Source: Pseudanabaena mucicola FACHB-723
Lineage (GTDB): Bacteria > Cyanobacteriota > Cyanobacteriia > Pseudanabaenales > Pseudanabaenaceae
Assembly: GCF_014696385.1 (NCBI RefSeq)
Contig: NZ_JACJQB010000007.1
Span: forward strand, 62,001 to 126,000
Direction of reading: 5' to 3'
DNA length: 64,000 nt
A program made the translations under genes and the position numbers. Positions within the stretch are counted from its first letter, which is position 1. Every line of letters starts with the position of its first letter. The notes under the pieces are model-generated. The model saw only the letters and a list, made by a program, of their open reading frames with translations, was not told where the DNA came from and did not search any database. Shown in pieces: positions 1-64,000 of this stretch.

Positions 1-2
1 GA

Positions 3-602
3 AAGCTCTCAGCAGTGGGGTTAGGGCAGCTAATTTTACAAACAATTGGCAAAGATCGAACTGGTGATCCCGTGGCATCTTTGCAAAATATCTCTGCACA
101 GGAGCTGATGCAAATTGAGGGAGTTGGACCTGCTAAAGCCACAGCAATCTTGGCGGCGATCGAGTTAGGTAAACGGGCGCTATACGCCAAGCCACCAGAT
201 TTGACAGAAGTAACCGATCCATCAATTGCTGCTACTGCTCTTAGTCAAGACTTGATGTGGCAACCACAGGAGCGGTTAGCAGTGGTAATGCTTGATAATA
301 AGAATCGGATTATCGGTCAACGGATTATCACAATTGGAACGGCGACAGAGACCCTTGCCCATCCTCGCGATATCTTTCGGGAAGTTTTAAAAAGTGGTGC
401 TGTGCGTCTCATCGTCGCGCACAACCATCCATCGGGAAATACGAACCCTAGCCCTGAAGACATTACATTGACTCGCCAGTTACTAGAAGCCGCCAGAATG
501 TTAAATCTTCCCCTCCTTGATCATTTAATTTTAGGGAATGGAACGTTTTCTAGTCTTCGCGAAACTTCAACATTATGGCAAGAAATTCCTCAAGCAGAAT
601 AA
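3..602 (+). CDS. radC: RadC family JAB/MPN-domain protein, 5' end outside window
   Basis: The reading frame is open to the left edge (K-L-S-A-V before the GTG at 15), so the true start lies outside the window; RadC proteins are usually about 220-245 residues and roughly 200 are seen. Counting from the GTG at 15, a helix-hairpin-helix-like segment ([13 protein letters not shown]) lies at about residues 34-46. The metal-binding JAMM signature HNHPSG is at 136-141, followed by P-S-P-E-D with Asp149. Those His, Ser and Asp residues are the zinc ligands of the MPN/JAB fold. The family was named for DNA repair, but its biochemical role is unsettled. It is convergent with the next gene and shares a hairpin with it. 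Confidence 0.93.
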
Positions 603-641
603 AAGTTGAAGCCGTCCGCGTAGCGGACGGCTTCAACTTTT
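601..641. terminator. Bidirectional hairpin between radC and the convergent gene
   Basis: A perfect 19-bp stem (601-619 with 623-641) closes a 3-nt loop GTA. The arms begin with AAAA and end with TTTT, so the hairpin can act as an intrinsic terminator on both strands. It overlaps the stop codons of both flanking genes. Confidence 0.8.
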
Positions 642-1104
642 AGGATTTACCTTGACGCATCATGCCACGACGGTCTTGACGCTGTTGTTTCATTTGTTCT
701 AGTTGTTGCTTCTGCTCAGGTGTGAGGATGTTTTGCATCTGTTGTTTATTGTCTTCAGCAATTGCTTTCATCTGTTGTTTTTGCGCGTCCGTCAGATTCA
801 AATTTTTCCAGACCCCTTTACGATCTCCAGACTGACGAGCCTGCTCGATCATTGAGCGTTGAGCATCAGTCAAAACGCTTTGTTTACGAGTTTGGGCATT
901 CTCACGAAGAGTTTTGATTTGAGCTTTTTGAGCTTCTGTCAAATTCAGTTGCTTCCAGCCATAGCCGTTGCCCTTACGGGATTTACGATTTTCAGTGTTG
1001 TTTTGGTTTTGAGCTTGGGCAGCAACTAAGTTGGGGATTGCCACTGCACCGATGGTGACGGTTACACAGGCGATCGCCAGCAATTTTTTGATATTACGAA
1101 GCAT
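640..1104 (-). CDS. Exported Spy/CpxP-like protein with four LTxxQ repeats
   Basis: The 154-residue product starts with a Sec-type signal peptide: basic MLRNIKK, a hydrophobic core to about residue 25, then a likely cleavage site near AAQAQ. The mature part is basic and Gln-rich and carries four LTxxQ-type motifs at about residues 55-59, 78-82, 104-108 and 127-131. LTxxQ is the signature of the periplasmic Spy/CpxP family, whose enterobacterial members act as stress chaperones or feedback regulators of envelope sensors. The segments form two tandem pairs. No sensor kinase is adjacent, so a chaperone-like envelope role is inferred from the motif only. The tail is rich in Q, R and M. Confidence 0.7.
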   Translation of the reverse strand: MLRNIKKLLAIACVTVTIGAVAIPNLVAAQAQNQNNTENRKSRKGNGYGWKQLNLTEAQKAQIKTLRENAQTRKQSVLTDAQRSMIEQARQSGDRKGVWKNLNLTDAQKQQMKAIAEDNKQQMQNILTPEQKQQLEQMKQQRQDRRGMMRQGKS

Positions 1105-1207
1105 TGAAGTTTCTCCTTTGGTCGATATCTGATCTTAGAGATCTGAATTATCTGTACGAGGGTTTTGACAGATCGCCTCAGCAAAAGGTTCAAAATTATT
1201 TTTTCTG

Positions 1208-1265
1208 GCTAGCAAGTTGCGGCGCGAAGCATCGCAACTCATCTTCTGTTTTTATAACAAGCTAG
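1208..1265. repeat. Hairpin repeat, possible degenerate relative of the 17-kb miniature elements
   Basis: AGTTGCG (1215-1221) pairs with CGCAACT (1233-1239), and an outer CTAGC/GCTAG pair lies near 1209 and 1261. The central GTTGCGGCGC resembles the centre of the element at 17037-17152. The similarity is short, so membership of the family is tentative. Confidence 0.35.
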
Positions 1266-1266
1266 T

Positions 1267-1710
1267 TCAGCCTGTGCAGCTTTTTAAAATCACCCCAATC
1301 ACGATGCCTAGACCTCCAAAACGGACGATTTGCCAAAAGGGTTCTCGAAAACTGCTCCAAGAGAGTAACCGACTTTCCAGATCGGCTTCAATTTGCTCTA
1401 GTTGCTCCGTCAGTGCTTGCAATTGCTTGAGTAACTCCTCTTTTTGAGGATGAGAGGGTGATGGTTGATGATGGGCGGGAACCTTACTGGTTCTGGAGCT
1501 ACGGCGAGCTTTGATGTTAGGTTGACGATGCAGCCGATCGCTAGAAATTTCTTGAATTTGCGATCGCACTTGTTCCTCTTGCGATCGCAATTCATCACGT
1601 TTGTGGGAATCACGGCGCACCTGCACAAATCGTTCTTCAATTTCTACTAAGAGATCTTTAGTTTCTTGAAGTTGTACTTCTATGTCACTCCAATCGGCAA
1701 TATCTGTCAC
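1267..1710 (-). CDS. Coiled-coil protein with C-terminal membrane anchor, unknown function
   Basis: The 147-residue product is not a family I can name. Residues 1-55 are charged and heptad-like (EVQLQETKDLLVEIEERF and following). A basic Ser/Arg/Pro-rich linker covers about 60-90. A second coiled-coil segment (LLKQLQALTEQLEQIEADLESRLL) spans about 92-117, and a hydrophobic stretch FGGLGIVIGVILKSC near the C-terminus is a probable tail anchor. This suggests a small inner-membrane protein with a cytoplasmic oligomerising region. It follows the PP2C gene on the same strand by 58 bp and may be co-transcribed with it. Other frames over this stretch have ORFs, but none shows comparable protein-like structure. 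Confidence 0.6.
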   Translation of the reverse strand: MTDIADWSDIEVQLQETKDLLVEIEERFVQVRRDSHKRDELRSQEEQVRSQIQEISSDRLHRQPNIKARRSSRTSKVPAHHQPSPSHPQKEELLKQLQALTEQLEQIEADLESRLLSWSSFREPFWQIVRFGGLGIVIGVILKSCTG

Positions 1711-1768
1711 AGCGTCAATACTTGAATAGTGTTAATGATGTAAATGTTGTATGTAAATGGGCTAAGCG

Positions 1769-3685
1769 TTAAGAATTGGGAGGCACAAATTCCTTGAGCC
1801 TCGTCGGTAAATTTTGACGCATCCAATCTTTGACTTGAGGAAACTGAATCGCCGCTAAGCCACTACCCAAAATCAAGGCAACGAGAATTAAGACGATAAT
1901 AAAAGTGCTATTGGTCTGCTTCGTGATCACAAATTCTGTCTTTGCCGAATTGATATCGTTAAGAGCATCATCATTGGAAGTTTCTTCGGAAACTGGTGAG
2001 TCAACGGAACTAGCATCATCGCCTACAGATGCGGTGACAAGTAATTTTCCAGCCTCATCTTGCTCTGACTTTTCACGGGCAATATCTTCGGTATCCGCCT
2101 CATTTTGAGTAGCACTAGATGCCGTAGCAGCCGCATTCTCACTAACGAGATGATCATCGGGATCGCTAGGAGCAAGGAGGCTGCGCATCAAGGCAACCGT
2201 AATATTATCGTGACCGTTTAGCTGATTTGCCTGATCAATCAAATCTTGGCAACTCTTCGCAAGGGATTTTCCTGTATTAACTACAGGGAGCAAATAATTT
2301 TCATACAACATATCCACACGATCAAAGTCACTCAGACCATCGGAGCAGAGCAGTAAGAGGCAATCATCATCCACAAAAAATCTCTGCACACGGGGAATCA
2401 GCATATCGGAACCACGGGTTCCTAATGCTTGAATCAGTGCGCCACCATCAATCCGTTGCGAGGAATAGGCATAGAAGTTATAACCCAAAGTGGTTTCGCG
2501 AGTTGCCACGTCATCATCAAGGGTGACTTGGCGAAGATTGTCTTTAGTCACGCAATAGAGGCGGCTATCACCCACATGGACGACATAAACCTCATTGCTG
2601 ATCTTTCCATAGGGACGGGGCATCACTGCCATGACGAGGGTTGTCCCCATGCGTTGCTGAGAATGACGTTGCTGTTGGTCATTGATGGCAACAATCTGAT
2701 TATTCACAACCCGCACCACCATCTCTAGCTGTGCCATGAAACCCTGTGACGAAAAATCAGGATCTTTTTCCGCCTGTTGTAATAACGTTTTGAGCTGTTG
2801 TTCAAGGGTCTTAATTGCCAAGGAGCTAGCTACTTCGCCGCCCTCATGACCACCTAAACCATCACAGACGATCGCAACGCGATCGCGTAAAATATCGGGC
2901 TGTTCAGCACGACTTTGGTGTTTAGCATCGGGATAACAAGCATCTTCGTTATGGTCACGCTGTTGTCCTACGTCCGTGGCAGTGGCAATTCTGACGGAGA
3001 GCGGTTGCGCTTCCATAACTTTCAGGGATAGACGATCTAGATATGCGATCGCAGTATTAATGTCATATTCGCCACGCCCCAAACTGTAGAAAAATTCAGC
3101 GATCGGTTCGGCAATTTCAGGTTTTGCAACATCTAGCCAATTAACCCAAATATCGCCAAGTTGGGAAATATGCACAGCCGCCACATCCGCTTGCAGTTCC
3201 AATAACCTCACCCACATGCCATCAACCCGCACTAGTCGCGGATCGATTAAGGTGCGCGCCATATTCTGCTCAGCAAGGGGTTGCCACAGGTCAAGGACTT
3301 GCCAGAGCAGATTGATTTGCCGCAAAGCTGAGGCTTCTGCCCATGCCTCCGCCAACGTAGGGCAAAGATTGCCTTGACGATCGATGGGGACATTTTCAAG
3401 AAAAAATACTTCCGAGAGGTTCAGCTCTTCACCGAGCAACAACAGACTGTAGGGACGTGGTAAGTGTAAGCTGAGTCGAGATAACTTGAGGTAAGACACC
3501 ACATAGGTTTGAAATTCTAGAGGCAACTCTGGCAGCGAGTAAGCATCCGTATCAACAACAATTTGTGAGGAGAGAACACGGTAGCGATTGCCCACTAGTG
3601 AATCTGGAGGAAAAGTGTCGGTATCGAGACCAACTGCCCAAAGATATTGCTGCTCAACGGTCGTAGCTTGCTCTTGTTTGTCCAT
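1769..3685 (-). CDS. PP2C-type Ser/Thr protein phosphatase with N-terminal extension and membrane anchor
   Basis: This 638-residue protein has a PP2C catalytic domain at about residues 230-505. Metal-binding motifs are visible: RDHNED (243-248), CDGLGGHEGGE (274-284), VVHVGDSRLY, LLLCSDGLSD and GHDNITVALM. PP2C enzymes remove phosphate from Ser/Thr using two Mn/Mg ions. Residues 1-225 form a separate domain whose start (VGNRYRVLSS) and later IDPRLVRVDGMWVRLLELQ recall a degenerate kinase fold; that reading is tentative. An acidic Ser-rich linker at about 510-590 precedes one transmembrane helix near 596-618 and a short basic tail. The enzyme is therefore probably held at a membrane. Bacterial relatives counteract Hanks-type kinases; none lies nearby. 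Confidence 0.9.
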   Translation of the reverse strand: MDKQEQATTVEQQYLWAVGLDTDTFPPDSLVGNRYRVLSSQIVVDTDAYSLPELPLEFQTYVVSYLKLSRLSLHLPRPYSLLLLGEELNLSEVFFLENVPIDRQGNLCPTLAEAWAEASALRQINLLWQVLDLWQPLAEQNMARTLIDPRLVRVDGMWVRLLELQADVAAVHISQLGDIWVNWLDVAKPEIAEPIAEFFYSLGRGEYDINTAIAYLDRLSLKVMEAQPLSVRIATATDVGQQRDHNEDACYPDAKHQSRAEQPDILRDRVAIVCDGLGGHEGGEVASSLAIKTLEQQLKTLLQQAEKDPDFSSQGFMAQLEMVVRVVNNQIVAINDQQQRHSQQRMGTTLVMAVMPRPYGKISNEVYVVHVGDSRLYCVTKDNLRQVTLDDDVATRETTLGYNFYAYSSQRIDGGALIQALGTRGSDMLIPRVQRFFVDDDCLLLLCSDGLSDFDRVDMLYENYLLPVVNTGKSLAKSCQDLIDQANQLNGHDNITVALMRSLLAPSDPDDHLVSENAAATASSATQNEADTEDIAREKSEQDEAGKLLVTASVGDDASSVDSPVSEETSNDDALNDINSAKTEFVITKQTNSTFIIVLILVALILGSGLAAIQFPQVKDWMRQNLPTRLKEFVPPNS

Positions 3686-4083
3686 GAAGGTTAATCGCTT
3701 GCCAAACTTAGGGGTGAATTTAAGTAGTCAGTCTTAAATGGTCAGTATATTAGAAAGCACTAGTGTCTTTGAGTTAATTACAGTATCAAATTTAAGGTAA
3801 GTATAGGCAACGCAGCGCAAGATTATTCCTATCTAAATTTGAACATTACTAGCGCTAACAATCTCCCAAAATCAGATAGCTGTACAACTTGTTACCAGAT
3901 TTCTAGTGAATCTGGGTATTGTAGTAGTTAGTCTTTTAATTTGTAGAAGTCAAATTTAACAGTAAAAATTTAATACTTATTTTTTTCTTTTGTTTATTTT
4001 CTGATTTACCGCCCAATTTTTATCAAAAAACTTTTTTACAACTTTTTTAGCAACTTTTCTAAATTCTTGTTATCGCAATACCC
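3686..4083. other. Divergent intergenic region between the PP2C gene and hrcA
   Basis: This 398-bp AT-rich stretch separates two divergently transcribed genes and should hold both promoters. A short palindrome CACTAGTG sits at about 3757-3765. I see no CIRCE-type inverted repeat (TTAGCACTC-N9-GAGTGCTAA), no tRNA and no convincing small ORF. The last 100 bases before hrcA are strongly T-rich. Confidence 0.5.
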
Positions 4084-5145
4084 ATGAAGCATCAACTTAC
4101 CCATCGCGAACAAAAAGTCCTTTGGGCAACCATCGATCACTATATTCATACCGCAGAACCCGTTGGCTCTAAAGCGTTGGTGTCAGAGTACGACTTTGAT
4201 ATCAGCCCTGCCACAATCCGCAATGTCATGAATATGCTCGATCGCAGTGGGCTGTTATATCAGCCCCATACCTCAGCGGGGCGAGTCCCCTCTGACTCTG
4301 GCTATCGGGTCTATGTCGATGAACTAATCGATCCCGCCAGCGAGCTAACCTACAGCAAGCATCAGTTTCTCGCGAGCAAAAGTGAGCGCCTAGGCAAATC
4401 TAGCCTTGATGGAGTGTTGCGCGATGTTGCTCAAATTTTATCGACCCTGAGCGGCTGCATTGCCGTCATTACTGCGCCCAATATGCAAACAATGCGGATT
4501 AGGCATTTGCAACTAGTGATGGTCGATCATTGTAAGGTGATGGCGATTGCCGTTAGTGACACATACCACACCGCCTCAATCACGATGGATTTGCCTAGCG
4601 AAACCAAACCTGAAGTGCTGGAAGGGGAATTAAATATCCTCAATAACTTTTTGAACGAGCATTTGCGCGATAAAAACTGGTCAGAGCTAAGCAGCACCTT
4701 ACAATGGGATGACCTCGATCGCCAGTTTCAGCAATATTCAGTGCTGTTACAGCAGTCTCTGCAACAACTGATGAAACTTTGCGATCGCACTGCCCTCGGT
4801 CAAATGTTTATCAGCGGCTTAACCGAGCTATTACGCCAGCCCGAATTTTCTAATTTGCAGCAGGTGCAAAATATTGTGCAGTTACTTGAGGCAGATCGCG
4901 CTTCATTAATGGCGCTAATTGTCGATCAGCCTAGCCCCACTAATTCCGTCAGCATCCGCATTGGCTCGGAAATTTCGATTGAGCCAATTCAAAACTGTAC
5001 GTTTATCTCTAGCACCTATCTTTGTGACGATAAACCAGTAGGCACAGTGGGCGTATTAGGTCCAACAAGATTGGGCTATACCAGAGCGATCGCCTCTGTT
5101 CAAGCTGCCGCATTACATCTAACCGATGCAATTAGTAAATGGTAA
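4084..5145 (+). CDS. hrcA: Heat-inducible transcription repressor HrcA
   Basis: At 353 residues the length is typical of HrcA. The N-terminal winged-helix domain (about 1-75) contains the family blocks EPVGSKALVS, SPATIRNVMNMLD and PHTSAGRVPSDSGYRVYVD. The remainder matches the GAF-like and dimerising regions, ending with GVLGPTRLGYTRAIASV and a helical tail. HrcA binds CIRCE operators before groESL and dnaK and needs GroEL for full activity. No CIRCE copy is visible upstream here, so autoregulation through CIRCE is not supported, and its targets must lie elsewhere in the genome. No dnaK or groEL gene is in the window; the gene stands alone and is convergent with lpxB. Confidence 0.95.
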   Translation: MKHQLTHREQKVLWATIDHYIHTAEPVGSKALVSEYDFDISPATIRNVMNMLDRSGLLYQPHTSAGRVPSDSGYRVYVDELIDPASELTYSKHQFLASKSERLGKSSLDGVLRDVAQILSTLSGCIAVITAPNMQTMRIRHLQLVMVDHCKVMAIAVSDTYHTASITMDLPSETKPEVLEGELNILNNFLNEHLRDKNWSELSSTLQWDDLDRQFQQYSVLLQQSLQQLMKLCDRTALGQMFISGLTELLRQPEFSNLQQVQNIVQLLEADRASLMALIVDQPSPTNSVSIRIGSEISIEPIQNCTFISSTYLCDDKPVGTVGVLGPTRLGYTRAIASVQAAALHLTDAISKW

Positions 5146-5160
5146 GTAAAGCGCCAAGCG

Positions 5161-5207
5161 CTCAATAAATCACCCCGCCCAATGGCGACGGGGCGATTTA
5201 TTTGAGG
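5161..5207. terminator. Hairpin between hrcA and lpxB
   Basis: An imperfect inverted repeat pairs CTCAATAAATC...CCCCG with CGGGG...GATTTATT, closed by a loop around CCAATGG. It lies between convergent genes and extends into the lpxB stop region, consistent with a shared terminator. A small GCGC-CAA-GCGC hairpin is immediately upstream at 5151-5161. Confidence 0.65.
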
Positions 5208-6382
5208 TAGTCAAGAATCGAATCTGCAACCCGATTAATCGCACCTTTTTCACCCAAACTTGCTCGCATTCTGGCATAGCCATCAAGCATAGTTTGTTTG
5301 GTTTGGGGGTTGGTTAATAGCTCTAGAGCCGATGCAGCGATCGCTGTGGGAATTGCGTCATTCTGCACGAATTCAGGCACGACCGATTCCATATTTACCA
5401 AGTTGACAGGCGAGATAAATGGCAGTTGCAACTTCACGATATGGCGGGCAATCCAAGCAGTGATGGCGCTGACACGGTACAGAATTACCTGTGGTACATT
5501 TAGCAAAGCCGTCTCTAAATTCACAGTTCCCGATTTACTAAGCACCAAGTCCGCCGCACTAATCGCAATTTGGGATTGGGCAGAAATAATTGTGGCTTTG
5601 ATGTCATAAAGCGCCAGCAATCTTTCAACTTCAGGACGATAGCGCTCTAGGGATAGGGGCAGCCAAAATTTGACATGGGGTAATTGAGTTTGAATAATCT
5701 TCGCTGCCTCAAGGATGATCGGCATCACCGACTTTAATTCTTGGGTACGAGATGCAGGGAGCAAAGTTACCACCAACTCATCTTCGCTAATTCCTAGCTG
5801 CTGACGCGCCTCTTTGCGATCGGGAATCTTTGCCATTAAGTCTACAAAAGGATGTCCGACCCACTGTACGTTTGTCCCTTGCTTTTCGTAATAGACTGCC
5901 TCTTGTGGAAAAATCGCCAATAATTTATCGGTAAAGGCGGCGATTGCCCTCGTATTTTTATCATTGAATGACCAGACCCATTCTTGAGGAGCAATGTAAT
6001 AAATAACAGGAATCTTTAAGGTGCGTTTGGCATAATAGCCAATGCCCTGATTTGGCATCATGTAATCAATTAACACCGCCACATCAGGGGGGGAAGTTTT
6101 TAGCCATTTTTTAGCGTCACGCTGCACTTTAATGGTGGGCAAAATATAGGGCAGGGCTTCCACTGCGCCAATTGACCCAATGCCAACCGTATTACCCAGC
6201 AAATTTGCGCCCACGGCTGCCATGCGATCGCCACCTAGCCCGACGATTTCTAATTCAATGCCTCTGAGGGCAGCACGCTCATGCAATGCCTCAATCAAAA
6301 TCGCCCCATGCCAGTCGCCCGACACCTCTCCTGTACTGATAAACACACGGCGTTTTGTCTTAATTACTGAATTAGATTCCAT
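5198..6382 (-). CDS. lpxB: Lipid-A-disaccharide synthase
   Basis: LpxB joins UDP-2,3-diacylglucosamine to lipid X, making the lipid A disaccharide at the inner face of the inner membrane. The GT19-family signatures are present: the N-terminal ISTGEVSGDWHGA, VIYYIAPQEWVW in the middle, LLPASRTQELKSVMPI at the start of the C-terminal half, and SKSGTVNLETAL in the nucleotide-binding region. The frame can be extended to a TTG at 6412, but the ATG at 6382 puts the conserved first strand about 12 residues from the start; it gives 394 residues. It is divergent from rpmI. Other lpx genes are not in the window. Confidence 0.93.
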   Translation of the reverse strand: MESNSVIKTKRRVFISTGEVSGDWHGAILIEALHERAALRGIELEIVGLGGDRMAAVGANLLGNTVGIGSIGAVEALPYILPTIKVQRDAKKWLKTSPPDVAVLIDYMMPNQGIGYYAKRTLKIPVIYYIAPQEWVWSFNDKNTRAIAAFTDKLLAIFPQEAVYYEKQGTNVQWVGHPFVDLMAKIPDRKEARQQLGISEDELVVTLLPASRTQELKSVMPIILEAAKIIQTQLPHVKFWLPLSLERYRPEVERLLALYDIKATIISAQSQIAISAADLVLSKSGTVNLETALLNVPQVILYRVSAITAWIARHIVKLQLPFISPVNLVNMESVVPEFVQNDAIPTAIAASALELLTNPQTKQTMLDGYARMRASLGEKGAINRVADSILDYLK

Positions 6383-6490
6383 ACTTAAATCGTTAAGAGC
6401 AGGTTGTGTCAAATTATTTCACGTCAAATGCAACATATCGCATTACCTTATGGTACACTCGTAAAGGTCAAAAATTTGGACTAGAAAGAA

Positions 6491-6691
6491 GTGCCTAAGC
6501 TCAAAACTCGTAAATCTGCCGCCAAGCGATTCAAGGTGACGGGTAGCGGCAAGTTTGCTCGCCGCCACGCTGGTCGCAACCACCTACTAGAGCATAAACC
6601 AACTGTTCGCAAGACCAGATTAGGTCAGATGGCTATAGTTGATGAGACTGATAATGACAGAGTAAGTGCAATGATGCCTTACGCCAGATAA
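6491..6691 (+). CDS. rpmI: 50S ribosomal protein L35
   Basis: The 66-residue basic protein starts [20 protein letters not shown] and contains [13 protein letters not shown], the standard bacterial L35 pattern. Translation starts at GTG. L35 is a small late-assembling protein of the large subunit. It is followed 62 bp downstream by rplT, the usual pairing. infC, which precedes this pair in many bacteria, is absent here; lpxB is divergent instead. Confidence 0.97.
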
Positions 6692-6753
6692 TCAAAAAAT
6701 TTGATTATTTGCATCGATAAAATAAACGATTTCACGATAATTAACGAACTGCC

Positions 6754-7107
6754 ATGACGAGAGTAAAACGCGGTAACGTAGCTAGGAAGCGCCGCAACAA
6801 AGTACTGAAATTAGCCAAGGGCTTTCGCGGATCGCACTCTAAGCTGTTCCGCACTGCTAATCAGCAGGTAATGAAAGCTCTGCGTAATGCCTACCGTGAT
6901 CGCCGCAAGAAGAAGCGCGATTTCCGTAGTCTATGGATTACCCGCATTAATGCTGCTGCTCGCCAACAAGGTCTGAGCTACAGCAAGTTTGCGGGTCTAC
7001 TTAAGAAAGCCAATATCGACATCAATCGTAAGATGCTTTCTCAGATTGCTATTCTCGACCCACAAGCGTTCACTGCGATCGTGGAAAAAGCAAAAGCTGC
7101 TGTTTAA
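6754..7107 (+). CDS. rplT: 50S ribosomal protein L20
   Basis: This 117-residue basic protein shows the L20 N-terminal tail ([20 protein letters not shown]), then [20 protein letters not shown] and the C-terminal globular part ending in [10 protein letters not shown]20 binds 23S rRNA early in 50S assembly and in some bacteria represses its own operon by binding the mRNA leader. The leader here is short, and I see no obvious rRNA-mimic structure. A strong terminator follows at once. Confidence 0.97.
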
Positions 7108-7114
7108 GTTAAAT

Positions 7115-7155
7115 CAAATAAAAAAGCCCACTCATAGAGTGGGCTTTTTTATTTG
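7115..7155 (+). terminator. Intrinsic terminator after rplT
   Basis: A perfect 19-bp stem (7115-7133 with 7137-7155) closes an ATA loop. A GC-rich apex GCCCACTC and a run of T in the 3' arm make a textbook rho-independent terminator. It lies 8 bp after the rplT stop. Confidence 0.92.
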
Positions 7156-7179
7156 AAATTAAAAAAGATTGCATTATCT

Positions 7180-7764
7180 TCAAAATGATAGCTTTTGAAA
7201 TAGGTCAGACAATGGCATTGTAAAGCCAGCAATAACATCTTCCCCATCTAAAGCATCGGACTGCTTGAGTAGGCGATCTGGTTCTTGGGCTGAACGATAG
7301 ACTAGGACATAATGCAATTTAAGATTGATCACCCAAACTAGTCGTGAGCCATTCTCAAAGTATTCCACAATTTTCTGATCAATTTCTGCGATCGTGTTGT
7401 TAGGTGAGAGAACCTCGATCGCTAAGTCGGGTGCGCCATCTAAAAAGCCATCAGGTAATTCGGTCAAGCCTTTTAACTTGTCTCTAGATACAAAGGAAAT
7501 ATCAGGCGATCGCTTGTTACCATTTTTCATCGTGAAGGCTGTACTAGAGTCGAGAATAATTCCCAGTTCTCTAGGTAAGATGTAATTCATCAGAGCCATA
7601 ACGAGAAGGCTACAGGTATATCCATGTAAGGCTCCCGAATTTCCCATGTCAATTAGTTCTCCATTAACAAGCTCATAACACTTCCCATCTGTTAGTGCCA
7701 TCAGTTCGGCATCTGTCCAGATTTTCTTAGTTGTCGTTGGGGGAGAAAGTGCGATCAAGGACAT
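7180..7764 (-). CDS. Uma2 family (DUF820) putative restriction-endonuclease-fold protein
   Basis: The 194-residue protein matches the Uma2/DUF820 family, which is heavily expanded in cyanobacteria. Visible blocks are ELVNGELIDMG (31-41), SPDISFVSRDKL (87-97, Asp88), APDLAIEVLSPNN (111-123, Asp113/Glu117) and QKIVEYFENGSRLVWVI. The D...E-x-V arrangement corresponds to a PD-(D/E)xK nuclease core. The biological role of the family is unknown; links to transposition or mobile DNA have been proposed. It is a single gene next to the AT-rich ATPase island. Confidence 0.88.
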   Translation of the reverse strand: MSLIALSPPTTTKKIWTDAELMALTDGKCYELVNGELIDMGNSGALHGYTCSLLVMALMNYILPRELGIILDSSTAFTMKNGNKRSPDISFVSRDKLKGLTELPDGFLDGAPDLAIEVLSPNNTIAEIDQKIVEYFENGSRLVWVINLKLHYVLVYRSAQEPDRLLKQSDALDGEDVIAGFTMPLSDLFQKLSF

Positions 7765-7873
7765 AAAAGACTCCTGCGTGCCTAAGTCAAAGGAAGATTT
7801 GAGGAAATGAGTCTATCTCGTAATTTTTGTGGATCAAATCTTGACTCATTCATTATTACTGGATATAAAAATT

Positions 7874-9550
7874 CTAAACATCAATACCAAACTTGCGAAC
7901 GCGCAACCTGTTAATTGGAGATTCAGCAGCAATTTTCTTCAATGCGTCTATTGCTTTTTCTCCAATCTCTTTATACTGATCAGAAGGATTAACAAGTTTA
8001 TTGAATTGCAAACAAGTATTTATATAAGGATAAATATGTTCTCCTTGCAAAGATTTGAACAAACTATAGTATTCATCAGCAGTTGTACTAGCTAATACAA
8101 CTATATCACTCTCATTCCATCCATTCTTACCAGCAATACGTTCAAGCACTTGTTTGGCACTTTCTTTGGTGGATAATTCTTTATATGTATCTTTAAATCT
8201 ATGTACTATTTCAGGGTCGATAATATCTCCAAAAAAGTTACTGCTTGTAAGATCAAATGATTTTACATCATCCATTCTTTCTCGCACGTAAATATCGATA
8301 ATCTCTGAAGCTTTCTTGTCTTCACCAAGCTGTCTAAATAATGTAACAGTGCCATTCAAATCATTTGTTGAAATATGTTTAGTGTTCTTTTTAAAGCTTT
8401 CGTAAATGCTGCTAATTACCTCATCTGTATTATTGTCAAATGTTTCATGATATAAATTCCAAGATTCTTTAAACGAACCTAATGATCTTGACGCGATTAT
8501 TTCTCCATTCTTTTTCTCTGCTTCCCTTTTAAAATCTTCCTCAATGAAATAGCCTGCACGGATAGATTCTGCTAATACCAAATCGAAACTATCGGTATGA
8601 TTATAGTTATAACTATGTAATAATGAGCGCCATCTCTTCTTTTCTTCGTTATCGTCTTGAGCTGCACCAATCCCTAAAAAGTTGTAACCTAAATGTGTAG
8701 TAAATTCTAGAGGTGGGATATCTTGAACACTCTTAGAACAGTAATGACAGTAGGTAAACAACACTAATGAATGAATTAATTGGTCTCTGAGTTCTTGCTC
8801 ATATGAACTAGCTAAAGGTGTACATAGCTCAACCAATTTCTCAATTTTTTTAAGTACACGTATATTCTTAATTCCTAATTTTGGAGTTAGTTCTTTTAAT
8901 TTGTTAGACTCATAACTGTTTTTCTGAAATGCGATTTCAGCACATTCAGTTGCTGTCGGTGCAAAGATCATCTCAAGATCAACTACCTTTTCTGTATATT
9001 TTGAATATTCCTCTAGTCCATCTTCTCCAGCATTGAGCAATATAATAACCTTACATTTTTTTTGCTCTTTTAAGAGAGAGATAAGCCCAAGGACATCCCT
9101 AATATCAAGCATTTTTCCTTTTCTTTCAAGATCATCTATACATATCAATGTTTGGCTAAGTGAGAGAAACGAAAGAGACTCAATAGCAGGAGTAATTCCT
9201 TTTAAAATTGAAACATCTTTAAACATCTTGAAAGATTTTCTAGTCAGCTTTTCAAGTAAACTAGAAGTATTTTGTTTAAATGTTTCTACATTAGCTCCAG
9301 AGCCTATCAAGTCGCGATTTACAACATTTTCAAATATTGCATATTTGAAAGCATCCAAAGAATTAATTCCAAACATTGAGACATAAGAATATCTTTCTAA
9401 TGCAATCTGATTTCTTTTTTTTGCATTCAATAAAAATTCATTCCAAGCATAGGTTTTACCAACTCCCCATGCCCCCTTAATTGCTATCACTTCTGGAGTG
9501 TCGTGACTAATAAACTTATTTATTTGCTTTTTAATTGTTGTAATCGACAT
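7874..9550 (-). CDS. KAP-like P-loop ATPase, possible defence gene
   Basis: The 558-residue product has a Walker A motif GAWGVGKT (26-33) only 25 residues from the start and a Walker B LICIDDLER (136-144), followed by a sensor-like strand CKVIILLNAGEDGLEEY. The DD at the end of strand 3 and this compact layout fit the KAP/STAND branch of P-loop NTPases. The remaining ~370 residues appear alpha-helical and charged with no domain I recognise. KAP-type ATPases often occur in accessory and anti-phage loci. The gene is clearly more AT-rich than its neighbours and uses AT-ending codons, which suggests recent acquisition. No nuclease or other effector is fused to it, so its activity is unassigned. 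Confidence 0.75.
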   Translation of the reverse strand: MSITTIKKQINKFISHDTPEVIAIKGAWGVGKTYAWNEFLLNAKKRNQIALERYSYVSMFGINSLDAFKYAIFENVVNRDLIGSGANVETFKQNTSSLLEKLTRKSFKMFKDVSILKGITPAIESLSFLSLSQTLICIDDLERKGKMLDIRDVLGLISLLKEQKKCKVIILLNAGEDGLEEYSKYTEKVVDLEMIFAPTATECAEIAFQKNSYESNKLKELTPKLGIKNIRVLKKIEKLVELCTPLASSYEQELRDQLIHSLVLFTYCHYCSKSVQDIPPLEFTTHLGYNFLGIGAAQDDNEEKKRWRSLLHSYNYNHTDSFDLVLAESIRAGYFIEEDFKREAEKKNGEIIASRSLGSFKESWNLYHETFDNNTDEVISSIYESFKKNTKHISTNDLNGTVTLFRQLGEDKKASEIIDIYVRERMDDVKSFDLTSSNFFGDIIDPEIVHRFKDTYKELSTKESAKQVLERIAGKNGWNESDIVVLASTTADEYYSLFKSLQGEHIYPYINTCLQFNKLVNPSDQYKEIGEKAIDALKKIAAESPINRLRVRKFGIDV

Positions 9551-9687
9551 TTCTTAATCCAATCTTTAGTTTAAAAGATTACTAATTATATTTATTTACA
9601 CTTGAAGGGACAGCTTATTCAGCAATAATTTTTTATTTGGTTTAAAAAATTAAGTTACACATTAATTGCAAACAAAAAATATTAAGA

Positions 9688-9876
9688 CTAAAAGCGAGTA
9701 CCAGAACGAGTGTTTTGAACAAAAGCAAGACATTCAGCTAGATCATCACCTTGCCAAGTCCCTACATGACTTAACAAATCACTGGCTTTTTTATTGCGCT
9801 TCAGAGGTGGAATACGGCGCAATTGTTTATTACTCGCATCGCCTTTTTCGCGTAGCTCAGAGTAAGTCATACGCAC
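9688..9876 (-). CDS. Small orphan antitoxin-like protein
   Basis: The 62-residue ORF ends with DLLSHVGTWQGDDLAECLAFVQNTRS. From memory, the pattern G-T-W-x-G-D-D-x-x-E-C-L-x-x-V is common at the C-terminus of small cyanobacterial antitoxin-like proteins paired with PIN-domain toxins. No toxin ORF lies immediately downstream (towards 9551), so this would be an orphan or a remnant. The N-terminal half (MRMTYSELREKGDASNKQ) looks less conserved and may be out of register with the ancestral protein. The assignment rests on a short motif. An overlapping 72-residue ORF on the other strand looks like its shadow. Confidence 0.42.
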   Translation of the reverse strand: MRMTYSELREKGDASNKQLRRIPPLKRNKKASDLLSHVGTWQGDDLAECLAFVQNTRSGTRF

Positions 9877-10007
9877 CTCTTTGAGTTAGATAAAACAATA
9901 GCAAACCTACTCTAATCATTATGTCATAGCTTATTTGATTGCTTTAGCGTGGTGTAGCGATCGCCGAAAAGCTATAATCAACCGCAAGTCTATAAATTTT
10001 TGTAAAT

Positions 10008-10994
10008 ATGTCGTCCCCAACCCCTGACGTACCAGCGAGCGAGTCTCGCGATGCCCGTACCCGCCAAATGCTCGGAATGAAAGGTGCAGACATTAAAGAA
10101 GCTTCAATCTGGAAGATCCGCTTGCAATTGATGAAACCGATTACATGGATACCCCTGATGTGGGGCGTACTTTGTGGTGCGGCTTCCTCTGGCGATTTTA
10201 CATGGTCAATTGAAAATGTATTGCGATCGCTACTTTGTATGCTCATGTCAGGACCTTTACTGACGGGCTATACCCAGACGATTAACGATTACTACGATCG
10301 CGAAATTGACGCAATTAACGAACCCTATCGTCCGATTCCATCAGGAGCAATTCCTCTCAATCAAGTCATTGCTCAGATTTGGATTTTGTTGCTGGGCGGT
10401 ATTGGTGTAGCGGCGATCCTCGATATCACCGCAGGTCATACCGACTTTATCATGACCAAATTAGCGCTGGGCGGCTCCTTCGTTGCCTATATCTACTCTG
10501 CGCCACCTTTGAAACTTAAGCAGAATGGTTGGCTGGGTAACTATGCTCTCGGAGCTAGCTATATCGCCCTACCTTGGTGGGCAGGTCATGCACTTTATGG
10601 CACTCTCAACTGGACAATCGTAGTTGTAACGCTGTTCTATAGCCTTGCGGGTTTAGGGATTGCGGTGGTGAATGACTTTAAGAGCGTGGAAGGCGATCGC
10701 GAATTAGGATTGAACTCTCTACCCGTAATCTTTGGTGTGCAGAAGGCAGCATTGATATCGGCAACGGCGATCGATGTCTTCCAAATTGGGATTGCGGTTT
10801 ATCTAGTTACCGTTGGTGAGCAATTACTAGCTAGCTTAATTGTGCTATTAGTGATTCCCCAAATTACTTTTCAAGATATGTACTTCCTGCGCGATCCGCT
10901 CAAGAATGATGTCAAATATCAGGCTAGCGCTCAACCATTCCTTGTAATTGGGATGTTAGTTGCGGGAATTGCCATGGGACATGCAGGTATATAA
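10008..10994 (+). CDS. chlG: Chlorophyll synthase
   Basis: ChlG attaches geranylgeranyl or phytyl diphosphate to chlorophyllide a, the last step of chlorophyll a synthesis, in the thylakoid membrane. The 328-residue protein belongs to the UbiA prenyltransferase superfamily. The first Asp-rich motif NDYYDREIDAINEPYR lies at 93-108 and the second, NDFKSVEGDRELGLNS, at about 217-232. About eight to nine hydrophobic helices follow a soluble N-terminal arm that includes RQMLGMKGADIKEASIWKIRLQL. Both Mg-diphosphate motifs are intact. The gene is monocistronic, ending in its own hairpin. It marks the host as an oxygenic phototroph. Confidence 0.96.
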   Translation: MSSPTPDVPASESRDARTRQMLGMKGADIKEASIWKIRLQLMKPITWIPLMWGVLCGAASSGDFTWSIENVLRSLLCMLMSGPLLTGYTQTINDYYDREIDAINEPYRPIPSGAIPLNQVIAQIWILLLGGIGVAAILDITAGHTDFIMTKLALGGSFVAYIYSAPPLKLKQNGWLGNYALGASYIALPWWAGHALYGTLNWTIVVVTLFYSLAGLGIAVVNDFKSVEGDRELGLNSLPVIFGVQKAALISATAIDVFQIGIAVYLVTVGEQLLASLIVLLVIPQITFQDMYFLRDPLKNDVKYQASAQPFLVIGMLVAGIAMGHAGI

Positions 10995-11033
10995 GTAATT
11001 AAGGGAGCGCTAAGCGTTCCCTTAATTACTTAT
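10991..11033 (+). terminator. Hairpin terminator after chlG
   Basis: A 20-bp stem (10991-11010 with 11014-11033) with one G-T pair closes a TAA loop. The apex is GAGCGC-TAA-GCGTTC and the stem begins within the chlG stop codon. Confidence 0.78.
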
Positions 11034-11135
11034 TAAGATGAAATAGCTCCTAAAGGGTGATTTAGTGATAATCAATGTTGCTTATCATCTATAAACACAG
11101 CCACTTAATATGTCATCTCCACGTCGCAAATACTC

Positions 11136-12422
11136 ATGCTCAAATATCAAAACCAAGAAATGCGATCGCAAATCGTGATGTTAAAACCATTGAGAAACAA
11201 ATCATTGAGTAGAGTTTTAGGTGCAGTAATGGGAACCTTGCTAGTTTCCTGTAGTGCTAATGCACCTCAAGGTGGTGGCTTTGGCGCTATTCCTGTACCA
11301 ATTGCGGCGGTAGAGTCAGGGATTGTCACCGATAGTTCGGATTATGTCGCCAATTTACAATCGCGCCAGTCGGTCACATTGCAACCGCGAGTCGATGGCT
11401 ATATACAGGAAATCTATGTCAAGGCGGGCGATCGGGTAGAGGCAGGAACACCAATTTTAGGAATTGATCCCGCTAGACAACAAGCCGTAGTTCAACGTTC
11501 TGTGGCGGCTGTGGCAACTTCACAGGCAGATTTTGAGAGTGCGCGAGCCACCCTTGCCCAACTCCGCGCCCGTAAGGAATCAATTTTATCCAGTGTTGAG
11601 TTTAATCAAAAGGAATACAATCGCTTTTCGCAATTGTCCTCAGAGGGGGCAATCTCCAAGCAAAGACTTGATGAAGTTTCTAACAATCTGCGAAATGCCA
11701 AGGCTGAGCTAGGCCAGATTGACGCACAGATGGCGGCGCAGATGGCAAGTATTAATAGTGCTGCTACCAGAATTGAAGAAAATCGGGCTGGGGCAATACA
11801 AGAAGAAGTGCAGTTGGAGTTCTATACTGTGACGGCTCCCTTTGCGGGAATTGTGGGCGATATCCCTGTGAAAGTCGGTGATAATGTGAATGTAAGCACC
11901 CAATTGACAACGGTAACTCAAAATCAAGTATTAGAAGTGCAGATTGCCGTCCCTATCGAAAATGCGCCTCGTTTGCGAATGGGATTGCCTGTAGAATTAC
12001 TGGATTCCCAAGATAAATCCCTTGCCAAAGGAAGCGTTGCTTTTATTTCGCCAAATATTAATCCCCAAAATCAATCGGTTTTGGTTAAAGCGAATTTTAA
12101 TAACGCCAACAATCAACTTAAGTCTAATCAGTTTGTGAGAGCAAGATTGATTTGGGCTTCGCGCTCTGGGGTATTAGTCCCAACTTCGGCAATCTCGCGC
12201 CTTGGCGGTCAAGACTTTGTATTTGTTGCCGAAGAAAGTTCGGCGAATGGGCAAACACAATTAATTGCGAATCAGAAACCAGTTAAGTTAGGCAAAATTA
12301 CTGGCAATAAACAGGAAGTTCTTTCAGGGCTAACGCCTAACAGTAAAGTCGTGGTTGCTGGCATTTTACAGTTACAAAACGGCGCTGCGATCGCACCATT
12401 ACCTGATGCTCCGAAAAAGTAG
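11136..12422 (+). CDS. RND-type efflux periplasmic adaptor (HlyD/AcrA family) lipoprotein
   Basis: This 428-residue protein has a hydrophobic signal (RVLGAVMGTLLVSC) ending in a lipobox with Cys39, so the mature protein should be a lipoprotein anchored at the inner membrane. The order of parts is that of membrane-fusion proteins: a barrel/lipoyl half (QSRQSVTLQPRVDGYIQEIYVKAGDRVEAG), a helical hairpin at about 125-225, the second lipoyl half (YTVTAPFAGIVGDIPVKVGD), a beta-barrel domain and a membrane-proximal part ending in GLTPNSKVVVAGILQLQNG. Such adaptors bridge an RND pump and a TolC-type channel. No pump or channel gene follows: the next genes are a toxin-antitoxin pair. Met9 and Met15 are alternative starts. 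Confidence 0.88.
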   Translation: MLKYQNQEMRSQIVMLKPLRNKSLSRVLGAVMGTLLVSCSANAPQGGGFGAIPVPIAAVESGIVTDSSDYVANLQSRQSVTLQPRVDGYIQEIYVKAGDRVEAGTPILGIDPARQQAVVQRSVAAVATSQADFESARATLAQLRARKESILSSVEFNQKEYNRFSQLSSEGAISKQRLDEVSNNLRNAKAELGQIDAQMAAQMASINSAATRIEENRAGAIQEEVQLEFYTVTAPFAGIVGDIPVKVGDNVNVSTQLTTVTQNQVLEVQIAVPIENAPRLRMGLPVELLDSQDKSLAKGSVAFISPNINPQNQSVLVKANFNNANNQLKSNQFVRARLIWASRSGVLVPTSAISRLGGQDFVFVAEESSANGQTQLIANQKPVKLGKITGNKQEVLSGLTPNSKVVVAGILQLQNGAAIAPLPDAPKK

Positions 12423-12474
12423 CAAAAAACCCTCATTCCTGTGCGAGTCTTTTTTGTTATTGAGAAATACTTAT

Positions 12475-12508
12475 TTGTCAGTACTGACAAGTTTGGCAGC
12501 ACTGACAA
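12475..12508 (+). promoter_or_regulatory. Tandem 16-bp palindromic operator upstream of the antitoxin gene
   Basis: TTGTCAGTACTGACAA (12475-12490) is a perfect 16-bp palindrome. A second copy, TTGGCAGCACTGACAA (12493-12508), differs at two positions and starts 18 bp later. The pair ends 55 bp before the antitoxin ATG. Two in-phase palindromes before a toxin-antitoxin pair are the usual arrangement for autoregulation by the antitoxin, so this is a likely operator. Confidence 0.6.
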
Positions 12509-12563
12509 GAAATTAATTACTAGGACTAGCTAAAAATTTCTCTGAATTTATACATATTTTAAA

Positions 12564-12818
12564 ATGAGTTTTTCTATGCAGACAACCCAAGTAACTGTAA
12601 ATTTATCTCTACCTTTTGAATCACTCATCGACATGATGAGATCGTTAGAACTACAAGAAAAAATAAAACTAAGAGACTTGTTAAATCAAGAAATAACTGC
12701 AAGTCAAGAGCAAAAGCTAGCTCCTGCGGTGGAATGTTTTCAACGTGGCTGGGACGATGCTATGAATGGCAGAACCCACCCAATTTCTGAACTTTGGGAT
12801 GAAATCGATGTCGATTGA
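12564..12818 (+). CDS. Probable antitoxin of a RelE/ParE-type system
   Basis: The 84-residue acidic product begins with an N-terminal strand-like segment (TTQVTVNLSLPFESLIDMMRSL) followed by LQEKIKLRDLLNQEI and an acidic C-terminal tail ELWDEIDVD. The size, the tail and the 11-nt overlap with a RelE/ParE-like reading frame identify it as the antitoxin partner. Antitoxins of this type sequester the toxin with their C-terminal part and repress the operon with their N-terminal part. A palindromic tandem operator lies upstream. The reading frame is intact although the toxin frame is broken. Met5 is an alternative start. Confidence 0.68.
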   Translation: MSFSMQTTQVTVNLSLPFESLIDMMRSLELQEKIKLRDLLNQEITASQEQKLAPAVECFQRGWDDAMNGRTHPISELWDEIDVD

Positions 12819-13149
12819 TCCATTAGTTGAGATTAGATTCTCTGATGAGTTTAAAAATGATCTGCGTAATTTAGCGAAAAAGTACCGCAGTATCAGAAAG
12901 GATTTACAACCAATTCTTGTTGACTTGTAAGCAGGAAACTTTAAAGGCGATCAAATTGCCCATGTTGGTTATACAGTATTCAAGTTAAGGATTAAAAATA
13001 GTGATAACCAAAAGGGTAAAAGTGCTGGCTATCGAGTTATCTACTATCTCAAAACATCTACATCCGTTATTTTGATTACTATTTACTCCAAATCTGAACA
13101 ATCAGACATTTTAGCCACAGAAGTTCGACGCATTATTGAAAAAACTTAA
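12808..13149 (+). pseudogene. RelE/ParE-type toxin interrupted by one in-frame stop
   Basis: The frame from the ATG at 12808 reads MSIDPLVEIRFSDEFKNDLR and so on to LVDL, then a TAA at 12928-12930. It continues in the same frame as AGNFKGDQIAHVGYTVFKLR, then KNSDNQKGKSAGYRVIYYLK, up to RRIIEKT and a stop at 13147. Without the TAA it would encode 113 residues, normal for this toxin class. KGKSAGYRVIYY and the LITIYSKSEQSD strand are typical of RelE/ParE-fold toxins acting on translation or gyrase. A C-to-T change turning CAA into TAA at codon 41 would explain it. No other damage is visible, which suggests recent inactivation. Confidence 0.78.
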
Positions 13150-13160
13150 CAAATAAGATT

Positions 13161-15329
13161 TTAGAACTTCGTGGCAGCATTGGAATTACTTGACTTTTGC
13201 AAAGATTCAATTTGCTGTTGAATTGCGGGGGAATATAAGCGTAAATAGTTCCAGTAGTTACCTAAAACCTTAGATACATAATCCCTTGTTTCTTCATAGG
13301 GAATATTATTCACAAACTCATCGGGATCAGAAATTTTACGACCTTGCACCCATCTGCCCACAGCTCCCGGCCCCGCATTATAGCTAGCAACCGCAAGCAT
13401 CGAATCATTGCCATAGGTACTGTGGGTATAGTCTAGATACCAAGTGCCGAAGCTAATGTTATCTTCAGGTTTATTGAGGCTATAGCTCTTGACACCTTTT
13501 TTGCTAGCAATCCATGAACCTGTATCGGGCATAATTTGCATCAGCCCCACTGCACCTGCACTAGATTGAATTTGGGCTTCAAAGCGAGATTCTTGGCGCA
13601 TTAATCCAATTACCAATGCAGGCGAAAGTTGGCGCTGGCGTGACCAATTAGAAATTAATTCCCAATAATGGAATGGATATAGCGATCGCAAATAGGCAGG
13701 ATGCTTTTTGAGTTGAGCAATTTCAGATTTTTTCTGATCACTTACATCAATCCAGTCTAAACTTTCAAGGGTGCGGATGCCCATAAGGTTGTCTTGATTT
13801 GCCACCCGCAGTACACCATCCGTAAAAATCTCATTGGGTTCAAGAGTCCGCTTGCCACCGATCTCAGTTAGCCATTGGGTACGGGCATCGCGATCGAGTC
13901 CCAGAATATATAACTCCTGAAGCTTTTCTGAACCTGCGGGTAAGCTTTGTCTCTCGCTCGGCAAGGCAATCACAGGATTGGTATATCTTGCGGTTGTGAA
14001 GGTTCCCACCTGCCAACCGAGAGAACTCGCCGAGCGCCATGCGTAATAGGAATCAGGATGCTGGCGAATCGTCCATTCAAAAAAACGTTTAGCCTTAGTT
14101 TGATCGCCAATTTGGTTAGCCCATTTTCCTGCCCAAAAGCTAGCTTCGGCGGCGGCAGAACTATTGGGGCTATCGGCAATTAAACGATCAATAGTTGCGA
14201 TCGCATTGGCGATCTGTCCAGAGCGGGCTTGTCCCTTGGCTATTTGCCAACGCAAGGCTCCCGCCTCATTACTACTGCCATAACTTTCTAGCAATAAATT
14301 TCGGGCATTACTCGCGGCTTGGGGACTTTGCAGTTTATCTTGCAAAATTGCCACCTTAATCGCAATCGCCTCACTGGCAGTGTTGCCATAGTTGGCAATA
14401 ATCTGATCGGCGGCGGCGATCGCCACTTGAGGGGAACCAATCTGAGTAATCCGAATCAGGGCGCGAGGTGCTTGGGGGCTTTGGGGAAATTTTTGGACAG
14501 CGCGATTGTAGGCAGCCAGTGCTGCATCATTTTGCTTGCCCCGATGGAGACTGCGAGCATAGTTATAGGCAGTCTGAGGATTGACAGTGGCGCGACTATA
14601 GGCAATTGCCGCTTTCCCAAATTCAAAATTGTAATAGTAAGCATCTGCAATCGCCCACCATTGATCAGCCGTGAGGTTTGGTGAGAGATTATTCAAGCGA
14701 TTGAGGATCGGCACAATTCCTTTATAGTCAGCAAAATAAGTTGCTAGATGCGCGATCAAATCAACTCGGTTAGGACTCTGTGAGAGCTGCCGTAATAATA
14801 ATTCTTGCGATCGCGGATGGGCAGGAAATTTTTCTAAAAGCTGTTGACTTTGCCCTAGCACAAACATCGCTTCTGCTGCCGCAGGGCTATTGGGGAATTT
14901 GGCTACAAGATTCTCCCAAGTTGCCTTTGCCCCTTGCAGATCCCGCAGTTGGGTTTGCGCTTGAGCGCGTTTGAGGAGGACATAATCGGCGAGAAGTGGA
15001 TAGGAATTTTCTAGTCCATCAAGGGTTGCGATCGCATTTTTTGGCTGACCATTGTTAAGCTGAATGTCCGCAATTACCAATTGCGATCGCACATCGCGTC
15101 TCAAACCTGCTGACTGAGCTTGCGCCTCTAGCTGAGCAATTCTTTGATCAATAGATGTGTAGGTAAGTGGATCAAAGGATTTAGATTTAGATTCACGATT
15201 TCCGCTATCGCCTAGACTCTTGTTCTGGTTCAAATCGGGCTTTGAGGACGCAATAATTAGAGGAACGCTCGCTCCCGCTAGTGTCATTCCCACAGCAAGC
15301 ACAATTGACCAACGCATTATTTTTCTCAT
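13161..15329 (-). CDS. Lytic murein transglycosylase (Slt70-like) with TPR-like superhelix
   Basis: This 722-residue protein carries an N-terminal hydrophobic signal or anchor (SIVLAVGMTLAGASVPLII). Residues 60-430 are helical TPR-like repeats (for example LVAKFPNSPAAAEAMFVLGQ and AVQKFPQSPQAPRALIRI). The C-terminal SLT domain starts near 550 and contains IGLMRQESRFEAQIQSSAGA with catalytic Glu580, GLMQIMPDTG, and ASYNAGPGAVGRW. Slt enzymes cleave the MurNAc-GlcNAc bond with formation of 1,6-anhydroMurNAc during cell-wall turnover. The architecture matches Slt70. It is convergent with the toxin-antitoxin pair and divergent from rsmD. Confidence 0.92.
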   Translation of the reverse strand: MRKIMRWSIVLAVGMTLAGASVPLIIASSKPDLNQNKSLGDSGNRESKSKSFDPLTYTSIDQRIAQLEAQAQSAGLRRDVRSQLVIADIQLNNGQPKNAIATLDGLENSYPLLADYVLLKRAQAQTQLRDLQGAKATWENLVAKFPNSPAAAEAMFVLGQSQQLLEKFPAHPRSQELLLRQLSQSPNRVDLIAHLATYFADYKGIVPILNRLNNLSPNLTADQWWAIADAYYYNFEFGKAAIAYSRATVNPQTAYNYARSLHRGKQNDAALAAYNRAVQKFPQSPQAPRALIRITQIGSPQVAIAAADQIIANYGNTASEAIAIKVAILQDKLQSPQAASNARNLLLESYGSSNEAGALRWQIAKGQARSGQIANAIATIDRLIADSPNSSAAAEASFWAGKWANQIGDQTKAKRFFEWTIRQHPDSYYAWRSASSLGWQVGTFTTARYTNPVIALPSERQSLPAGSEKLQELYILGLDRDARTQWLTEIGGKRTLEPNEIFTDGVLRVANQDNLMGIRTLESLDWIDVSDQKKSEIAQLKKHPAYLRSLYPFHYWELISNWSRQRQLSPALVIGLMRQESRFEAQIQSSAGAVGLMQIMPDTGSWIASKKGVKSYSLNKPEDNISFGTWYLDYTHSTYGNDSMLAVASYNAGPGAVGRWVQGRKISDPDEFVNNIPYEETRDYVSKVLGNYWNYLRLYSPAIQQQIESLQKSSNSNAATKF

Positions 15330-15461
15330 TTCGATTCGCTCTTGACGCCCTGCATCCTAGCATTTTCTAAGCTATTCGTTACTCAACTCAAACTCACGCT
15401 ATTGTAATATCTGCGGCTGTTTTTTAGTTCGTCCAATAAGCTCTCCCAGACTATATTTGTC

Positions 15462-16001
15462 ATGTCCATTCGCATCAAGGGCGATCGCTCCATCAAAACT
15501 CCCACAGGATTATCGACAAGACCCACACCCAGCAAGGTCAGGGCGGCAGTTTTTAATATTTTGCAAGGTCAGATCAAAAATGCAAATTGGCTAGATATCT
15601 GTGCTGGGTCAGGAGCAATGGGGGCTGAAGCACTAGCGAGAGGTGCAAATCAGGTGATTGGCATCGAGTTATCCGCAATCGCCTGTCGGATCATCAATGA
15701 AAATTGGCAGAAATTTGCCAAGCCAGATCAAAAGTTTCAAGTCATTAAAGGCAATGCGATTAAAATTTTGCCCAAGCTAGCACCAAAATTTTTTGATTTA
15801 GTTTATTTTGATCCTCCTTACCAAAGCAATCTCTACGAACCCGTGTTAAAAGCTCTACCACCTTTACTTACAGATGAAGCAATAGTAATTGCCGAATGCG
15901 ATCGCCTGCGTCCTTTACCTGATGTGATGGGCGCTCTAGTCTGTTGCGATCGCCGCCAATATGGGCAAACTGCTTTAATTTTTTACCAACTTCCACACTA
16001 A
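15462..16001 (+). CDS. rsmD: 16S rRNA (guanine(966)-N(2))-methyltransferase RsmD
   Basis: The 179-residue protein has the RsmD pattern: N-terminal IKTPTGLSTRPTPSKVRAAVFNIL, the AdoMet-binding loop DICAGSGAMGAEALARG (45-61), and the catalytic DPPY (117-120) of N2/N6 methyltransferases. RsmD methylates G966 of 16S rRNA in the 30S head. Length is standard. The next gene follows 88 bp downstream on the same strand. coaD, a frequent neighbour of rsmD, is not here. Confidence 0.94.
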   Translation: MSIRIKGDRSIKTPTGLSTRPTPSKVRAAVFNILQGQIKNANWLDICAGSGAMGAEALARGANQVIGIELSAIACRIINENWQKFAKPDQKFQVIKGNAIKILPKLAPKFFDLVYFDPPYQSNLYEPVLKALPPLLTDEAIVIAECDRLRPLPDVMGALVCCDRRQYGQTALIFYQLPH

Positions 16002-16089
16002 GCAAGATGCCGATCGCAGGAAGAACATCTAAAATCATAGAAATTCATCAATTACTCAAAAGTCATCTACTTTTCCAAGAGTCACCGCA

Positions 16090-16986
16090 GTGCTAACTAC
16101 AGAAAATACCGAAATTCGCGATCGCCTTTTATCTCCTTTGCAAACATGGACATGGCGTGGATATAAAATTCAATATTCTGTGACAGGCACAGGCACGCCC
16201 CTAGTTTTAATTCACGGCTTCGGTGCATCGATTGGACATTGGAAAAAGAATATTCCTGCCTTTGCCGAAGCTGGCTATCAAGTATTTGCGATCGACCTTT
16301 TAGGATTTGGTGGATCAGCAAAACCTGCTCTAGATTATTCATTAGAACTTTGGGAAGAATTACTCAAGGACTTTCATCAGGAATTTGTCCAAATCCCTGC
16401 GGTTTTCATCGGTAACTCGATCGGGGCATTACTCGCCCTCATGATGACAGTCAACTATCCCGAAATTGCGATCGGCTCTGTCTTACTAAATGCGGCTGGA
16501 GGCTTAAACCATCGTCCTGAAGAATTAAATTTACCATTACGTTTAGTTATGGGCGCTTTTGCCAAACTAGTTAGCTCCGAAGTCACAGGTAAGTTTGTAT
16601 TTAACCAAGTTCGGCAAAAGCGCAACATTCGTAGCTCTCTTCGTCAGGTTTATCGAAACCATCAAGCGATCGATGATGCTCTAGTCGATATGCTCTATCA
16701 GCCATCTTGTGATGAAGGTGCTCAAAAAGTCTTTGCTTCTATTTTGACCGCCCCCGCAGGCCCAAGAACCGAAGATTTATTGACAAAACTAGAAAAGCCT
16801 TTACTAGTGCTTTGGGGCGATGCCGATCCTTGGACTCCGATTAATGGGGCAAAGATTTATCAAGACGCAAGTCAAAATAAAAATATTCAAGTAATTCCGA
16901 TCCCCAATACTGGACATTGCCCCCACGATGATCGTCCTGAAATTGTCAATGCCCTTGTAATCCACTGGCTCCAAAAGTTGGCATAG
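16090..16986 (+). CDS. Alpha/beta-fold hydrolase
   Basis: The 298-residue protein starts at a GTG and shows the full alpha/beta hydrolase pattern: oxyanion loop HGFGAS (42-47), FAIDLLGFGGSAKP, the nucleophile elbow GNSIGA with Ser110, an acid strand VLWGDADPWTP (Asp244 or Asp246) and the catalytic His276 in NTGHCPHDD. Relatives in cyanobacteria and plastids include epoxide-hydrolase-like and pheophytinase-like proteins, but the substrate cannot be read from sequence. No signal peptide is visible, so it is probably cytoplasmic. It is co-directional with rsmD. Confidence 0.88.
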   Translation: MLTTENTEIRDRLLSPLQTWTWRGYKIQYSVTGTGTPLVLIHGFGASIGHWKKNIPAFAEAGYQVFAIDLLGFGGSAKPALDYSLELWEELLKDFHQEFVQIPAVFIGNSIGALLALMMTVNYPEIAIGSVLLNAAGGLNHRPEELNLPLRLVMGAFAKLVSSEVTGKFVFNQVRQKRNIRSSLRQVYRNHQAIDDALVDMLYQPSCDEGAQKVFASILTAPAGPRTEDLLTKLEKPLLVLWGDADPWTPINGAKIYQDASQNKNIQVIPIPNTGHCPHDDRPEIVNALVIHWLQKLA

Positions 16987-17036
16987 CTATCCCTGTCGCA
17001 GGAAGCCATACCACTCGTCTTTCTCATGTTTTTTGT

Positions 17037-17152
17037 TATATAGCTGTAGTCCTTGCATCAGAACAAATCAAAACCCAAAGAGCGAGTTGCGGCGCTTTGC
17101 GTCGCAACTCGCTCTTTGGGTTTGTCCTAACAAGACTGGCGACAGCTATATA
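17037..17152. mobile_element. Miniature inverted-repeat element, copy A
   Basis: This 116-bp element has perfect 11-bp terminal inverted repeats, TATATAGCTGT (17037-17047) and ACAGCTATATA (17142-17152). Its centre is a long stem: CAAAACCCAAAGAGCGAG and onward, pairing with CTCGCTCTTTGGG, with apex GGCGC-TTT-GCGTC. It encodes nothing. The flanks AACAAATCAAAACCCAA and TTGGGTTTGTCCTAA are shared with copies B and C. It shares TATA with the start of copy B. Confidence 0.72.
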
Positions 17153-17263
17153 GCAAAGCAAGAGTTAGTTAGTACAAATCAAAACCCAAGAATCGGGTGG
17201 CGGCGCAGAGCGCCGCCACCCGATTCTTGGGTTTATGTCCTAAGCAAAGCTTTTTTTGCTATA
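17149..17263. mobile_element. Miniature inverted-repeat element, copy B
   Basis: This 115-bp element is bounded by TATAGCAAA (17149-17157) and TTTGCTATA (17255-17263). The interior has the conserved block AGTACAAATCAAAACCCAA, a GC-rich stem GGGTGGCGGCGC-AGA-GCGCCGCCACCC, and TTGGGTTTATGTCCTAAGCA. It is co-linear over its whole length with the reverse complement of copy C near 47.1 kb. It directly abuts copy A and lies 33 bp before the broken 5' end of a response-regulator gene. Confidence 0.75.
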
Positions 17264-17370
17264 CAACAGATATTGAATTGAGTCGTAGTGTTTTGATTGA
17301 TCAGGTCGGCGGGAGAATTTCCCAGTGAGGAAGTGCTGGCTATTCACATTAAGAGATTACGTCGAAAACT
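17264..17370 (+). pseudogene. Remnant of a response-regulator winged-helix (Trans_reg_C) domain
   Basis: Immediately after element B, one frame (17269-17304) reads D-I-E-L-S-R-S-V-L-I-D-Q. The next frame, from about 17303, continues S-A-G-E-F-P-S-E-E-V-L-A-I-H-I-K-R-L-R-R-K-L-K. Together these form the recognition part of an OmpR-type winged helix, split by a frameshift. A 5-bp loss between short GGT repeats would explain the junction (inference). The strands that normally follow (E-T-V-x-G-x-G-Y-R-L) are also not recognisable. Confidence 0.55.
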
Positions 17371-18616
17371 GAAAATTGCCTTAAGCCTGTTATTGTGTGC
17401 TGTATCTGTGCAAACAGTTGCTGAACCTGTGGAGATCAATCCTTTGCCTGAAGAAACTATAGTTGAGAGCTTATCATCCCCAGAAGAGGCTCGAGTAGAG
17501 GAAGTAATTGCGATTATGGCTCAGAAATTAATCGCTAGTTTGCCAGAGAAGATCGCGACGTTTCGACAAGCCGCGCTCGCATTAGAGCAGGATAAATTGG
17601 ATAAGGATCTGCGTGATGAAGTATATCTGCAAGCGCATCGGCTGATTGGCTCTTTGACTGCCAAGGAGTTTCCCGAAGGATCGGCGATCGCCCGTCAGAT
17701 TGAAGAGATGCTAAATAGTGATTTCCCTTTAGTTAGTTCTAACGCGGAGTTGTTAGGACAATTAATTACAAAACTTGAACAAATCACTCTCAAACCATCG
17801 CCGACATCTGAGGTTCCGTTACTCGCACTTCCTCATTCTCCATTGCCTCTGTTATTAATTGTTGATGATAATGTTTTGTTAACGCAGGCAGTTCAACTAG
17901 AAGCGGAAACTAGGGGAATGCGGGTACAAACAGCCTTAGATCTACCAACTGCTAGAAAAAAAATTGCACAAGAAGCACCTGATGTGATCTTACTAGATAT
18001 GATGTTTCCTAATTCTAAAGAGAATGGACTGATATTGTTGGATGAACTGGCTGAGAGAGAGAAGAAAATTCCGACGGTGATGATGACGGCGACGAGTGGG
18101 TTGAGCACGCGTGTGATGGCGGCTCGTAAAGGTGTTTACTCATTTATTGAGAAGCCTGATTCTATGCAAGAAATTCTGAAGACGGTCTTGCAGGTGTTAT
18201 ATCAACGCTGTAGTAATCCCTCTAAGGTGATGATTGTTGATGATGATCCGCATATGCTCAAAATACTGCGACGATTGCTCGAAAATTGGGATATTGAAGT
18301 GGTTACTTTACAGAATCCCCACCAGTTTTGGGAGGTATTGGAATCAACTGATCCCGATCTATTGATTTTAGATTTGATCATGCCAGACTATAGCGGTATT
18401 GATTTGTGTAGGGCGGTGCGGACGGATTCTCTTTGGCATAGCTTACCGATTGTTTTTTTATCAGCACATACCGATCGCGAAACAATTCGGCAATTATTTA
18501 TCGCGGGTGCTGATGATTATCTGAGTAAGCCCATTGAGGAGAGTAATTTATATACTCGTATTCTCAGCCGTTTAGATCTCAGCCGCCTATCGAGAAGAAA
18601 TTATTCGGTAGTGTAG
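17297..18616 (+). CDS. 5'-truncated response regulator: wHTH remnant, Hpt-like and two receiver domains
   Basis: The open frame begins at a TTG directly after an in-frame TGA, so the listed start is nominal. Residues 1-26 are the tail of a winged-helix domain. Residues 65-165 form an Hpt-like helical domain with candidate His114 in LQAHRLIGSL. Receiver 1 (185-303) has DD at 190-191, phospho-acceptor Asp234 in ILLDMMFP, and Lys286. Receiver 2 (310-430) has DDD at 315-317, Asp359 in LILDLIMP, VFLSAHTD and LSKP. The full ancestral order was probably REC-wHTH-Hpt-REC-REC. The N-terminal receiver and most of the DNA-binding domain are missing next to the miniature elements. It precedes the phytochrome gene by 142 bp on the same strand and may have been part of that relay. 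Confidence 0.72.
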   Translation: MIRSAGEFPSEEVLAIHIKRLRRKLKIALSLLLCAVSVQTVAEPVEINPLPEETIVESLSSPEEARVEEVIAIMAQKLIASLPEKIATFRQAALALEQDKLDKDLRDEVYLQAHRLIGSLTAKEFPEGSAIARQIEEMLNSDFPLVSSNAELLGQLITKLEQITLKPSPTSEVPLLALPHSPLPLLLIVDDNVLLTQAVQLEAETRGMRVQTALDLPTARKKIAQEAPDVILLDMMFPNSKENGLILLDELAEREKKIPTVMMTATSGLSTRVMAARKGVYSFIEKPDSMQEILKTVLQVLYQRCSNPSKVMIVDDDPHMLKILRRLLENWDIEVVTLQNPHQFWEVLESTDPDLLILDLIMPDYSGIDLCRAVRTDSLWHSLPIVFLSAHTDRETIRQLFIAGADDYLSKPIEESNLYTRILSRLDLSRLSRRNYSVV

Positions 18617-18629
18617 AGCTAGATTGCCC

Positions 18630-18718
18630 TCATCCGCTTCTCCAGAACGAGAGAAGTGGAGTAAGAGATTTTTCTTGTTCTCCTCTCTCTTTCTGGGAGA
18701 GGAGCTAGGGGTGGGGTC
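18630..18718. repeat. Pyrimidine/purine-rich extragenic palindrome
   Basis: A run like CCCTCATCCGCTTCTCC and its rough complement GGGAGAGGAGCTAGGGGTGGGG lie on either side of a T-rich spacer between two + strand genes. It resembles the CCCTAACCCC-CTCTCCC type of bacterial interspersed palindrome. It may act as a partial terminator or mRNA-stabilising hairpin. Assignment is by pattern only. Confidence 0.4.
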
Positions 18719-18758
18719 TTAGCAACTTCTGCGTAAATCAATAAAGTGAGTCAATAAA

Positions 18759-21077
18759 GTGAATCAATTTTTGCGGCAGGTCAATCCTGATTTTGATGAA
18801 TTTGAAGCGGTTAATTTGACTAACTGCGATCGCGAACCGATTCATATTCCTAGTTTGATTCAGCCCCACGGGCTATTGATTGTAATCACCGAGCCAGATT
18901 TGCGGATTGCTCAGGTAAGTGCTAACTCCTTTGAGTTCTTAGGAATTGCGATCGCAGATTTACTTGATCGCCCCTTAGCCGACTTTACAGGGAAAGAACT
19001 GATTAAAGCGATTCAAGGTTGTCTTGATCGCGATTTTGAATATCCCAATCCTTTGCGCGTGGGGTTTTATGGATTAGCCGAGCATTTGCCTAGGGCTTTT
19101 AATACCATTGTCCATCGCGCCCCCACGGGTGAAATTGTACTGGAACTGGAACCTTGGGAAGCCTTAGGGGGAATTGATTTCTTTCAGTTCTATCAGCAAA
19201 TCAAACATAATCTTGCCAAAATCCAGACAGCCCAAAACTTACTAGCCTTATGTGACTTAGTGGTGCAGGAAGTACAAGCATTAACAGGATTCGATCGCGT
19301 GATGGTCTACCGCTTCAATGAGCATGGGGACGGAACTGTGATTGCGGAAACCAAACAGCCCCACCTAGAATCATTTCTAGGACTACATTACCCTGACTCA
19401 GACATTCCCAAACAGGCAAAACATCTCTATACTCTCAACTGGTTGCGTCTAATTCCTGATGTCAATTATCAACCAACGGCGCTAGTCAGTCATAAACAAT
19501 CCCCAGAAACGAAATCATCCTCTGAAAAAGCACCTCTGGATATGAGCTACTGTGCTTTACGATCGGTTTCACCGATCCATATCGAATATCTGCAAAATAT
19601 GGGTGTGACCGCTTCGATGTCTGTTTCCCTGATTCAAAATAAAAAGCTATGGGGATTGATCGCCTGTCACCATTACACCCCCAAATTTATTCCCTATGAA
19701 ACTCGGACAATCTGCGAATTTTTGGGACAGTTAATGTCTACGGAGTTAGCCAATAAAGAAGCTAACAAAGATCTGGATTACAAACTTTATCTAAAAACAA
19801 TTCAACGTGGGTTTTTAGAACGTCTGACCAAAGCAACGGGATTTGTAGAAGAACTCGACCATGATCATGAAGCTTTATTAGCACTTACGGGCGCTCAGGG
19901 CGCGGCTATTTGCGATGGCAATCGCCTGATTTTGGTCGGCACAACTCCCGAAATAGCTATTGTGAAATCTTTGCTGACTTGGCTAGAAAATCGCTTTGAT
20001 CAGGATTTCTTTGTTACCGATGCGTTATCTAGTCTCTATCCCGAAATGACTGCATATCAGGCGATCGCCAGTGGCTTGATGGCAATGGCAATTTCTAAAG
20101 TTCAAAACCGCTACGTGCTATGGTTTCGCCCTGAGCAAGAGCAAACAGTAACTTGGGCAGGCGATCGCGATAAAGCCACCCAGATTGATGAGGATGGTAG
20201 TGTGACAATGCTTCCTCGCCAATCCTTTGCGGCTTGGAAAGAAATCGTGCGCGGTAAGTCTAACCCTTGGCTGCCCTGCGAATTGGACAGCGCGATCGAA
20301 CTGCGACAGGCGATCGTGGATATCGTCCTGCGTCTAGCCCATGAACTTGCCATAATCAACTCCGATCTAGAACGTACTAATAGCGAACTTGATTCCTTCG
20401 CTTACATCGCCTCCCACGATTTAAAAGAACCTCTGCGCGGTATTCATAACTATGCCACTTTTTTATTAGAAGACTATGGCGAAATCCTCAAGGGCGATGG
20501 TACAGAAAAGCTAAATACATTGGTGAAACTGACTAAACGGATGGAATCATTGATTGAATCTTTACTAAAATTCTCGCGCTTAGGTCGTCAGGAGTTGCAA
20601 ATGGAACCCCTTGATCTCAATCAATCATTGAGAACTGTGATGGAAATATTTGCAATGAATCCGCAATGGCAAAATTGCAAGATTCAAATTACCCGATCGC
20701 TACCTATGGTCAGAGGCGATCGCCTTTTGATTGAAGAAATTTTTATTAATTTAATTACCAATGCCTTTAAATACAATGAAAACCCTGAAAAATTGGCAGA
20801 AATTGGCTGGCTTGAGAATGGGACGACACCAGACTTAGTGATGCTCTATGTGCGCGATAATGGCATTGGTATTCGCGAGAAGCATTTGAAATCAATCTTT
20901 CAGATCTTCAAACGGTTAAATGCACCGAATAAGTATGGTGGTGGTACAGGGGCGGGGCTAACGATTGTCCGCAAGATTGTCGAACAGCACAAAGGCAGCA
21001 TTCAAGTGCAATCTACTTACGGACAAGGAACCACGATGTCTTTCACCTTGCCCGCGAATGCTCTAAATTTGCCATGA
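18759..21077 (+). CDS. Biliverdin-type phytochrome histidine kinase (PAS-GAF-PHY-HK)
   Basis: The 772-residue protein starts at GTG. The PAS domain (about 18-135) has the bacteriophytochrome lead TNCDREPIHIP with Cys23, where biliverdin attaches in this class. The GAF domain (150-330) has PDSDIP (212-217) and LRSVSPIHIEYLQNMG (268-283). At the Cph1 cysteine position there is Ile273 next to the conserved His274, so phycocyanobilin linkage through GAF is excluded. A PHY domain covers about 340-520, with the tongue motifs WFRPEQ and PRQSF. The kinase part has His552 in SHDLKEPLR, an N-box NLITNAFKYNE, DNGIGIRE and GGGTGAGLTIV. It fits a CphB/BphP-like red/far-red sensor. The last 4 bases overlap the next gene, an Rcp-type receiver. 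Confidence 0.93.
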   Translation: MNQFLRQVNPDFDEFEAVNLTNCDREPIHIPSLIQPHGLLIVITEPDLRIAQVSANSFEFLGIAIADLLDRPLADFTGKELIKAIQGCLDRDFEYPNPLRVGFYGLAEHLPRAFNTIVHRAPTGEIVLELEPWEALGGIDFFQFYQQIKHNLAKIQTAQNLLALCDLVVQEVQALTGFDRVMVYRFNEHGDGTVIAETKQPHLESFLGLHYPDSDIPKQAKHLYTLNWLRLIPDVNYQPTALVSHKQSPETKSSSEKAPLDMSYCALRSVSPIHIEYLQNMGVTASMSVSLIQNKKLWGLIACHHYTPKFIPYETRTICEFLGQLMSTELANKEANKDLDYKLYLKTIQRGFLERLTKATGFVEELDHDHEALLALTGAQGAAICDGNRLILVGTTPEIAIVKSLLTWLENRFDQDFFVTDALSSLYPEMTAYQAIASGLMAMAISKVQNRYVLWFRPEQEQTVTWAGDRDKATQIDEDGSVTMLPRQSFAAWKEIVRGKSNPWLPCELDSAIELRQAIVDIVLRLAHELAIINSDLERTNSELDSFAYIASHDLKEPLRGIHNYATFLLEDYGEILKGDGTEKLNTLVKLTKRMESLIESLLKFSRLGRQELQMEPLDLNQSLRTVMEIFAMNPQWQNCKIQITRSLPMVRGDRLLIEEIFINLITNAFKYNENPEKLAEIGWLENGTTPDLVMLYVRDNGIGIREKHLKSIFQIFKRLNAPNKYGGGTGAGLTIVRKIVEQHKGSIQVQSTYGQGTTMSFTLPANALNLP

Positions 21078-21568
21078 AAGATCTCTTAACTTATCCTTGG
21101 GACGATCTCACTCATCCAATTATTCTCATCGTTGAAGATAGCGATGAAGACTTTTATATGTTCATGAGAGCTACGCAAAATTTGGATTTACTAGAGCGAT
21201 CACTTTATCGTTTTTTACGATTTGAAGATGGCGATGAGGCGCTCGATTATCTATTCCGACGAGAGGAATATCAAAATCTGGATGCACCTCTGCCCGTAGC
21301 GATACTGCTCGATCTCAACTTACCAGGAACCGATGGCAGAGAAATCATCAAGCAAGTCAAGCAAACCTCCCATTTGAAAACTTTACCAACTATCGTCTTA
21401 ACCACATCAAACAATCAACGCGATATTCAAACCTGTTATGGGAATGGTGCAAATTGCTACATCCTCAAACCTATGGGCGTTATCGCTATGCAAGGAACCA
21501 TTCAAACCCTGTTTCAGCATTGGTTCCAACTTGCAGTTCTGCCTAGCTATGGACAATTCACCGTCTAA
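21074..21568 (+). CDS. Rcp-type single-domain response regulator partner of the phytochrome
   Basis: The 164-residue protein is one CheY-like receiver with a short N-terminal arm. It has the acidic pocket EDSDED (21-26), phospho-acceptor Asp80 in ILLDLNLPGTDG, TTSNN after strand 4 and Lys in CYILKP. The arm and the C-terminal FQHWFQLAVLP helix are typical of Rcp1/RcpB proteins that accept phosphate from cyanobacterial phytochromes. It overlaps the phytochrome gene by 4 bp (ATGA), which implies translational coupling and a cognate pair. There is no output domain, so the signal must go to another protein; the hybrid kinase just downstream is a candidate. Confidence 0.92.
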   Translation: MKDLLTYPWDDLTHPIILIVEDSDEDFYMFMRATQNLDLLERSLYRFLRFEDGDEALDYLFRREEYQNLDAPLPVAILLDLNLPGTDGREIIKQVKQTSHLKTLPTIVLTTSNNQRDIQTCYGNGANCYILKPMGVIAMQGTIQTLFQHWFQLAVLPSYGQFTV

Positions 21569-21585
21569 AATCCCGCCTAAAATTC

Positions 21586-23670
21586 ATGACGACATCATCA
21601 CCCCTAACCCCTAATATCACTATTTTGATTGTCGATGATTCGGCAGAAGATCGTGCGACTTACCTTCGCCATCTGCGATCTGATATCTCCCATTCCTATG
21701 TTTTTTTGGAAGCGGAAACCCTAGCAGAAGGTATATACCTATGGCGATCGCAACATCCCGATATTGTCCTCGTTGACTATTTTCTCCCCGATGGTGAAGG
21801 ATGGGAGTTATTAGCTGCTATGGGGAAAGGCGATCTTGTGCCGAAGCTAGATGCAATCGTTTTAACTGGACATGATGGCAATGAACAGATTATCTTGCAA
21901 ACAATGCGGTTGGGAGCAGCCGACTATCTGGTTAAAGGTCAGGTAACATCCGTATCCCTCTGTACCCGTGTGGGACAGGTGTGCGATCACCTGATTCTTA
22001 CCCGCAAATTGCAGCGATCGCAGGAACAGGAACTTTTAATTGCCCAGATCTCGCTACATATTCGGCAATACATCAGTTTAGAAGAGATTCTTAATGCGAT
22101 CGTCCAAGAAATTCGCGCTTTTTTAAAAGCCGATCGCACCATTGTCTATCAGTTCAATCCTGATTTTAGTGGTCTGGTTGTTGCGGAGTCAGTCTTACCC
22201 CCTTGGAAAACCAGTTTAAATCAGCGTATTGACGAGTTTTGCTTTCAAGGTAATCTCGGACAGAGCTATGCAGAAGGTTGTATTTTTGCAACTTCTGATA
22301 TTTATAAAGCAAGCTTAACTGAATGCCATTTGCAACTACTAGAAAAATTTCAGGTTAGGGCAAATTTAGTATTGCCGATCTTGATCATCAACGATAAAAC
22401 TCCAAAGTTATGGGGATTGTTGATTGTCCACCAATGTTCTGATCAACGCATTTGGCAACAGAGCGAAATTAGCTTACTTCAGCAATTATCGGTGCAGTTA
22501 GCAATCGCCATCCAACAAGCGGAACTCTATCGCGATCTCCAAACTAGCAATGCTGAATTAGAAAATCGGGTTGCCGAACGTACTACCGAACTTTTTAAAC
22601 GGCAAATCGCGCTCCAAGAATCCAATCGACGTTGGCAATCATTATTAGATAATGTGCGCCTCATCGTTGTCGGTTTGAATTGTCAAGGACAAGTAGAATA
22701 TGTCAATCCATATTTTTTAGAGGCGACTGGTTACGTCCTAGAGGAAGTCATGGGCAAAGACTGGTTTACCAACTTTTTACCCCAACTTCCAAGCGCCCAG
22801 ATTAGCCTTGACTTTGCTGATTCCCTAGTTAATGACTTTCGGACATATTATCAAAATTCTATTGTGACCAAAGTTAAGGAAGAGAAAGAAATTTCTTGGA
22901 ACAATACGCTTCTTCGCAATGAATCGGGAGAAATCATGGGAACTCTTGGCATCGGTGAAGATATTACTGAAAAGCTGAAGGTTGAACGGGTCAAAAATGA
23001 ATTTATTTCCATTGTCAGCCATGAACTCCGCACACCCCTATCCTCCATTCGGGGCGCGTTGGGACTACTTGCCTCTGGTGTATTAGCCCAAAAGCCCGAA
23101 GTTGCCAAGAATATGCTCAATATTGCAACGATCGACATTGAGAGGTTAGTCCGATTAGTCAATGATATTTTGGACTTAGAACGCTTAGCATCCCACAATG
23201 TCCGTCTCTATCGCCAATGGCACGATACAACGCAACTATGCCGCCAAGCCGTCGAAACCATGCAAGAGATCGCCACCGCAAGCCAAATCCAGATCATAGA
23301 TAAATGCTCATCTTTTCAGATTTTTGCCGATGGTGATCGCCTTGTACAAACCCTAGTCAATTTACTTAGTAATGCGATTAAGTTCTCACCACCCCAGAGC
23401 CAAATTGAAATCAGAATAGAATCTGGGACTGAGGAAGTTGTTTTTCATGTTAGCGATCGAGGACGGGGCATTCCCTCAAACCATCTGGAAAGCATTTTCG
23501 AGCGTTTTAATCAAGTCGATGCTTCCGATTCCCGACAACTGGGAGGCACAGGACTGGGGTTAGCGATCTGCCAAAGTATAGTTCAGCAGCACGGCGGCAA
23601 AATATGGACTGAAAGTAAATTATCAGAAGGAAGTACATTTTCATTCACAATTCCCCACTATAGGAGATAA
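21586..23670 (+). CDS. Hybrid sensor kinase REC-GAF(cyanobacteriochrome)-PAS-HK
   Basis: The 694-residue protein begins with a receiver domain (12-135; DD at 17-18, phospho-acceptor Asp64, VLTGHDG, Lys117). The GAF domain (163-312) shows cyanobacteriochrome features: canonical Cys247-His248 in TECHLQLLEKFQVRANLVLPI, and a second cysteine, Cys219 in EFCF, exactly 28 residues earlier. That spacing is what DXCF-type cyanobacteriochromes have; here Glu replaces the motif Asp. A short coiled coil and a PAS domain (345-465) follow, then HisKA with His479 in SHELRTPLSS and an HATPase domain ending in GGTGLGLAIC. The gene lies 17 bp after the Rcp gene, so it is likely in the phytochrome operon. Confidence 0.9.
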   Translation: MTTSSPLTPNITILIVDDSAEDRATYLRHLRSDISHSYVFLEAETLAEGIYLWRSQHPDIVLVDYFLPDGEGWELLAAMGKGDLVPKLDAIVLTGHDGNEQIILQTMRLGAADYLVKGQVTSVSLCTRVGQVCDHLILTRKLQRSQEQELLIAQISLHIRQYISLEEILNAIVQEIRAFLKADRTIVYQFNPDFSGLVVAESVLPPWKTSLNQRIDEFCFQGNLGQSYAEGCIFATSDIYKASLTECHLQLLEKFQVRANLVLPILIINDKTPKLWGLLIVHQCSDQRIWQQSEISLLQQLSVQLAIAIQQAELYRDLQTSNAELENRVAERTTELFKRQIALQESNRRWQSLLDNVRLIVVGLNCQGQVEYVNPYFLEATGYVLEEVMGKDWFTNFLPQLPSAQISLDFADSLVNDFRTYYQNSIVTKVKEEKEISWNNTLLRNESGEIMGTLGIGEDITEKLKVERVKNEFISIVSHELRTPLSSIRGALGLLASGVLAQKPEVAKNMLNIATIDIERLVRLVNDILDLERLASHNVRLYRQWHDTTQLCRQAVETMQEIATASQIQIIDKCSSFQIFADGDRLVQTLVNLLSNAIKFSPPQSQIEIRIESGTEEVVFHVSDRGRGIPSNHLESIFERFNQVDASDSRQLGGTGLGLAICQSIVQQHGGKIWTESKLSEGSTFSFTIPHYRR

Positions 23671-23731
23671 GCAGACTCCCCCTCAATCGTAGACAAAGAG
23701 AATTCGTAACATTATTCAGGAATTTACAATT

Positions 23732-24103
23732 ATGTCTAAATCGATTTTGCTGATTGATGACGAACCAAATCTAGCGCAAGTCATAGCCGTTTGTTTAGAG
23801 AGCTTTAAGGGATGGAAAGTCCAAATCGCTAATTCTGGCAAAGAAGGATTGAAAATAGTTGAAGCACTCGCACCCGACGCGATTCTTCTTGATGTGATGA
23901 TGCCTGAAATGGACGGGTTCACTGTCTTTCAGGATCTACAACAAAATGCCGCCACGCAAAATATTCCTGTAATTTTAATAACCGCCAAGGTGCAATCAAC
24001 CGATCTCGCCAGATTTGCTCAACTAGGTATTGCAGGGGCAATCGCCAAACCCTTTGAACCACTGCAAATCGCCGATCAAATTGCGCGTATGTTGGCATGG
24101 TAG
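23732..24103 (+). CDS. Single-domain CheY-like response regulator
   Basis: This 123-residue protein is one receiver domain. It has DDEP at 9-12, the phospho-acceptor Asp54 in ILLDVMMPEMDG, an ILITAK strand 4 and the conserved Lys in GAIAKPFEP. There is no output domain. It comes 61 bp after the hybrid kinase on the same strand and is the last gene before a strong bidirectional terminator, so it is probably the phosphoacceptor for that kinase or a relay intermediate. The pathway order phytochrome, Rcp, hybrid kinase, receiver is inferred from gene order only. Confidence 0.9.
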   Translation: MSKSILLIDDEPNLAQVIAVCLESFKGWKVQIANSGKEGLKIVEALAPDAILLDVMMPEMDGFTVFQDLQQNAATQNIPVILITAKVQSTDLARFAQLGIAGAIAKPFEPLQIADQIARMLAW

Positions 24104-24110
24104 TCCCATT

Positions 24111-24145
24111 CATAAAAAAGAGGCGCTTCGCGCCTCTTTTTTATG
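24111..24145. terminator. Bidirectional terminator between the photoreceptor cluster and infA
   Basis: A perfect 16-bp stem (24111-24126 with 24130-24145) closes a TTC loop. The apex is GAGGCGC-TTC-GCGCCTC, with A and T runs on either side. It ends both the + strand cluster and the - strand ribosomal operon. Confidence 0.93.
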
Positions 24146-24149
24146 TAAT

Positions 24150-24389
24150 TTATTTCTTGCCGCCACCTTGATTTTTAAGGCGATAAGTAATCCGTCCCTT
24201 AGTGAGGTCATAGGGGGTCAACTCGACTTTCACGCGATCGCCTGGCAAGATTTTGATATAGTTGCGGCGAATCTTGCCCGAAATGTGAGCAAGTACATTA
24301 AAACCGTTATCGAGAGCAACTCGAAACATGGCGTTAGGCAGTGATTCAGTCACCGTCCCTTCCATTTCAATAGCATCTTCTTTTGACAA
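24150..24389 (-). CDS. infA: Translation initiation factor IF-1
   Basis: This 79-residue OB-fold protein has the IF-1 sequence blocks [35 protein letters not shown] and [21 protein letters not shown]-1 occupies the 30S A-site during initiation. The C-terminus is a short GGGKK tail. It lies 82 bp after adk, in the usual secY-adk-infA order, and is the last gene of the operon here. rpmJ, rpsM, rpsK and rpoA, which normally continue the operon, are not in the window. Confidence 0.97.
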
Positions 24390-24471
24390 ACAAACTCTCC
24401 GAAATTCATGATTAAGTTTTCTTTATTTAAATAATTTCATAAAATAAGTAATTATGAAATTATGGCTAAAA

Positions 24472-25029
24472 CTATGCCAGAAATTGCTTGATCGCTTCAG
24501 TCACTTCTGGCATAGATGGCGTACCATCAATCTGCTTAACTTTATTTCCATAAAATTCTAACAGAGGTCTGGTTTTGGCATTGTATTCCTCTAGGCGATT
24601 CTTGATCACTTCCTCCGTGTCATCAGCTCGACCTTGTTCGATTGCTCTTGCCTTCAAACGATCAATTAAAAACTGATCAGGTACATCAAGGTTGATCACT
24701 GAGTCATAGGGTTGATTGATGTCTACCAATAGGTTGTCCAGTGCTTCTGCCTGTGCAACAGTGCGAGGAAATCCGTCTAAAATCCAACCTGATTGAGTGT
24801 CAGGCTGTCTTAGACGCGACTCAATTACTTCAATCACGACTTCATCGGGAACAAGTCTCCCAGAGTCACTAAAGGATTTAACCTTGAGCCCTAACTCAGT
24901 TTCTTGCTTAATTTCCGCTCGAAAAATATCTCCGGGTGCAATTCTTGGCACTTGCCAAGATTCTGCTAATATTTCGCCCTGAGTACCTTTGCCAGCTCCG
25001 GGAGGTCCCATTAAAATCACTCTAGGCAT
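24472..25029 (-). CDS. adk: Adenylate kinase
   Basis: Adk catalyses ATP + AMP to 2 ADP in the cytoplasm. The 185-residue protein has the P-loop GPPGAGKGTQ near the start, the AMP-site block DGFPRTVAQAEAL, and a short LID (RLKARAIEQGRADDTEEVIKNR split by normal residues). The short length without a Cys4 zinc LID is the short-form enzyme common in cyanobacteria. The ATG overlaps the secY stop by one base (TAATG), indicating translational coupling. Confidence 0.96.
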   Translation of the reverse strand: MPRVILMGPPGAGKGTQGEILAESWQVPRIAPGDIFRAEIKQETELGLKVKSFSDSGRLVPDEVVIEVIESRLRQPDTQSGWILDGFPRTVAQAEALDNLLVDINQPYDSVINLDVPDQFLIDRLKARAIEQGRADDTEEVIKNRLEEYNAKTRPLLEFYGNKVKQIDGTPSMPEVTEAIKQFLA

Positions 25030-26369
25030 TATTGTTTCACCATACCTTCATAGCGCTGAGAAATCACATAGGTTTGAATTTGCTTTGAAGTTTCGATCGC
25101 CACACCAACCAAAATCAGTAAAGAGGTTGCGCCGATACCACTAAAGGTTGATACGCCAGTAGCTTTTTCCAAGGCACTAGGGATAATTGCAATGCCACAG
25201 AGGAAGATTGAGCCAAGCAAAGTCAATCTGTTTAAAATGCGGCTGATGTAGTCGGATGTGGCTGTGCCTGGGCGCACTGTGGGAATACTGCTACCCATTT
25301 TCTTGAGGTTCTGTGATAACTCAACAGGATTAAGAACTAGAGTTGAGTAAAAGAAGCTAAACCCAAGAATTAATAACATGTAAACAGGAATATGCCCTGC
25401 ACCACTAGGAGACACCCAAGTTGCGATCGCAACAAACACCTCGTTATTGATACTTTGGCTGAGATAGGCAGGCAAAATCATGACCGAAGAGGCAAAAATA
25501 ATCGGCATAACTCCACCTTGATTCAAGCGCAGAGGTAGATAGGAAGCTTGCTCACGGTAAAGCTTACGACCGACCTGTCTCTTTGCCGAAACAATCGGAA
25601 TTCGTCTTGTACCTTCTTGCACAAAAACAATCCCAACGATCATAATCAAGAAAATCAACAGCAGTAAAATAACTCCACCAACCCGTGAGCTATCCTTTTG
25701 CGCCAATGCAATCGTGTCGCCTAAGGAAGTAGGTAAGTTTGCCACAATACTAATAAAAATCAGTAAAGATGCGCCGTTGCCGACCCCTTTTTCAGTAATC
25801 AATTCGCCAGCCCACATTACAAACATGGAGCCAGCAGCCAGAGCTACTGTGGTTTGAAAAATAAAGCTGGATAAGATGACACGACCATCACCCACGGTAA
25901 TCCAATTGGAGCTTGCCTCCGACAGCACGCCAGAGTTCTGCACCCAAACACCTAAACCCCAGCTCTGGATTACACCCCAGACAAAGGCAACATAACGAGT
26001 ATATTGAGAGATTTTTCTCCGCCCTGCTTCACCTTCATTTTTCTGAAGATTTTCAAGGGTTGGTAATGCTGAAGTCATCAATTGCATGATGATCGAAGCA
26101 TTAATAAATGGCAAAATACCAAGCGCAAAAATCCCTAGTAGAGACAAACCACCACCAGAGAAAATATCTAAGAAATTAACTACGGCATTATTTCTAACAA
26201 TTTCGGTGAATCTTAAACGATCAACACCTGGTAGTGGTAAATAAATACCCAGCCTAACTAATATCAAAACCCCGACAGTAACTAGCAAACGCCCTCTTAG
26301 CCCTGCGGCTTGAGCCATTTGCATAAAAGTTTCTTGTGCTGTGGGGGTCTTTCCTTTACTAACAACCAT
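25029..26369 (-). CDS. secY: Preprotein translocase subunit SecY
   Basis: The 446-residue membrane protein has ten predicted hydrophobic helices and the typical SecY blocks: GIYLPLPGVD, the plug-region FSGGGLSLLGIFALGILPFI, NGASLLIF, and the C-terminal-loop NPVELSQNLKKMGSSIPTVR. SecY forms the protein-conducting channel; cyanobacteria have one copy serving both thylakoid and plasma membranes. It comes 179 bp after rplO, a wider gap than elsewhere in the operon, with a stable hairpin in the gap. This suggests that secY-adk-infA may have its own promoter. Confidence 0.97.
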   Translation of the reverse strand: MVVSKGKTPTAQETFMQMAQAAGLRGRLLVTVGVLILVRLGIYLPLPGVDRLRFTEIVRNNAVVNFLDIFSGGGLSLLGIFALGILPFINASIIMQLMTSALPTLENLQKNEGEAGRRKISQYTRYVAFVWGVIQSWGLGVWVQNSGVLSEASSNWITVGDGRVILSSFIFQTTVALAAGSMFVMWAGELITEKGVGNGASLLIFISIVANLPTSLGDTIALAQKDSSRVGGVILLLLIFLIMIVGIVFVQEGTRRIPIVSAKRQVGRKLYREQASYLPLRLNQGGVMPIIFASSVMILPAYLSQSINNEVFVAIATWVSPSGAGHIPVYMLLILGFSFFYSTLVLNPVELSQNLKKMGSSIPTVRPGTATSDYISRILNRLTLLGSIFLCGIAIIPSALEKATGVSTFSGIGATSLLILVGVAIETSKQIQTYVISQRYEGMVKQ

Positions 26370-26494
26370 AACTAAACTTACCTCAAAGCATCTAGTAGGT
26401 TAAGGGCAGACTACATTTCGGTATTTGCCCTCAAGAATATTTAAATATTGTAGTTGTATCAAGAACGGCAAGACTTACAGTTCCCTAAAAACAA

Positions 26495-26547
26495 CAAAAG
26501 AGAATATGTGGCGAAACGCTGAGCGCTCCGCCACATATTCTCTTTTG
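26495..26547 (-). terminator. Large hairpin between rplO and secY
   Basis: A perfect 19-bp stem (26495-26513 with 26529-26547) encloses a smaller CGC-TGA-GCG hairpin. It begins one base after the rplO stop. It is A/T-rich at the base, with A and T runs, so it could partly terminate or attenuate transcription inside the ribosomal operon. Confidence 0.6.
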
Positions 26548-26548
26548 C

Positions 26549-26992
26549 TTAGGCAACTTCTACAGTGCCGCCAGCAGCTTCAATTTTCGCCTTAGCAGAT
26601 GCAGTAATCGAATGAGCACGAACGGTTAGTGCCACATTGACTTCACCTCTTCCTAGGACACGTAATACGCCATCATTTTGAGTAATAATTCCTGCATCCA
26701 TCAAGGAATCCAGAGTTACTACCGTACCTTTAGGTAATCCGCTTAATTGGTCGAGGTTAACAATTGTAAAATGCTTCGGATTTACAATTGTAAAATGCTT
26801 AAGTTTGGGTACTCGTCTGTAAAGGGGAATTTGACCACCTTCAAAACCAGGTCTGGTGGGACGACCTGAACGAGATTTTTGACCACGCATACCGAAACCA
26901 CCGCTAGCACCTTGCCCTGCGGCAATTCCACGTCCAAGGCGACGTTTGCGATGCTGAGAGCCTTCTTGGGGCTGAAGATCGTCAATTCTCAT
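26549..26992 (-). CDS. rplO: 50S ribosomal protein L15
   Basis: The frame is open up to 27028, but the ATG at 26992 gives the conserved L15 start [20 protein letters not shown], so this start is preferred; it yields 147 residues. The glycine-rich 23S rRNA-binding arm ([19 protein letters not shown]) and [16 protein letters not shown] are clear. Within the middle, KHFTIVN occurs twice in tandem, encoded by an exact 17-nt repeat at 24-nt spacing (26760-26776 and 26784-26800). The overall length stays normal for L15. Confidence 0.95.
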
Positions 26993-27013
26993 AGTTTTTT
27001 CTTTCCAATTTTG

Positions 27014-27042
27014 GCAATAACGGCGCAATGCGCCGTTATTGC
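27014..27042 (-). repeat. Hairpin between rpsE and rplO
   Basis: A perfect 13-bp stem (27014-27026 with 27030-27042) closes an AAT loop with apex GGCGC-AAT-GCGCC. It starts one base after the rpsE stop. No T-run follows in the transcribed direction, so it may stabilise or process the mRNA more than terminate it. Confidence 0.6.
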
Positions 27043-27043
27043 A

Positions 27044-27658
27044 TTAATTAAATAGCTGTTCAAGGGTAATACCACGCGCTCTGGCAACTTCACCAAAGGT
27101 ACGCAGAGTTGCAAGGGCATTAACTGCGGCGCGAGCGTTATTGAGAGGGCTACTAGAACCAAGCTGTTTTGCCAAAATATTTTTGACACCAGCGAGTTCT
27201 AGTACGGTTCTGACAGCGCCACCAGCAATTACACCAGTACCGGGAGATGCAGGACGAATCATTACCTTAGCGCCACCACCTATACCGTTGGTAGGATGGG
27301 GAATGGAGTTAGATTTGGTCAAAGGTACTTCAATTGCGTGCTTTCTAGCATCGGCAACACCCTTTTTGACAGCGTTAATAACATCAGCCGCTTTGCCAAC
27401 GCCAACGCCAACCTGACCCTTCTCATTACCGACGACAACAATCGCACGGAAGCTGAGTTTTTTACCACCTTTAACTACCTTGGTTACGCGGCGGATTTGG
27501 ACGACCCGTTCTTGCCATTCGGATTCTTTTTCAGTGCGAGCGCGATCGCTTTTTTTACTATCGCGCTTGCCCTTACGTTTTTCATCGCGGTTGTCGCCAC
27601 TGTCGCCGCCGCCACTGTCGCGACCACCACCTGGTCTTGATTCTCTATTCTTAGCCAT
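27044..27658 (-). CDS. rpsE: 30S ribosomal protein S5
   Basis: S5 contributes to decoding accuracy at the 30S mRNA entry site. The 204-residue product has an N-terminal charged extension of about 48 residues rich in G, D, R and K ([20 protein letters not shown] and on), longer than most bacterial S5. The S5 core then follows: [40 protein letters not shown] and [20 protein letters not shown]. Low-complexity extensions of this type occur in cyanobacterial S5. Confidence 0.96.
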
Positions 27659-27701
27659 ATTTGTTTCTATCTACTGATTCACTGCTGGATGATTCGATGC
27701 G

Positions 27702-28064
27702 TTAGAAATCGAGACCTGCTTCGCGGGCAGCTTCAGCGAGAGCTTGGACTCTTCCATGATAGAGGTTTCCGCCACGATCAAATACGACCTTGGTGATCCC
27801 CTTTGCGATCGCTCTTTCAGCGATCAAAGCACCAACTTTAGCTGAAGCATCAGAATTAGCGGTGCTGCTGAGACTTTCACGGACATCGGATTCAAGGGTT
27901 GATGCAGCAACGATGGTATGTTGTGCTACATCATCAATTACCTGCGCCACAATGTGATTGTTAGAGCGATAAATTGCTAAACGGGGACGATCAGGTGTAC
28001 CTGACATACCTTTGCGAATTCGCTTATGGCGGCTTATGGTTGCTTGTCTACGACTGACACTCAT
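27702..28064 (-). CDS. rplR: 50S ribosomal protein L18
   Basis: The 120-residue protein contains the 5S rRNA-binding L18 blocks [32 protein letters not shown] and [20 protein letters not shown]. Together with L5 it anchors 5S rRNA in the central protuberance. Spacing to rplF is 28 bp and to rpsE 43 bp. Confidence 0.96.
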
Positions 28065-28092
28065 TTTTTTCGTAACCTATCGATTCTGTGTG

Positions 28093-28656
28093 TTATTTCT
28101 TACCAGTCTTACCAGCCTTACGTCTGACAAATTCGCCAAAGTAACGAATACCCTTACCCTTGTAAACCTCAGGTGGACGCACAGCACGAATTTTTGCTGC
28201 TAAGTTGCCGACGATTTCTTTATCGATGCCATTTACAGAAATAAATGTACCTTGAGGAACTGATTTACCAGTGGCATCCTCAACTTCGAGAGAGACACCC
28301 GCAGGTGGAACAATATCGACAGTGTGGCTATAACCAACGGTGAGAACAATGTTGTTCCCCGATTTGTTAGCACGATAACCAACGCCTTGAATTTCCAAGC
28401 GGCGCTTAAAGCCAGTGGACACACCCTCAACCATATTGGCAACAAGAGTACGGAAAAGACCGTGCTGTTGTCTGGCGGAGCGAGATTCATTAGCACGATT
28501 GACAACCAAGTTGTTTTCTTCTTGCTGAATTTCGACGGTTCCTGGCAATAGACGCTTTAGTTCACCTTTAGGTCCTTTGACTGTTACCTCTTGCCCTGCG
28601 ATCGTTACCGCAACCTTTGGAGGCAGAGGAATAGGACGTTTTCCAATACGAGACAT
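28093..28656 (-). CDS. rplF: 50S ribosomal protein L6
   Basis: At 187 residues this is standard L6: [17 protein letters not shown] at the start, [10 protein letters not shown], and in the second domain [20 protein letters not shown] and [17 protein letters not shown]. The C-terminal [21 protein letters not shown] motif is typical. L6 sits near the factor-binding base of the stalk. Confidence 0.96.
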
Positions 28657-28692
28657 ATCTGTTTTCCGTTGCTTATAATGTTTTTCGCTGAA

Positions 28693-29094
28693 TTACCAGA
28701 TATAGCAAAGGACTTCACCGCCGACTCCCTGTTTACGGGCTTCGCGATCGGTCATGATCCCTTTAGAGGTGGAAATGATCGCAATACCGATCCCACCCAA
28801 TACACGGGGTAATTCCTTGGAATTCGAGTAAACCCGTAAACCGGGTTTGCTGACGCGCTTGAGACGCTTGATAATTGATTGACGATTTTTGCCTTCGTAC
28901 TTGAGGGCAACAACCAAGGCGCGGTCGATATTTTCGCCTGTTTCTTCAAAATCTGCGATAAAACCTTCTTGTTTCATCACTCGGGCAATGCTCAAAGTCA
29001 TCTTAGTTGCAGGGATTGCAGTGGTCTGATGCTTTGCTAGTGTGGCATTGCGAATGCGGGTAAGCATATCCGAGATGGTGTCGTTGGTAGCCAT
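28693..29094 (-). CDS. rpsH: 30S ribosomal protein S8
   Basis: The 133-residue protein has the N-terminal [17 protein letters not shown] and the C-terminal [20 protein letters not shown] of S8. S8 binds helix 21 of 16S rRNA and in E. coli represses the spc operon through a site in the rplE leader region. The 48-bp gap before rplE here shows no recognisable copy of that site. Confidence 0.96.
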
Positions 29095-29117
29095 CCTTAT
29101 CTCCTAATTCGATCTAC

Positions 29118-29663
29118 TTATGATTCTCTAAAGGGCATACCAACTGCTTTCAGGAGCGCACGTCCTTCTTCGTCCGTGTTAGCAGTGGTGATGATGGAAA
29201 TATCAAGCCCCCGAATTTGCTCAATACTGTCGTAGCTGATTTCGGGGAAGATAAGTTGCTCGCGGACACCGAGGGTATAGTTACCACGTCCATCAAAGCT
29301 CTTGGGGCTAACACCGCGAAAGTCACGGATGCGAGGCAAGGAGAAGTTGATCAGACGATCCAAAAAGTTATTCATCTTATCGCGGCGCAGAGTGACCATC
29401 ATACCGACGGGCATTCCTTGACGCAGTTTGAAACCTGCGATCGCTTTTTTAGCTCTAGTTACCACGGGCTTTTGACCAGCGATCGTAGCAATTTCAGTCA
29501 AAGAAGCTTCCAGAGATTTTGCATTCTGAGCAGCTTCACCCAGACCGCGATTGATTACCACCTTCTCAAATTTAGGAACTTGATGAATATTGGTGTACTT
29601 GAACTGTTCCATAAGTTTAGGAACAGCTTGTTTGGCATAGACTTCGGCGAACGGTGTTAGCAT
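29118..29663 (-). CDS. rplE: 50S ribosomal protein L5
   Basis: The 181-residue protein matches L5, which binds 5S rRNA and contacts P-site tRNA. Visible are [55 protein letters not shown] and GREQ-like [11 protein letters not shown], ending [13 protein letters not shown]. rpsN is not inserted between rplE and rpsH as it is in enterobacteria. Confidence 0.96.
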
Positions 29664-29711
29664 TTTATCTTCCTCGATGATTTTCCCTGGGCTTGGTCAG
29701 GTTGTATAGAA

Positions 29712-30095
29712 TTATTTCTTTTCAGTCTTGACGGAATCAACGATTTCGCCAGTCTTTTTCAACATTCTTACTTTCTTGCCACCATCCGTAAAGGTGTAGC
29801 AAGAACGACTAGCGGTCTTTTCCTTTTCGGAATACAACAACACTTTAGAACTGTGGATCGGAAACTCACGGGTAATAGTTTGTCCAGACTCGCCATCAGC
29901 TTGAGGCTTAACATGTTTAGTCTTGACGTTTACACCTTCAACAATGATGGTGCTGTCCTTAGGGAAAACCTGTAGCACTTTGGCAACAGTTCCCTTCGAG
30001 CTTCCTGAAATTACTTGAACCACATCGTCTTTCTTGACATGCATCTTAAAAGACTTGCGATTACCGCGATAAGCAGGCTTTGACTTGAATGACAT
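29712..30095 (-). CDS. rplX: 50S ribosomal protein L24
   Basis: This 127-residue protein carries the KOW motif [20 protein letters not shown] and the basic [18 protein letters not shown] segment of L24, an assembly initiator at the 50S exit tunnel. The N-terminal [16 protein letters not shown] extension is slightly longer than in many bacteria. Its ATG overlaps the rplN stop by one base (TAATG). Confidence 0.95.
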
Positions 30096-30463
30096 TACAG
30101 TACCTCTGGCGCTAGGGAGATAATTTTAGTGAAGTTTTTATCCCGCAACTCACGCGCAACTGGACCAAAAACGCGGGTTCCTTTGGGGTTGCCGTCTTGG
30201 TTAATGATTACAGCAGCATTGTCGTCAAAGCGAATTCTCATACCGCTTTCACGGTTAATCGATGCTTTGGTACGAACAATCACGGCGCGGACAACATCAG
30301 ATTTTTTGACTGGCATATTGGGGGCTGCATCCTTGACAGTAGCGATAATTACATCACCAACTCCACCAAAGGCACGGTTACCACCCGCTAATACACGGAT
30401 ACATAGCAGTTTCTTAGCTCCACTATTATCCGCAACGTTTAGATAAGACTCTTGTTGAATCAT
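30095..30463 (-). CDS. rplN: 50S ribosomal protein L14
   Basis: The 122-residue protein begins [19 protein letters not shown] and includes [20 protein letters not shown] and [20 protein letters not shown], which define L14. L14 contacts the 30S subunit at an intersubunit bridge and is the docking site of silencing factor RsfS. It starts 3 bp after rpsQ. Confidence 0.97.
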
Positions 30464-30466
30464 GAC

Positions 30467-30718
30467 TTATGCTTCCGAGCTAGATGAGAGAATCTCTACA
30501 ACTTCCCATCGCTTTGTACGGCTGAGGGGACGAGTTTCCCGAATTTTGACGCGATCGCCTTCACGGGTTTTATCTTCTTCATCGTGGGCTTTAAACTTGG
30601 TCGTTTTAACCACGATTTTTCCATATTTGGGGTGAGAAGTACGGTTTTCAACCGCAACAACCACCGTTTTTTGCATTTTATCGCTGACGACAACGCCAAC
30701 TTTCTCTTTTACTGCCAT
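30467..30718 (-). CDS. rpsQ: 30S ribosomal protein S17
   Basis: The 83-residue OB-fold protein contains [20 protein letters not shown] and [20 protein letters not shown], the S17 hallmarks. It is a primary 16S rRNA binder in the 30S body. It is tightly packed between rpmC and rplN. Confidence 0.96.
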
Positions 30719-30759
30719 TGCTAAAACTCCTTTGTCTTTTACTTTTGGATATATAACTC

Positions 30760-30963
30760 TTAAGCTCTAGACTGGCGTTCGCGTTCGACAGTCATCAGTT
30801 GAGACAAACGGTGCTTAGCATGTTTGAACTGATGTGGTTGGACGGGTTGTCTAGTGGCCTGCTTGAAACGCAGATCAAATAGCTCTTTCTTGACGGTCAA
30901 GATCTGAGCTTGCAACTCATCATCAGATAATTCTCTAGTTTCTTGGACTTTTGGGAGTGCCAT
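30760..30963 (-). CDS. rpmC: 50S ribosomal protein L29
   Basis: The frame extends to 30990, but the ATG at 30963 gives [20 protein letters not shown], the normal L29 start, 4 bp after rplP; it yields 67 residues. The two-helix L29 pattern [20 protein letters not shown] is present. L29 lies at the tunnel exit beside L23 and forms part of the SRP/trigger factor docking site. Confidence 0.94.
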
Positions 30964-30967
30964 ATTC

Positions 30968-31381
30968 TTACTCCTTCTCGCGGATAACAAATCTGGTTTT
31001 GATTGGCATCTTAGCGGCAGCCAAACGGATTGCCTCTCTTGCGGTTTCTTCAGCTACGCCAGCAACTTCAAACATGATGCGACCTGGCTTAACTACCGAC
31101 ACCCAAAATTCTGGAGCGCCTTTACCAGAACCCATACGGGTTTCAGCAGGGCGCATAGTTACAGGCTTGTCTGGAAAAATACGGATCCAAATTTTGCCAC
31201 CGCGACGGATGTAGCGGTTCATGGCACGTCGAGCAGCTTCGATTTGACGGGCGGTAATCCAAGAAGGCTCTAGAGCCTGCATGGCGTAATCACCAAAATT
31301 GATTTCAGTTCCTCTGGTAGCGGGACCTGCCATCCGACCGCGTTGCTGCTTACGAAATTTTGTACGTTTAGGACTTAACAT
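30968..31381 (-). CDS. rplP: 50S ribosomal protein L16
   Basis: The 137-residue protein starts [17 protein letters not shown] and contains [40 protein letters not shown] and [13 protein letters not shown], all conserved in L16. It contributes to the A-site side of the peptidyl transferase region. It is followed almost immediately by rpmC. Confidence 0.97.
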
Positions 31382-31407
31382 GGTTCAAAACTCTAGATGA
31401 CGGAAGT

Positions 31408-32154
31408 TTATCCTTCAGCGCTAGAACGATCCTCAAATTGGGGACGACGTTGCTGGCGACGACGGGGTTGAGCGGCTGGAGCAGGAGCTTCTTCGCCTTC
31501 GATAATTTCGCCTTTAAAGATCCAGACTTTAATGCCAATGACACCATAAATAGTTCTGGATGTTTTATAGCTGTAGTCGATATCGGCACGGAGTGTGTGC
31601 AGAGGAACGCGACCTTCACGAACCCACTCAGTTCTGGCGATTTCAGCGCCGTTAAGACGACCACTGATTTGCACCTTGATCCCTTCGATGCCTGCACGTT
31701 GAGCCCTTTGAATGGCTTGACGCACAACACGACGGAAAGAAACACGACGTTCAATTTGTTGAGCGATGTATTCAGCGATCAGAGGCGCTTCCGCATCGAC
31801 TCTAGTTACTTCGGTAACGTTAATTCGAACTTGGCTAGTACCTGTCTTTTTGAGAGAACCGTCTTGTTCAAGATACTTAACTAGACCGACACGTAATTGT
31901 TCGATACCAGCGCCACCACGACCAACAACAACGCCGGGACGAGCAGTACGAATTTCGAGATCAACTTGGTCAGCCTTACGGTCAATCAAGATTTCGGCGA
32001 TACCAGCATTACTCAAAGTTTTTTCAATAAACTTACGGATTTTGCTGTCTTCTTCTGCTAAGACACCGTAGCGATTGACATCAGCGTACCAACGGGAAAG
32101 ATGGGACTTGGTGATGCCGAGGCGTAACCCTGTTGGGTGAATCTTCTGACCCAT
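31408..32154 (-). CDS. rpsC: 30S ribosomal protein S3
   Basis: The open frame runs to 32199, but the S3 start [20 protein letters not shown] corresponds to the ATG at 32154, just 2 bp after rplV; it gives 248 residues. The KH domain has [13 protein letters not shown]. The C-terminal half contains [20 protein letters not shown], and the protein ends in an Ala/Pro/Arg/Gln-rich tail (about 225-248). S3 helps form the mRNA entry helicase site. Confidence 0.95.
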
Positions 32155-32156
32155 AC

Positions 32157-32513
32157 CTATTCTTCCTCCGATGGTTTGACGGTGATCGTAATGTGGCACG
32201 TTGGCTTACGAATTTGGTAAGCACGACCTTGGGCGCGGGGACGAAAGCGCTTAAGGCTAGGTCCCATATCGGCAAATGCTTGACCAATTACTAGCGATGC
32301 AGGGTCAAGTCCTGCGTTATGTTCAGCGTTAGCAACTGCGGAACGCAATACTTTGGTAATGGGTTCGCAGGAGCGATAAGGCATGAATTCAAGAATCATC
32401 AATGCTTCGCGGTAGCTACGACCACGGATTTGGTCGAGTACACGGCGCACCTTATGAGGTGACATCCGAATATATTTGGCTACGGCAGGGATTTCGTTTT
32501 GGGCGAGGATCAT
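32157..32513 (-). CDS. rplV: 50S ribosomal protein L22
   Basis: The 118-residue protein has [36 protein letters not shown] and the tunnel-lining hairpin [21 protein letters not shown]22 extends a beta hairpin into the exit tunnel near the macrolide site. It lies 18 bp after rpsS and nearly abuts rpsC. Confidence 0.96.
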
Positions 32514-32531
32514 TTTTAACTACCTGTCTAC

Positions 32532-32810
32532 CTATCTCTTGGCCTTTTTGTCGCTCTTGGCATGACCGCGGAAGGTGCGAGTAGGGGCAAACTCACCGAG
32601 TTTGTGTCCTACCATTTGCTCCGTGACATATACAGGAACGTGCTGTTTTCCGTTGTGACAAGCAATGGTATGCCCGATCATTTGAGGAAGAATGGTGGAA
32701 GCGCGTGACCATGTTTTGATAACCTGCTTTTCGCCTTTGGCGTTGAGCTTTTCAATTTTGGTCATTAAGTGATCGGCAACAAAAGGACCTTTTTTTAGCG
32801 ATCGCGTCAT
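32532..32810 (-). CDS. rpsS: 30S ribosomal protein S19
   Basis: The 92-residue protein begins [16 protein letters not shown] and contains [20 protein letters not shown] and the C-terminal [14 protein letters not shown], as in all bacterial S19. It lies in the 30S head next to S13. Confidence 0.97.
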
Positions 32811-32873
32811 AATTTTTATTCTCTAAATAAGTCTTTGCGCTAAACGGCTGCGAAGCAGTCGCTCAGTAAAAAA

Positions 32874-33740
32874 TTAGGCGTTACGTCCGCCCTTACCGCG
32901 CTTCGAGGACTTGCGGCGACGACGAACAATGAGGGCATCACTGAGTTTGCCCTTCTTGCGAGTCTTGTAGCCCAAGGTTGGCTTACCCCAAGGAGTAACA
33001 GGCCCACTGCGTCCGATGGGGGCGCAACCTTCACCACCACCATGGGGGTGATCGACTGGGTTCATGACCATACCACGAACTTTAGGACGACGGTTCAGCC
33101 AACGGCTACGACCTGCTTTACCAAGACTGGTGTTGCTGTGGTCAAGGTTGCCAACCTGTCCAATGGTAGCGAAACAATCCTTACGAATCAAGCGGACTTC
33201 GCTAGAAGGAAGCTTGAGGGTGACAAAGTCGCCTTCTTTTGCGGCGATTTGAGCACCAGCACCAGCAGAGCGCACAATTTGTCCACCTTTGCCAGGGACG
33301 AGTTCAACGTTATGAACAACTGTACCGAGGGGAATCGCAGAAAGAGGCATAGCGTTGCCAATTTCAAAGGGAACGGCACTTGTACCTGCTTGAATTTTGT
33401 TACCAACCGCAATTCCTTTAGGTGCAAGAATATATCTCTTTTCTCCATCTTCGTATTGCAACAAAGCAATGCGCGAGGTGCGGTTGGGATCGTACTCGAT
33501 CGCAATTACTTCAGCGATAATGTCACGTTTGTTGCGTTTAAAATCGATGATCCGATAAAGACGCTTGTGACCACCACCACGTCTGCGGCTAGTAATAACA
33601 CCACGGTTGTTACGTCCACGCTTGCGGTGAACATGGGTGGTTAAAGACTTTTCGGGTTCTGACTTAGTGATTTCCGAGAAGTCCGAGACAACGGTTTGTC
33701 TGGTACTTGCGGTATACGGTTTATATGCACGAACGCCCAT
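32874..33740 (-). CDS. rplB: 50S ribosomal protein L2
   Basis: The 288-residue protein has [20 protein letters not shown] at the start, [18 protein letters not shown], and the peptidyl-transferase-near signature [13 protein letters not shown] with its conserved His. The C-terminus is a basic [16 protein letters not shown] tail. L2 is needed for subunit association. A small CTGC-GAA-GCAG hairpin lies between rplB and rpsS (about 32837-32850). Confidence 0.97.
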
Positions 33741-33823
33741 AATTGTCTGATGTTGTTAAAGAACGATTCTCTGTTTTTGTTTTCCCTAGTTAAAATTAGC
33801 GCAGGGCTAGTTTTATGGGGCTA

Positions 33824-34138
33824 TTACACATCTGGGAACAAATCAATTTTGCTGCCTTCAGCGAGTGTTACTACCGCTCTTTTGATTTGAGCGCGTTTGC
33901 CAGCAAACTTACCAATACGACGCGCTTGTGCGGGTGGATTATGGGTATTTACCTTTTTAACTTTGACGGAGAAAAGGCTCTCGATCGCAGCTTTGATTTC
34001 AGGCTTGGTGGCATCGTGAACAACATCAAAGGTATATTTGTTGTCTTCCAGTTGTCGGGTTGCCTTTTCATTGAGCAGAGGGCGGCGAATGATGTCAGGC
34101 AAGCGACGGGGATCGAATTCGGTGGGGATCTTAGCCAT
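33824..34138 (-). CDS. rplW: 50S ribosomal protein L23
   Basis: The 104-residue protein contains [40 protein letters not shown] and a basic [19 protein letters not shown] segment. L23 is the main docking site for trigger factor and SRP at the tunnel exit. Its gene sits between rplD and rplB as usual. Confidence 0.95.
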
Positions 34139-34166
34139 GTTGTTTCTTTCTTCTACTTAGATTCCG

Positions 34167-34841
34167 TTATTCTGCATCTTCGATCGCAGTTACGATCTCG
34201 GTTGCTAACTTTGCATCGCCACCGTATACTTCATGGATTTTGGCGATCGCAGAGCGAGTAGCCACAATCTTGTCAGAATTTAAAATGTCGAACATGTTGA
34301 GTTGATCAGCTGCAAGTAATTGCAATTTCTGAATGTTGCGAGCAGACAGAACAATGTTTTCTTCCTTGCGATCAGTGATGATCAAGGTCTTTTGACCGAC
34401 GGTGACACCCCAGCGCTCAAGAGCTTGACACAATTCTTTGGTCTTGGGCTGAGCGAGGTTGACGGCAAAATCTTCAACAATAATTAAATCGGCGGAACGA
34501 CCGATAAATGCTGTACGAAGGGCAAGACGACGTTCTTTACGATTCATCTTGGTTTCGTAGTCCCTAGGCTTAGGTCCAAAAATTGCACCACCACCACGGG
34601 TTAATGGCGATCTTGTCGAACCCTGACGGGCGCGACCAGTACCTTTTTGTCTAAAGGGCTTGCGACCACCACCACGGACTTCAGCGCGAGTCTTACTGCT
34701 GGCTGTGCCTTGACGGGCATTGGCTAACTGTCTGACGAGGGCGCGATGAACTAAACCCTTAGCACTTGCTTCTTTGGCAACGCGCAAATCAAGGTCTATT
34801 TCCCCGACTTCTTTCCCTGTCCAATCTATTACTGTAGGCAT
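34167..34841 (-). CDS. rplD: 50S ribosomal protein L4
   Basis: The 224-residue protein has the tunnel loop [20 protein letters not shown] followed by [20 protein letters not shown], and the globular part with [16 protein letters not shown] and [15 protein letters not shown]. In enterobacteria L4 represses the S10 operon by leader binding. rplC, not rpsJ, is the first gene here, so that exact mechanism need not apply. Confidence 0.96.
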
Positions 34842-34907
34842 AACTTATATTCTCTCGATCTCACGAACAAACTACTTAGTCTTTATTTCGCGCCTTTACT
34901 TGCGCCT

Positions 34908-35549
34908 TTATTTCGCCTTGCCGATAATTACGGTAGGAATGACGTTAAGCAATGCGCCAGGTTTGCCGGGGACTGCTCCTTTAATTAGCAACACATTGTT
35001 CGCTGCATCGACTTTAACTACAGTTAGCTTCTTCACGGTGATTTGCTTGCCGCCAAGACGACCAGCCATGCGCTTCCCAGGATAAACACGACCGGGGGTA
35101 GTACCTGCTCCAGTCGAACCAGGTTGTCTGTGGTTTTTAGAACCGTGAGCCATCGGGCCGCGACCAAAGTTGTGGCGCTTTTGATAACCAGCGAAACCTT
35201 TACCAATGCTAGTTCCAATCACATCAACGATGTCGCCATCCTTGAACTGACTTACGTCTAGAGTTTGACCAATTGTGAATTCGCTAACGTTATCCAGACG
35301 ATATTCACAAAGGTGTTTTACAGGCTCTGCACCTGATGCTTTCAAATGTCCTAGCTCTGGTTTTGTAAGCAATTTCTCACGGGTCTTACAATAACCAACC
35401 TGAATAGCTTGGTAGCCTTCTTTGGTTTCGGTCTTGACTTGTGTGATTGTGCAAGGACCAGCTAGGACAACAGTTACAGGGATAGCATTGCCATCCGAAT
35501 CAAAAACTTGGGTCATTCCAAGTTTTGTGCCGAGAATTCCGACAGTCAT
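34908..35549 (-). CDS. rplC: 50S ribosomal protein L3
   Basis: The first gene of the operon in this window. The 213-residue protein has [17 protein letters not shown] at the start, [18 protein letters not shown] and [20 protein letters not shown] in the loop reaching the peptidyl transferase centre, and [17 protein letters not shown]. rpsJ is absent upstream; in cyanobacteria it usually sits with the fus-tuf genes. A 735-bp intergenic region upstream should hold the operon promoter. Confidence 0.97.
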
Positions 35550-36284
35550 TAAAATTAGCTCCGCTTGCTTGTGGCTGCAAATGAAATGGTTTCTTGCAGA
35601 TTTTTGACAGGCTCAAAAGAGATCGGTTTCGATCTTAGTAAGAGGTATTGACTTTGAAGGCTGTTTGAAGGACTTCGAGACGACTTACAAAAGATGTCTA
35701 GCCATGACTGCTAGACGTGAGAAACACAATCTCTTGGGTTGGTTGCTATAGGTTAAAGAGTTTTAAAGTTCTTTGAGACGCTATACCAATGCGTTGACTT
35801 AGACTTAAGGGATTAAGTATCAACATATACATGTTTAACTTGCCACTTAGTTTCTATTTTTAGTCACGATTAGCAATCATAACTCCATATGTGAGCTTTT
35901 GTCTACATTTTTTTAAAAAAGCTCGAAATATAACCGCAGCACCTTTGGGGATAAACATAAATAATCAGGCAAGCACCTTAAATAGATGCTCCCCATGGAT
36001 CTAATGAATTTATAAATTGTTTTAATTACGCCCAGTTACATTAGAAGTTAAGAATTGCTGACAAGAGTTGTAACGACCAAATGGAGAGGTATATTGAGAG
36101 GGGCAAACAGATTTCTTTGCTTGCATATATCAGATTTGTCATTTTGACTGACAGCAATATGGCTTCTAGCCTTTGTAAGCCAGTCTAGGGGGAGCAAAGC
36201 AAACTTTGACTTCAGGACTCAAAATATTTTGATTGATTTACTGCGTTTTTTGCGTTGAGTTGATTTGGGCAGTGAAATAACTAT
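35550..36284. promoter_or_regulatory. Divergent regulatory region between the ribosomal operon and a phytochrome gene
   Basis: 735 bp without a convincing gene. It should contain the S10-operon promoter and leader (leftward) and the promoter of the 36.3-kb phytochrome (rightward). A small hairpin GTCTAGC-CATGACT-GCTAGAC lies at about 35694-35716, in the likely rplC leader. The middle is AT-rich, with T and A runs near 35908-35925. I see no tRNA or known riboswitch. Confidence 0.5.
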
Positions 36285-39110
36285 ATGGACTATATGGAAT
36301 TATCACAACCTACATTTTTAGGACTTTCTCTTGTTTCCGACCAAGTTTTATACAAAACTTGCGATCGCGAACAGATTCATTTGCTCGGTCATATTCAGCC
36401 TCACGGTATTCTGATCGGTATTGATGAAACGAAATTGACTATTCTCCAGATCAGTGAAAATACCGAGCAGTTCTTGAGTTTGCCTACTAGCTCATTAATC
36501 AATCAGCCTTTAAGCACTATATTGCCCCAGTCTCAGATTGATATTCTCTTATCCTTTTTATCCCATGAAGACCTAGAAGTATTCAATCCCATTAAGCTGA
36601 CCATTCAGGTTAAGCGCAAAAAACTTCTATTTCAGGGCATAATGCATCGCTCAGATGGACTGTTAATTTTAGAATTAGAACCGATATCACAAGAACAACC
36701 TCCCACCCTTGGCTTCTATTATCTAGCCAAAGCTTCAGCAATCAATGTGAGGCAAGCAGAAGGTTTTGACGAGACCTCGGAGTTATTGGTTAAAGAGATT
36801 CGGAAAATCACTGGTTACGATCGCGTATTAATCTATAAATTTGATCTAGACAATAGTGGAGTGGTGATCGCTGAGAATAAAGCGGAACATTTGGAATCTT
36901 TGTTGGGATTGCATTATCCTGCATTTGATATCCCCACGATGGCTCGTCAGCTTTATTATAAAAATTGGTTGAGGCTGATTGTCGATTTAAACTATGAGCC
37001 TGTACCGATTGTTCCTCCTAACAATCCACTAACAAACAAACCTCTTGATTTAAGTCTCAGCACGCTCAGGAGTGTCTCTAACTTTCATGTTAAGTATTTA
37101 CAGAAGATGGGAGTCACTGCTTCGTTAGGAATTTCTTTGATTAATTCAGGGAAGCTCTGGGGATTGATTGTTTGTCATCATTATTCACCTAAATATATTG
37201 ACTATGAAACTCGGAAAACCTGTGAATTTCTAGGACAAATCATGTCTGTAGAAATTGTGAATAAACATGATCAACATCTTAAAAGGTCTCAAGAAAAAAT
37301 CAAGAATATTCAATTAAACCTAAAGCAAAGCATCCTGAGTGGTTATCATTGTATTGATCGGACTTTTAGCAATGATACTGATAGCTTGCTGAGCCTAGTT
37401 AATGCTCAAGGTGCGGTTATTTGCTTGGGCGACCATGTTTCTATGGTCGGTATATGCCCATCTTCCACTTTTGTCAATTCACTAGTTACATTTGTACTCA
37501 AAAAATCTCAAGATGTTCTTCACACTAATTGCTTGAGTGAAATTTATCCTGAAGCATTGGAAATTAAAGAACAAGTTAGCGGCTTGTTAGCAATTTCAAT
37601 TTCTCTAAATCATACTTCATATCACATTATTTGGTTTCGACCTGAGATTGTTCAAACTGTTGATTGGGCAGGTGATCCAAGTAAATTAGTAGATATTGAT
37701 GTAGAAGAGTCTACCAATCCATCACCTCGCCGATCCTTTGAGTTATGGAAAGAAACCGTAAAAGCAAAGTCTTTGCCTTGGGATGAAGTGGAAGTGGAAG
37801 CAGCGTTGGAACTGCGGAGTACATTGATGCTTGCGGCGTTGGAGTTCTCACAGCAAGCATTAAAGCAGGAAGCTGAGCGCTCGGAGGTTGCAAATCAGGC
37901 AAAAAGCAAGTTTTTAGCAAGGATGAGCCATGAATTGAGAACTCCACTCAATGCTATTTTAGGCTGTACGCAATTGATGCAGAATCAGGATGCACCAAAT
38001 CAAGAGTTTGGGGACTATGTCAATATCATCAGCCATAGTAGTGAACATTTATTGAACTTAATTGATGATGTTTTGGAGATATCTAAAATTGAAGCAGGGA
38101 AACTAGTCATTGAGAAAAGCATCTTTGACTTTCATCTATTTCTCAATAACTTGCAGGAAATGCTCCACCTCAAAGCACAGGATAAAAATCTACAGTTAGT
38201 TTTTGCATTACATCCCAATTTACCGCAACATATTCAAGCTGATGAGGGAAAAATTCGCCAAATCCTGTTAAATTTGCTGGGTAATGCGATTAAATTTACG
38301 GATAAGGGCTATGTAATTCTTCGAGTTTCACTCATTGATGCTGAGATTGAATCTGCGGAAGTTACACTCCATTTTGAAATCGAAGATACAGGCAAAGGAA
38401 TTGCCCCTGAAGAAATAGACAATTTGTTTGAAGCATTTGTTCAGACAGCATCGGGTAGAGAATCACAGACAGGCACAGGGTTAGGATTAGTAATTAGTCA
38501 GCAGTTTGCTCAATTTATGGGTGGTCAAATCTCTGTTAAGAGTACATTAGGAAGAGGAACAAATTTTCAATTTAATATTATCGTCGAGAAAGCATCTGGA
38601 GAATCCTCTGAGTTGATTTTTCCAGATAAAAGAGAAACTCCTAGCTTTAAAAAGTCACGTTTAGTAATCAGTCAATTAGCGGGTCAACAGGATATTGCGA
38701 AAAATATTACTAAAGGAGACCTTATTAATTCGTGGCGAATTCTTTTGGTAGAAGACAATGAATTTAACCAAATGATCGCTTTGCGACTTTTAGCAAAACT
38801 AGGCTATCAGGCAGATTGTGCAGTGAATGGAGCAGAAGTATTAGATGCAATCAAACAAAAAAACTATGACTTGATTTTAATGGATCTACAAATGCCTGTG
38901 ATGGATGGATTGGAAGCAACAAGGCGGATTCGTTTGTTGGAAAGAGGTAATAGCTTCAATCATCGGATTAAAATTATTGCCATGACAGCAAATGCAATGG
39001 CAGAAGATCGTGAAAAATGTATGCTTATGGGTATGGATGATTTTATTAGCAAACCCGTTCGCATTGAAACCCTTGCCGCAGTTCTCGAAAGACACAAAAA
39101 TGTAGTGTAA
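36285..39110 (+). CDS. Biliverdin-type phytochrome hybrid histidine kinase (PAS-GAF-PHY-HK-REC)
   Basis: The 941-residue protein has a PAS domain with YKTCDREQIHLLGHIQPHG, placing Cys26 at the biliverdin attachment position. The GAF domain contains YPAFDIP (211-217) and LRSVSNFHVKYLQKMG (261-276), with Phe267 where Cph1 has its bilin cysteine. A PHY domain runs to about 515 (WFRPEI, PRRSFELWKE). HisKA has His549 in MSHELRTPLNA, then an ATPase domain with ENTGKGIAPEE-like DTGKGIAPEE and GTGLGLVIS. The C-terminal receiver has VEDNEFNQ and LILMDLQMPVMDG. An internal receiver suggests a phosphorelay. It is divergent from the ribosomal operon, and no partner regulator is adjacent. Confidence 0.93.
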   Translation: MDYMELSQPTFLGLSLVSDQVLYKTCDREQIHLLGHIQPHGILIGIDETKLTILQISENTEQFLSLPTSSLINQPLSTILPQSQIDILLSFLSHEDLEVFNPIKLTIQVKRKKLLFQGIMHRSDGLLILELEPISQEQPPTLGFYYLAKASAINVRQAEGFDETSELLVKEIRKITGYDRVLIYKFDLDNSGVVIAENKAEHLESLLGLHYPAFDIPTMARQLYYKNWLRLIVDLNYEPVPIVPPNNPLTNKPLDLSLSTLRSVSNFHVKYLQKMGVTASLGISLINSGKLWGLIVCHHYSPKYIDYETRKTCEFLGQIMSVEIVNKHDQHLKRSQEKIKNIQLNLKQSILSGYHCIDRTFSNDTDSLLSLVNAQGAVICLGDHVSMVGICPSSTFVNSLVTFVLKKSQDVLHTNCLSEIYPEALEIKEQVSGLLAISISLNHTSYHIIWFRPEIVQTVDWAGDPSKLVDIDVEESTNPSPRRSFELWKETVKAKSLPWDEVEVEAALELRSTLMLAALEFSQQALKQEAERSEVANQAKSKFLARMSHELRTPLNAILGCTQLMQNQDAPNQEFGDYVNIISHSSEHLLNLIDDVLEISKIEAGKLVIEKSIFDFHLFLNNLQEMLHLKAQDKNLQLVFALHPNLPQHIQADEGKIRQILLNLLGNAIKFTDKGYVILRVSLIDAEIESAEVTLHFEIEDTGKGIAPEEIDNLFEAFVQTASGRESQTGTGLGLVISQQFAQFMGGQISVKSTLGRGTNFQFNIIVEKASGESSELIFPDKRETPSFKKSRLVISQLAGQQDIAKNITKGDLINSWRILLVEDNEFNQMIALRLLAKLGYQADCAVNGAEVLDAIKQKNYDLILMDLQMPVMDGLEATRRIRLLERGNSFNHRIKIIAMTANAMAEDREKCMLMGMDDFISKPVRIETLAAVLERHKNVV

Positions 39111-39147
39111 CTATAGCTTGTGATGCTCGCAAAGCAGGAAGTAAAAG

Positions 39148-40212
39148 CTACTTAGTTTTTGAGAGCAGCCTCCATATTGCGATGCCGCTTAGCCAAGATA
39201 GGATTGCGGCTAGAGCCACAAATATCAAGCCACCAAATATTTCTAGAGGTTCGATCACCCTTAAGACCCAGACATGACTGAGATAAGTAATAAAACTGGC
39301 ACTAGCGAACACTTTGATGTGTGGGTGTATCGTTTGTTTGATTTGTTGAAACAAAAACAAGTGGGAAAGATGCTGGGGTTGGCAATACCGCCAAGAGATT
39401 GACCAGAGTAAAAATATGAGAGTCATTAAAACTACGCTAGGGCGGGTGTAATGACCAACGGATTCGGCAGAGTTTTTTAAAATGGCTGTCCAATAAAATT
39501 CGCTGAGTTCTAGACTGGCAGTAAACGCAAATAAATATGCCCATGTCTGCGATCGCAATTTCATGACGAACTGCTCAGTCCATCCTTGATCTGTGGCTAA
39601 CCAAATGCCAAGCTGAAAGTATGGCAGCCAATAAATTAAATGGTTGCCGTCAGGTAACAAGTTGCCGATATTAGCAAAGATACCGAAGGTTGCCGATATC
39701 CATCGATAGGTGAAGAGATTAAAGGTAATTAGGATTAAAAGAACTAGTTTGAAAAGGGAAAATCGAATATGTCGTAATAATGGATAGAAAATATAGCATT
39801 GGAAGATAATACCTAAAAAGTAGAGATGATAATCTCCCATACCCGTGGCGATCGCTTGCCAAATCTGATCTAAACGACCTTGCCAATCAGCAGAGATAAA
39901 CTGGGAGCGTCCAATCAGGTTGAGTAAGGTAAATAGCACATAGGGAGGAACAATGCGCCATAGGCGACGTTGCCAAAACATCTGGAGTTGAAATGGTCGT
40001 TTTTCCTCAGATTTTGCGATCGCAAAGCCAGACAAAATCACAAAAATAGGGACAGTGAAGCGCCCAACTTGATTGATTAAAGTATCAACAAATATTTCAG
40101 GATTGAGGCTAGTAGTATCCTTTACGCCAAACCACCAATCATGGGAGGCATGAATAGCAATCACAATTGTGGTGGCGATTACCCTAAGCAGATCGGAAAG
40201 TTCCCAAGTCAT
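39148..40212 (-). CDS. Acyltransferase 3 family membrane protein
   Basis: The 354-residue protein has about ten hydrophobic helices. Its first helix carries the family pattern R-x10-H: Arg10 and His21 in LLRVIATTIVIAIHASHDWW. Acyltransferase 3 (OafA/NodX-like) proteins move acetyl or other acyl groups onto surface sugars across the inner membrane. Further typical segments are VGRFTVPIFVILSGFAIAKS and QRRLWRIVPPYVLF. No glycan cluster is next to it, so the substrate is unknown. It lies 21 bp after the DUF309 gene and may be its operon partner. Confidence 0.85.
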   Translation of the reverse strand: MTWELSDLLRVIATTIVIAIHASHDWWFGVKDTTSLNPEIFVDTLINQVGRFTVPIFVILSGFAIAKSEEKRPFQLQMFWQRRLWRIVPPYVLFTLLNLIGRSQFISADWQGRLDQIWQAIATGMGDYHLYFLGIIFQCYIFYPLLRHIRFSLFKLVLLILITFNLFTYRWISATFGIFANIGNLLPDGNHLIYWLPYFQLGIWLATDQGWTEQFVMKLRSQTWAYLFAFTASLELSEFYWTAILKNSAESVGHYTRPSVVLMTLIFLLWSISWRYCQPQHLSHLFLFQQIKQTIHPHIKVFASASFITYLSHVWVLRVIEPLEIFGGLIFVALAAILSWLSGIAIWRLLSKTK

Positions 40213-40233
40213 AGGGTGCTGCGTAATGCTCTA

Positions 40234-40632
40234 TTACTGAAGTTCATTGGTTTCGCAGCGAGATATATGCGGAATTTTCAAGTTTCCCTGCTCGATACTT
40301 TGTAAAACTAAGTCTATGCCTTCTTTGCCATTGGTTTGGATGATTTGCAAAATATGCAGACTATCCTCTAGTAAGCTTTCCACATTCACCGATTGATAGT
40401 CTGGCAAATAGGCAGGCAATCGACTTGTTCCTTCTCCCAATAAAATTGTCGCTCCATGCCAGTTTTGACTATTTAAATGATAAAGTCCCACCGCAATTTG
40501 CAAAATCCCCTGATAAAAAGCGCGATCGCATTGCCAAGCATCATTCCAAATTGCCTCTAGGGTATCGTGACAAGCATAATAATCACCACTATTAAACTGG
40601 ACGATTGCTTGTTCAAATTCTGGGCTAGACAT
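40234..40632 (-). CDS. DUF309 domain protein
   Basis: The product from the ATG at 40632 is 132 residues; this start sits inside the stop region of the upstream gene (ATGTCTAG), so translation is probably coupled. The frame can be extended to 40671, but that start would lie deep inside the neighbour. The protein shows the DUF309 pattern FNSGDYYACHDTLEAIWNDA and FYQGILQIAVGLYHLNSQNW. The family is a small helical bundle conserved in cyanobacteria and plastids; its function is unknown. Confidence 0.82.
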   Translation of the reverse strand: MSSPEFEQAIVQFNSGDYYACHDTLEAIWNDAWQCDRAFYQGILQIAVGLYHLNSQNWHGATILLGEGTSRLPAYLPDYQSVNVESLLEDSLHILQIIQTNGKEGIDLVLQSIEQGNLKIPHISRCETNELQ

Positions 40633-41122
40633 GGGCGAGGATATTAGCGATTGCTTGTTTCTGCTCTTCATCGTAACCCCATTTCTCTAGAAAAGAGGTA
40701 TATTCGCCAGCATTAGAAATTGCGGCATTACGCATTTGGATGGCAATTTCACGAACTTGGGGGAGATCAACTTTGGCAATGAGCGATCCAGTTCTCTGGG
40801 CAACTCGATCGGAAGATTGAGCTTGTTGATCGTTGCCTGCACGACGATGAAAGATTGCCATTGCCGTAGACATCGCTAAATTTTTGACTAATAGTTCTGC
40901 GATCGCAGTTGGTGAAGATTGCAGAGCTTTAATAACCGCATCACTGGGGTGATCAGCGAGTTGCCAATCCCCTGTGAGAAAGCAAACAAAAAATCCCCTA
41001 GCTCCGTTAGAGGTTTCGATCAGTGTTGATATTTCTGATTGAAGTTGTGCATCGTCTAGATTTGGGTTTGAGAGCAAGCTATCGGTGTAGGCAATTGCCT
41101 CTTCAAAGGTCATATTGGTCAT
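40625..41122 (-). CDS. Conserved cyanobacterial-type protein of unknown function
   Basis: The 165-residue, mostly helical protein has no domain I can name. Features are TFEEAIAYTDSLLSNPNLDD at the N-terminus, GARGFFVCFLTGDWQLAD, and a C-terminal NAGEYTSFLEKWGYDEEQKQ. It has no signal peptide or membrane helix. It overlaps DUF309 by 8 bp and follows the 41.1-kb gene by 18 bp, so these three genes probably form an operon. Confidence 0.72.
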   Translation of the reverse strand: MTNMTFEEAIAYTDSLLSNPNLDDAQLQSEISTLIETSNGARGFFVCFLTGDWQLADHPSDAVIKALQSSPTAIAELLVKNLAMSTAMAIFHRRAGNDQQAQSSDRVAQRTGSLIAKVDLPQVREIAIQMRNAAISNAGEYTSFLEKWGYDEEQKQAIANILAHV

Positions 41123-41140
41123 GGGCTACTAGTCACGGAG

Positions 41141-41827
41141 CTAAGTAATGTGATCTAAACAGTGATTGGGTAAAAAGGCTGTCCAGCCATTATCTAATTT
41201 GACCCGACAGCTTACACTAATTACCTGCTCAACAACGCCTGTATGGTTAGCATATTGCTGACGATTGGCATTGACGCAGACGCGATCGCCCACCTTAAAG
41301 GATTTGCTAGCACTTTTAGATTCTGTACCTTTTTTCTCAGACAAGTTAGGGATAGCAGCTTTTTTCAGGGTTGGTGCAGAGTGAAAGGTTAAAGATGCGG
41401 CTTGCTGTCCATTGACTTGATAGTTATAGCCACGACCTTGAATCAATTGGAGACTGCCAATATTAACGTTAGATAAATATTGCACAAAGTTATCAACGGA
41501 TATTTCCATTGTTTCCGCCAAATCTTCAAACATGACAGGATAACTCCAATAGTTTTCGCCAACCTGTAGATCAGCTAGCTCCTTCCATGCTTCAAATAGC
41601 TTTTGTCCAAATTGTGTTGCCAAATCACCGATCCGATCGCTAGCAGCTTTGGCGACAGAATTGTTTGTACTACTAGATGTGAGTTTTTCCAATGTGGTGA
41701 GCAAGTTTTTGGCAACGCGATCACTGGCTGTCGTTCTTACTCGAAGGTATTCGAGAATCTGCTCAAATAAAGATTCACTAATATTCACAGTCATAGGACT
41801 ACCCGCACTAATCGCCTCTAAAAACAT
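41141..41827 (-). CDS. Unknown protein with C-terminal SH3/KOW-like segment
   Basis: The 228-residue protein is unrecognised. Residues 12-110 are helical (SESLFEQILEYLRVRTTASD, FGQKLFEAWKELADLQVGEN). Residues about 110-150 include a short beta region (SLQLIQGRGYNYQVNGQ). A Ser/Lys-rich linker leads to a C-terminal small beta domain, FKVGDRVCVNANRQQYANHT then VKLDNGWTAFLPNHCLDHI, which resembles an SH3- or KOW-like fold. Met12 (41794) is an alternative start. It heads a likely three- or four-gene operon with 40625 and DUF309. Confidence 0.65.
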   Translation of the reverse strand: MFLEAISAGSPMTVNISESLFEQILEYLRVRTTASDRVAKNLLTTLEKLTSSSTNNSVAKAASDRIGDLATQFGQKLFEAWKELADLQVGENYWSYPVMFEDLAETMEISVDNFVQYLSNVNIGSLQLIQGRGYNYQVNGQQAASLTFHSAPTLKKAAIPNLSEKKGTESKSASKSFKVGDRVCVNANRQQYANHTGVVEQVISVSCRVKLDNGWTAFLPNHCLDHIT

Positions 41828-41860
41828 CTCAAAAAACTAATTTTTTAGTAGTGCCAGAGT

Positions 41861-41893
41861 AATAAAGTAATGTGCTAAGCGCATTACTTTATT
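41861..41893. repeat. Hairpin upstream of the 41.1-kb operon
   Basis: A 15-bp stem (41861-41875 with 41879-41893, one G-T pair) closes a TAA loop; the apex is GTGC-TAA-GCGC. It lies between two leftward genes, 195 bp after the GST stop, so it could end readthrough from GST. It belongs to the GCGC-NNN-GCGC hairpin class seen throughout the window. Confidence 0.6.
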
Positions 41894-42087
41894 ATTTCTT
41901 TCTCTTTGGACTACCTAATTTTTTACACTGTGAGTATGCAAAAAACTAGTCTTGGGCTACTTTTTTGCACACTTTTAGCTAATCAATAAGTTAACACCTA
42001 TTGGGTTATGACCTTGAGGTTGTAATTTTTTGACACCAAATTTGTCACCAAAATAATTGCGAGGCTTCGCCACTTGGGACATTCAGG

Positions 42088-42771
42088 CTAAACACCTAAC
42101 CCTGCCTCCCAGTGTTTGGGTAATGGCTCGCTGCAAAGTTGATGAATTTCGGTAATGCGCTCAAATAGCCAAGGGTAATTATGGCGATAGAAGGGGAGCA
42201 AACCAAGGGGCGCAAGCAGCGCAGCAGCAGTTAAATCAGCAACACTAAAACGCTCCCCCACAAGATAGCCATCTTGCCAAAATTCTCCTAGCATTGCGAT
42301 CGCATCCGCAATTTTTTGCTCTGCAACTTTAGTAGATGTCGCATTAATGCCATATTGCGATCGCACAATTGCAATGACAAGCTGACTCATTAAAGAAGGA
42401 TCTATGTTCTTGCCTGCATTGGCGCGAAACTGATAATAAACAAACCTTGTGGCTGTACCAATGGACTCATCAAAATAATCTTCTAAACGTAATGCTTCCT
42501 TTTGAGAAATGGGATCATCAAGATAAAGAGGTGGATCTGGTTTATAGGCTTCGAGAAAGCGAATAATTTCTGTGGAGTCGGCAACGACAGCAGGACAGTT
42601 TTTTTGTTGAGGCAGCAATACAGGCACAGTAGTGATACCCGCTAGCTTTTTAATCTTGAAAATATGCAGACCAGGCGTAAGATTTTCAACTTGATAGGGG
42701 ATTTTCTTATAGCCAAGTGCTAGTCTCGCTTTGCGGCAATAGTGAGAGGTACTGAATTGGAGTAAAAGCAT
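42088..42771 (-). CDS. Glutathione S-transferase family protein
   Basis: The 227-residue protein has an N-terminal thioredoxin-like domain: LLLQFSTSHYCRKARLALGY, then GITTVPVLLPQ with the cis-Pro motif, and ADSTEIIRFLEAYKPDPPLY with the Glu/Ser pair that binds the glutathione gamma-glutamyl group. A helical C-terminal domain follows (DGYLVGERFSVADLTAAALL). Ser8 or Cys12 could be the activating residue. Substrate is unknown. It is divergent from the next gene by 59 bp. Confidence 0.9.
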   Translation of the reverse strand: MLLLQFSTSHYCRKARLALGYKKIPYQVENLTPGLHIFKIKKLAGITTVPVLLPQQKNCPAVVADSTEIIRFLEAYKPDPPLYLDDPISQKEALRLEDYFDESIGTATRFVYYQFRANAGKNIDPSLMSQLVIAIVRSQYGINATSTKVAEQKIADAIAMLGEFWQDGYLVGERFSVADLTAAALLAPLGLLPFYRHNYPWLFERITEIHQLCSEPLPKHWEAGLGV

Positions 42772-42830
42772 GAACCTTACTTAAAGTATCAAATCATATG
42801 TTATAGTCTCGACTAAATTTTTGATGATCT

Positions 42831-43661
42831 ATGGTGCTGTCGCCTATGCAAGCCAATCCAGCCTTTAAACCTGTCAATGTTCCTTCTGGTGCTCAGGCTC
42901 CTAAATCTGGTTATCAAGCATCTGTGCCTGTGACCGTATATAGAGAACTAGCGGCAGAGTTGCAGTCTACCCAAGCAAAGTTGTCTTTCTTTCAATTGCA
43001 AAATGAGCAATTAACTAGACAAAATCAAATGCTTTTACAAGAGTTTGAGGCGATCGCCCAGTCAACAGATCGAATTCAAGCAATCCTTACTCAATCAAAT
43101 TTACCCGATGCCAAACTATCGGAAGTATTGAATAACATTCGTAGCGCTTCTCCGAATCACGCTGCACCCGCTAAAGCTAATCCGCAAACTAATCCCAATC
43201 CCCAAACCCAAGGACATCCCTCTGCTGCGCCCAAGGGAAACCCCACGGAAAAGCCAGCACCACAAGTTAGTCCGCGCAAAGCCAATGTGTTGCAAACAAC
43301 TAATGCTATTCAAGATGCGATCTCGCGAGCAAGACAACTAGCGACTGACGCATCTCCACAAGCACCAGTTAATCAAGCACCAGTTAATAATGAGCCTAGT
43401 GGTGGTGAGCCACTATATTACGACAGCTCCTATGCAGCTTTTGATGCCCCTGCACCAATGCCAATAACACCAACCAAGGCAAAAATGCCCACCAAATTAC
43501 AGATGCGTGAAGAAATTTCTTCGCGTCCATTACGTACTGATTCAGAAGAGTCTCCCGAATCAACTGGGCTGAGTGGTTGGGTTTTGACCCTGACGATCGC
43601 AGCAATTATTCTGACTTCTTTTGGGGCAGGATATCTACTGATGCGCCCATTTGTGAAGTAA
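42831..43661 (+). CDS. Coiled-coil, Pro/Ala/Gln-rich protein with C-terminal membrane anchor
   Basis: The 276-residue product has no recognised domain. A coiled coil covers about 35-85 (TVYRELAAELQSTQAKLSFF, LQNEQLTRQNQMLLQEFEA). Residues about 100-210 are low complexity, rich in Pro, Ala, Asn and Gln. A single hydrophobic helix near the end (GWVLTLTIAAIILTSFGAGY) is a tail anchor. The layout suggests a membrane-tethered scaffold or adaptor. It is co-directional with the following solute-binding lipoprotein (63 bp gap). Confidence 0.68.
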   Translation: MVLSPMQANPAFKPVNVPSGAQAPKSGYQASVPVTVYRELAAELQSTQAKLSFFQLQNEQLTRQNQMLLQEFEAIAQSTDRIQAILTQSNLPDAKLSEVLNNIRSASPNHAAPAKANPQTNPNPQTQGHPSAAPKGNPTEKPAPQVSPRKANVLQTTNAIQDAISRARQLATDASPQAPVNQAPVNNEPSGGEPLYYDSSYAAFDAPAPMPITPTKAKMPTKLQMREEISSRPLRTDSEESPESTGLSGWVLTLTIAAIILTSFGAGYLLMRPFVK

Positions 43662-43724
43662 ATTAGGGGTATCGCTAAGGCAAGATGAATCTAGTTCTTG
43701 GCGATGTCCGCGTAAAATTAAGTC

Positions 43725-44798
43725 ATGAATAGACGAGAGCTTTTGTTTTTTGGTGGTGCGGCGGCGGTCGCCTCAATTGGGGGATGCCAATGGCTAAATG
43801 TATTTGATCAACGCGATCGTCTCAGGATTACAGGTTTACTAGGGGCAGTTCCCAGTAAGGTAATCAATCAATTTGAAGCGAAGTCTCCACAGAAAGTTGA
43901 ATTTAAAGCTGAAAATTCACCATCAAAACTTTGGCAAGAACTCCAAAATTCTCCTAATATGGCGAAAGACATTGCTCCTCACCTCGTTAGCATTGGTGAT
44001 GCTTGGTTAGATCAAGCAATTGCTCAGTCTTTAATTCAGCCGATCTCACCAGAGCTGCTAGCCAAGATGCCCCATTGGCAAAACCTCTCACCATTTTGGC
44101 AACAGGGTGTCACCCGCAACAATCAAGTATGGGCAGTCCCCTATCGCTGGGGTGCAACCGCGATCGCATATCGCCAAGATAAACTCAAATTTGCCATCAC
44201 CCAGTGGTCAGATCTCTGGCGACCTGAGCTACAAAAAAAACTATCACTGCCTGATGATGCAAGAGAAGTAATTGGATTGGTTTTAAAAAAATTAGGACAA
44301 TCGTATCAACCTGAAACCCTAGCGAATATTCCTAACCTGAAGCAAGAGTTAAAAAGTCTCAACTCACAGGTTTTAACCTATTCTTCCGATAACTATTTGC
44401 AATCTATGCTGGGGGATGACACCTTAGCTGCCGTGGGCTGGACAAATGATATGTTTAGAGCCAAAAAGCAAAACCCTAACTTGCAAGTAGTAATTCCGCA
44501 AGATGGTACAGCCCTATGGAGTGATCTGTGGGTGATTCCCAAGGCAGCAAGTAGTGAAATTGCGATCGCATGGATAGATTTTTGTTTAGCCCCTGACATT
44601 GCCGCACAAATCACAGCTTTAAGTGACGCAGTTAGTACCAGTGATTTGACGCAAGTTCCCAATAGCGTTAAGTCTGACCCAATTAAGTTTTTTGCACCTG
44701 ACATTTTTACAAAAAGTGAGTTGATTTTACCGCTATCGCCATCGGTGCTAGATCAGTATCAGGATTTATGGACAAAAATGCGATCGGGTAGTTTGTAG
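43725..44798 (+). CDS. Periplasmic solute-binding lipoprotein (spermidine/putrescine-binding-like)
   Basis: The 357-residue protein has a twin-Arg N-terminus and lipobox: NRRELLFFGGAAAVASIGGC, with Cys21 as the lipidation site. It folds as a type 2 periplasmic binding protein: VPSKVINQFEAKSPQKVEF, then the hinge region VWAVPYRWGATAIAYRQDKL and SDLWRPELQKKLSLPDDARE, and GTALWSDLWVIPKAASS. These match PotD-type extracellular binding proteins. No permease or ATPase is next to it; it may work with a transporter elsewhere or have a non-transport role. The ligand is not certain. Confidence 0.86.
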   Translation: MNRRELLFFGGAAAVASIGGCQWLNVFDQRDRLRITGLLGAVPSKVINQFEAKSPQKVEFKAENSPSKLWQELQNSPNMAKDIAPHLVSIGDAWLDQAIAQSLIQPISPELLAKMPHWQNLSPFWQQGVTRNNQVWAVPYRWGATAIAYRQDKLKFAITQWSDLWRPELQKKLSLPDDAREVIGLVLKKLGQSYQPETLANIPNLKQELKSLNSQVLTYSSDNYLQSMLGDDTLAAVGWTNDMFRAKKQNPNLQVVIPQDGTALWSDLWVIPKAASSEIAIAWIDFCLAPDIAAQITALSDAVSTSDLTQVPNSVKSDPIKFFAPDIFTKSELILPLSPSVLDQYQDLWTKMRSGSL

Positions 44799-44831
44799 AG
44801 GTAAGAACCAGAGGTACAGCCGACCCAAAAG

Positions 44832-45881
44832 CTAGGAATTAAGATGATCATACTCACTACATTTACGCCATGTAAAATCACCATTTAGAGCCTGTGTCAA
44901 ACATTCAGAGACAATAAAAGGGGCATTGCGCCAATTAATATCGTCTCTCTGCAAAATCCAATTCATCTTTGCCACAGCTTCTTCCACCTCTGCTTCAAAA
45001 CGAGCGAGGGGTAATGGGACTCTGCCTGCATTGGGCGACTGGATACAAATTGCGATCGCTTGGGTCAAAGTCTCCACAACCTGCTTGCCATATACCTCTC
45101 TGGCTCTCAGACGCAAAGCTTTAAATCCTTTTTCCGTTGTCGCATACATGGGGGGTAATCTGTTCAACACATAGGCGACCACTTCACCCAAATCAATTTT
45201 GTCGGACATGGTGGGGTGTAATTTTTGCACTTGATAGTAGGCAAGAGACAAGACCAATTTTTCGAGTACATTACTAAATTGATACTTGGCATCCACCATA
45301 TAGGTCTCTAACTCTTTGGTTTTCTGCTTATCTTTCGCCCAATTTAAAGCAGTTTTAGGAGCGCGAGATTTCCAAGAAATTTCTAGAGGCTTATGATGAA
45401 ACGCATATTCCTCTTCCTTCTCTTTTTCAGAGGGATCATGTTTGTTCATGACTGCATAGGTATTATTTACCGCAATCTTGAGTTTAACGGTCATTAATGA
45501 GGATTCTAACGCCATGGGCATATCAGTCCAAGAGGCATTCTCTGCACCTAAAATTGACTGTAAAGCCGCTAAGGATCTCGCATGATTAGCGACCTCTTGC
45601 TGCGGTAATGGATTAGTATCTCTGAGGCGATCAACTTTGACATTGGTTAAAGCGCGACGGACTGTAGATTCTATTTGCGATCGCATGTCGGAAACTGCTT
45701 TTTTATGTTGAATCATCCACCCTGATTCCGAGGTAGCATACATGGCTGGCAAACGATTGAGGGCATAGGCAGCAACTTCACTTAAGCTAATCTGTTCACG
45801 TCGGTATGGTGGTAAATGAGAAATTTGGAGATCAATCTCTTTAACAACCAGTGACTCTAAAATATTTTTACAACTTTGCAT
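44832..45881 (-). CDS. Tandem ComFB-domain protein
   Basis: The ATG at 45881 is preceded by GGGAG/AGG purines and is preferred over the TTG at 45896; it gives 349 residues. Two copies of the ComFB block are clear: LSEVAAYALNRLPAMYATSE and LGEVVAYVLNRLPPMYATTE, 198 residues apart, each followed by a helical segment. ComFB proteins are short single-domain proteins in most cyanobacteria and have been described as cyclic dinucleotide receptors linked to competence or cell size. Here two domains are fused, with a basic linker (about 155-200) between them. The C-terminal parts also match (ENASWTDMPMALESSLMTVK versus DDINWRNAPFIVSECLTQAL), so the duplication spans whole domains. Confidence 0.82.
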   Translation of the reverse strand: MQSCKNILESLVVKEIDLQISHLPPYRREQISLSEVAAYALNRLPAMYATSESGWMIQHKKAVSDMRSQIESTVRRALTNVKVDRLRDTNPLPQQEVANHARSLAALQSILGAENASWTDMPMALESSLMTVKLKIAVNNTYAVMNKHDPSEKEKEEEYAFHHKPLEISWKSRAPKTALNWAKDKQKTKELETYMVDAKYQFSNVLEKLVLSLAYYQVQKLHPTMSDKIDLGEVVAYVLNRLPPMYATTEKGFKALRLRAREVYGKQVVETLTQAIAICIQSPNAGRVPLPLARFEAEVEEAVAKMNWILQRDDINWRNAPFIVSECLTQALNGDFTWRKCSEYDHLNS

Positions 45882-45905
45882 ATTACCTACTCCCAAAAGT
45901 CATAA

Positions 45906-46169
45906 TTATTTCTGTTTTTTGGGCTTATCTATGCGATAAAGCCAAACCATCAAAGCTACCGCGCCGATTTGTAAAGATAGATTTCCTAAGTTTGTCGTTA
46001 GGCTACCATTGCCTGCAATTAGTTTGGCAAAAAACACTACCGCGCCAATAAATCCAGACCCCGCTAAAGCTGCATAAATAAATATGCGTAAACCTCGATA
46101 GGGGGCTTTTGCTTCACGCCGCAATCGCTCGTATTGTGTAGAGTTATCAAGGTTATTTTGTTTAGACAT
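45906..46169 (-). CDS. DUF3493 two-helix membrane protein
   Basis: The 87-residue protein has the start YERLRREAKAPYRGLRIFIY followed by two transmembrane helices (about 27-48 and 58-78) and ends WLYRIDKPKKQK. This matches DUF3493, found in cyanobacteria and in plant plastid proteins linked to photosystem assembly. Its molecular role is not established. It lies 24 bp upstream of the ComFB gene on the same strand. Confidence 0.82.
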   Translation of the reverse strand: MSKQNNLDNSTQYERLRREAKAPYRGLRIFIYAALAGSGFIGAVVFFAKLIAGNGSLTTNLGNLSLQIGAVALMVWLYRIDKPKKQK

Positions 46170-46249
46170 AATGCAATTTTAGAGGAATGATCAAGTTCTT
46201 AAATTAAGAATTTTCATTAAATTAAAGCCCATTAATACTTTAATTAGTG

Positions 46250-46300
46250 CATAGACATTGTTGCAAGTGCCACTTCACCACACTTGAGACAATGTCTATG
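46250..46300. terminator. Hairpin after pgl
   Basis: A perfect 12-bp outer stem CATAGACATTGT/ACAATGTCTATG (46250-46261 with 46289-46300) encloses a weaker CAAGTG/CACTTG pair. It lies 12 bp after the pgl stop in the transcribed direction, consistent with a terminator for that gene. Confidence 0.6.
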
Positions 46301-46312
46301 AGTTTTTATTAA

Positions 46313-47029
46313 TTAGGCTTTCTTCTTATTCATCGCGGTGCGATCACAAAGCCAAATTGTATTACCTGTGATTAATCTCGAAGGGTATTGATTAACATCG
46401 CCACTAGGGGCAAGCACCGCCTTTAAAGCTTTTGCTTTAGCAATACCTTCAATCATAAAGATGATTTCTTTGGCTTTGTTGATTAAAGGTACGGTCATGG
46501 TGATGCGCGGCTGTCCATCTTTTTCACCTACGGTGACAAGACGATCATTCACTTTGAGGGCAGGTGTATGCGGAAATAGGGATGCGGTATGTCCATCATC
46601 TCCCATTCCCAATAAAACTAGATCAAACTGCGGAAATATACCTGTTTCAATTTCAAAGAAATCTTGAATATGCTGTTCATACTGTAAAGCCGCAGCGCTG
46701 GGATCATTGGCATTGGTGGGGATACCATGAATATTGGCGGCAGGTATGGTTATATGATCGAGCCACGCATTGCGAGTCATACCTTCATTACTTTGGGGAT
46801 CGGTAACTGGTACATAGCGCTCATCCCCCCAAAAGACATGCACCTTTGACCAGTCCCAATCTTTATTTTTGAGGAGTTCATACAAAACGCGGGGTGTACT
46901 GCCACCTGCGGCCACAATCGTAAATCGATCGGATTTTGCGATCGCATCGTTGTAGGCAAGTTGGCAAAGTAATAATGCTCTGGAGGCAATTTCCGCACGG
47001 TCATTCCAAATTTCTACTTGTCTAGCCAT
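46313..47029 (-). CDS. pgl: 6-phosphogluconolactonase
   Basis: Pgl hydrolyses 6-phosphogluconolactone in the oxidative pentose phosphate pathway. The 238-residue protein has the DevB/SugR family blocks FTIVAAGGSTPRVLYELL, HVFWGDERYVPVTDPQSNEG, FDLVLLGMGDDGHTASLFPH and the C-terminal LITGNTIWLCD. In many cyanobacteria it lies away from zwf-opcA, as here. A miniature element sits 57 bp upstream of its start. Confidence 0.95.
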   Translation of the reverse strand: MARQVEIWNDRAEIASRALLLCQLAYNDAIAKSDRFTIVAAGGSTPRVLYELLKNKDWDWSKVHVFWGDERYVPVTDPQSNEGMTRNAWLDHITIPAANIHGIPTNANDPSAAALQYEQHIQDFFEIETGIFPQFDLVLLGMGDDGHTASLFPHTPALKVNDRLVTVGEKDGQPRITMTVPLINKAKEIIFMIEGIAKAKALKAVLAPSGDVNQYPSRLITGNTIWLCDRTAMNKKKA

Positions 47030-47085
47030 AAAAATACCTCTAGGATTTTAAAAGCGAAAAGGCGGATTGCCCTTTTTCGGGTTGA

Positions 47086-47196
47086 TATAGCAAAAAATTT
47101 TGCTTAGGACATAAAACCAGAAGACAGGTGGCGGCGCTCCTCGCCGCCACCCGATTATTGGATTTTGATTTGTACTAACTCTCGCTTTGCTGTATA
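47086..47196. mobile_element. Miniature inverted-repeat element, copy C
   Basis: 111 bp bounded by TATAGCAAA (47086-47094) and TTTGCTGTATA (47186-47196). Read on the - strand it runs TATACAGCAAAGCGAGAG, AGTACAAATCAAAATCCAA, a GGTGGCGGCG stem, and TTATGTCCTAAGCAAAA, co-linear with copy B at 17.2 kb. Small differences in stem and TIR show that it is an older or diverged copy. It lies in the pgl upstream region. Confidence 0.73.
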
Positions 47197-47365
47197 ACTA
47201 TTTGTTAAAATTGCTGGGGGAACAACAAATCTTAACCATAGTCATTTAGGTCATAGCTGAGAGGTTTATATACCTTGTTCTAAGCAATTCCCTCTATCTT
47301 AAAGACACTGATCAAGATTGGATCAATCTTACGGAGGGTGTGTTTTATTTCATTTTGTGTGATTT

Positions 47366-47395
47366 TTGACAGTACCAGTGTAGAGATGTACTAAT
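47366..47395 (+). promoter_or_regulatory. Putative sigma-70-type promoter of the 69-residue gene
   Basis: TTGACA at 47366-47371 is followed after a 17-bp spacer by TACTAAT (47389-47395), a fair -10 match. The gene starts 43 bp downstream. Confidence 0.4.
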
Positions 47396-47437
47396 CTATA
47401 AAATGTTAGGAAAACCTTAAGGTTGAGGTAAATATAT

Positions 47438-47647
47438 ATGTCACCTGCTATCATTAGACTTTTCTGGGACTCAGTTAATCAAGCCCAACCCAACTTGCTG
47501 TTAAACCTTGATGATGATGGGTTGATGAGCTGGTTGATTGATCAAGTGCAACAGCGCTCCTCCCTCGACTCTCATCAACAGAACGATCTCAATAATTACA
47601 TTAGTAATCGTCTGCCTCTGATCCGTGAAATGGCATACCAAAGCTAG
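47438..47647 (+). CDS. Small acidic protein of unknown function
   Basis: The 69-residue ORF starts MSPAIIRLFWDSVNQAQPNL and contains LNLDDDGLMSWLIDQVQQRS and DLNNYISNRLPLIREMAYQS. It appears helical and soluble and resembles small conserved cyanobacterial proteins. The -35/-10-like pair upstream and a well-placed purine run (AGGTTGAGG) support it as real. It comes 145 bp before asnS. Confidence 0.6.
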   Translation: MSPAIIRLFWDSVNQAQPNLLLNLDDDGLMSWLIDQVQQRSSLDSHQQNDLNNYISNRLPLIREMAYQS

Positions 47648-47792
47648 TGAAATTAATTAGATATTTGGCTTAGATATCGGGTTGGGGACAAATATATAGT
47701 GTTAGGATAATTGCCTGAGTGAGCCTTGTAATCGCTGATTTCATTGCTCCTAAAAACTCTTTATAGTCATTTCTGGCGATTATTTTTAGCAT

Positions 47793-49193
47793 ATGGCATC
47801 AGCAAGGGTTATCGATTTATTGCGTAGTGGTCAGGTTAATGACTCCTATACTGTCCGTGGTTGGGTGCGGACAAAGCGAGAAGGCAAAGATATTGCGTTT
47901 TTAGAACTCAACGACGGTTCATCTTTACAGGGGCTACAGATCGTTTTACCACAAACGATAGATACCTATGAATTGCTAGTTAAACAAATTACAACAGGCA
48001 CATCCATTGAGGTGTCTGGAACTCTAGTCGAATCGATGGGTAAAGGGCAACGGGTGGAAATGCAGGCAACTGCGATCGCAATTTTTGGTACAGCCGATCC
48101 TGAAACCTATCCCCTCCAGAAAAAACGTCATTCGATTGAATTTTTACGAACAATTGCTCATCTACGCCCGCGCACAAATATGTTTGGCGCGGTTTTTCGA
48201 GTGCGGAATGCTTGTGCCTATGCAATTCATCAGTTCTTTCAAGAGCGCGGCTTTTTGTGGGTACATACGCCCATTGTGACGGCGAGTGACTGCGAAGGGG
48301 CAGGCGAAATGTTTGGCGTAACCACCTTTGACCTTAACAAGCTGGCGACCGCAGGTAAGCCCGTAGACTTTGCTAATGATTTTTTTGGTAAACCTGCCTT
48401 TCTGACCGTTAGTGGTCAACTGGAAGCAGAGATTATGGCAACCGCTTTTTCTAATGTCTACACCTTTGGTCCAACATTTCGTGCTGAGAACTCTAATACT
48501 TCGCGTCACCTTGCCGAATTTTGGATGATTGAACCAGAGATGGCTTTTTGTGATCTCGAAGGAGATGCCGATCTTGCCGAAGATTTCCTAAAATATATCT
48601 TTAATTATGTATTAAAAACCTGTCCCGAAGATATGGAATTTTTCCAAGAACGGGTTAATCCGTTGGTGATGACCAATGCTCGCAAAATTATCGATCAGAA
48701 ATTTGAGCGTATTACCTATACAGATGCGATCGCAATTTTGGAAAAGTGTAGTAAAACCTTCGAATTTCCTGTGCAGTGGGGCCTAGATCTGCAATCGGAA
48801 CATGAACGCTTTTTAGCGGAAGAACATTTCCAAAAGCCCGTAATTGTGATGGACTATCCCCTCGATATTAAGGCATTTTATATGCGGGTAAATGATGATG
48901 CCGCTCGCGATCGCCAAACTGTGCGGGCGATGGATATTCTTGCTCCCGGAGTCGGTGAAATTATTGGCGGATCTCAGCGTGAAGAGCGTCTAGATGTATT
49001 AGAAGCACGCATTCGCAGTGTGGGGCTAAATCCTGAAGACTATTGGTGGTATCTCGATTTACGTCGTTATGGCACAGTTCCCCATGCTGGCTTTGGTTTG
49101 GGTTTTGAGCGCCTTGTCCAGTTCATTACAGGGATGACGAATATTCGTGATGTCATTCCTTTCCCGCGTTTCCCCCAAAGTGCTGAGTTTTAG
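47793..49193 (+). CDS. asnS: Asparagine--tRNA ligase
   Basis: AsnS charges tRNA-Asn with asparagine. The 466-residue class II synthetase has an N-terminal OB-fold ([40 protein letters not shown]), motif 1 near [20 protein letters not shown], motif 2 [20 protein letters not shown] and motif 3 [30 protein letters not shown] is typical of AsnS. Presence of asnS means Asn-tRNA is made directly. Confidence 0.96.
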
Positions 49194-49203
49194 CTTTAAG
49201 GGT

Positions 49204-50538
49204 TTAAGCTCCGTGGGCTAGCTCACCCATGATATAAGTTGCCTCAATCGCTCGATCATCGCCCATGATCATGGTGGCAAAGAGTTGGTCAGATATTTCT
49301 GCTAAGTTTTTTGCCGCTTCTCGATGCGGCAATCTATTTCTGAGTTCCATAATTGGAGTCCCATAGGGATTGAGGACAACAAAATCAGCTTCTTTGCCAA
49401 TTTCAAAATTTCCCAATTTATCATCCAGACATAGCGCCTGTGCGCCGCCCAGCGTTGCCAAAAATAGTGCTTGAAAGGCAGATAACTTTTGCGATCGCAA
49501 CTGGGCAACTTGATAAGCGGCACTGGCAGTCTGCAACATCGAAAAACTTGTGCCTGCACCCACATCTGTTCCCAAGCCAACTTTGACAGGTGTGGCGACA
49601 GATTTTGCTTGTTCTAGCTTAAAAAGACCACTTCCCAAAAACAAATTGGAGGTCGGACAAAATGCGATCGCCGCTTTTGCCTGTGATAATCTGGCGAATT
49701 CTCGATCGCTCAGTTGCACACCATGGGCAAAGATAGAGCGTTCCCCCACTAAACCTGCACGATCATAAACATCAAGATAGCCGTTACTTTCAGGAAATAG
49801 CTCCGCCACCGTTGCTACTTCCTGCACATTTTCGGAGAGATGGGTATGCAAATAAACATCAGGAAATTCGGCTAACAGCTTCCCTGCATTACTTAACTGC
49901 TCTGGGGTTGAGGTAATTGCAAATCGAGGGGTAACGGCATAGAGTAAGCGATCGCACTTGTGCCATTTTTCAATTAATTGCTTAGTTTCTCGATAGGAAG
50001 TCTCAGCAGTATCGGTCAGGAACTCGGGAGCATGGCGATCCATCATCACTTTTCCCGCAATCATTCGCAAATTACGACGCTGAGCTTCTTCAAAAAAAGC
50101 CTCCGTCGATTGTGGAAATACTGCCGTAAATACTAGAGCCGTAGTAGTGCCATTTCGCAATAACTGATCAAGAAATAGCGCTGCAATTTCTTTGGCATAG
50201 TGGTAATCGGCAAATTTGCCTTCGGTGGGAAAGGTGTAATTACTGAGCCATGACAGCAATTGCTCACCATAGGCAGCGATCATTTCCGTTTGGGGAAAAT
50301 GAATATGCGTATCGATAAATCCCGACACAATTATGCGATCGCAATATTCTGTAATCGGAATATCAACATATTTTGTTTGTAAATCAGCATAATTACCAAA
50401 ATCCTTAACCTTGCCATTCTCAACTACCAGTAAGCCATCAGCAAAATAACGTATACAGTCTTTTTCAGGCGCGAAAAAAGGATCTGCGATCGCATCTAGA
50501 AAACTAGCTCGAACCCCTCTCACCGATGGATCTGCCAT
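49204..50538 (-). CDS. guaD: Guanine deaminase
   Basis: GuaD converts guanine to xanthine and ammonia. The 444-residue amidohydrolase has zinc ligands His78 and His80 in GFIDTHIHFPQ, further ligands in YLHTHLSENVQEV and FAHGVQLSD, and the catalytic Asp in GLGTDVGAGTSFSML. TTALVFTAVF and FCPTSNLFLGSG match GuaD in contrast to other amidohydrolases. It is convergent with asnS (10 bp apart). Confidence 0.92.
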   Translation of the reverse strand: MADPSVRGVRASFLDAIADPFFAPEKDCIRYFADGLLVVENGKVKDFGNYADLQTKYVDIPITEYCDRIIVSGFIDTHIHFPQTEMIAAYGEQLLSWLSNYTFPTEGKFADYHYAKEIAALFLDQLLRNGTTTALVFTAVFPQSTEAFFEEAQRRNLRMIAGKVMMDRHAPEFLTDTAETSYRETKQLIEKWHKCDRLLYAVTPRFAITSTPEQLSNAGKLLAEFPDVYLHTHLSENVQEVATVAELFPESNGYLDVYDRAGLVGERSIFAHGVQLSDREFARLSQAKAAIAFCPTSNLFLGSGLFKLEQAKSVATPVKVGLGTDVGAGTSFSMLQTASAAYQVAQLRSQKLSAFQALFLATLGGAQALCLDDKLGNFEIGKEADFVVLNPYGTPIMELRNRLPHREAAKNLAEISDQLFATMIMGDDRAIEATYIMGELAHGA

Positions 50539-50587
50539 AGTGTTATCTCATTTCAAGTTAATGGGTAATAATCATCAATAATCATAA

Positions 50588-51211
50588 TTAGTGGGCAAAA
50601 ACATCCGCGTAGCCCAGCAAATCTAAGTAAACCAATGTCGGAATGTGAGCAAAACATGCCTTGGCAAGATCGTACCGATTTTCACGAATTAACATCTCAA
50701 TTAACTTGCGATGGACTGACAGTAAATAGCGCACATCATTAGCGGCATATTGTAACTGCTCTGCGGAAAGATCATGCACACTGCCCCAGTCCGATGACTG
50801 AGAGGTTTTGTCCAGATCTACCTTTTCCAATTCACGCACTAATTCTTTTAAGCCATGCTTATCTGTGTAGGTTCTGGCAAGTTTGCTGGCGATTTTCGTA
50901 CAAAAAATGGGATGAGTAGCAATACTCAAATGTGCTTCTAGCGTTGCTACATCAAATCTGGCAAAGTGAAAAACCTTAGTGACATTAGGAGACTCAAATA
51001 ACAATTTCAGGTGAGGAGCATCCTTGCTCCCCCTCGAGATCCGCACGATGCTAACTAACTCAGCATCATTACAGATTTGAATTAAACATAGGCGATCACG
51101 GCGAGGGATGAGTCCCATCGTTTCCGTATCAATTGCGATCGCTTCGCAAGCAAGATATTCTTGAAGTGTCTCGAAGTCGATATCGTTGTCAAAAATCTTA
51201 AAAGCTGGCAT
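50588..51211 (-). CDS. RNase D-like 3'-5' exonuclease
   Basis: The 207-residue protein is a DEDDy exonuclease domain: Asp28/Glu30 in AIAIDTETMGLIPRRD, an Asp in VFHFARFDVATLEAH, and YAANDVRYL with the Tyr four residues before Asp. It lacks HRDC domains, so it is shorter than classical RNase D (about 370 residues); this short form is common in cyanobacteria. It probably trims structured RNA 3' ends. It is upstream of guaD by 49 bp on the same strand. Confidence 0.9.
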   Translation of the reverse strand: MPAFKIFDNDIDFETLQEYLACEAIAIDTETMGLIPRRDRLCLIQICNDAELVSIVRISRGSKDAPHLKLLFESPNVTKVFHFARFDVATLEAHLSIATHPIFCTKIASKLARTYTDKHGLKELVRELEKVDLDKTSQSSDWGSVHDLSAEQLQYAANDVRYLLSVHRKLIEMLIRENRYDLAKACFAHIPTLVYLDLLGYADVFAH

Positions 51212-51402
51212 CTTAATGTGAGGATTAAATTTCTAGGTTAGCTCCAGCACTAGTTATACAGCTTTTATGTAGTTTGTTTATGACCTATTTTAAAATAAAT
51301 TACTGAAAGTGATCGAGATCAGCTTATCCATTCATAGAGCCTATATAATACCGTTAGCAATTGATAATTGTTGATCTTGTCACTGCTTAGGAAATTATTG
51401 AT

Positions 51403-52794
51403 ATGTCATATTTCTACAATCATCAATATAACTATCAAGCTAAGCTATCTAAAGAAGATTTCAAAGAGTCAACTGAGAAAATTATTGATAAAGCACAGAA
51501 AAATATTTATCGATTCTTCTCAGAAATTATTAGAACTCATCAAGCTGAAGAAATATTAAATCAATTTGAAAGGCTATTTATTAACTATGTTGTTATTGAT
51601 GATGACACCGTCTATTCGTCTTTAGGAGAAATAATCCTTTACGACAAGGAAGAAGAATTTAAATACACACTCATCCGTTGTTGTTATATTCTCAATAATA
51701 ATTGGTCAATTCGTGGCAATGTCAATGCTTGCCAAAAGTTAGTCAATCTATTTTTATCAAACTCCATCGGTGTAGCAACCCAGATTCACAAGTTAAAGAA
51801 ACTCAGAATTTGGCTGCAAAGATTTGTAAATTCAGAAGAATATCAAAATTTGCGATCCCTATCGGTAGGGACAACGGTTGTCAGACAAGATCATCATACT
51901 TGGATTGAGCGCTTTTCTTCCTATCTTCTCATCTCAGAATGTGCTGACTCCAGCAAACCTTTAGAATATCGACAACAGGCAGAATTATTATCAATTAGAC
52001 TTAAAAAACAATTTAAATTTGAACTGGCAATGTATACAGCCAAAATTGGCTCCAAAGTAGGAGCTAATTCGCAAAATCAGAAAAATCCGACCAGTTTAGG
52101 AGATGGCGTATTACTTTTAATCAAACAAGTCCTGAATAAACAGGGAAATCAAAGCTTCCGTAAGCTTGCTCAGGCTTTTTACAAAGAGATTTGCCACGTA
52201 ACTTTTGGGGAATTCAAGGAAAGATTATTATTATATTTAGGTATATCCCCAGACAATTTAGACATACCTGAAGTTGTCAGAATATCAGTCTCTCAACGTT
52301 TGCAAGTGTTTCATGCCCATCAAGATCATGAGCTGATGACTTTAACTTTGTTACATATAACATGCAATCGCATTTTTCAATATTTGTTATTGAATAAGCA
52401 TCGTCAACCTTCTGGATTATTGCGATTAGCAATAGAATCTAATCATCTTCTTACTCTGGCGATATTATTACTAAAGGTCGTATTAATATTTCCTAATATT
52501 CGTTTTTATTTAGAAAACTACATTGCCGAACTAATTAGGTTTTATAGTAACTACAATGAAATCGAATGTCGAAGTTTTATTAATTTTCTAGATATTTTAA
52601 ATGTTACATTAGCAATTTTTGATGAAGATACTGACTATAATCTCGTAAAAATGAATAATGATAGTGATGCTGAGCTAACAGATCTTAATTCAGATAACTA
52701 TCGAGTCTTTTCACAATCAAAGAAAGAAATTAATATAGGAATTAATTTGGTCAATCAAACAACTGTAATAGAAGACCAAAGTCAGGCTAGTTAA
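51403..52794 (+). CDS. Unknown AT-rich cyanobacterial-type protein
   Basis: The 463-residue protein is not recognised. It is mostly helical with basic and aromatic segments: EKIIDKAQKNIYRFFSEIIR, LIRCCYILNNNWSIRGNVNA, WLQRFVNSEEYQNLRSLSVG, SFRKLAQAFYKEICHVTFGE and a hydrophobic helix LLTLAILLLKVVLIFPNIRF (about 362-381). NNNWxxRG and the LLxxCxxxSxxxLEYR block suggest a conserved fold across related proteins. The Asn/Glu-rich C-terminus may be disordered. Codon use is more AT-rich than in the flanking genes. Confidence 0.65.
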   Translation: MSYFYNHQYNYQAKLSKEDFKESTEKIIDKAQKNIYRFFSEIIRTHQAEEILNQFERLFINYVVIDDDTVYSSLGEIILYDKEEEFKYTLIRCCYILNNNWSIRGNVNACQKLVNLFLSNSIGVATQIHKLKKLRIWLQRFVNSEEYQNLRSLSVGTTVVRQDHHTWIERFSSYLLISECADSSKPLEYRQQAELLSIRLKKQFKFELAMYTAKIGSKVGANSQNQKNPTSLGDGVLLLIKQVLNKQGNQSFRKLAQAFYKEICHVTFGEFKERLLLYLGISPDNLDIPEVVRISVSQRLQVFHAHQDHELMTLTLLHITCNRIFQYLLLNKHRQPSGLLRLAIESNHLLTLAILLLKVVLIFPNIRFYLENYIAELIRFYSNYNEIECRSFINFLDILNVTLAIFDEDTDYNLVKMNNDSDAELTDLNSDNYRVFSQSKKEINIGINLVNQTTVIEDQSQAS

Positions 52795-52810
52795 ATATGT
52801 TAATTAGAGA

Positions 52811-53854
52811 TCATTTTGCTGTGTCAATCCATTCCAGAACTCGATTCCATGCCCACCAACGATCGCGATCGCCATATTGATATTGACATTTTTTGCTACT
52901 GACATAGCCAACATGACCGCCATACTTAGTAACCATTAATCGAATAGCAGGATTTTCTGTGGCGATTTTCTCTAGCTCAGGTACAAGCACAGGGTCAAAC
53001 ATCGGATCATCGGCAGCATACAAAATTAAAGTTGGCTTGTGCAGATTGGGCATAAAGTATAAAGGACAACTCGCATCGTAATATTCCTCCACAGAGTCAA
53101 ATCCTAACTGGGCGATCGTTAGTTCATTATCAAAGCCCCAAATACTATTAGCGCGTTCCACTGCCTCGCGATCAATTGCATCAGGGTGCATTTTTGCCAT
53201 CGCCCTTGCTAATTTTTTTAACTCCCTTGCGATCGCCTTTTCCAGAAACCTGCCCAATTCATCTTTGACTAAATAGGTAAGTGAACGGTTAGAATCCACA
53301 CTAGGACAAATGACAGCGCATCCCCCAATATCGTCTGATGTGATCTCCAAATCACTGCCCCAATCCGCAATACTTTCTCCTGCCTTAATTCCCCATAGCG
53401 CTAATTGTCCACCAAGGGAATAGCCCGTCAGCCAGAATGGAGCAGGGCAACCTAATTGCTTGGCAGTATTAGCAATCCGAATAAAGTCTTCCCCTTCAAA
53501 TAATCCGTCTGATGTCAATGTTGGTGACAACTCAGCAGTTTTACCATGGGCTCGCCAATCAAATAATGCGATCGCATATTCTTTGTCATAAGCTTTTCGA
53601 CCCAAAATTTTTAAAAACCATTGATTGTCTAGATCTCCCGTAATGCCATAAGTACCAACAATCGTTCCCTTAGCATTTTCGGGAATCGCATATTTACCAA
53701 ATATCGGCACTCCATTCGCACCCGTAAAAATATGCTCTTGGTAGATAGGTTCTGATTCTAAAGTCAAACTCTCCCACTTTCTGCTTACTCTTAGAGCCGT
53801 GTATAGGGTCATCATTAGCCCATTTGTAAGATGCCAAGGGGGATTGTAAATCAT
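52811..53854 (-). CDS. YheT-like alpha/beta hydrolase
   Basis: The 347-residue protein carries FWLTGYSLGGQLALWG with nucleophile Ser146, ALFDWRAHGKTAELSPT, an acid in ILYAADDPMFDPVLV and the catalytic His in TKYGGHVGYVS. The long N-terminus and the GGHVG motif match the YheT/EMB8 group of hydrolases. The substrate is not known for bacterial members. Met14 or Met15 could also be the start. Confidence 0.82.
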   Translation of the reverse strand: MIYNPPWHLTNGLMMTLYTALRVSRKWESLTLESEPIYQEHIFTGANGVPIFGKYAIPENAKGTIVGTYGITGDLDNQWFLKILGRKAYDKEYAIALFDWRAHGKTAELSPTLTSDGLFEGEDFIRIANTAKQLGCPAPFWLTGYSLGGQLALWGIKAGESIADWGSDLEITSDDIGGCAVICPSVDSNRSLTYLVKDELGRFLEKAIARELKKLARAMAKMHPDAIDREAVERANSIWGFDNELTIAQLGFDSVEEYYDASCPLYFMPNLHKPTLILYAADDPMFDPVLVPELEKIATENPAIRLMVTKYGGHVGYVSSKKCQYQYGDRDRWWAWNRVLEWIDTAK

Positions 53855-54220
53855 AATGACAATTTAGTTACATTTCTTTACTCCTCACTATATAACAATC
53901 TCCAATGATTCCTACAAACATAACGCTACTCAGGCATAGCCCTTTGTACTGAAATCAATTTGAGATAATTTTTTGAAAGCGTAGCAAATTTACTTAGTAC
54001 ATCATGTTTTAAAAATTGAAGTCCCCATTCTTATGTTATTGCTAAAGCAAACAAAAAGTTACACATTTATACGCATTTAATCACACATTTCATATTTATA
54101 CTGCTTGTCAGTTTTAGATAAGAATGGCAAACTTATACCGAATGTATAAATTATTATCTTTGCATTAGTTAAAAGCAGTCAGTCGCATTTCCTAAATTAT
54201 AGGTAGAGGAGAAAGCAAAT
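53855..54220. promoter_or_regulatory. Intergenic region upstream of the SLH porin
   Basis: 366 AT-rich bases between divergent genes. TTATAC (54134-54139) and GTATAA (54145-54150) form a 6-bp inverted repeat around CGAAT, overlapping TATAAATTATTAT, a plausible -10 region, so a repressor site is possible. CACATTTATAC-like sequences recur further upstream. No gene is seen. Confidence 0.4.
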
Positions 54221-55981
54221 ATGTTTTATCCAGATAAACAGATTCCCAGATTTGCGACTAATTCAGTTGCATCAGCTCTAAATTCATTGTTTTTAGGTGG
54301 ATTTGCATTAATAGGCTTCACAACCGAGGCATTTGCCCAATATTCACTTCCGTCAGAATATACACAGAATCAATCCGAAATTAATTCGGCATTACAAACA
54401 GCACAACTTAATCAAAAAACGCTTCAAAATATTCAAGAGTTATCATCTTCTGAGACTGACATCGCGGACTCAGTGACATCGGTATCCCAGCTAAGCGATG
54501 TCAAATCAACTGACTGGGCTTTTACAGCTTTACAATCCTTAGTCGAGCGTTATGGTTGTATTGCGGGCTATCCTGACAGCACCTTTCGAGGTAAACAGGC
54601 TGTCTCACGCTATGAATTTGCGGCTGGGCTGAATGCTTGCCTAGACAAGATCAATGAAATCATTGCTACAGGTCTAGCCGATAAAGTAAGTCAAGAGGAT
54701 CTGGCAACTCTCCAAAGCCTGCAAGAAAATTTTGGGGCTGAACTAGCAACGCTACGTGGTCGAATTGATGGTCTAGATGCCAAAATCACCAAACTAGAAA
54801 CACAGCAATTTTCCACAACAACTAAGCTATACGGACAGGCAATCTTTGGTTTACAAGGACGCTTCGGTAATTCATCGGACATTAATTTTCGTGATGGCAT
54901 TCGGAATATCAATGAAGCTGACCAAGGCACAAATATCACCTTTGGCTATAACTTAGGACTATCCCTTTTAACCCAATTTGATGCGGCTAACCGTAGTATC
55001 CTCTTAGTTAGTTTAAGTGCAAGTAATTTATCTCTTGGTTCAGGTATTTCTCCACTCCGCGACAGCTATACTTTGCTAGGTTACGAAGGCAATACCAATA
55101 ACCAGTTCTTACTATCTGATCTTTCCTATCGATTTAGGGTCAGTGACAAAGCGGCTTTTATCGTTGGCGCAGCAGGAGTCAGCCCTAGCGCCGTATTTAG
55201 AGGACCTAACCGTATTGAAAGTTCTGGATCTGGCCCCTTATCTGCATTTGCTCAACGCAATCCCATTTTAGGGCTTGGTGGCGGTAGAGCAGGTGTTGGG
55301 TTTGACTGGCAGGTTAGCGATCGCGTCAGCTTGCAAGGTGTTTATGCCGCAGGAGATCCAGCCAATCCCACCACAGGTGGGCTAACTGGCGGTTCCTACG
55401 TAACAGGATTGCAGGCGACTCTGGCTCCAACAGACAATCTTGATGCAGCAATTTATTATCTCCATGCATACACGACTGGAGGTTCATTAAATACAGGAAT
55501 TGGTGATAGCACAATTAGTTTCTTGGGATCAAGCTTCTTAACCGATGCCATCGGCGCAACCCTTGACTGGCGGATTAGTCCAGCCATAACCCTTGGTACA
55601 TGGGGTGGTTTTACTAAATCTAATGCCGTCATTGGGGATACAGGCTCGGTAGAAACAACTAATTGGATGGTTTATTTGAATTTCCCTGATCTATTTAAGC
55701 AGGGTAACCTCGCAGGAATTTATGTTGGTCAACCTCCCAAGATCACAAGTAGTAACCTTTCATTTGGGAATATTCCTAGCTTCATTGGATTAGATGGTGT
55801 TGCCTTTGGTACTCCTGGTTCTCAGCCTGCTAGCACAACTCATGTCGAGTTATTTTACTTGCACCGAATTACTGACAGAATCAGCATCACCCCTGGTGTA
55901 ATTTTTCTGTTTAATCCTGTGCAGACAGCCACTAGTGACACGATTACGATCGGCACAATTCGTACAACTTTCTCATTCTAG
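54221..55981 (+). CDS. SLH-domain outer-membrane porin (OprB-like, cyanobacterial iron-uptake porin type)
   Basis: The 586-residue protein has a signal peptide ending near TEAFAQYSLP. An SLH domain (about 88-145) reads SQLSDVKSTDWAFTALQSLV, then CIAGYPDSTFRGKQAVSRYE. A coiled coil (about 145-195: LATLRGRIDGLDAKITKLET) follows. The rest is a beta-barrel with alternating aromatic strands, ending in TIRTTFSF with a terminal Phe. In cyanobacteria such porins use SLH to bind peptidoglycan-linked polymer and pass small solutes or inorganic ions. An RBS GGTAGAGGAGA precedes the ATG. The CHAT gene starts 26 bp after it. Confidence 0.93.
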   Translation: MFYPDKQIPRFATNSVASALNSLFLGGFALIGFTTEAFAQYSLPSEYTQNQSEINSALQTAQLNQKTLQNIQELSSSETDIADSVTSVSQLSDVKSTDWAFTALQSLVERYGCIAGYPDSTFRGKQAVSRYEFAAGLNACLDKINEIIATGLADKVSQEDLATLQSLQENFGAELATLRGRIDGLDAKITKLETQQFSTTTKLYGQAIFGLQGRFGNSSDINFRDGIRNINEADQGTNITFGYNLGLSLLTQFDAANRSILLVSLSASNLSLGSGISPLRDSYTLLGYEGNTNNQFLLSDLSYRFRVSDKAAFIVGAAGVSPSAVFRGPNRIESSGSGPLSAFAQRNPILGLGGGRAGVGFDWQVSDRVSLQGVYAAGDPANPTTGGLTGGSYVTGLQATLAPTDNLDAAIYYLHAYTTGGSLNTGIGDSTISFLGSSFLTDAIGATLDWRISPAITLGTWGGFTKSNAVIGDTGSVETTNWMVYLNFPDLFKQGNLAGIYVGQPPKITSSNLSFGNIPSFIGLDGVAFGTPGSQPASTTHVELFYLHRITDRISITPGVIFLFNPVQTATSDTITIGTIRTTFSF

Positions 55982-56007
55982 ATCACAGATACAGCAAATA
56001 TAAGCTC

Positions 56008-57441
56008 ATGAAAAAACGTTCTTTAATTTGGAAGACTGGGTTGGCGATCGCAATTGGAGTAACTTGTATGGTCGCTCCTTCCGTACAGCGTAGTATTGCT
56101 CAATATCCTCCTGAGATTCCGAGTTCTTCGAGTTCTGACAGTCAATCCATACAACCACCATTCGTATTTCCGCAGCCACCACAGACAAGTCCTCTCTGCG
56201 ATCGATTGACCAATACAATCTGCAATCCAACCAGTGTTGTAACGACCACTACTATCGAAACAGTCGATAAAAAAGTAACTCAAGAAGTCTGTGAATATAC
56301 AGGTAGCTGTGAATCTACGCCAACGGTAACACTCTCTTTTGTTCAAGATTTATTAAGACAAGCGGAAAAGGTCACAGAGAGTAATACGGCTCTGATTTAT
56401 CCCAACATCTTTAGCGATCGCCTAGAAATTTTGGTTGTACCTTCATCGGGTAAAGAGATTCGCAAAGTAGTTCGGAACAACAATAAATCGGGAAAAGCTG
56501 ATATCGATGAAACCGTTCTAGATTTATTAAGTGCGATTCGTGATCCTAACAGCGAAGACTATCTGCAACCATCCCAAAAACTCTATCAACTCTTAATTAG
56601 TCCAATTGAACAAGACTTAGAGGTTGCAGAAGTTAAAACATTGATCTTTGTGTTGGATGGCTCTTTGCGCTCAGTTCCCATTGCCGCATTGCACGACGGT
56701 GAGAAGTTTTTGGTGCAGAAATACGCCATGGCAACTGTGCCATCCATGGCACTGGTAAATCTCCAGATCCCCGATCGTCGTCGCAACAGTATCTTGGCAA
56801 TGGGGCTAACTGAAGAAATGCAGGGTTTCTCTGAAATTCCCAATGTAGCAACTGAGATTGACACGATTACATCCAAAATTCTCAACGGCAAAGTCTTTTT
56901 GAACAAGGACTTCACCATTGCCAATTTAGTCAAGGAACAGCAACAGGGAAATTATGGCATTGTCCATCTAGCCACCCACGCTCAGTTTTTGAGTCCCAAA
57001 ATAGATGGTGCTTTTATCCAGCTATGGAACGAGCGATTGTCTCTAGAGCAGTTGCGAACTCTCCAAGTTGGACAAGAAGCAATTGAAATGCTGACCCTGA
57101 GTGCTTGTCAAACTGCTGTCGGTCAAAACTTGGGGTTAAGTGGTGTAGCAATCATTTATCGGGCTAAGAGCGTACTTGCCTCTCTATGGGAAGTCGATGA
57201 TGCGGGGACAACACCGTTAATGCTTGACTTTTATCGGAACTATCCCACCTCCAAGAGCAAAGCAATCGCTCTGCAAAATGCACAGATTGCCATGATTGAA
57301 GGCAACGTTAGGGTGGAGAACCAACAAATTGTGGGTATACCTCAGCTTGCACCAGTGCAGCTCGCGAATCTTTCTGAAGATATAGACCTCAAGCATCCTT
57401 ACTTTTGGTCATCTTTCATTTTGGTAGGCAATTGGCTATAA
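56008..57441 (+). CDS. Exported CHAT-domain protease-like protein
   Basis: The 477-residue protein has a signal peptide (LIWKTGLAIAIGVTCMVAPS, cleavage near SIAQ) and a cysteine-containing N-terminal segment (Cys64, 72, 95, 101) with a Pro/Ser-rich stretch. The C-terminal CHAT domain (about 200-477) has His324 in VHLATHAQF and Cys367 in LTLSACQTAVG, the caspase-like catalytic dyad, plus SVLASLWEVDDAGTTPLM. CHAT proteins are caspase-like peptidases, usually fused to TPR repeats; none is seen here. It shares an operon with the porin, so it would act in the periplasm on an unknown substrate. Confidence 0.9.
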   Translation: MKKRSLIWKTGLAIAIGVTCMVAPSVQRSIAQYPPEIPSSSSSDSQSIQPPFVFPQPPQTSPLCDRLTNTICNPTSVVTTTTIETVDKKVTQEVCEYTGSCESTPTVTLSFVQDLLRQAEKVTESNTALIYPNIFSDRLEILVVPSSGKEIRKVVRNNNKSGKADIDETVLDLLSAIRDPNSEDYLQPSQKLYQLLISPIEQDLEVAEVKTLIFVLDGSLRSVPIAALHDGEKFLVQKYAMATVPSMALVNLQIPDRRRNSILAMGLTEEMQGFSEIPNVATEIDTITSKILNGKVFLNKDFTIANLVKEQQQGNYGIVHLATHAQFLSPKIDGAFIQLWNERLSLEQLRTLQVGQEAIEMLTLSACQTAVGQNLGLSGVAIIYRAKSVLASLWEVDDAGTTPLMLDFYRNYPTSKSKAIALQNAQIAMIEGNVRVENQQIVGIPQLAPVQLANLSEDIDLKHPYFWSSFILVGNWL

Positions 57442-57446
57442 GAAAA

Positions 57447-57479
57447 AAAAAGGAACCGCGCTGAGCGCGGTTCCTTTTT
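57447..57479. terminator. Terminator after the CHAT gene
   Basis: A perfect 15-bp stem (57447-57461 with 57465-57479) closes a TGA loop, apex CCGCGC-TGA-GCGCGG, with A and T runs on either side. It ends 14 bp before the 3' end of the convergent tRNA. Confidence 0.93.
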
Positions 57480-57492
57480 ATCTGTGTTTTGA

Positions 57493-57579
57493 CGGAGAGA
57501 GAGGGATTCGAACCCTCGTTAAAGTTTCCCCTAAACAGCATTTCCAGTGCTGCGCCTTCAACCACTCGGCCATCTCTCC
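57493..57579 (-). tRNA. trnS-GGA: tRNA-Ser (anticodon GGA)
   Basis: The - strand folds as a serine tRNA: acceptor GGAGAGA with TCTCTCC, a D arm GCCGAGTGGTTGAAGGC, an anticodon arm with loop TGGAAAT (anticodon GGA), a long variable arm starting TTTAGGGGAAACTTTAACG, and a T arm GAGGGTTCGAATCCCTC. Length is 87 nt with discriminator G; CCA is not encoded. It reads UCC and UCU codons. Confidence 0.97.
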
Positions 57580-57725
57580 TCGCTAAATATCCCAAGAAAA
57601 GTTTTGCAAATTTACTTGTTTTATTCGCGGAATCTAATCATACCAAAGCTTGGTACATATGCAACTATTCTATGTAGATTTTTTTGAAAGCCTGCCACAG
57701 GAGGGCTTTCAAAAAAATTGCTGCG

Positions 57726-58700
57726 CTAAATTGACTCCGCATTTTGGCTATACCATGCGATCGTATTACGGAGACCTTCGCGAAAGTCCACCTGTGCTGT
57801 AAAGCCAAAGGCTTGCTTTGCCCGTTCGACATCAAGACATCGACGTGGTTGACCATTAGGCTTGTCAGTTTCCCAGCTAATTTTGCCGTCATAGCCCATT
57901 AATTCACAAATTAAGTGGATTAAATCCTTGATCGAAATTTCTAAGCCAGTGCCAATATTTACTGGTTCTGATTCATTGTATTTTGCCGCAGCCATGACAA
58001 TACCTCTGGCGGCATCATCGGAATATACAAATTCTCGCGTTGGGGTACCATCACCCCATACCGAGATTTGAGCATCCCCTCTTTGCTGTGCTTCATAAAC
58101 CTTACGGATCAAAGCAGGGATAACATGGGAACTATGGGGATCAAAATTATCTTCAGGTCCATATAGATTTACGGGTAATAGGTAAATACCATTAAATCCA
58201 TATTGCTGGCGATAGGACTGCAATTGCACTAGTAGGGCTTTTTTGGCAACACCATAGGGGGCATTGGTGACTTCAGGATAGCCATTCCACAGGTCGCTTT
58301 CCTTAAAAGGGACTGGGGTAAAGTTGGGATAGGCGCAAATTGTACCAACACAGACAAATTTTGCCACCTTGGCTTGATAGGCCGCATGGATTAATTGCAC
58401 ACCCATCATGAGGTTGTCATAAAACAGTTCCGCAGGTTTTTCGCGATTGAGTCCAATGCCGCCAACATGCGCCGCAAGATGAATAATTAAGTCCTGACCT
58501 TGGACAACTTGTTCACAGATGGATTGCGATCGCAAATCATGGTCTTTTGATCTCGGCACCGTAATTAGCTCAGGATTTGCACCTGCGGCAACCAGTTGAG
58601 CAATTACCCGCTTACCTAAAAAACCTGCCCCACCAGTGACGAGAATTTTCTGCTCTGAGAATGGAGTAGCTAGGGTCTGATTTGATTGAGTTTTCAGCAT
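57726..58700 (-). CDS. fcl: GDP-L-fucose synthase
   Basis: This epimerase-reductase turns GDP-4-keto-6-deoxymannose into GDP-L-fucose. The 324-residue SDR-type protein has the NAD(P)-binding [39 protein letters not shown], the Tyr/Lys pair in [11 protein letters not shown] and the fucose-synthase block [20 protein letters not shown] and [22 protein letters not shown] is typical. It follows gmd by 31 bp, so both enzymes are made together, feeding surface polysaccharide or O-antigen. Confidence 0.94.
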
Positions 58701-58731
58701 AAAAATTTTTCAGTAAGTTACGAGCATTTAA

Positions 58732-59802
58732 CTACCAAGTCGATGCTTGTCCAGCATTTCGCAAAGTGGCAATATCCTGAGAATGTGTGCCTTTAGGATT
58801 GGGTAGCCCCAAAGCTTCTAAATCAGCATCAACCATTAGCTCAACTAAATCTTTGAAAGTTACCTTTGGTTCCCAACCCAACTTTTGCTTTGCCTTGGTG
58901 GAGTCACCTAACAGCAAATCAACTTCGGCGGGACGGAAGTAGCGTGGATCGATCTCTACATAATCTTCCCAATTGAGATTGACATAGGCAAAAGCTGCCT
59001 CTAAAAACTCACGCACAGAACGAGTTTCACCCGTCGAGATCACATAGTCATCGGGTTTTTCCTGCTGCAACATCAGCCACATTGCCTCAACATAGTCTTT
59101 GGCATATCCCCAATCACGTTTTGAGTCAAGATTGCCTAGATATAGTTTTTTCTGTTGATTAGCAACAATTCTGGCGATCGCCCTAGTAATCTTTCTGGTG
59201 ACAAAAGTTTCACCACGCCTTGGTGACTCATGATTAAACAAAATGCCATTGCAAGCAAATAAACCATAGGATTCGCGATAGTTAATCGTCTGCCAATGGG
59301 CATAAACCTTGGCACAGGCATAAGGACTGCGTGGATAAAAGGGCGTAGACTCATTTTGTGGCACAGCTTGTACCAAACCATACATTTCTGAAGAACCTGC
59401 CTGATAAAAACGAATCTCGCGCTCGTTCCGTTGCTGATAATCGCGCAGAGCCTCTAGCAACCGTAGAGTTCCCATCCCCACCGCATCAACTGTGTATTCA
59501 GGAGAATCAAAACTGACACGCACATGGGATTGAGCACCCAGATTAAATACTTCATGGGGTCTAACTGCCTCTAAAATTCGCCCTAGAGTTGTACCGTCGG
59601 TTAAGTCCCCATAGTGCAGAAATAGCTTAGTTTCTGGCAAATGCGGATCTTGGTACATATGATCGAGGCGATCGGTATTGATTGTTGAAGTGCGGCGGAT
59701 AATACCATGGACTTCATAACCCTTAGATAGAAGCAGTTCTGACAAGTAAGAGCCATCCTGCCCCGTAATACCCGTGATTAAAGCGCGTTTAGAATTACTC
59801 AT
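58732..59802 (-). CDS. gmd: GDP-mannose 4,6-dehydratase
   Basis: Gmd dehydrates GDP-D-mannose to GDP-4-keto-6-deoxy-D-mannose. The 356-residue protein has the Rossmann motif [55 protein letters not shown], the YxxxK active site in [15 protein letters not shown], and [20 protein letters not shown]. The length is standard. The promoter should lie in the 150-bp gap to the hairpin at 59912. Confidence 0.96.
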
Positions 59803-59911
59803 GCAGTAGCTAGAAATGAATGAATAGAAGTTGTCCTGTTAGCATACGACAAATCAAAAACTTGCAATGATGATTTCCTGAAAAGTTGGCAATCACTATA
59901 CCAATGCAAAA

Positions 59912-59954
59912 GATCGCAATAAAGGCGGCGCAAAGCGCCGCCTTTATTGCGATC
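59912..59954 (-). terminator. Terminator-like hairpin of the REC-GGDEF-EAL gene
   Basis: A perfect 20-bp stem (59912-59931 with 59935-59954) closes an AAA loop; apex GGCGGCGC-AAA-GCGCCGCC. It begins inside the TGA stop of the upstream gene. Only GATC-type bases follow, with no strong T run, so it may protect mRNA as much as terminate. Confidence 0.7.
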
Positions 59955-61674
59955 ACAAGCTTTTACCATCTACTAGCATTTTCTCAAATTCGGAAGCAGG
60001 TAAGGGTGGGCTAAAGAAGTAGCCTTGAAACTGATCGCAGTTATGCTCTTTTAAAAATTGGATCTGATCATCAGTTTCCACACCCTCAGCAATAACTTTC
60101 AAGTTCAAACTATGGGCAAGATCAATGATCGCTAGGGAAATTGTCGCATCATGGCGATCGGTGGTGATATCCTGCACAAAGCAACGATCGATCTTGATTG
60201 TATTTACAGGGAAATGCTTAAGATAGCTGAGAGATGAGTAGCCTGTGCCAAAATCATCGATCGCAATTTTGACACCCATCAATTGCAATCGAGATAGCAC
60301 CTCAATCGTAAACTCAGCATTTTGCATAATGATGCTTTCAGTTAGCTCTAGTTCTAAATTCTCTGCTTCAACACCAGTATCTTGCAGCACTTTACTAACG
60401 ATCTCTAGCAAGTTGTTGTCTGGGCGAAAATGCTGTCCTGACAAATTAACTGCCACAAATCCGTAATCAATGCCTGCATTGCGCCAAGCTCGCATTTGCT
60501 CGCAAGCAGAATATAGGACAACTTCACTTAGTCTTAAAATCAGCCCCGTTTGCTCAGCGACAGGTATAAATTTACTGGGCATGATGATACCAAGATCGGG
60601 ATGTTGCCATCTCGCTAAGGCTTCAGCACCAACTATTTTTCCCGATCGCAAATCAACCAAGGGCTGATAAAAAACCCGAAACTCTCGCCGATCGATGGCA
60701 CGATGGAGGCTATTTGCCAGAGCCATATATTCTGAAGATTGAACATTCAACTCAGGGCTATAGAGTTTATAGCTATTTCTGCCATGGGTCTTGGCATAGT
60801 ACATCGCTAATTCCGCATTTTTGATCAAGCCATCTGGTTCTTGGTGATCATCAGGAAAGATCGTAATCCCAATACTGCTGGTAATAAATACTTCATGACC
60901 ATAAAGGTTATAGGGACGACTGAGTAAATCGATAATTTTTTGGGTTTCCGCCTTGATGCTAACTAGATCGGGAATATCGGAAATAATGAGGGCGAATTCA
61001 TCTCCCTGTATCCGAGCCACCATGTCACAGGGAGCCATATAACGTCTTAATCTCTCAGCAATCGCCTTAAATAATTGATCGCCAATATCAGTACCAAGAG
61101 TATTGTTGATGATATTGAAGTTATCCATATCTAGAAACAACAAAGCCAAGGATTTTTGATTAATCTTGGAATGTAGGACTGCTTGGCTCAGAGATTCATA
61201 GAAAAGGATACGGTTGGGAAGTTGGGTAAGCCCATCATGATTAGCTAAGTATTCAAATTTTGCCCCCACAGCCTTGATTTCGTCATAGTAATGTTCACGG
61301 ACAGAGTTATATTTTTGCAGTCGTGAAGAGATTGCCCCCAGCAATTCACCCGATGTAAATGGCTTGGTCAGATAGTCGTCAGCCCCTAATTGCATGGCTT
61401 GACGCATATCTGATTTCTCAGTCATTGCCGTCAGAAATATAAACGGAATCATCGAAGTTTGCGGATCTTTCCTTAGGGCAATGAGAGTTCCGTAGCCATC
61501 CAACTCAGGCATGGCAATGTCGCAAATAATCAAATTTGGCAAATAGGTCTGAGCAATTTGCACCCCAACCACCCCATTTTCTGCCCCTAAAACGTCAAAT
61601 CCTTCATAGGATAGCGTTTCCATAATTTCTTCGCGTAAAGCTTCTACGTCTTCGATGACTAAAATAGTCGTCAT
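59953..61674 (-). CDS. Response regulator with GGDEF (degenerate) and EAL domains
   Basis: The 573-residue protein has a receiver (1-118) with ED at 8-9, phospho-acceptor Asp52 in LIICDIAMPELDG and Lys104. A coiled segment leads to a GGDEF domain (about 140-305) whose signature is RIQGDEF (221-227) where RxGGDEF is expected; the missing first Gly suggests weak or no cyclase activity. The EAL domain (320-570) is complete: EALARWQHP (351-359), LELELTESIIM, AIDDFGTGYSSLSYLK and VIAEGVET. So it probably works as a phosphodiesterase that degrades c-di-GMP, with GGDEF as a possible GTP sensor. It starts 8 bp after the upstream sensor kinase, its likely phosphodonor. Confidence 0.93.
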   Translation of the reverse strand: MTTILVIEDVEALREEIMETLSYEGFDVLGAENGVVGVQIAQTYLPNLIICDIAMPELDGYGTLIALRKDPQTSMIPFIFLTAMTEKSDMRQAMQLGADDYLTKPFTSGELLGAISSRLQKYNSVREHYYDEIKAVGAKFEYLANHDGLTQLPNRILFYESLSQAVLHSKINQKSLALLFLDMDNFNIINNTLGTDIGDQLFKAIAERLRRYMAPCDMVARIQGDEFALIISDIPDLVSIKAETQKIIDLLSRPYNLYGHEVFITSSIGITIFPDDHQEPDGLIKNAELAMYYAKTHGRNSYKLYSPELNVQSSEYMALANSLHRAIDRREFRVFYQPLVDLRSGKIVGAEALARWQHPDLGIIMPSKFIPVAEQTGLILRLSEVVLYSACEQMRAWRNAGIDYGFVAVNLSGQHFRPDNNLLEIVSKVLQDTGVEAENLELELTESIIMQNAEFTIEVLSRLQLMGVKIAIDDFGTGYSSLSYLKHFPVNTIKIDRCFVQDITTDRHDATISLAIIDLAHSLNLKVIAEGVETDDQIQFLKEHNCDQFQGYFFSPPLPASEFEKMLVDGKSL

Positions 61675-61682
61675 AATTTCAT

Positions 61683-64000
61683 TTATTCCTTTAGGTAAAT
61701 CGGTAGTTTTACCTTGACAGTGGTTCCTTTATTTTCAGTGCTGATAAGTTGAATTGTGCCACCAAGGATGTCAACTGAGTTTTTAATAATTGCCATTCCC
61801 AGACCAGTACCAACGATCATACCAACATTATGAGCGCGATAAAAATGCTCAAAAATCTTTTCTTGATCTCCAAGAGGAATGCCAATACCTTTGTCTTCAA
61901 ACTCTAACAAAAGCTTAGGTGTGTGCTCATTAGTTTGAGCCACTGTAAAATTGACTTGGCTGGCATTTGGTGAATATTTAATCGCATTTGATAGCAAATT
62001 AGAAATAAGCTGTCTAAAAAATTTGGTGTCAATCAAAATTTTGATCGGAGCATTAACATTTTTAAAAACAACTTGATGTTTACCATTGCCTAGCAGCTTC
62101 GTTTGTTCAATGATTTCCAAGCAGAAGTCTTCTAGATTAATTTCTTCTAACCGCAATTCAAACTTACCAGATTCTGTTTTGCCAATAATTAGCACTTCCT
62201 CTAACAGGTTGGTCATCCCCTTGACTTCACGCTGGATTTTATCGATGCGCTCCAGTTTTTTGTCCTCTGACATTTTGTGACTATAGTTTCTTAGTAAATC
62301 ACTAGCGGTCTGGATGGTGGCGAGAGGAGTGCGAAATTCGTGGGAGGCTCTAGAAATAAATTGCGATTTAAGTTCATTAAGTTCTTTTTCTTTGCGTAAT
62401 GCGCGTTCTAGCTGACTTAAGCTTTGTTCTAACTGATGAGTGCGATCAGCGACTTGACGTTCAAGATTTTTATTAAGGTCTTGCACGCGCTCAAACAATT
62501 GCACCTGTTGAATTGCGATCGCAACATGATTGGCAAGTTGTCTGAGTAAATCGATTTCAAATTCTTCCCACTGACGGGGCGCAAAGCATTGATGGGCAAT
62601 CAATAAGCCCCATAATGTATCACCAAAGGAAATCGCGGCGACAATGTTTGCTTTTACTTGAAAGCATTGCAAAAGCTCCTTATGGCAAGGGGTCAAGTCA
62701 GCAGTATCGACATCAATGATGCTCGAAATCGCACGATTTTGATAGCGGTGGATATTTTCTTGATTAAAACAGGAATCGCTGATGGTTTTGCCAAGAATTG
62801 ACAATTCAGGATTATTAACCGCTTCGACAACAAATTTGCCGCTCCAATCCTCTTGGAACTGATAAATGACCACCCGATCGATGCGTAATAAAGCCTGTGC
62901 TTCTTGAACAGTAATTGCCAGAACTTGATCGAGGTTTAACTCCCGTTGAATCTTGAGCAAAATTGCATTTAATAGTCGCTCTCTTTCGTTTTGGTAGCGG
63001 AGTTGCGTTTCTACTTTTTTGCGATCGCTAATGTCGTAATAACTACTCAAATACATCCGCTTACCCTTGTAGGACATCAGTCTTGTCGAAACTAAAACAT
63101 CCTTAAATATTCCATCGCGATGTTGAATGCGTGTCTCTACGGTAATCGCCTGCCCCGTTTCCTGTAAATGCTGCAACCTTTGCAGCGCTTTACCATGCTC
63201 ATCGGGATCAGGATAAAGAAAAGTTGTAAAATCGGGGCTAGCATTTGCCTCGCTAATCGTATAGCCCGTTAAATTCTCCATACCTGCATTGAAAATCGAG
63301 AAATATCCTGAATCATCGCTAAAGGTAATCCCCTCCTTAATCGATGTCAGCACTGTCCGCAATCTCTCTTCACTTTCGAGCAGTCTTTGGGTGGACTTGA
63401 CTTGATCAGTGATATCAGTTTGAATGCCAATGTAATTAGTGAGATCACCATGATCATTAAATACTGGCGCAATATACAAATCATTCCAAAAAGGTGTGCC
63501 ATCCTTACGATAGTTTAGTAAAACAGCGTGGCATTCCCTTTGTTCTTCAATCGCTCGGCGCAGGTCTAGCAAACCCACCTGATTGCGATCCCCCCCTTGC
63601 AAAAATCGACAATCGCGCCCAAGCACTTCATCGGCTCTATAACCAGTGATTCGCTCAAAACTAGGATTAACATAAATCATCGGATTATTGGGCTGTGTGG
63701 CATCCGTAATCACGATGCCATTAGAGCTAGCGGCGATCGCCCGCTCTCGCAACTGCAACGATTCCTCCACCCGCTTCCGCTCCGAAACATCCCGCAAAGA
63801 TGCCACCACATAAACTCGCCGATCCGCATCGACAGCATGGGAAACGCGCATTTCTGCTGATGTAGTGCTACCACGATTGAGGATATCGACATCTGTGCTT
63901 TCTCCCGCAACTACAGGCAAACCAAAGGTTTCGCCCACAAGTTCTTCTGCACTACAGCCAAACAAATCTTCTGCGGATTGATTGATATAGCGCACTACCC
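61683..64000 (-). CDS. Sensor histidine kinase with PAS, LOV, PAS and DXCF-cyanobacteriochrome GAF domains; 5' end outside window
   Basis: The frame is open to the right edge, so the N-terminus is missing. Numbering from the GTG at 63995: a PAS domain lies at 1-75. A LOV-type PAS (83-197) carries GRDCRFLQGGD with photoactive Cys129, LLNYRKDG (Asn161), FWNDL (Asn171) and IGIQTDIT (Gln192), the FMN-contacting set. Another PAS spans 205-325. The GAF domain (345-500) has DSCF (407-410) and TPCHKELLQCFQVKANIV with Cys437-His438, 28 residues apart, as in DXCF cyanobacteriochromes. A coiled coil leads to HisKA with His552 in SHEFRTPLAT and an ATPase domain ending GTGLGMAIIKNSV. The following gene is a receiver-GGDEF-EAL regulator 8 bp away. 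Two photosensory domains in one kinase are directly visible as motifs; photochemistry is inferred. Confidence 0.9.
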   Translation of the reverse strand, partial: VVRYINQSAEDLFGCSAEELVGETFGLPVVAGESTDVDILNRGSTTSAEMRVSHAVDADRRVYVVASLRDVSERKRVEESLQLRERAIAASSNGIVITDATQPNNPMIYVNPSFERITGYRADEVLGRDCRFLQGGDRNQVGLLDLRRAIEEQRECHAVLLNYRKDGTPFWNDLYIAPVFNDHGDLTNYIGIQTDITDQVKSTQRLLESEERLRTVLTSIKEGITFSDDSGYFSIFNAGMENLTGYTISEANASPDFTTFLYPDPDEHGKALQRLQHLQETGQAITVETRIQHRDGIFKDVLVSTRLMSYKGKRMYLSSYYDISDRKKVETQLRYQNERERLLNAILLKIQRELNLDQVLAITVQEAQALLRIDRVVIYQFQEDWSGKFVVEAVNNPELSILGKTISDSCFNQENIHRYQNRAISSIIDVDTADLTPCHKELLQCFQVKANIVAAISFGDTLWGLLIAHQCFAPRQWEEFEIDLLRQLANHVAIAIQQVQLFERVQDLNKNLERQVADRTHQLEQSLSQLERALRKEKELNELKSQFISRASHEFRTPLATIQTASDLLRNYSHKMSEDKKLERIDKIQREVKGMTNLLEEVLIIGKTESGKFELRLEEINLEDFCLEIIEQTKLLGNGKHQVVFKNVNAPIKILIDTKFFRQLISNLLSNAIKYSPNASQVNFTVAQTNEHTPKLLLEFEDKGIGIPLGDQEKIFEHFYRAHNVGMIVGTGLGMAIIKNSVDILGGTIQLISTENKGTTVKVKLPIYLKE

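Follow-up and report, generated by a model that had tools for sequence, protein, structure and literature searches.

Cyanobacteria read blue and green light in choosing between moving and settling, and they do so via c-di-GMP. To our knowledge, the cyanobacterial systems described so far keep LOV and cyanobacteriochrome (CBCR) enzymes separate and are one-component. SL2 of Synechococcus elongatus, a LOV-GGDEF-EAL protein, breaks down c-di-GMP in blue light (PMC8846402, PMC5812497), and the CBCR-GGDEF/EAL proteins SesA/SesB/SesC and Cph2 place c-di-GMP and motility under blue/green control (PMC9090330, PMC5812497). Ppr of Rhodospirillum centenum combines PYP, a bacteriophytochrome and a kinase (PMC5812497). 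PPHK from Leptolyngbya JSC-1 is a dual-sensor histidine kinase (PDB 6OAP; PMC11480761, citing Shin et al. 2019) whose GAF domain has a green-absorbing Pg state. In the profile match to the GAF analysed here, PPHK shows DQYF in place of the DXCF cysteine.

The kinase-regulator pair analysed here was found in the filamentous cyanobacterium Pseudanabaena mucicola FACHB-723, on the minus strand of a 64,000-nucleotide stretch of contig NZ_JACJQB010000007.1 (the window). Like PPHK, the kinase carries a CBCR GAF beside a second sensor, and PPHK is the nearest solved structure to this GAF by both sequence and fold; however, the second sensor is a LOV domain, accompanied by two PAS domains, whereas the second input of PPHK is reportedly a phosphorylated receiver domain. 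Ppr is likewise a single histidine kinase with two chromophores, but it joins PYP to a phytochrome rather than LOV to a CBCR. The locus shares LOV input and GGDEF-EAL output with SL2, which is a single protein that has neither a bilin nor a phosphorelay, while SesA/SesB/SesC and Cph2 are one-component proteins that lack both LOV and a kinase-regulator pair. The two GAF cysteines, 28 residues apart, align without gaps with those of TePixJ and other DXCF CBCRs, although TePixJ, a methyl-accepting protein of phototaxis, has neither LOV nor kinase and the local pocket sequence in Pseudanabaena has diverged. We regard it as reasonably probable that the locus encodes a two-component light-signalling pair, in which a LOV (FMN) and DXCF CBCR kinase acts on a REC-EAL output to lower c-di-GMP.

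The kinase and its two candidate photosensors

The sensor histidine kinase gene occupies 61683..64000 (-), with its stop at 61683, and its frame is still open at the window edge, continuing for about 496 bases past 64000 as far as L009:6497. The start codon on the contig is ATG at L009:6497 (937 aa) or TTG at 6506 (940 aa). A search of the full-length protein, including the part beyond 64000, as proposed in the sequence-only reading, returned Pfam matches to PAS_9 (residues 259-364, protein E 2.3e-39), GAF (521-662, 2.4e-18), HisKA and HATPase. The coordinates and motifs of that reading were recovered, its Cys129, Cys409 and Cys437 being Cys296, Cys576 and Cys604 of the complete protein. The domain order is N-terminal region, PAS, LOV, PAS, DXCF-type CBCR GAF, HisKA and HATPase. 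Of the two PAS domains placed by Pfam, the first (about residues 147-235; 63792..64000 (-), with part beyond the window) has no known cofactor, and the second (about residues 378-490; 63027..63365 (-)) lies between LOV and GAF. Pfam and alignment place the phospho-acceptor His719 (SHEFRTP) in HisKA (62166..62369 (-)) and the N, G1, F and G2 boxes in HATPase_c (61698..62030 (-)), a set of residues that marks the protein as a histidine kinase.

The LOV domain (residues 256-366; 63399..63731 (-)), with the motif GRDCRFLQG and FMN-contact residues Asn328, Asn338 and Gln359, is supported by Pfam, profile, alignment and predicted fold. Against solved LOV domains its segment scores E 6e-45, and the motif aligns gap-free with their DCRFLQ/NCRFLQ, so that Cys296 (codon 63609..63611 (-)) falls at their adduct cysteines, as had been claimed for a LOV-type PAS. 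The predicted fold matches 9vf7 (TM to query 0.85) and 7r5n. The cysteine is kept in all 26 Pseudanabaena orthologs and the three FMN contacts are invariant across the genus loci aligned; the second contact Asn is Val in G194/G256. LOV is the best-conserved sensor domain of the kinase, with a mean pairwise identity of 89%, where the GAF reaches 80% and the N-terminus 53%, and in the domain tree it clusters with the LOVs of LOV-GGDEF-EAL proteins. We infer that it would bind flavin and form a blue-light adduct.

The CBCR-type GAF (residues 521-662; 62511..62936 (-)) was identified by the same four lines of evidence. Its profile matches solved CBCRs, 6oap at E 1.7e-41, with further hits to TePixJ, AnPixJ and RcaE, and its best matches are bilin-binding CBCRs throughout. 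The stretch DSCF...PCH aligns gap-free with DPCF...ECH of TePixJ (6p58), with a cysteine spacing of 28 residues in each, which bears out the earlier assignment of the DXCF second cysteine to Cys576 (codon 62769..62771 (-)) and of the canonical bilin-attachment cysteine to Cys604 (62685..62687 (-)), followed by His605. The profile E-values and gap-free alignments led us to reject a chance motif match for the LOV and GAF cysteines. Foldseek places the predicted GAF fold with the CBCR structures 6ob8/6oap, and with TePixJ at a TM to target of 0.77-0.81. The AlphaFold model has low confidence in the very stretch that separates the two cysteines (pLDDT 39-52), and for this reason the structure models were taken for fold only. 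The host genome contains one gene for a ferredoxin-dependent bilin reductase, and the GAF is predicted to attach a bilin covalently and to photoconvert.

Conservation of the GAF is less uniform. Both cysteines, and in most cases the DXCF Asp, are kept in 23 of the 26 Pseudanabaena genomes; G004 and G015 lack both and G006 lacks the canonical one. The surroundings of the chromophore pocket, typical in most relatives, have diverged in Pseudanabaena (YQNRAISSI vs YRQGR..., ANIVAAI vs ANLVVPI), and this divergence, together with the cysteine loss in three members, suggests that the bilin site of the genus may be weakening. These observations would fit a kinase in which LOV is the sole working photosensor, its cysteine being invariant in 26/26, and the GAF, drifted off consensus near the chromophore and without bilin or useful photochemistry, acts as a signal-transmitting module. 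We consider this unlikely: the great majority of the genomes retain both cysteines, the best matches of the GAF are bilin binders, and in other members of the family the kinase has lost LOV (deleted in G169, G232 and G297) or its LOV cysteine (G225) while retaining both GAF cysteines, which points to the GAF as a real sensor in the family.

The same relatives bear on the converse reading, that the CBCR alone, or neither photosensor, sets the kinase and that LOV is a redox or structural PAS. The kinase does persist there with LOV deleted or Cys-less, and LOV-like PAS domains that sense flavin redox state are known in other proteins; but the cysteine and FMN contacts are invariant in the genus and no sensor domain of the kinase is better conserved, and we judge this reading highly improbable. 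Returning to a kinase with two working photosensors, the comparison indicates that constraint is looser on the bilin site than on the LOV site. Since some close relatives no longer have the bilin site, two-chromophore control is likely in the FACHB-723 kinase without being a fixed property of its lineage. Bilin cysteines are missing from three genomes of the genus and LOV from other genera of the family, and the sensors therefore appear to be undergoing exchange.

The REC-GGDEF-EAL regulator and its pairing with the kinase

Downstream of the kinase lies a REC-GGDEF-EAL response regulator of 573 aa (59953..61674 (-); ORF and Pfam), whose ATG at 61674 is 8 bp from the kinase stop. The eight-base gap to a receiver-c-di-GMP enzyme noted earlier was thus measured, and all three domains were found by Pfam, their motifs being placed by alignment. 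The REC domain (61330..61665 (-)) has its active-site residues, with the phospho-acceptor Asp in IICDIAMPELDG and the Lys in DYLTKPF, and the EAL domain (60004..60714 (-)) has its complete catalytic set (EAL, N, E, DD, K, E, Q). This set is intact in 16 of the 17 Pseudanabaena regulators read, the exception being G188, in which the catalytic Glu is gone (AKGVET in place of AEGVET). The GGDEF domain (60775..61245 (-)) probably is not a working cyclase: its motif is QGDEF, with the catalytic Asp/Glu kept and the first Gly gone, and the I-site RxxD is replaced by APCD.

With a degenerate GGDEF site beside a conserved EAL site, the output is probably c-di-GMP degradation. A net diguanylate cyclase or bifunctional enzyme, through which light would raise c-di-GMP, could still be read from the metal- and GTP-binding residues (LDMDNF, NNTLG, DEF), which are kept in Pseudanabaena despite the first-position Q, and GGDEF domains that vary in the first residue can have activity. 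We think this quite improbable, because the I-site is gone, relatives carry decayed forms of the motif (QGDQF, RGDVF, DSEF) yet for the most part an intact EAL, and the best NCBIfam matches of the regulator, although below cut-off, are phosphodiesterases. The proposal that one kinase controls c-di-GMP therefore keeps its domains and pairing, which are supported by profiles, folds and conservation in the genus, with the output shifted from balanced synthesis and degradation to likely breakdown.

All 26 Pseudanabaena genomes that were searched have the kinase, and in each of them a REC-GGDEF-EAL gene adjoins it. In all 23 genus loci read, the two genes are adjacent on the same strand and 8-398 bp apart, and in three further Pseudanabaena genomes the regulator likewise adjoins the kinase. 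The pair is also adjacent in seven genomes from the family's other genera; in three the two genes overlap, some by 4 bp. The regulator stands without a neighbouring kinase in the family members G116, G225 and G274, which is what mere neighbours would allow, but the same-strand adjacency throughout the Pseudanabaena examined and in the seven other-genus genomes, with its overlaps, makes it very unlikely that the two are not a cognate pair.

LOV-CBCR kinases in other families

The sequence-only reading had known of no such pairing of LOV and DXCF sensors with this output. The combination of LOV and CBCR is not unique, since at least two further families of cyanobacteria have histidine kinases fused to both (L157, L165, L172 and L184). 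Like the Pseudanabaena kinase, each of these four joins LOV and a two-cysteine CBCR GAF in a single protein, but their GAF directly follows LOV, their HisKA is of the HE[VI]NNP kind, and they form branches apart from it in both the LOV and the GAF tree. No REC-GGDEF-EAL neighbour was seen beside them. L126, the second LOV kinase of the host genome, was rejected as a further case, its GAF not being of CBCR type. Among 20 selected class-wide distant matches spanning the LOV-PAS-GAF query, none united the Cys motif of LOV with a GAF of CBCR type in a single frame, and searching plasmids yielded nothing beyond weak PAS/kinase matches. Mandalari et al., in 2013, reportedly dealt with the co-presence of flavin and bilin receptors. 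A description of a LOV-CBCR kinase was not found in the openly accessible literature, and one may have appeared elsewhere.

Proposed mechanism and significance

In the mechanism that we propose, the kinase would be a dimer in which the FMN-binding LOV and, nearer the catalytic core, the bilin-binding DXCF GAF are connected to HisKA through a coiled-coil linker. Under blue light Cys296 and FMN would form an adduct that would reset itself in the dark, and the GAF would toggle between two states, one at short wavelength in which Cys576 is bound to the bilin and one at longer wavelength (green/teal/orange), thereby reporting spectral balance. Both sensors would shift the register of the coiled coil and, with it, the balance of kinase and phosphatase activity. 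His719 would hand its phosphate to the REC Asp of the neighbouring regulator, setting EAL activity and lowering c-di-GMP, with the GGDEF domain as a non-catalytic or GTP-binding regulator and gliding or attachment as likely targets. The analysis establishes the domains, the positions of the motifs, their conservation and the pairing of the genes; cofactor binding, photochemistry, phosphotransfer, the sign of the response and the phenotype are predicted.

A wider interpretation, which we advance tentatively, is that a core kinase of the whole genus feeds the inputs of two switches, a flavin one that resets itself and a bilin one that is photoreversible, into one c-di-GMP phosphodiesterase, that photosensors are exchanged under a constant kinase-regulator pair, and that LOV-CBCR kinases are a recurrent, undescribed photoreceptor class. 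A single conserved dual-chromophore kinase would be a natural test case for the combination of photosensors that differ in lifetime and reversibility, as well as a ready-made dual-colour module. The relatives that have lost bilin cysteines, the LOV Cys or the whole LOV domain are natural knock-outs and offer paired comparisons.

The kinase and its predicted photosensory domains

The window spans positions 62001-126000 of contig C67 (genome 3.96 Mb), and the reading frame of the kinase, on the minus strand, leaves it at 64000. The frame was completed in the contig sequence beyond the window (L009), giving a protein of 937 aa (ATG start) or 940 aa (TTG start), in which Cys129, Cys409 and Cys437 of the sequence-only reading are residues 296, 576 and 604. 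A Pfam search of the full-length protein, including the part past 64000, returned the order PAS, PAS_9, PAS, GAF, HisKA and HATPase, and identified the neighbouring gene (59953-61674, minus strand) as REC-GGDEF-EAL. The kinase stops at 61683 and this regulator starts at 61674, so the intergenic gap is 8 bp, as first read.

Among the solved LOV domains that match the LOV segment, 7r5n scores best (E 6e-45). In the alignment, GRDCRFLQG sits over their photoactive cysteine and the Asn, Asn and Gln contacts to FMN are likewise matched, in agreement with the earlier assignment. The GAF matches the bilin-binding cyanobacteriochromes (CBCRs) 6oap (E 1.7e-41), miRFP670nano, RcaE, TePixJ and AnPixJ. 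Against TePixJ (6p58), DSCF falls on DPCF and PCH on ECH with no gap, which upholds the claim that the DXCF and canonical cysteines, 28 residues apart, occupy CBCR positions. By alignment, the photoactive cysteines of both domains are correctly placed. At the fold level, the top Foldseek matches for the predicted domains are CBCR and LOV structures; these models are of moderate confidence and poor between the two GAF cysteines, and were therefore used for the fold only.

Conservation of the sensors and the regulator

A kinase ortholog is present in all 26 Pseudanabaena genomes searched. The LOV cysteine is kept throughout (26/26); the count is 24/26 for the DXCF cysteine and 23/26 for the canonical cysteine, as well as for the complete pair. 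Both GAF cysteines are lost in G004 and G015 and the canonical one in G006, and these losses fall on different branches of the kinase phylogeny. Of the sensor domains, LOV varies least within the genus, with a mean pairwise identity of 89% (GAF, 80%; N-terminus, 53%). We infer that both sensors are in use across most of Pseudanabaena, and that selection is weaker on the bilin site. Among other genera of Pseudanabaenaceae, G194, G256 and G308 retain the LOV cysteine and both GAF cysteines, G106 retains LOV and has lost the DXCF cysteine, G225 retains both GAF cysteines and has lost the Cys motif of LOV, and G169, G232 and G297 have a textbook DXCF GAF and no LOV at all.

The regulator lies directly downstream of the kinase on the same strand in 23 of the 23 Pseudanabaena loci measured (gap 8-398 bp) and in the remaining three Pseudanabaena genomes. 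Elsewhere it follows within tens of bases (G106, G194, G256 and G308), overlaps the kinase gene by 4 bp (G169, G232 and G297) or is separate (G116, G225 and G274). Its REC retains an intact site. In place of GGDEF the motif reads QGDEF, and the RxxD inhibition site has been replaced; the motif has decayed further in relatives. Of the 17 Pseudanabaena regulators read, 16 have every catalytic residue of EAL. Given what is established for EAL enzymes, this suggests that the regulator mainly hydrolyses c-di-GMP. The one exception, G188 (L082), has AKGVET, and its EAL is probably inactive although the kinase there keeps both photosensors. In the LOV-less G169, G232 and G297 (L068, L069 and L070), AQGIET replaces AEGVET, with Q where the catalytic Glu would stand, suggesting that LOV loss there is accompanied by that of the presumed phosphodiesterase. 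One regulator match, in G010 (C59:17695-19413), contains an internal TAG stop and could be a pseudogene or an assembly error. The kinase-regulator pair is real and was read correctly from the sequence; it is conserved and plausibly functional.

About 150 bp downstream of the regulator, on the same strand, are GDP-mannose dehydratase-like and GDP-fucose synthase-like genes (57726-59802), a possible link to surface polysaccharide; they recur in several other Pseudanabaena and are absent from this place in some. The region 56008-57441 encodes a 477-aa protein with an N-terminal signal-like segment and, at its end, an apparent CHAT-type peptidase domain.

LOV-CBCR fusions in other cyanobacteria

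LOV domains were searched over 126 evenly drawn genomes of the class and about 80 loci, a part of those with a LOV, were read, so that the fusion count is a lower bound. A LOV with its adduct cysteine and a two-cysteine CBCR GAF share one frame in Pseudanabaenaceae and in two other families, f20 (L157, L165 and L172, the last with two CBCR GAFs) and f4 (L184). In the f20 and f4 kinases LOV immediately precedes GAF, HisKA is of the HE[VI]NNP type, and no REC-GGDEF-EAL neighbour was seen. The LOV-CBCR combination is not unique to this family. LOV and GAF trees both set the f20 and f4 proteins apart from those of Pseudanabaenaceae, which favours separate origins; with moderate tree support, a single origin of all the fusions is the less favoured alternative. 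Besides these apparently independent fusions, of which we found no description, two genomes of another family split flavin and bilin-type sensors across adjoining genes, a LOV hybrid histidine kinase and a CBCR-like GAF-GGEEF gene (L106:2577-8495 and L121:1500-7776), with GAF cysteines unusual (CYF/CQ) or absent. A second LOV histidine kinase of P. mucicola (L126:3074-6664, contig C56; 1196 aa frame), with counterparts in other Pseudanabaena, has a GAF that is not of CBCR type.

Our literature search, mostly without subscription papers, found no published account of a LOV-CBCR kinase. Two-sensor kinases are already known from PPHK, which has a CBCR and is termed a dual-sensor histidine kinase (PMC11480761), and from Ppr, which combines PYP and phytochrome (PMC5812497). 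The present pair resembles a two-component version of SL2, a LOV-GGDEF-EAL protein (PMC8846402), plus Ses/Cph2-type CBCR control. Known parts are newly arranged here; the kind of system is not itself new.

Proposed light signalling

In cyanobacteria, c-di-GMP controls moving versus settling. In Thermosynechococcus it rises in blue and falls in green light via CBCR enzymes, switching phototaxis (PMC9090330), and Pseudanabaena shows gliding and phototaxis (PMC8365994). The P. mucicola genome has a bilin reductase gene. We propose that blue light would form an FMN adduct in LOV that decays in the dark, while the DXCF GAF, closer to HisKA, would toggle, like TePixJ, between two states, one doubly linked and blue-absorbing, the other at longer wavelength. 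Both domains would act on one coiled coil, and the kinase would set REC phosphorylation and, through it, EAL activity. As blue would act on LOV and GAF, and longer wavelengths on GAF alone, the cell could tell blue intensity from blue/green balance.
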